This document shows, piece after piece, positions 1 to 16,764 of a stretch of 16,764 nucleotides of DNA. The stretch is taken from assembly GCA_020723935.1 (NCBI GenBank), contig DYHY01000002.1, positions 1,612 through 18,375 of the forward strand. The letters run 5' to 3'. A model generated the notes under the pieces. It saw only the letters and a program-made list of their open reading frames with translations, had not been told where the DNA came from and did not search any database. The stretch's first letter is position 1; every line of letters starts with the position of its first letter. The stretch is from Candidatus Micrarchaeum sp. GTDB lineage: Archaea > SpSt-1190 > DYHY01. The translations under genes and the position numbers were made by a program.

Positions 1-623
1 CTTTTTTCGACATCAACAGGCCCGGGACCCCCGTCCAGAAGCTCATCGGGGGGATCCTGGGCGGCGCCCTCTCCCAAGGGAGCCTGTCGGTGGGCGACGA
101 GGTCGAGGTGAAGCCGGGCCTGCGCATCGAGGAGAACGGCAAGGTGAAATGGCTCCCCCTCAGGACCAAGATCTGCAGCCTCTCCGTCGGCAAGGCGATG
201 GTGGAGGAGGCGATGCCGGGCGGAAGCCTGGGGATTGGGACGTCCTTCGATCCGGCGATAACGAAGTCCGACTCCCTCTCGGGGAGCGTCGTGGGCCACG
301 TCGGGAAGCTCCCGCCCGTCCAGAACGCCCTCAAGATGGAGACGCACCTCCTCGATCACGTCGTCGGCACGGAGAACGAGGTCGCGGTTGAGCCCCTGAA
401 GGTGAACGAGCCCCTCCTCCTCAACATCAACTCGGGGATGACTAGCGGCCTCGTCTCGGAAATAAAGGGCGGCAAGGCGGCGGTGGCCCTCAAGGTCCCC
501 GTCTGCGCCGAAGCGGGCGATCGGGTCAGCAACTCGCGAAGGGTCGGGCAGAGGTGGCGCCTCATAGGCCACGGGATAATCAGCTCCTATGCCTCCGCTG
601 CGCGAGTTTTGCGGAAATCGTAA
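1..623 (+). CDS. eif2g: Translation initiation factor aIF2 subunit gamma, C-terminal part (5' truncated by window)
   Basis: aIF2 gamma is the GTPase subunit of the heterotrimer that brings initiator Met-tRNA to the small ribosomal subunit. The open frame already runs at base 3 with 'FFDINRPGTP', the usual start of the second beta-barrel domain. It continues through 'GDEVEVKPG', 'GGSLGIGTSFDPAITKSD' and 'LSGSVVGHVGKLPP', and ends in the typical third-domain 'RRVGQRWRLIGHGII'. The N-terminal GTPase domain lies outside the window. About a dozen extra residues (SSYASAARVLRKS) follow the usual end, and TAA closes the gene. In many archaea this gene sits next to a PIN nuclease, ppa and rpoE group; here those lie about 4.7 kb downstream. 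Identification is firm. Confidence 0.95.
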   Translation, partial: FFDINRPGTPVQKLIGGILGGALSQGSLSVGDEVEVKPGLRIEENGKVKWLPLRTKICSLSVGKAMVEEAMPGGSLGIGTSFDPAITKSDSLSGSVVGHVGKLPPVQNALKMETHLLDHVVGTENEVAVEPLKVNEPLLLNINSGMTSGLVSEIKGGKAAVALKVPVCAEAGDRVSNSRRVGQRWRLIGHGIISSYASAARVLRKS

Positions 624-692
624 AAAGCCATATTTATGCAAAAACGGCCAGAAATCCGCGCCGACGGCCCCAAAGGAGGATTTACGGGCCAA

Positions 693-702
693 TTTTTTTA
701 AG
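693..702 (+). promoter_or_regulatory. TATA-like promoter box for the glycosyltransferase pair
   Basis: A run of seven T followed by AAG lies about 30 nt before the ATG at 729, the spacing expected for an archaeal TATA box with a very short leader. The T-run could also serve as the U-rich terminator of the aIF2 gamma transcript. A second AT-rich stretch (CATATTTATG, about 630-639) lies further upstream in the 105-nt gap. Confidence 0.5.
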
Positions 703-728
703 GGAAGGGCCACCCGCTTTGCGGCAAG

Positions 729-1322
729 ATGCCCCGGATACTCATTTTCGCAAAGGAGTTCAATCTGGGCGAGCCGATCTCAAGCTTCTGCGAGTTCTTC
801 GCTTTCAGGATGGCCGAGCACGGGATAGAGTGCGACCTCGTCGTGTTCGGCGGGGGCGACGGGATCCCCTACGCCGAGAAGCGCCTCGCGGGCGCGCTCA
901 CGGTCTACCGCGCCCCGTTCCAGATGCACGCCAACACGTACTTCAACTGGATCCTCCTGATGAACAACGAGCTCAAGCGCGTCGGGCGAAGGCTCGCCGA
1001 GGAGAACGAATACGTCCTCGTCCTCGCCAACGACTGGACGAGCGCGCCGGCGGCATCCTCGATAGCGGCGTATTTCAACATCCCGCTCGTCACCGCGATG
1101 CATTCGACCGAGCAGAACAGGGGCTTCAGCTACGAGAACTCCCAGCCCATCTCAGACCTGGAGTGGGAGGCCTGCTACCTTTCCAAGCGCGTCGTCGCGA
1201 TGAACGCCGACTGCCGCAACTCCCTCGCATTCGACCTCAAGGTCCCGTCCGACAAGATCATAACGGTGGAGGGCCTTTTCGACTACACAGGCCTGATCAA
1301 GGAGGTTGCCCGCCAGACATGA
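729..1322 (+). CDS. Stand-alone GT-B N-terminal domain, paralogue of the downstream glycosyltransferase
   Basis: The 197-residue protein resembles only the N-terminal (acceptor-side) Rossmann half of a GT4/GT5 glycosyltransferase. Landmarks are a beta-strand start 'MPRILIFAKEFNLGEP', 'LANDWTSAP' (about 99-107), 'TAMHSTEQNRG' (122-132) and 'SDLEWEACYLSKRVVAMN' (142-159). The next protein has matching 'HAHDWMMVP', 'TLHSTEAGRSG' and 'NDLEWYGTYESDQIITV', so the two are paralogues. The C-terminal nucleotide-sugar-binding half, including the E-x7-E motif, is absent. The frame ends cleanly and its TGA overlaps the ATG of the next gene (ATGA at 1319-1322), implying translational coupling. It is probably not catalytic alone. 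A partner or regulatory subunit of the downstream enzyme is my inference; an old truncation kept in frame is the alternative. Confidence 0.75.
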   Translation: MPRILIFAKEFNLGEPISSFCEFFAFRMAEHGIECDLVVFGGGDGIPYAEKRLAGALTVYRAPFQMHANTYFNWILLMNNELKRVGRRLAEENEYVLVLANDWTSAPAASSIAAYFNIPLVTAMHSTEQNRGFSYENSQPISDLEWEACYLSKRVVAMNADCRNSLAFDLKVPSDKIITVEGLFDYTGLIKEVARQT

Positions 1323-2470
1323 AGGACCTTATGGCGACCTGGGAGTTCCCGCCCTACAAGGTCGGGGGCATCGCGAGCCACGTGAACGACCTCTCCCTCG
1401 CCCTCACCAAGATGGGCCACGAGGTCCACGTCCTCACGTACGGGGACCAGTCCTCGGACGTGGAGCAGTCCAAGGTCTTCGTCCACCGCCTGTCGTCCAC
1501 ATACGCCCCGAACACCATCTCCTGGAGCATGTTCCTCTGCCAGAAGATGGAGAAGGCGGCAATCCGCCTGCACAAGGAGCACCACTTCGACGTCGTCCAC
1601 GCGCACGACTGGATGATGGTCCCGGCGGGCGTCGGGATAAAGAAGGTCCTGCGCCTCCCAATGGTCTTCACGCTCCACTCGACGGAGGCCGGGAGGAGCG
1701 GCGTGCACGACGCGTACACGAAGATGATCAACGACCTGGAATGGTACGGGACCTACGAGTCCGACCAGATAATCACCGTCGGCTGCGACTTCTGCGACGA
1801 GGTCAAGGGATTGTTCCATCCGCCGGAGGGCAAGATCCACTACATCCCCAACGGCGTGGACATGAAGCGCTTCGAGGACGTCAAGTTCTTCCTCGACAAG
1901 GCGACTTTTGCCTCCGACTGGGAGAAGGTCGTTCTCTTCGTCGGGAGGATGAGCCACCAGAAGGGCCTCGAGTTCCTGGTCTGGGCGGCGCCCAAGATCC
2001 TCAGGACGCATCCGGAGGCAAAGTTCGTTGTCTCGGGCGGCGGGGACCATTCACAGTACCGGAGCCTCGCAAACCAGCTCGGGGTCGGGAGCAAGTTCTA
2101 CTTCGCCGGCTACACGCCCGAGCACCTGCTCCCGTCGCTCTATTCGATGGCGACCGCGACGGTCGCCCCGAGCATCTACGAGCCATTCGGGATCGTCGCG
2201 CTCGAGTCGTCCGCCGCCCACACTCCGGTCGTCGGCTCCTACGTCGGCGGCCTCAAGGACACGATCGTCCACGAATACACGGGCCTCCACACCTATCCGG
2301 CGCACGTCCAGTCGATAATCGACCAGACCGACCGCGTCCTCTCGGACACCTCCTGGGCCAAGTGGATGGGCGAGAACGGCCATTCCTGGGTGAGCCACAA
2401 CTTCACCTGGGACAAGATCTCGCGCTGGACGACCGGGATCTACGGCAAAGCCCTCAAGCTCTGGGAATAG
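1319..2470 (+). CDS. GT4-family (glycogen/starch synthase-like) glycosyltransferase
   Basis: The protein has 383 residues and a complete GT-B fold: N-terminal 'ATWEFPPYKVGGIA' with the glycine-rich loop (16-18), 'HAHDW' (94-98), 'HSTE' (120-123), 'YIPNGVDMKRF' (175-185), 'VLFVGRMSHQKG' (205-216) with likely donor-phosphate-binding R210 and K215, and the retaining E-x7-E motif 'YEPFGIVALE' (E288, E296). The family transfers sugar from a nucleotide-sugar to a glycan or lipid acceptor; the exact substrate cannot be read here. The ATG at 1319 overlaps the stop of the lone N-domain gene and has AAGGAGGT about 13 nt upstream. The start 'MKDLMATWEFPP' matches the family N-terminus, so I prefer it to the ATG at 1331. 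Glycogen/starch synthase or cell-surface glycosyltransferase are both possible. Confidence 0.88.
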   Translation: MKDLMATWEFPPYKVGGIASHVNDLSLALTKMGHEVHVLTYGDQSSDVEQSKVFVHRLSSTYAPNTISWSMFLCQKMEKAAIRLHKEHHFDVVHAHDWMMVPAGVGIKKVLRLPMVFTLHSTEAGRSGVHDAYTKMINDLEWYGTYESDQIITVGCDFCDEVKGLFHPPEGKIHYIPNGVDMKRFEDVKFFLDKATFASDWEKVVLFVGRMSHQKGLEFLVWAAPKILRTHPEAKFVVSGGGDHSQYRSLANQLGVGSKFYFAGYTPEHLLPSLYSMATATVAPSIYEPFGIVALESSAAHTPVVGSYVGGLKDTIVHEYTGLHTYPAHVQSIIDQTDRVLSDTSWAKWMGENGHSWVSHNFTWDKISRWTTGIYGKALKLWE

Positions 2471-2507
2471 AGGGGTTCAGCCGCTTCTTACCTGCCGAAT
2501 CAAAGAC

Positions 2508-2516
2508 GTTAAAAGT
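2508..2516 (+). promoter_or_regulatory. TATA-like box upstream of the EamA transporter
   Basis: GTTAAAAGT sits in the 76-nt gap, about 35 nt before the GTG start at 2547. It is the only AT-rich element in an otherwise GC-rich spacer. Confidence 0.4.
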
Positions 2517-2546
2517 CGCCTTCTGGGCCGCGCCCCCGTAAAGAAA

Positions 2547-3527
2547 GTGGCCGTCGAGGAGAGGAAAGGAAGCAGGCCCGAAAAAACGGGGGAGCCCAAG
2601 GAGGAGAGATTCTTCCTCCTCCCGCACTGGGCGCTCGTACTCATCGGCCCCCTCCTCCTGAGCCTGGAGATAATCTACACGCGCTTCGTCCTCAACAGCG
2701 GAATCAACCCGCTCGCATACACGGCGAACAGGAACGTCGTCATCGTCCTCATCCTCGTCCCCTTCCTGTACGCGAAATTCAAGGAGAACATCCGGGCGCA
2801 AGGGGCGAAAATCCTCGGCTGGGCCGTTCTTCTGGGGATGGCGCGCTTCATGGCCGACGCCCTCTTCTTCGTCTCCCAGAGCGTGACGAAGTCCACCACT
2901 TTCGTGCTGCTGTCCCAGCTCAACGTCGTCTTCACGGCCATCTTCGCGTATTTCCTCGTCGGCGAGCGTCTGACGGGGAGGGAGATTGCCGCCGCGGGCG
3001 CGATGCTCGCCGGGGCCGCGGCGATAATACTCGCAGTCCCCAGGGCGCAGTTCCTGGGGGTGGGCCTGGGCGACCTCTCCGTCGTCGTCTTCTGCGTGGC
3101 GCTCTCGGCATCCAACGCCCTGAGCAAGAAGGCGATGGATTCCGGGATGGGGCGCGGGAGCGTCTTCATCGGGAGCATGCTGTTCTCAACCGCGTTCCTC
3201 GGGATCCTGGAGCCCCTTTTCTTCGGTGTCGCGCCCTACGAGACGTTCTTTTCCGACCTCCCCTACGAGATGGGCGGCGCGCTCTTCGCCGTGGCCGTCC
3301 TAACCTTCGTCTACTACTACATCGACAGGTTCGGGGCGTCCAGGATAGGGATAGTTCTCCTCTCGAACACGCTCATAACCCCGGTCCTCGCGTTCCTGTT
3401 CTTCGGCGAGACCCTGACGGGCCCGCAGCTCCTGGGCGGCGCCGGGATAGTCGCGGGAGCCCTCCTCTTCCTCAGGGAGCAGCAGAAGGCTGCGAAGGTA
3501 TTAAATGCTTCCGCAGGTGGGAAGTAG
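2547..3527 (+). CDS. DMT superfamily (EamA) membrane transporter
   Basis: This is a 326-residue polytopic membrane protein. A charged N-terminal segment (about 1-25, rich in E, K and R) is followed by about ten hydrophobic helices in two similar halves, the usual EamA drug/metabolite transporter layout. Family-like patches are 'LLSQLNVVFTAIFAYFLVGE' near the end of the first half and 'LSNTLITPVLAFLFFGETLT' at the matching place in the second half. The repeated 'FxxFxxGExLTGxxxxGAxxI' pattern supports an internal duplication. Substrate is unknown; members export amino acids, nucleotides or sugars or move nucleotide-sugars. The start is GTG, with no ATG at the N-terminus. It lies directly after the glycosyltransferases, so sugar or precursor transport is an appealing but unproved idea. 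Confidence 0.88.
   Translation: MAVEERKGSRPEKTGEPKEERFFLLPHWALVLIGPLLLSLEIIYTRFVLNSGINPLAYTANRNVVIVLILVPFLYAKFKENIRAQGAKILGWAVLLGMARFMADALFFVSQSVTKSTTFVLLSQLNVVFTAIFAYFLVGERLTGREIAAAGAMLAGAAAIILAVPRAQFLGVGLGDLSVVVFCVALSASNALSKKAMDSGMGRGSVFIGSMLFSTAFLGILEPLFFGVAPYETFFSDLPYEMGGALFAVAVLTFVYYYIDRFGASRIGIVLLSNTLITPVLAFLFFGETLTGPQLLGGAGIVAGALLFLREQQKAAKVLNASAGGK
3499..3507 (+). promoter_or_regulatory. TATA-like box inside the end of the transporter gene
   Basis: TATTAAATG lies in the last codons of the transporter. A start site about 25 nt downstream would fall near 3530, just before the GGGAGGAGG ribosome-binding sequence (3529-3537) and the ATG at 3550. This argues that the next gene begins at 3550 and not at the ATG at 3505, which would lie upstream of the transcript. 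Confidence 0.35.
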
Positions 3528-3549
3528 CGGGAGGAGGAAAAACCAGAGC

Positions 3550-4140
3550 ATGGTGAACACACAAGCGCGCCTGAAGCACAACGTGGCTGTTGGGAGCGGC
3601 GCCGCGGAGGAGGGCGGCCTGAAGAGGTACGCCCGCGCCGCGGGAAAGGAGGTCCTCGCGAAACTCTACGAGCTCCCCTACGCCCTGATGGGCGTCCCGG
3701 GCCAGGCAGCCCTCATGATCAAGAAGATCTACAGCGACCATCCCGATGCGGACATGAGCGGGGCGGTCGTCGCCGGGACGGGCTACGCCCTCTCCGCCGC
3801 GACCGAGATACCGTTCCTCCACAAGGTGATATCGGGCCTGGCGGACCTGGGCGACGCCGGATACAGGAAGGCAGAGGCCCTGAGGCGGGAGGCCGAGGAG
3901 ATAAGGGGCAGGCCCACGGCGGAAGAGAGGTTCTATTCCTGGGTCGGGAACCAGCCCGTCATCCAGAACGTGGGGAAATGGGTGAACCAGACCCTCACGC
4001 CCGAGCAGGTCAGGGAGAAGGGGGATGCTTTCGGCAAGGCCGCGCGGGAAGGGGAGCTTGAGAAGCAAATATACACGTCGGTGGATAATTACATCAGCAC
4101 CCGCCTGGGCAAGGGCGGGGCCGAGCAGGCGAAGAACTAG
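3550..4140 (+). CDS. Uncharacterised helical protein
   Basis: I do not recognise this 196-residue protein. It is rich in Ala, Gly, Glu and Lys. Predicted character is mostly alpha-helical, with a moderately hydrophobic centre ('SGAVVAGTGYALSAATEIPF', about 63-82) flanked by amphipathic helices, and a charged C-terminus. The centre is too polar for a confident transmembrane call. I chose ATG 3550 because GGGAGGAGG precedes it; an upstream in-frame ATG at 3505 would overlap the transporter by 23 nt and add 15 residues. No cysteines or catalytic motifs stand out. It is the last plus-strand gene before a convergent HIT-fold gene. Coding bias (strong G/C third positions) supports a real gene. Confidence 0.7.
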   Translation: MVNTQARLKHNVAVGSGAAEEGGLKRYARAAGKEVLAKLYELPYALMGVPGQAALMIKKIYSDHPDADMSGAVVAGTGYALSAATEIPFLHKVISGLADLGDAGYRKAEALRREAEEIRGRPTAEERFYSWVGNQPVIQNVGKWVNQTLTPEQVREKGDAFGKAAREGELEKQIYTSVDNYISTRLGKGGAEQAKN

Positions 4141-4149
4141 CTTCTTTGC

Positions 4150-4161
4150 GCCGGGCCCGGC
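4150..4161. repeat. Perfect 12-bp GC palindrome between convergent genes
   Basis: GCCGGGCCCGGC reads identically on both strands in the 50-nt gap between stop codons at 4140 and 4191. It could form a hairpin that helps separate the two converging transcripts, but there is no following T-run and chance is possible in such GC-rich DNA. Confidence 0.35.
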
Positions 4162-4190
4162 GGCGCGAGGGCGTGCGCGTTATCCTTTCC

Positions 4191-4595
4191 TCAGACGCTC
4201 TTTGCGATCGATTCGGCGAGCTTCTCGTACTGCTCCTTCTTGAGGTGTATGTGGATGGAGAAATCTATGACCTTCCCGTGGCCGTCGCTCGCCTCCTTCC
4301 TCGGGAGGACCCAGATCGCCGCGTGCGGGACCTGGAAGCCGAGGGTCAGGAACGACACCGCGTCCGCCCCCGTCGCCTTCTTGGCGGCGAGACCCACTTT
4401 CCTTGCGACCGACCACATCTCCCCGAATTCCGGGACGTCGGTCACCCACCTGTGGTGCTCCTTTGGGACGACTATCGTGTGCCCGACGACCTTTGGGTCT
4501 ATCGAGAGGAACGCGAGGAACTTCTCGTCCTCGTATACCTTGAACTCTGGGAGCTCGTGCCCGACTATCTTGCAGAACGCGCAATCGGCTGCCAT
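4191..4595 (-). CDS. HIT-fold protein with degenerate histidine triad
   Basis: The protein has 134 residues, normal for a HIT (histidine triad) nucleotide hydrolase. The N-terminus 'CAFCKIVGHELPEFKVYEDE' and 'DPKVVGHTIVVPKEHH' (33-48) are classic HIT sequence. The family motif is H-x-H-x-H-x-x-P-R; here it reads 'VPHAAIWVLPR' (89-99), keeping H91 but with A93 in place of the nucleophilic histidine and W95 in place of the third. The glycine loop before the motif is also shortened ('LTLGFQVPH'). C5, C8, H47 and H91 could still form the structural zinc site known in CxxC-type HIT proteins. It is therefore probably a non-catalytic nucleotide or protein binder. The ATG at 4595 has a TATA box 28 nt upstream on its strand. 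It diverges from the zinc-ribbon/Hsp20 gene. Confidence 0.9.
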   Translation of the reverse strand: MAADCAFCKIVGHELPEFKVYEDEKFLAFLSIDPKVVGHTIVVPKEHHRWVTDVPEFGEMWSVARKVGLAAKKATGADAVSFLTLGFQVPHAAIWVLPRKEASDGHGKVIDFSIHIHLKKEQYEKLAESIAKSV

Positions 4596-4618
4596 CGGGC
4601 GGCTTACAGGCAAGCCCC

Positions 4619-4628
4619 CTTTAAAAAC
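4619..4628 (-). promoter_or_regulatory. TATA box for the HIT-fold gene
   Basis: Read on the minus strand the sequence is GTTTTTAAAG, centred about 28 nt from the ATG at 4595. Transcription would start almost at the start codon, giving a leaderless mRNA. Confidence 0.6.
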
Positions 4629-4665
4629 CTGGGGGCGGCGCGCCCGGGGGCCGGAAGGGACCGAA

Positions 4666-4674
4666 AAATTTAAA
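4666..4674 (+). promoter_or_regulatory. TATA box for the Rpo7/Spt4/Rpo11 operon
   Basis: AAATTTAAA is centred about 32 nt before the ATG at 4702. With the minus-strand box at 4619-4628 it makes a compact divergent promoter region of about 105 nt; the spacer between the boxes is almost pure G and C. Confidence 0.6.
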
Positions 4675-4701
4675 CTGGGGGGGCGGGATGCGGCGCACAA
4701 T

Positions 4702-5301
4702 ATGGCGATGCGACAGTGCCCGGAGTGCGGCGCGCCGGTGGACTCGTCCTGGCGGTTCTGCCCGGCCTGCGGCGAGGAGCTCGTGCCCGGCTTCTTCAGC
4801 GAGTTCTTCGACGAGTTCAACAGGACCCTGGGGCGGATGGGCGGGGGCCTCAACCAGAACTTCGAGATGTTCGACGCGACGCCCCTCTTCAAGGAGAACG
4901 CGGGGGGCTTCTCCGTGCGCGTCACGAGGCGCTCGGACAGGAAGGAGCCCGAGGTGGAGATACGCACGTTCGGGAACGTGAAGCCCGAGGACGTGCGCCG
5001 GCAGCTGGAGGAGCAGTCGGGGATACAGGCCAGCCGCTCCATCCCCGCGGCGAGGAAGGCGCCCGTCAAGGAGCCCCAGACGAAGATGACCAAGGAGGGC
5101 GACAGGGTGGTTGTCGAGATGAGCCTCCCGGGGATAGGCTCCCTCAAGGAAGTGGACATCACGAAGCTCGAGAGCTCCATCGAGGTGCGGGCGTACGGCA
5201 GGGAGCAGGGCTACTTCAAAATAATCGCGATACCCGAGGGGGCGCAGGTCGTCGGGAAGAGCTTCTCGGGCGCCGTCCTGCGGCTGGAGCTGGCGAAATA
5301 G
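4702..5301 (+). CDS. Zinc-ribbon protein with C-terminal Hsp20/alpha-crystallin-like domain
   Basis: The 199-residue protein opens with a zinc ribbon, C6-x2-C9 and C20-x2-C23 ('CPECGAP', 'FCPACGEEL'). A linker rich in Phe and Gly follows ('GFFSEFFDEFNRTLGRM'). The last 75 residues have the beta-sandwich pattern of small heat-shock or CS domains: 'EGDRVVVEMSLPGI', 'VDITKLESSIEVRAYG', 'YFKIIAIPEGAQVVGKSF', and a terminal 'GAVLRLELAK' close to the Hsp20 'NGVLxIxL' motif. Function is unproven; a chaperone or adaptor for assembly of the co-transcribed machinery is plausible. It is first in the operon; the PIN gene starts one nucleotide after its TAG. ATG 4702 fits the upstream TATA box and keeps the zinc ribbon at the N-terminus; the ATG at 4688 is out of frame. 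Confidence 0.75.
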   Translation: MAMRQCPECGAPVDSSWRFCPACGEELVPGFFSEFFDEFNRTLGRMGGGLNQNFEMFDATPLFKENAGGFSVRVTRRSDRKEPEVEIRTFGNVKPEDVRRQLEEQSGIQASRSIPAARKAPVKEPQTKMTKEGDRVVVEMSLPGIGSLKEVDITKLESSIEVRAYGREQGYFKIIAIPEGAQVVGKSFSGAVLRLELAK

Positions 5302-5302
5302 G

Positions 5303-5698
5303 ATGGCTGAGGAGCCTACCCTAGTGCTCCTAGACAGCTCGTTCATACTGAACGCCATGAAGTTCAGGATCTTTGACCTCGGCGAGATCCGCGCGGCGGT
5401 CGGGGGCCAGGCGAGGCTCGCTATACCGTCGGCCGTCGCATCGGAGCTCTCGCATCTGGGCCACTGGTCGGTCCTCGAATACCTCGAGAGGAGCGGCGTG
5501 GAGAAGCTGGAGGGCGCCGGGACGTACGCCGACAAGGAGATAGTCGCGATCGTGAAAAGCGCCCCGGGGAGGGTCGTCGTGGCGACGCAGGACGGCCCCC
5601 TGAGGGCGAAACTAAAGACTTTTAAAGCAAAATGCGGCCTCATAGTCGTGCGAGGCAGGAAGAAAATCGCGATGACTTCGTTCGGGGGAGTCGCCTAG
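5303..5698 (+). CDS. PIN-domain nuclease, Fcf1/UPF0129-like archaeal family
   Basis: This is a 131-residue single PIN domain. The acidic quartet that binds the metal ions is visible: D11 in 'VLLDSSFILNAM', E48 in 'PSAVASELSHL', D77 in 'TYADKEIVAIV' and D97 in 'VVVATQDGPLRAKLK'. The C-terminal 'KCGLIVVRGRKKIAM' is typical of the archaeal housekeeping PIN proteins related to the rRNA-processing nuclease Fcf1/Utp24, rather than VapC toxins. No antitoxin gene accompanies it. It starts one base after the zinc-ribbon gene, and its TAG abuts the ATG of the PPase-fold gene. A role in rRNA or RNA processing fits the neighbours. Confidence 0.85.
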   Translation: MAEEPTLVLLDSSFILNAMKFRIFDLGEIRAAVGGQARLAIPSAVASELSHLGHWSVLEYLERSGVEKLEGAGTYADKEIVAIVKSAPGRVVVATQDGPLRAKLKTFKAKCGLIVVRGRKKIAMTSFGGVA

Positions 5699-6292
5699 AT
5701 GGCCGGCCAGGGCCTCTGGAGGGACCTTCCGAGCGGGCAGAACGCCCCTGAGGAAATAAGCGTCGTAGTCGAAATCCTCAAGGGCGGGCGCTTCCGCTTC
5801 AACCTGCAGGGCACGCATCCGCGCCTAGAGGGGATCTTCTCGTCCCTCGCGTATCCGACCGACTGCGGCTTCATACCCCAGACATCCTGGGAGAGCGAGA
5901 AGCCCATAGAATCGCTCGTCCTCGTGGACGAGCCCACCTTCCCCGGGTGCATCGTCGCCTGCAGGCCAGTGGGGGTCCTCAAAATCCTCGGCGCAGAGGA
6001 GAAGAGGAGCGACAAGATCCTTTCCGTCCCGGTGGCGGACCCCAGGTACGAGAAGGCGAGGAGCCTCAAGGACCTCTCGCCGCACATACAGGAGGACATC
6101 ACGCATTTCTTCACGACGTTCCGCCAGTCCCAATCCGGGAGGGCGGGCACGTTCGAGCTCATCGGCTGGGGCGACGAGGCCGAGGCGAAGAAGATAGTCG
6201 CCCACGGGATGAAGGTCTTCAGGCGAAAGCTAGCCAAGAACCAGGCGTCCCTGGTCGAAGAGGTAAGGGAAGAGGAAGAAAGGAGTCTTTGA
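5699..6292 (+). CDS. Family I inorganic pyrophosphatase homologue lacking signature aspartates
   Basis: The 197-residue protein has clear family I pyrophosphatase architecture: 'EISVVVEILKGGRFRF' (19-34), 'LAYPTDCGFIPQT' (50-62), 'VLVDEPTFPGCIVACRPVGV' (74-93), 'RSLKDLSPHIQEDITHFF' (121-138). In active enzymes the segment after 'GFIPxT' is D-G-D-P-x-D, supplying three metal-binding aspartates. Here it is 'SWESEKPIESLV': by alignment these become S66, K68 and E71. The glutamate near the start (E25) and an aspartate near 105 remain, but the Lys/Arg/Tyr positions of the substrate pocket also differ. Catalysis of PPi hydrolysis is therefore doubtful, although the fold is kept and the gene is intact. 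It abuts the PIN gene and precedes rpo7 by one nucleotide. A C-terminal charged extension follows. Confidence 0.88.
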   Translation: MAGQGLWRDLPSGQNAPEEISVVVEILKGGRFRFNLQGTHPRLEGIFSSLAYPTDCGFIPQTSWESEKPIESLVLVDEPTFPGCIVACRPVGVLKILGAEEKRSDKILSVPVADPRYEKARSLKDLSPHIQEDITHFFTTFRQSQSGRAGTFELIGWGDEAEAKKIVAHGMKVFRRKLAKNQASLVEEVREEEERSL

Positions 6293-6293
6293 A

Positions 6294-6854
6294 ATGTACG
6301 AGATAGTCACTTTGAAGGAAAGTGTCAGGGTTCCGCCCAAGTTCCTGGAGGAGGACACGGCCGAATCCGTGAAGAAGGCGCTGCAGGAGAGCATCGAGGG
6401 GACGCTGGACAAGGACATTGGGGTCCTCCTCTGCGTCACCGAGGTCAAGGACATCTCCGACGGGAACATCATCGCAGGCGACGGCGCCGTCTACTACGAC
6501 ACGTCCTTCGACGCGCTCGTCTACAGGCCGGAGCTCCACGAGGTCTCCGACGGCGAGGTGATAGATGTCGTGGAATTCGGGATCTTCGTGCGCCTCGGGC
6601 CTCTGGACGGCCTCGTGCACGTCTCGCAGATCGCCGACGAGTTCATGAACTTCTCCAAAGAGGGCATCCTCACCGGGAAGAGCGGCACGCACTTGATAAG
6701 GGTCGGCGACAGGGTCAGGGCGAGGCTCGTCACCCTCTCGCTCAAGCAGACGTCGTCGTCGTCCAAGATCGGCCTCACAATGAAGCAGCCGGGCCTCGGG
6801 AAGACCGAGTGGCTCGAAGAGGAGAGGAAGAAGGAAACCGGAGGCAAGAAATAA
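6294..6854 (+). CDS. rpo7: DNA-directed RNA polymerase subunit Rpo7 (RpoE')
   Basis: Rpo7 forms the stalk of archaeal RNA polymerase with Rpo4, aids open-complex formation and binds the emerging RNA. The 186-residue sequence starts with the typical 'MYEIVTLKESVRVPP', followed by an SHS2-like N-terminal domain. An S1 RNA-binding domain (about 85-160) has 'GEVIDVVEFGIFVRLGPLDG' and 'LVHVSQI'. The C-terminus has the usual 'KIGLTMKQPGLG' followed by a charged tail. It begins one nucleotide after the PPase-fold gene, with AGGAAAGGAG-like purines upstream, and is followed by Spt4, as in most archaea. Identification is firm. Confidence 0.95.
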   Translation: MYEIVTLKESVRVPPKFLEEDTAESVKKALQESIEGTLDKDIGVLLCVTEVKDISDGNIIAGDGAVYYDTSFDALVYRPELHEVSDGEVIDVVEFGIFVRLGPLDGLVHVSQIADEFMNFSKEGILTGKSGTHLIRVGDRVRARLVTLSLKQTSSSSKIGLTMKQPGLGKTEWLEEERKKETGGKK

Positions 6855-6859
6855 CAGGT

Positions 6860-7048
6860 ATGGTGCAAAGGAACGTCTGCAGGAACTGCAGAATACTTGT
6901 CAAGGGGAACGCCTGCCCGCTCTGCAGGGGGAACGACCTGACGACGACGTGGGCCGGGGTTGCCGTGATCTACGACCCCGCCGGATCCCAGATAGCGAAG
7001 GAAATGGGCGTCGAGGCCAAGGGCACCTTCGCCCTGAGGGTGAGGTAA
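6860..7048 (+). CDS. spt4: Transcription elongation factor Spt4 (RpoE'')
   Basis: A 62-residue zinc-ribbon protein that pairs with Spt5 to form the processivity factor clamped over RNA polymerase. It has C7-x2-C10 and C19-x2-C22 ('RNVCRNCRIL', 'GNACPLCRGNDL'), then 'TTTWAGVAVIYDPAGSQIAK' with the Ser/Ile that form the Spt5 interface, ending 'GTFALRVR'. The start at 6860 gives the family N-terminus 'MVQRNVCRNC'. It is five nucleotides after rpo7, the usual archaeal order. Confidence 0.95.
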   Translation: MVQRNVCRNCRILVKGNACPLCRGNDLTTTWAGVAVIYDPAGSQIAKEMGVEAKGTFALRVR

Positions 7049-7069
7049 GGCAGGAGAGGAAACTGGAAA

Positions 7070-7399
7070 ATGTCAGACATACAAATAACCAGAAGGACAG
7101 AGGAGCCGCTTCTCAAGAGGAAGGCAGTCACGTTCCACGTGACGCACGAGGGGGGGCCGACGCCCAAGAGGAAGGAGATGAAGAGCAAGCTCTCCATCCT
7201 CCTCAGCACCGAGGAGCCCCTCGTCGTGATAGACAGCTTCAAGACGCAGTACGGGGTCAACAGGACCGCCGGCCGCGCGTTCGTCTACGCGGACGAGACG
7301 AGCCTGAAGGTCGCCGAAGGCAAGAAGAAGGTCCAGAAGGAGCGCGAGGGCAAGGCGAAGAAGGCCGCGCCCGGCGCGGCGGCACCCGCGGCGCAATAA
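7070..7399 (+). CDS. rps24e: 30S ribosomal protein S24e
   Basis: The 109-residue protein matches eS24: 'NPLLKRKE'-like 'EEPLLKRKAVTFHVTHEGG', 'PKRKEMKSKLSILL', and the signature 'VVIDSFKTQYGVNRTAGRAF' region (51-70). A Lys/Ala/Pro-rich tail ends it. It follows spt4 as in many archaea. The usual next gene, the zinc-finger S27ae, does not follow; a methyltransferase gene does. Confidence 0.95.
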   Translation: MSDIQITRRTEEPLLKRKAVTFHVTHEGGPTPKRKEMKSKLSILLSTEEPLVVIDSFKTQYGVNRTAGRAFVYADETSLKVAEGKKKVQKEREGKAKKAAPGAAAPAAQ

Positions 7400-7419
7400 G
7401 ACAGAGCCAGCGCCCGGAA

Positions 7420-8022
7420 ATGGACGAGAAGGGCCTCGAGATCCTTCTCTCCGGCCTCGAAGGCTTTTCACATCCCAAGCCGCAGCTTGAGCAGTGGGCG
7501 ACGCCCGGCCCCATCGCGGCGAAGATGGCGGTCCTTGCGAAGGGGGACATCGAGGGGAGGACGGTCCTTGACCTCGGCGCCGGGACGGGGATACTCTCCG
7601 TCGCGGCGGCGCTCGTCGGGGCGCGCAGGGTCGTCTGCGTTGAGGCCGACGGGAGCCTGCGGGGAGCCTTCGGCAGGAACGCAGAGAGGGCCGGCGTCAG
7701 GGAGACCCTCGAATTCGTGGAATCCGACGTCTCCGCTTTCTGGGGTGCGGCGGACGTGGCGATCATGAACCCGCCGTTCGGCGCGCAGAAGGCGGCACTC
7801 CACGCGGACAGGGTCTTCCTGGAGAAGGCGATGGACCGCTGCGAAAGCTGCTACAGCCTGCACCTGGCCCGCACGAGAACATTTATAAGCGGCCTTGCGG
7901 GCCGCAGGAACTGGAATACGCGGGTCCTGGGGACTTTCATCTATCCCCTGCCGGCCACGTTCGCGTTCCACAAGAAAAGAAGGAAAGAGGAAGAGGTCGA
8001 CTATCACAAGACATGGAAATAA
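7420..8022 (+). CDS. METTL5-like rRNA N6-adenine methyltransferase
   Basis: A 200-residue class I SAM-dependent methyltransferase. The SAM-binding glycine motif is 'VLDLGAGTGILS' (49-60), the acidic loop is 'VVCVEAD' (71-77), and the catalytic motif of amino-N6 methyltransferases is 'NPPFG' (117-121). The N-terminal 'LEQWATPGPIAAKM' matches the family's 'LEQYxT' and the C-terminal 'ATFAFHKKRRKEEEVD' matches the family end. Human METTL5 makes m6A on 18S rRNA; the same role on archaeal SSU rRNA is inferred. It starts 20 nt after the S24e stop and overlaps rpo11 by 10 nt. Confidence 0.88.
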   Translation: MDEKGLEILLSGLEGFSHPKPQLEQWATPGPIAAKMAVLAKGDIEGRTVLDLGAGTGILSVAAALVGARRVVCVEADGSLRGAFGRNAERAGVRETLEFVESDVSAFWGAADVAIMNPPFGAQKAALHADRVFLEKAMDRCESCYSLHLARTRTFISGLAGRRNWNTRVLGTFIYPLPATFAFHKKRRKEEEVDYHKTWK

Positions 8023-8294
8023 GACGTACCGATTCGGGGGACGACAAGAAGGAAATAAGGATCGCGGTCGAGGGCGAGAACAGCTCCTTCGCCTCGGCGC
8101 TTCGCGGCTCCCTGGCATCCGACGGCTCCGTCGTGGTCGGCGCGGCGAAGGTCACGCACCCCCTCGCGCAGAGGGTGGACATCCTCGCGAAGGTCTCCAA
8201 GGGGAGCGCGAAGGACGCGGTCGCCGCGGCGGCCGAGAAGATAGGGAAGCAGGCCAAGGAATTCGGGAAGAAGTTTTCCGAAGAGTACAAGTAG
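8013..8294 (+). CDS. rpo11: DNA-directed RNA polymerase subunit Rpo11 (RpoL)
   Basis: The 93-residue sequence matches the small alpha-like subunit that dimerises with Rpo3 to start polymerase assembly. The pattern 'MEIRRTDSGDDKKEIRIAVE', 'GENSSFASALRGSL', 'VVGAAKVTHPLAQRVDILAK' corresponds to the RpoL strand-helix-strand core (family 'DHTFxNxLR' then 'YxxxHPL'). A C-terminal helix of Ala, Lys and Glu follows. The ATG lies inside the end of the methyltransferase gene (10-nt overlap), so the two are coupled. It is the last gene of the operon. Confidence 0.9.
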   Translation: MEIRRTDSGDDKKEIRIAVEGENSSFASALRGSLASDGSVVVGAAKVTHPLAQRVDILAKVSKGSAKDAVAAAAEKIGKQAKEFGKKFSEEYK

Positions 8295-8337
8295 GCTGGT
8301 TTTAGCGGAAAGCCCCGGCAGCCCCGCGGTCTTCAGA

Positions 8338-8346
8338 GTTAAAAAC
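8338..8346 (+). promoter_or_regulatory. TATA box for the primase gene
   Basis: AGTTAAAAAC in the 75-nt gap is centred about 28 nt before the ATG at 8370, consistent with a leaderless transcript. The rest of the gap is GC-rich and shows no other feature. Confidence 0.55.
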
Positions 8347-8369
8347 CCACGGGGCCGGGCCCTTGCGGG

Positions 8370-9863
8370 ATGAACACAAAGACCCTCCTCGATTACTATT
8401 CGCGCAGGGACGTCCAGGATGCGATGGTCTCCTTCGGCGCCGGGCGCGAGGCGGTGGGGAGGAGGGTGCGCGGCGAATACAACAGGCGCCCCGACGTGCT
8501 CCTCTATCCCGAGGACGTGCTGCGCCTCGCCAAGAGCGGCGCGGTGTCGTTCCACGGCTCGGTCGAGCTCTGGAAGAACCCGATGCACCTCTCCACCGAC
8601 ATGAGGCCGCAGGAAGTGGCGGAGCTTCGCGCCGGCTGGGATTTCCTCATTGACCTGGACTCGTCAAACCTGGAGCATTCCAAGGTCGCAGCCGACCTCC
8701 TGCTCAAGGCCCTCGCCGCGCACGGCCTGAGGGACGTTCCCGTCAAGTTCTCGGGGAGGAGCGGCTTTCACATAATGGTCCCCTACTCCTGCTTCCCGGC
8801 CGAGATCGGCGGGGCGCCCGCGAGCCTCCTCTTCCCGCGCATACCCCGCCTCCTCGCCGCGTACCTGCAGGAGTTCATCAGGGAGCGGTTCGCGGACGAG
8901 CTCCTGAAGAAGGAGGGGACGCATTCCGGGTTCGCCGAAAGCCTGGGAAAGCCCCTGGAGGACGTGCTTTCCAAGGACAGGAGGACAATCGACCCGTTCG
9001 CGTCGGTGAAGATAGACTCGATACTTATCTCCCCGCGCCATCTTGTGAGGATGCCGTACTCGTTCAACGAGAAGAGCTGGCTCGTCTCCGTCCCGCTGAA
9101 GGGCAAGGACGTCCTCTCGTTTGACCCGGCCTCGTGCGCCCCAGACAAGGTCGGAAAGACGGTCGAGTTCGGCAGGTGCCCCTCAAGCGCATCAGGCCTC
9201 CTCGAGGCAGCCCTTGTGTTCGAGAAGACGATGGAGGGGGCAGGGGAGAGGAGGATAACGGCCCCGGGCGGCGGAAGATCGCCGGAAGGGGGGGCTGCCC
9301 CTGCCAGGGGGAAGCGCATCTACAGGATCTCTGAGGAGGCGTTCCCGCCCTGCATGGGGCTCATCCTCTCCCAGACGGACGTAGACGACGGGAGGAAGAG
9401 GCGCCTCTTCATGCTCCAGGCGTTCCTGCAGCGGGCCGGATGGGGGATGCAGGAGATCGCAGACAAATCCGCGCAGTGGAACGCGAGCCTCAAGAATCCG
9501 CTGCAGTCCGTCTACGTCCAGGCGCAGATAAACTATTTCGCCAAGCAGGCGCGGGCGCTCATGCCCCCGAACTGCGCCGCCGACGGCTTCTACCGGGAGC
9601 TCGGGATCTGCCGGCCGGACAACTTCTGCGAGGGGGTGAAGAACCCCATAACCTCGGCGTCGAGGCATTCTCGTTACTTCTACCTCTCCAGGCGCGCTCT
9701 CGCGGAGGAGGCGGAGAAGAAGGAAAGAAGGCGGAAGCGCGAGGCGTCCCGCGAGGCGTCCCGCGAGGCGTCGAGGAAGAGGAAGACCTATAAGGGTGCC
9801 GCGGCAAAGGAGGAGGAGGAGGAGGGGGAGGCTCCCGCCGCTTCCGAGCAGAAGAAATCCTAG
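8370..9863 (+). CDS. priS-priL: DNA primase, single-chain PriS catalytic domain fused to PriL-type Fe-S domain
   Basis: The 497-residue protein is an archaeo-eukaryotic primase. Residues 1-260 form the PriS catalytic core: 'FLIDLDSSN' carries metal-binding D95 and D97, 'KFSGRSGFHIMVP' (126-138) is the nucleotide-binding motif, and 'VKIDSILISPRHLVRMPYS' (213-231) carries the third aspartate, D216. After a Gly/Pro-rich linker (about 288-314), residues 320-430 resemble the PriL C-terminal domain with C328 ('PPCMG'), C402 ('PPNC'), C414 ('LGIC') and C420 ('NFC'), the [4Fe-4S] ligands, ending 'KNPIT'. Such fusions are known in Nanoarchaeum and other DPANN archaea; most archaea have two subunits. 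The last 55 residues are a low-complexity charged tail. It makes primers for replication; the GINS gene lies nearby. Confidence 0.9.
   Translation: MNTKTLLDYYSRRDVQDAMVSFGAGREAVGRRVRGEYNRRPDVLLYPEDVLRLAKSGAVSFHGSVELWKNPMHLSTDMRPQEVAELRAGWDFLIDLDSSNLEHSKVAADLLLKALAAHGLRDVPVKFSGRSGFHIMVPYSCFPAEIGGAPASLLFPRIPRLLAAYLQEFIRERFADELLKKEGTHSGFAESLGKPLEDVLSKDRRTIDPFASVKIDSILISPRHLVRMPYSFNEKSWLVSVPLKGKDVLSFDPASCAPDKVGKTVEFGRCPSSASGLLEAALVFEKTMEGAGERRITAPGGGRSPEGGAAPARGKRIYRISEEAFPPCMGLILSQTDVDDGRKRRLFMLQAFLQRAGWGMQEIADKSAQWNASLKNPLQSVYVQAQINYFAKQARALMPPNCAADGFYRELGICRPDNFCEGVKNPITSASRHSRYFYLSRRALAEEAEKKERRRKREASREASREASRKRKTYKGAAAKEEEEEGEAPAASEQKKS
9738..9773 (+). repeat. Three tandem 12-bp repeats in the primase tail
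   Basis: CGCGAGGCGTCC occurs at 9738-9749 and 9750-9761, with a third copy at 9762-9773 differing only in its last base. In frame it encodes REAS three times. Replication slippage is the likely origin; copy number may vary among strains. Confidence 0.85.
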
Positions 9864-9871
9864 GCTACGTG

Positions 9872-10312
9872 CTATTTGTCGGCTGCATACCCTTCCACCC
9901 AGCACTGCGTGATCGGCACCTTCGCGCCGGGTATCCCCACGGAAGATGAGCCGCAGGCCGTGCCGTCCGCGGGAGCGGAGGCGCGCGAATCGTAGTTCGT
10001 CACGTCGGGCTCGCCCCGGACTTCTGGGGAGCGGCCAAGTATCTTCTGGCCGTAGACGCTGTCATCGCCGCCGAGGACCGCCTCGGCGATGAGCTGGGGG
10101 CTGTGGAAGATCAGGAGCTGGTCCTTCGTCGTGACCGTGACGTAGGCGGCCCGCGGGGATTCACACCTGTCGCGGACGGCGGGGTCGCAGAGGACGACGC
10201 GGGCGTCGTTCGTGTAGGTGTCGGGAAGGGGCATTTCCGAGACGGCCTTCTAGGCAAATACCGCCGCCGCGATGTCCGCGGCCGCAAGAAAGACTATGAC
10301 AAGCTTTCCCAT
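9872..10312 (-). pseudogene. Small secreted Cys-containing protein interrupted by an in-frame amber codon
   Basis: From an ATG at 10312 the minus strand encodes a signal-peptide-like leader ('MGKLVIVFLAAADIAAAVFA'). A TAG follows at codon 21 (10250-10252). The same frame then continues for 125 codons ('KAVSEMPLPDTYTND...') to a TAG at 9872-9874. The downstream part has four cysteines ('VVLCDP', 'DRCES', 'TACGSS', 'TQCWVE'), which suits disulfides in an exported protein and supports one original gene. A TATA box lies at the right distance from 10312, not from the internal ATG at 10234. I do not recognise the family. It could be a fresh pseudogene, a readthrough gene, or a leader peptide plus an internal start at 10234. 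It converges on the primase gene, 8 nt apart. Confidence 0.6.
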
Positions 10313-10335
10313 CGGGGGCTGTGGAACGCCCTTTC

Positions 10336-10347
10336 TTTTAAATTTTA
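10336..10347 (-). promoter_or_regulatory. TATA box for the amber-interrupted secreted-protein gene
   Basis: On the minus strand this reads TAAAATTTAAAA, centred about 28 nt from the ATG at 10312. An intact promoter at this place supports the upstream start and hence the signal peptide. Confidence 0.55.
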
Positions 10348-10404
10348 CCACTTACAGATAAATAATAATCGAAAGAAGGGCCTTCTTGAAGCCCTTGGCA
10401 GATT

Positions 10405-10413
10405 CATTTAAAA
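10405..10413 (+). promoter_or_regulatory. TATA box for the GINS gene
   Basis: CATTTAAAA is centred about 29 nt before the ATG at 10439. The 126-nt spacer (10313-10438) is thus a divergent promoter region and is notably AT-rich around 10336-10375. Confidence 0.55.
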
Positions 10414-10438
10414 AACGGTTTAGCGCAAGCCCTTCTCG

Positions 10439-11056
10439 ATGGCCGAGCCTGAAACGGATTCCCGCGAAAGCGGGGACAAGAAGGAGCACCTCGGCTTCAA
10501 CGCGATACGCGAGATTCAGAGGAAGGAGCAGGAGCACACGCCCCTGCAGCCCCTGCCGCACGACTTCTACCTGCAGGTCGCCCTCTACTTCTCGGCCCTC
10601 AACAGGACGATAAAGGACCTCGCGCTCCAGCGCGACGGGAACGAGTTCGCGGCCAAGGTCCTCTTCGAGCGCGAGAGGGAGCTCGAGAACGCGCGCTACG
10701 TCGTGAAGGACATATTCTCCAGGCGGATCAGGAAGATACTCCTCCTGGTCCACGAGGCGGTCTTCACAGCGGCGATCGTCGACACCGGCGTCTTCACGAG
10801 CGAGGAGAAGGAGATCTTCGAGTCCCTGAACTCGCGCCTCGCCGACTTCAACTCGCGGACCTATTCGCGCCTCTTCGTGAGCAGCCTTTCGGCCGGGAGG
10901 CCGGGCTTCCTGAAGGTGAAAGCGATAGAGCAGATCCCCGCCTTCATCGGGCCGGACCTGAAGACATACGGGCCCTTCGAGGCGGGGACCGAGGCCGAGA
11001 TCCCCGAGAAGAACGCGGCCCTGCTCCTTGACAAGGGCCTGGCCCGCAGGATCTGA
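10439..11056 (+). CDS. Archaeal GINS complex subunit (Gins51/Sld5-like, A-B domain order)
   Basis: GINS joins Cdc45/GAN and MCM to form the replicative helicase. The 205-residue protein has an acidic N-terminus, then the helical A domain ('LQPLPHDFYLQVALYFSALN', 36-55; 'ELENARYVVKDIFSRRIRKI'). A small C-terminal B domain (about 155-205) has 'VKAIEQIPAFIGPDLKTYGP', then 'FEAGTEAEIPEKNAALLLDK'. The B-domain pattern (fxgpDgxxYGPFxxGdxxxlP) and its C-terminal position mark the Gins51 type. It has its own promoter and lies close to the primase gene, a common archaeal association. Its TGA is 20 nt from the end of a convergent broken gene. Confidence 0.85.
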   Translation: MAEPETDSRESGDKKEHLGFNAIREIQRKEQEHTPLQPLPHDFYLQVALYFSALNRTIKDLALQRDGNEFAAKVLFERERELENARYVVKDIFSRRIRKILLLVHEAVFTAAIVDTGVFTSEEKEIFESLNSRLADFNSRTYSRLFVSSLSAGRPGFLKVKAIEQIPAFIGPDLKTYGPFEAGTEAEIPEKNAALLLDKGLARRI

Positions 11057-11076
11057 CGCCCCGCGGCATCCGCCGC

Positions 11077-12090
11077 CTAGATTTCGAACTCCGTGCTCCC
11101 GAGAAGCTGCTTGGAGACTCCTGGATCGTTCTCCGGGTTGAGCGTCACGCGCGCTACGCCGCCCTTCACGCGCACCGAGAGGAGGCGCGAGCCGTTCAGC
11201 CATCCGACAGCGGCCTCGAAATGCTCGTCGTCCAGCAGCCTCCTGCCAATGCCGAGATTGTCAGGGGCATCATAAGGGCGAAGCCCAGGAGGTCCTTGAT
11301 GACGACCTCCGGCGGGCAAGGGAGGGGAGCCCTGCCCCGCATCACGTCGCCGGCAGTGAGGTCGGAGGGAAGGAAGCAGAGCTCCTAGTAGATCCCGTCG
11401 GCAAGGGTGTCCTTGATGCGTTCGCGTGGGTAGGAACGCGCGGACCTGGCCACGCGGAAGACGAGATCCACGACCTCGTCGGGGAGGCCGACCGCGGCAA
11501 TCACCGGCGCCTTCTTCACCCCCGGAAGCCCCCGGCCCGCCAGCACCTCGGCGTAATTGAGGTCGTATCCGAACTTATCGACGGAGCCGCACGCGATGCC
11601 CGCGTTCTGGCCGCCGACCTCCCGCTTGATTATGCGGCGCGCGGAATAGCTGCTAGTCCTGGCGTCCCGCGGGAGGCCGAGGAACCGGTTGTTCGCGCGC
11701 GCCTCGGCGCCCGTCAGGTATCGCACGCCGCAGCCCTTGACGCGCAAGTAGCCCTCTTGGAGGGAATTCGCGCGAAAGTAGGCTGAGAAGCTCTGCAGGC
11801 CTATGTCAGACGGGGCGAGCTTGAGGGGGACGGAGGGGATTATCGCGGAGCGGTTGCCCTTCCGCATCCCCAAGACAATCTCCCCGTCCAGGCCCAGGTA
11901 GCCCAAGAGCGATTCGGGCAGGTAGCAGCAGCCTAGGGCCGCTTCGTCCGCCCCGGGGAGGATCAGGTCGTTGTCTGAATAGCCGTTTGGCTCGGCTCGG
12001 AACAGGCGCACCGCCTCCGTCCCGGTAAGGATCAGCCCAAAGACCCTCCGGAAATTGGCCGGAAGCAGCTTGTCCGTTCCCTCCCCCCAC
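11077..12090 (-). pseudogene. Unrecognised protein gene broken by an amber codon and two apparent frameshifts
   Basis: Strong coding signal on the minus strand spans about 1 kb but in pieces. A GTG at 12090 sits 26 nt from a TATA box; reading into the main frame requires removing one G from the G6 run at 12083-12088. The main frame then reads 'KLLPANFRRVFGLILTGTEA' to 'RIKDTLADGIY', hits TAG at 11385-11387, and continues with good codon bias ('ELCFLPSDLTAGDVMRG', 'PPEVVIKDLLG'). Near 11240-11290 it appears to shift to another frame ending 'VSKQLLGSTEFEI' with TAG at 11077-11079. Removing the lesions gives a protein of about 337 residues. No family is recognised. The GTG at 12011 could be an alternative start without the first lesion. 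Most likely a decaying gene; recoding cannot be excluded. Confidence 0.6.
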
Positions 12091-12111
12091 TCTCCGCGGA
12101 GGGCCAGCCTT

Positions 12112-12120
12112 CTTTATAAA
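12112..12120 (-). promoter_or_regulatory. TATA box for the broken minus-strand gene
   Basis: Reads TTTATAAAG on the minus strand, a near-ideal archaeal TATA box, 26 nt from the GTG at 12090. Promoter preservation upstream of a broken gene suggests recent inactivation or continued expression. Confidence 0.55.
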
Positions 12121-12180
12121 AATGCCATTTGAAAGTGGTCTAAATTGCGCAATCGGGAAGGAAAGCTATGAAAGGCGCGG

Positions 12181-12213
12181 CCAAGGCGGCGCCAAGGCGG
12201 CGCCAAGGCGGCG
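12181..12213 (+). repeat. Three perfect tandem 11-bp repeats upstream of the L44e promoter
   Basis: CCAAGGCGGCG is repeated exactly three times, ending 17 nt before the TATA box at 12230-12239. Each junction creates the palindrome GGCGCC. The repeat lies in the 174-nt gap between the divergent promoters (12091-12264). A possible 23-codon ORF (12168-12236) reads through it, but the 11-bp unit changes frame every copy, so coding is unlikely. Confidence 0.9.
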
Positions 12214-12229
12214 CCAGGGGCCCGCCAAA

Positions 12230-12239
12230 CCTTTAAAAA
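12230..12239 (+). promoter_or_regulatory. TATA box for the L44e/S27e/aIF2 alpha operon
   Basis: CCTTTAAAAAC lies about 30 nt before the ATG at 12265. A transcript starting 25 nt downstream begins after the upstream in-frame ATG at 12247, so 12265 is the true, nearly leaderless start. Confidence 0.6.
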
Positions 12240-12264
12240 CACCCAAATGGGGCCTCTTCACGCA

Positions 12265-12549
12265 ATGAAACTTCCCAAAGAAGTGAAAACTTACTGTCCA
12301 TACTGCAAGAAGCACACGAACCACGTCAGTATGGTCGTGAAGAAGAAGAAGGCGAGCGAACTTGCCGAGGGGCAGCGCCGCTACAGGCGCAAGACCGTCG
12401 GGTACACGGGCTTCCCTAGGCCTAGGCCGGCGGGCGAGAAGGCGGCGAGAAGGAAGGACCTGAGGTTCCAGTGCACTGTCTGCAAGAAGCAGCACCCGCG
12501 CACAAGGACGTTCCGCTCAAAGAAGTTCGAGATAGTGAAGAAGGCGTAA
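12265..12549 (+). CDS. rpl44e: 50S ribosomal protein L44e (eL42)
   Basis: A 94-residue zinc ribosomal protein near the E site of the large subunit. It starts '[20 protein letters not shown]' and has C11-x2-C14 and C70-x2-C73 ('[12 protein letters not shown]'), the lysine-rich '[10 protein letters not shown]', the conserved '[18 protein letters not shown]' loop, and the ending 'KKFEIVKKA'. The upstream in-frame ATG at 12247 would add six atypical residues and probably lies outside the transcript. The S27e gene follows six nucleotides later, the conserved archaeal order. Confidence 0.96.
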
Positions 12550-12555
12550 AGAAAA

Positions 12556-12762
12556 ATGGCGAAGAGAAAGAAGAACGAAGCGATCCCCCAGCCGACGTCC
12601 AAGTTCATGAAGGTCAAGTGCGAGAAGTGCAAGAACGAGCAGATAATCTTCAACAAGCCGGCCAGCACGGTGAAGTGCCTCGTCTGCGACGCGGTCCTCG
12701 TCAAGCCGACCGGCGGAAGGATCAAGGAATCCGAGGTCCGGGTAATAGAGGTGCTTGATTAG
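12556..12762 (+). CDS. rps27e: 30S ribosomal protein S27e (eS27)
   Basis: A 68-residue zinc-finger ribosomal protein. C22-x2-C25 and C41-x2-C44 ('[20 protein letters not shown]', 'KCLVCDAVL') form the zinc site, followed by '[20 protein letters not shown]'. It follows L44e by six nucleotides and precedes aIF2 alpha by five, as in most Euryarchaeota-like genomes. Confidence 0.96.
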
Positions 12763-12767
12763 CTATT

Positions 12768-13637
12768 GTGCCTCCAGAGGAATCTTCTCCCGAAGGGCAG
12801 CAGGGGCAGCAGCCGCAGGGCCGCCAGCACGAGCCGCCCGCGATAGCCCAGAAGGAGGGCTTCCCGAGGGAGGGGGACCTCGTCCTCTGCGAAATAAACT
12901 CCGTCAACCCCAACTGCGCGTTCGCGCGCCTCGAGGAATACAAGGGCCTGGAGGGCATGATCCACATCGCCGAGATCTCCACATCGTGGGTCAAGAACAT
13001 CCGCTCGGTCGTGAAGGAGGGCAAGAAGGTCGTCTGCCTCGTGATGAGGGTTGATCCCCACCGCGGGCACATCAACCTCTCCCTCAAGCGCGTGAGCGAG
13101 GTGGACAAGCGCCAGAAGTTCGAGCAGGTCAAGCGCGCGAGGAAGACGGCCCGGTTCATGGAGCTTGTCGCCCAGAAGGCGCTCGTCCCCAAGGGGATAA
13201 TTGAGGCGCTTGAGCGCGACTTCACCGAGGCCTATTTCGCGTTCGAGGAGGGTGCAAGGCGCGGCGCCGAGGCGCTCGCCGAGAAGGGGCTGGAGGCGGG
13301 CCTCGCCAGGGCGATAGCGGAGGTCGGCGCCGAGAACATATCCTTTCCGGAAGTGGCGCTCAAGGCGAGCGTGACGGTCAGCTCCTATTCGCCCGACGGC
13401 CTGGGGGCCGTGAAGAAGGTCCTCGCGTACGCCGAGAAGGCCGGGGCGACCGTTAGCTACATCAGCGCGCCCAAGTACAGGCTCGCCCTCGTCTCCTCCG
13501 ACTACAAGAGCGCGGAGAAGAAGCTGCGCGACATCGCTGACAGCCTCGCCGCCCTCTGCAAAAAGGAGGGGTGCGATAGGTTCGACTTCTCCCTTGTCAA
13601 GGAGGGCAACAAGGAGGAGGAAGTGCGCACTGGCTGA
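12768..13637 (+). CDS. eif2a: Translation initiation factor aIF2 subunit alpha
   Basis: The tRNA-stabilising subunit of aIF2. The N-terminal S1 domain (about 33-108) reads 'FPREGDLVLCEINSVNPNCA', 'YKGLEGMIHIAEISTSWVKN', 'VMRVDPHRGHINLSLKRVS'. A helical domain follows, then the C-terminal alpha-beta domain ('VSSYSPDGLGAVKKVLAYAE', 'KYRLALVSSDYKSAEKKLRD') that binds the gamma subunit. Start is GTG at 12768, giving an unusual Gln/Pro/Glu-rich leader of about 30 residues before the S1 domain; most archaeal homologues begin close to the S1 domain. There is no internal ATG/GTG close to the S1 domain in frame that I could identify. The end overlaps nop10. Confidence 0.95.
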   Translation: MPPEESSPEGQQGQQPQGRQHEPPAIAQKEGFPREGDLVLCEINSVNPNCAFARLEEYKGLEGMIHIAEISTSWVKNIRSVVKEGKKVVCLVMRVDPHRGHINLSLKRVSEVDKRQKFEQVKRARKTARFMELVAQKALVPKGIIEALERDFTEAYFAFEEGARRGAEALAEKGLEAGLARAIAEVGAENISFPEVALKASVTVSSYSPDGLGAVKKVLAYAEKAGATVSYISAPKYRLALVSSDYKSAEKKLRDIADSLAALCKKEGCDRFDFSLVKEGNKEEEVRTG

Positions 13638-13794
13638 CCTCCTGCGCTGCGAAAGCTGCCATCGATACACTTTAAAGGCGGTCTGCCCGGCCTGCGGCGG
13701 CCCGGCGGGGAACCCCCATCCGGCGAAATTCTCGCCCAAGGATCCCTACGGCAAGTACAGACGCATGATGAAGAAGGAGGCGGGGATTGAATGA
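13630..13794 (+). CDS. nop10: Nop10, H/ACA ribonucleoprotein subunit (apparent CTG start)
   Basis: Nop10 joins Cbf5, Gar1 and L7Ae in guide-RNA pseudouridylation. The core is unmistakable: 'LRCESCHRYTLKAVCPACGG' with C-x2-C and C-x2-C, then 'NPHPAKFSPKDPYGKYRRMM'. No ATG or GTG lies at the expected start. An in-frame TTG at 13594 would add a Lys/Arg-rich extension unlike the family and lacks a ribosome-binding site. A CTG at 13630 follows AAGGAGGAGG (13611-13620) at good spacing and yields a normal 54-residue protein, overlapping the aIF2 alpha stop by 8 nt. A CTG at 13642 is another option. Product certain, start uncertain. Confidence 0.9.
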   Translation: MADLLRCESCHRYTLKAVCPACGGPAGNPHPAKFSPKDPYGKYRRMMKKEAGIE

Positions 13795-14561
13795 TAGTCT
13801 GGAAGATCTTCGAGAAGCCTAGGCTCAAGAGCCCGATACTCGTCGAGGGCCTGCCCGGGATAGGGAACGTCGGGAAGGTGGCAAGCGAGTATTTCATAGA
13901 GAAGCTGCACGCAGTCAAGTTCGCCGAGCTCTACTCCGACCACTATCCCTACCACGTCTTCGTGAACGAGGACGACACCGTGGACCTCCCGAGGAACGAG
14001 TTCTACTACCACAAGGCCAAGAGGAAGGGCGAGCGCGACATCATAATAATCACGGGCGACATCCAGTCGATGACGCCGCACGGCCACTACGAGATCGCCA
14101 AGGCGATGCTGGACTTCTCCAAGGACTTCGGGGTGAAGACGATCTACACGCTCGGGGGCTTCGGGGTCCCGGCGCTCCCCAAGCATCCGAAGGTCATAGG
14201 CGCGGTCACCTTTCCGGAGCTGCGCGCCAAGTACGAGAAACTGGGCGTCAAGTTCGAGAGCGGCGAGCGCGTCGGGATAATCATCGGCGCCAGCGGCCTC
14301 CTGCTGGGCCTGGGGAAGCTCGACGACATGGAAGGGCTCTGCCTCATGGGCGAGACCCTCTCGAGGCCCATGTTCACGGACGCCAAGGCGGCGAAGGCCG
14401 TCCTCATCGAGCTGTCCAAGCTCCTGAAGCTCAAGGTCGACATGAAAGACCTGGACGACCGCTCCGTGGAGATGGACCGCGCGATCGCCAAGGCCAAGGA
14501 GATCGAGAAGTCGATGATGGACAAGGCGTCCGGAAAAGACGAGTTCCGCTACATCGGCTGA
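13791..14561 (+). CDS. PAC2 family protein (proteasome assembly chaperone-like)
   Basis: The 256-residue protein matches the archaeal PAC2/PbaB-like family. Landmarks are 'SPILVEGLPGIGNVGKVASE', 'FAELYSDHYPYHVFV', 'ERDIIIITGDIQSMTPHGHY', 'TIYTLGGFGVPALPKHPKV' and 'VGIIIGASGLLLGLGKL'. The C-terminus is a charged helical segment. Its ATG overlaps the nop10 TGA (ATGA at 13791-13794). The aIF2 alpha, nop10, PAC2 order is strongly conserved in archaea. The role in proteasome assembly is inferred from homologues. Confidence 0.92.
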   Translation: MIVWKIFEKPRLKSPILVEGLPGIGNVGKVASEYFIEKLHAVKFAELYSDHYPYHVFVNEDDTVDLPRNEFYYHKAKRKGERDIIIITGDIQSMTPHGHYEIAKAMLDFSKDFGVKTIYTLGGFGVPALPKHPKVIGAVTFPELRAKYEKLGVKFESGERVGIIIGASGLLLGLGKLDDMEGLCLMGETLSRPMFTDAKAAKAVLIELSKLLKLKVDMKDLDDRSVEMDRAIAKAKEIEKSMMDKASGKDEFRYIG

Positions 14562-14576
14562 AACCCGGCCGGCCCC

Positions 14577-15317
14577 TCAGAAAAGCTTCGGGACGTAGTG
14601 GTCTTCCTCGGCGCCCTTGAAGCTTCCGGCGTAGCGCGCGAGGTATTCGTACGCGCCCCTGGCGCGCGCGGCGATGCCCTTCTCGGAGGAGCGGCGCAGG
14701 ATGGATTCGGCCATCAGCGCGATTTTTCCCCCTCCCTGTCCGGGCCCTGGACGAGGAACGTCGCGGCGCCCTCCGACGATCTCAGCCGGAAGTGGCCGCG
14801 GTCCACCCGCGGGCTCCCCTTGTCGAAGACGAGGTGTTCCGGCTGCTCGGTCTCGTATGTCACGCGCCCGATGCAGGCCCTGTGGGTCCATGCGCCGTCG
14901 AAATCCGAGACGAGGGCGCCGACGACCTCGAGGCGCAGCTCGTCGTATTCGAACTCGCCCAGGCCGTCGTCAAAGGACGCCTTGCGGAAGGCCTGCGGCG
15001 GGAGGGAGACCGTGAGAACGCACGGCTCGAGGTTCGCGTAATCGCGCCCCTGTTCGTGCGAAGGACTAGCTCGGCGATTGGGCCACAGGAGAAGGAGACT
15101 ACATCCAGGTGCGGGTATTTGCGCGTCCTCAGCCGCTCCGTCTTCACGGCGAGGGCGCCGCCCGCGAGTGCAAGCTCGCCCGCCTGGCCGGCGGACCGCG
15201 GGTCGGTGCTCTCTCCGGTTATCCTCCAGCCCTCAGCTTCCCTCAAGATCCCGTCCGGATCGCGGGGATGCGCCTGTAGATTTCGTCTAGAGCTTCGGAT
15301 GCGGACAACGATGCCAT
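14577..15317 (-). pseudogene. Unrecognised protein gene with three apparent frameshifts at homopolymers
   Basis: Minus-strand coding signal runs from an ATG at 15317 to TGA at 14577-14579 but changes frame three times in the same direction. Segments are 'MASLSASEALDEIYRRIP'; then 'DPDGILREAEGWRITGES' to 'CGPIAELVLRTN'; then 'RDYANLEPCVLTVSLPPQAF' to 'EGAATFLVQGPDREGEK'; then 'IALMAESILRRSSEKGIA' to 'EEDHYVPKLF'. Breakpoints coincide with short homopolymers: G4 at 15264-15267, C4 at 15047-15050, and T5C5 at 14723-14732 (plus-strand bases). Restoring one base at each gives a protein of roughly 247 residues that I do not recognise. Decay is most likely; clustered assembly indels are the main alternative. 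No convincing promoter is visible. It converges on the PAC2 gene, 15 nt apart. Confidence 0.55.
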
Positions 15318-15513
15318 TGTTTTCCCCGGCCCTCCGCGGGAAGGGGAAGCCTCGCGCTTGAACGGGTTGCAGGTCGAGGGCGCGGGGCGCCGGAAAATCG
15401 CGCTTCGGGCAGCCGCGGGAACGGAGGGAAAAAAGGGAGCCGTTTTGGCGGCCAAACTCGATAAAAGTAGTTAATTTTCGGCGCCCTGGGTAGCCCAGCC
15501 CGGAAAAAACGAC
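15318..15513. other. Intergenic region upstream of the EndoQ-like gene
   Basis: This 196-nt spacer shows no tRNA, no convincing ORF and no repeat array. It holds a short inverted repeat TTTGG-CGG-CCAAA (15444-15456) immediately before AT-rich sequence (15460-15479) that contains the likely promoter. Confidence 0.5.
15461..15479 (+). promoter_or_regulatory. Probable promoter of the EndoQ-like gene, with adjacent 5-bp inverted repeat
   Basis: GATAAAAG and TTAATTTT are the only AT-rich stretches in the spacer, about 35-50 nt before the ATG at 15514, implying a slightly longer leader than elsewhere. The inverted repeat at 15444-15456 directly precedes them and could be an operator; this is speculative. 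Confidence 0.35.
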
Positions 15514-16764
15514 ATGACAATGAACGAGATAAACGCGGATTTCCACCTCCACAGCCCCTTCGCGAAAGCCGTGTCCCAGGACGTCTCGATAGACGCGCTC
15601 GCGGCGGTCGCGAAGAAGAAGGGTCTGGGCCTCGTCGGGACGGGCGACGCCCTGCATCCAGAATGGCTCGCGCAGATCAAGAGGATGCAGTACAACGACG
15701 CGACAGGGATCTTCACGCACGCCGAGACGGGCGTACAGTTCGTCCTCACCGCAGAAGTGGAGGACAAGGAGACGATCCACCACCTGATGATAATCCCCTC
15801 CCTCTCCGCCCTCGAGGAGCTCAAGAGCAAGCTCCAGAACTTCTCCAACAACTTCTCGGTCGAGGGGCGGCCCGCGATCGGCCTTTACGGCGAGGCCCTG
15901 GCCAACATGGTCCTGGATTCTGGCTGCCTCTTCGGCCCCGCGCACGCGTTCACCCCGTGGACGAGCGTCTACAAGGAGCACAATTCCCTCAGGGACTGCT
16001 ACAAGTCGGCGACGGACAAAATAAGCTTCCTCGAGATAGGCCTGTCGGCCGACACGTACCTCTCGGACAAGATGGCGGAGCTGCGCGCAATCCCCTTCCT
16101 CACCGGCTCGGACGCGCATTCGGCAAGCCCCCTGCGGGTGGGGCGCGAGTTCGTGCGCCTCGCCGTGAAGGGCGTCTCGTTCCCGGAGATAGAGCTCGCG
16201 ATCAAGGGCGAGGCCGGGCGGGCCATCGTGCTCAACGCGGGCCTCGATCCGCGCGAGGGCAAATACCACTGCACGGCCTGCACGAAATGCTACCAGAAGT
16301 ATTCGGCCGAGGAGGCGAGGTCGCTTGCGAACCGCTGCGTGAAATGCGGCGGGGCCATAAAGATGGGGGTGCGCGAGAGGATAGATCTCATCTCGGCTGG
16401 CGCCACGTCGTCCTCTCCGCCGGCGCGCCCGCCCTACCAGTACGTCGTGCCCCTCGCCGAGCTGATCTCCAAGGCCCTGCACACTCCCCAGGAGGAGGCC
16501 ATGCGCACGTACGACAAGATGGTCGCCGACTACGGGAGCGAGATAAGGATAATCCTGGACATGAGCCCCGACATCATAGAGAAGGACTATCCGCAGGTCG
16601 CCGAGGCGCTGAAGAAGTTCCGCGCCGGCGACGTCGTCTTCATCCCGGGCGGGGGAGGGAGGTACGGCCAATTGATAATCCCCGAAAGCGGCGAGGAGAT
16701 GAAGCGCATCGTGCGCGAGAGGAGCGACGAGATAAACTGCGTCTCCGGGATAAGCCAGAAGCCC
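15514..16764 (+). CDS. endQ: EndoQ-like PHP-domain endonuclease (TIGR00375 family), 3' end outside window
   Basis: The frame is open for 417 codons to the window edge. The PHP metal site is visible: 'ADFHLHSPF' (H11, H13), 'GTGDALHPEW' (D45, H48), E81 with H89/H90 in 'EVEDKETIHHLMIIPS', 'GPAHAFTPW' (H144), and 'TGSDAHSASPLRVG' (D200, H202). A zinc finger follows, 'CTACTKCYQKYS' and 'CVKCGGAIK' (about 253-278), then 'MGVRERIDLIS', the order seen in endonuclease Q. EndoQ of Thermococcales nicks DNA 5' of deaminated bases and abasic sites; that activity is inferred here. A second ATG at 15520 is an alternative start. It stands alone with its own promoter, next to a broken gene on the other strand. 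Confidence 0.87.
   Translation, partial: MTMNEINADFHLHSPFAKAVSQDVSIDALAAVAKKKGLGLVGTGDALHPEWLAQIKRMQYNDATGIFTHAETGVQFVLTAEVEDKETIHHLMIIPSLSALEELKSKLQNFSNNFSVEGRPAIGLYGEALANMVLDSGCLFGPAHAFTPWTSVYKEHNSLRDCYKSATDKISFLEIGLSADTYLSDKMAELRAIPFLTGSDAHSASPLRVGREFVRLAVKGVSFPEIELAIKGEAGRAIVLNAGLDPREGKYHCTACTKCYQKYSAEEARSLANRCVKCGGAIKMGVRERIDLISAGATSSSPPARPPYQYVVPLAELISKALHTPQEEAMRTYDKMVADYGSEIRIILDMSPDIIEKDYPQVAEALKKFRAGDVVFIPGGGGRYGQLIIPESGEEMKRIVRERSDEINCVSGISQKP

Follow-up and report, generated by a model that had tools for sequence, protein, structure and literature searches.

The rpo7 locus

The window (the whole stretch of DNA analysed, 16,764 nucleotides) comes from an archaeal draft assembly of 1.14 Mb in 47 contigs, which is 91% complete. 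On its forward strand lies an open reading frame with a family I pyrophosphatase (PPase) fold, a putative pseudo-pyrophosphatase (5699..6292), recognized by translation, alignment, profile match and a structure model. It begins with ATG, encodes 197 amino acids and has no internal stop. Directly 5' of it on the same strand is the gene for a PIN-domain protein (5303..5698), assigned by weak profile matches to Fcf1/PIN_9. Downstream, also on the forward strand, are rpo7 (RpoE), which encodes the RNA polymerase stalk subunit (6294..6854; NCBIfam score 238 bits against a cut-off of 143), spt4 (RpoE2; 6857..7048) and the gene for ribosomal protein S24e (7070..7399), which belongs to the same operon as the PPase-like gene. 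The original prediction had described a full-length gene abutting PIN and rpo7, and this is what we find: the PIN stop codon (5696-5698) is followed by the ATG at 5699 with a gap of 0 nt, and 1 nt lies between the end of the PPase-like gene (6292) and rpo7 (6294). The GC contents at its three codon positions (0.60/0.43/0.85) resemble those of the PIN and rpo7 genes.

The gene was also said to keep the usual archaeal position of ppa, and it does, with at least 48 of 101 canonical archaeal ppa genes found beside rpo7, a lower bound given that rpo7 neighbours were found by similarity in the fetched flanks only. The operon position is thus inherited and is the ordinary archaeal one. Because canonical ppa genes are also found beside rpo7, this position alone does not point to a role with the polymerase, although it had been offered as a hint of one. 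Family f2 of the same class has neither PIN nor ppa at its rpo7 locus, and an rpo7-linked ppa can therefore be lost.

A family I fold

The protein matches PF00719 over the full domain (profile positions 1-150 of 153; 105.8 bits against a cut-off of 23.5, E 2.4e-30), with an NCBIfam equivalog score of 91.6, under the cut-off of 200. An AlphaFold2 model made from an alignment of the window protein with 33 relatives has a pLDDT of 84.4 and a pTM of 0.83; its input was an alignment of canonical PPases, which biases it toward the canonical fold. The model contains an OB-type beta-barrel and ends in a long C-terminal helix (residues 160-196). Its top match among solved structures is the archaeal PPase 3i98 (Z 25.6, rmsd 1.8 over 171 residues, 30% identity), and Foldseek agrees on this match. 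By homology and predicted fold, the window protein is a family I PPase.

The enzyme 3i98, a family I soluble PPase (PF00719) from Thermococcus thioreducens, shares with the window protein its fold and full length, and the operon position beside rpo7 is common to the family. The window protein differs from it in the replacement of 11 of 14 catalytic residues and in an extra acidic C-terminal helix at about residues 180-197. Automatic annotation would probably label the window protein an active pyrophosphatase.

Loss of the active site

We compared 14 active-site positions (E20, K29, E31, R43, Y51, Y55, D65, D67, D70, D97, D102, K104, Y141 and K142), numbered after the E. coli PPase. Archaeal family I PPases have 13-14 of these residues in 101 of 111 unique genomes, and all 79 bacterial relatives have 14. 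Only E20, Y51 and K104 are kept in the window protein. Four changes are conservative (K29 to R, K142 to R, Y141 to F and D70 to E); the others are not (E31 to N, Y55 to C, D65 to S, D67 to K, D97 to G or A, D102 to S, and loss of R43), with the exact substitutes at R43 and D97 depending on the alignment, as both positions adjoin indels. The metal-binding residues D65, D67, D70, D97 and D102 have become S, K, E, G/A and S, which is not the metal site of an active family I enzyme. The substrate-binding site has likewise departed from that of the enzyme, K104 being the sole identity among K29, R43, K104, Y141 and K142 (R, lost, K, F and R).

The metal-binding loop comprises residues S63-E71, whose codons span 5885..5911 of the forward strand. 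Here the sequence and alignment give S-W-E-S-E-K-P-I-E in place of x-Y/F-D-D-G-D-P-x-D, and the stretch W64-E65-S66-E67-K68-P69-I70-E71 stands against Y/F-D-D-G-D-P-x-D in relatives. The alignment confirms the original prediction that D-G-D-P-x-D is replaced by S-E-K-P-I-E and that D65, D67 and D70 have become S66, K68 and E71; with 11 of 14 catalytic residues changed, that prediction understated the loss. Its claim of a well-preserved scaffold also holds, with most non-catalytic conserved columns kept and the fold predicted to be intact. When a column counts as conserved if 80% or more of the canonical rows agree in it, the window protein keeps 3 of 14 catalytic residues against 21 of 30 other conserved columns (Fisher p 0.003), whereas canonical rows never have fewer than 13 catalytic residues and have a minimum of 21 for the 30 other columns. 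Because of this imbalance, the alignment argues that the active site has been lost selectively and not through general decay.

Other pyrophosphatases in the genome

The original prediction had proposed looking for a second PPase, either family II or membrane-bound, and the source genome has both, adjacent to each other on contig C29. The membrane PPase (L128:8842-10884; NCBIfam 923 against a cut-off of 783) has intact DVGADLVGK and DNVGDNVGD motifs. The family II PPase, with DHH and DHHA2 domains, lies 28 nt past it (L128:10913-11860; NCBIfam 306 against a cut-off of 283). Since both are canonical, PPi hydrolysis is doubly covered without the family I copy. No second family I PPase gene was found in the 91% complete assembly.

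Whether membrane and soluble PPases occur together in archaea was left open by a 2024 review (PMC11210485). The source genome bears on it by encoding membrane, family II and family I PPases, the last of which lacks its site.

Eroded copies in other archaea

Eroded family I copies also occur in other archaea. A genome from another family of the same class (G003) has one with 5 of 14 catalytic residues, in the order eIF2-gamma, PIN, ppa, rpo7. In a distant archaeal genus (g193 of family f101), three species carry a copy with 7-8 of 14 directly upstream of rpo7, where it is the first gene of its operon; one of these f101 copies is L253:6453-6974. A partly eroded PPase (10 of 14; L254:8621-9208) in f4/g59 and a very degenerate one of 158 amino acids (5 of 14; L129:3457-3933) in G035 both lie away from rpo7 in the fetched DNA. 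The copies in these four lineages resemble the window protein in having the family I fold, lost catalytic residues and a membrane PPase in the genome; they differ from it in which residues were lost, and only those of G003 and f101 lie beside rpo7. Accordingly, the triplet S66/K68/E71, whose conservation in a clade the original prediction had proposed to check, fails as a clade marker: the equivalent residues are N/E/D in G003 and, in f101, D, K or D, and R.

In the surroundings of two of these copies we observed the following. The f4/g59 gene adjoins a G1P-dehydrogenase-like gene and a CDP-alcohol phosphatidyltransferase gene, a context of lipid synthesis, which releases PPi. The G035 gene follows an intact membrane PPase gene after a few bases, as if the two formed one operon.

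A membrane PPase is present in all five lineages with an eroded copy, compared with 15 of 48 canonical carriers when counted by genome (p 0.005) and 9 of 23 when counted by family (p 0.02), both tests ignoring kinship. Within f2, three genomes (G005, G006 and G008; L125, L126 and L127) have a canonical bacterial-type family I PPase that is away from rpo7 and groups with that of E. coli in the tree, and no membrane PPase was found in these three. In other f2 genomes a membrane PPase is present and the family I enzyme is missing.

Two profile searches with the eroded copies, each of about 390 and largely the same archaeal genomes, returned no additional copy with a score close to those of the seeds. 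A scan of genome contigs gave no closer pseudo-PPase, the inspected rows being canonical PPases, mostly bacterial and one archaeal. From the sister genus (G001) there is just a C-terminal piece of the gene, lying at a contig edge, in which Y141 and K142 are canonical. A literature search mostly outside subscription journals turned up no account of inactive archaeal family I PPases.

The window and f101 copies group together in trees with support of only 83-94 (83 with the active-site columns masked), though the branches are long and the protein short, and the branch of the window copy is itself long. A single clade of the window, G003 and f101 copies is not rejected (p-AU 0.85). Shared derived residues did not serve to unite the window copy with f101: only three rare ones were seen, two of them catalytic, and several canonical rows share as many.

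The eroded g193 gene has a dN/dS of 0.08-0.11 over three pairs, two of them with near-saturated dS, compared with 0.07-0.12 for rpo7; the closest pair gives 0.10 (95% bootstrap 0.05-0.19). Because these values are about 0.1, like those of rpo7, the g193 copy is under strong purifying selection. As it is first in its operon, it is unlikely to be a mere coupling spacer behind PIN.

A probable non-catalytic role for the protein

We consider it probable that the window gene codes for a pseudoenzyme, a family I PPase without catalytic activity, and that its folded protein is kept for a non-catalytic binding or structural role. A non-enzymatic job is suggested because other enzymes cover the chemistry, eroded copies recur at the locus and one group of them is strongly selected. 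The window protein has presumably ceased to hydrolyse PPi, judging by its residues, and selection would be acting on this copy as well. The source genome may have acquired or kept its membrane and family II PPases, after which the rpo7-linked family I gene would have been freed from catalysis and its metal and substrate site would have eroded, the folded protein being retained through a second role. Most likely it would act as a scaffold or assembly partner that binds other proteins through its intact beta-barrel and oligomer surfaces, and those proteins might be products of its own operon. Of the binding or regulatory role originally proposed, the binding part gains from the predicted intact fold, the other PPases, the recurrence at the rpo7 locus and the purifying selection in g193, whereas the operon position is no evidence for a polymerase role and the idea of PPi or nucleotide sensing loses ground.

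The gene could instead be a decaying relic, drifting since PPi hydrolysis moved to other enzymes, its frame kept open solely by the harm that stops or frameshifts would do to the translation-coupled rpo7. The gaps of 0 and 1 nt to its neighbours, its long branch and the membrane PPase that always accompanies an eroded copy are what such drift might leave behind. We nevertheless think this explanation rather unlikely, if a serious one: the 21 of 30 non-catalytic conserved columns kept are within the canonical range, the eroded f101 copies have a dN/dS of about 0.1 in a gene that is first in its operon, and f2, of the same class, shows that the gene can be lost cleanly. Were the protein a sensor that binds PPi, phosphate or a nucleotide without hydrolysis and signals to transcription, the retained K104 and the arginines at K29 and K142 might provide the site. 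The loss of R43, Y55 and the metal aspartates makes this improbable. The residues at K29/R43/K104/K142 are moreover R/lost/K/R in the window protein, K/T/T/S in G003 and T or R/lost/K/K in f101; because the phosphate-binding set differs among eroded copies, no common ligand site is visible and one shared PPi sensor is disfavoured.

Several acids in the window protein (E65, E67, E71, E100, E101 and D105) adjoin the lost ligands in the sequence and may form a residual metal site, through which a rearranged enzyme might still hydrolyse PPi or another substrate. Against this stands the lysine at D67, which we take to be the position of yeast Asp117. In yeast, Asp117 activates the nucleophile (PMC11210485). 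Most of these acids are also absent from the other eroded copies, and we judge continued catalysis to be very improbable. The single draft assembly of 47 contigs invites the thought that errors of assembly or sequencing have altered a canonical PPase, and sequence error was a possible objection named in the original prediction. We reject this explanation as having practically no chance of being correct, given that 11 catalytic residues have changed while the frame is intact and its codon-position GC normal, and that independent genomes show similar erosion.

PPases are usually viewed as pure housekeeping enzymes, and a recurrent, folded, catalytically dead PPase beside an RNA polymerase gene would mean a second job. 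NURF38 of Drosophila, a PPase, is described as a subunit of a chromatin-remodelling complex where PMC2705796 cites Gdula et al. 1998, and on that account there is a precedent for PPases being stably built into complexes related to transcription. NURF38 is eukaryotic and has no homology-based link to the archaeal operon, and the window protein is tied to RNA polymerase by operon adjacency alone. The archaeal cases would separate the second job from catalysis. More speculatively, and with considerable doubt, several archaeal lineages might have recruited the rpo7-linked PPase into their transcription or translation apparatus as a conserved subunit or regulator without catalysis, once membrane or family II enzymes had taken over PPi hydrolysis.

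A different, short PPase-like family (about 134-155 amino acids) was observed in the archaeal families f48 and f41 (L130:3254-3715, L131:3125-3529, L132:3203-3640 and L133:3007-3459, with further loci L244-L250). Its PF00719 match is limited to the first 90-100 positions. Most of the aspartates are kept, but not D67, and the C-terminal half is different.
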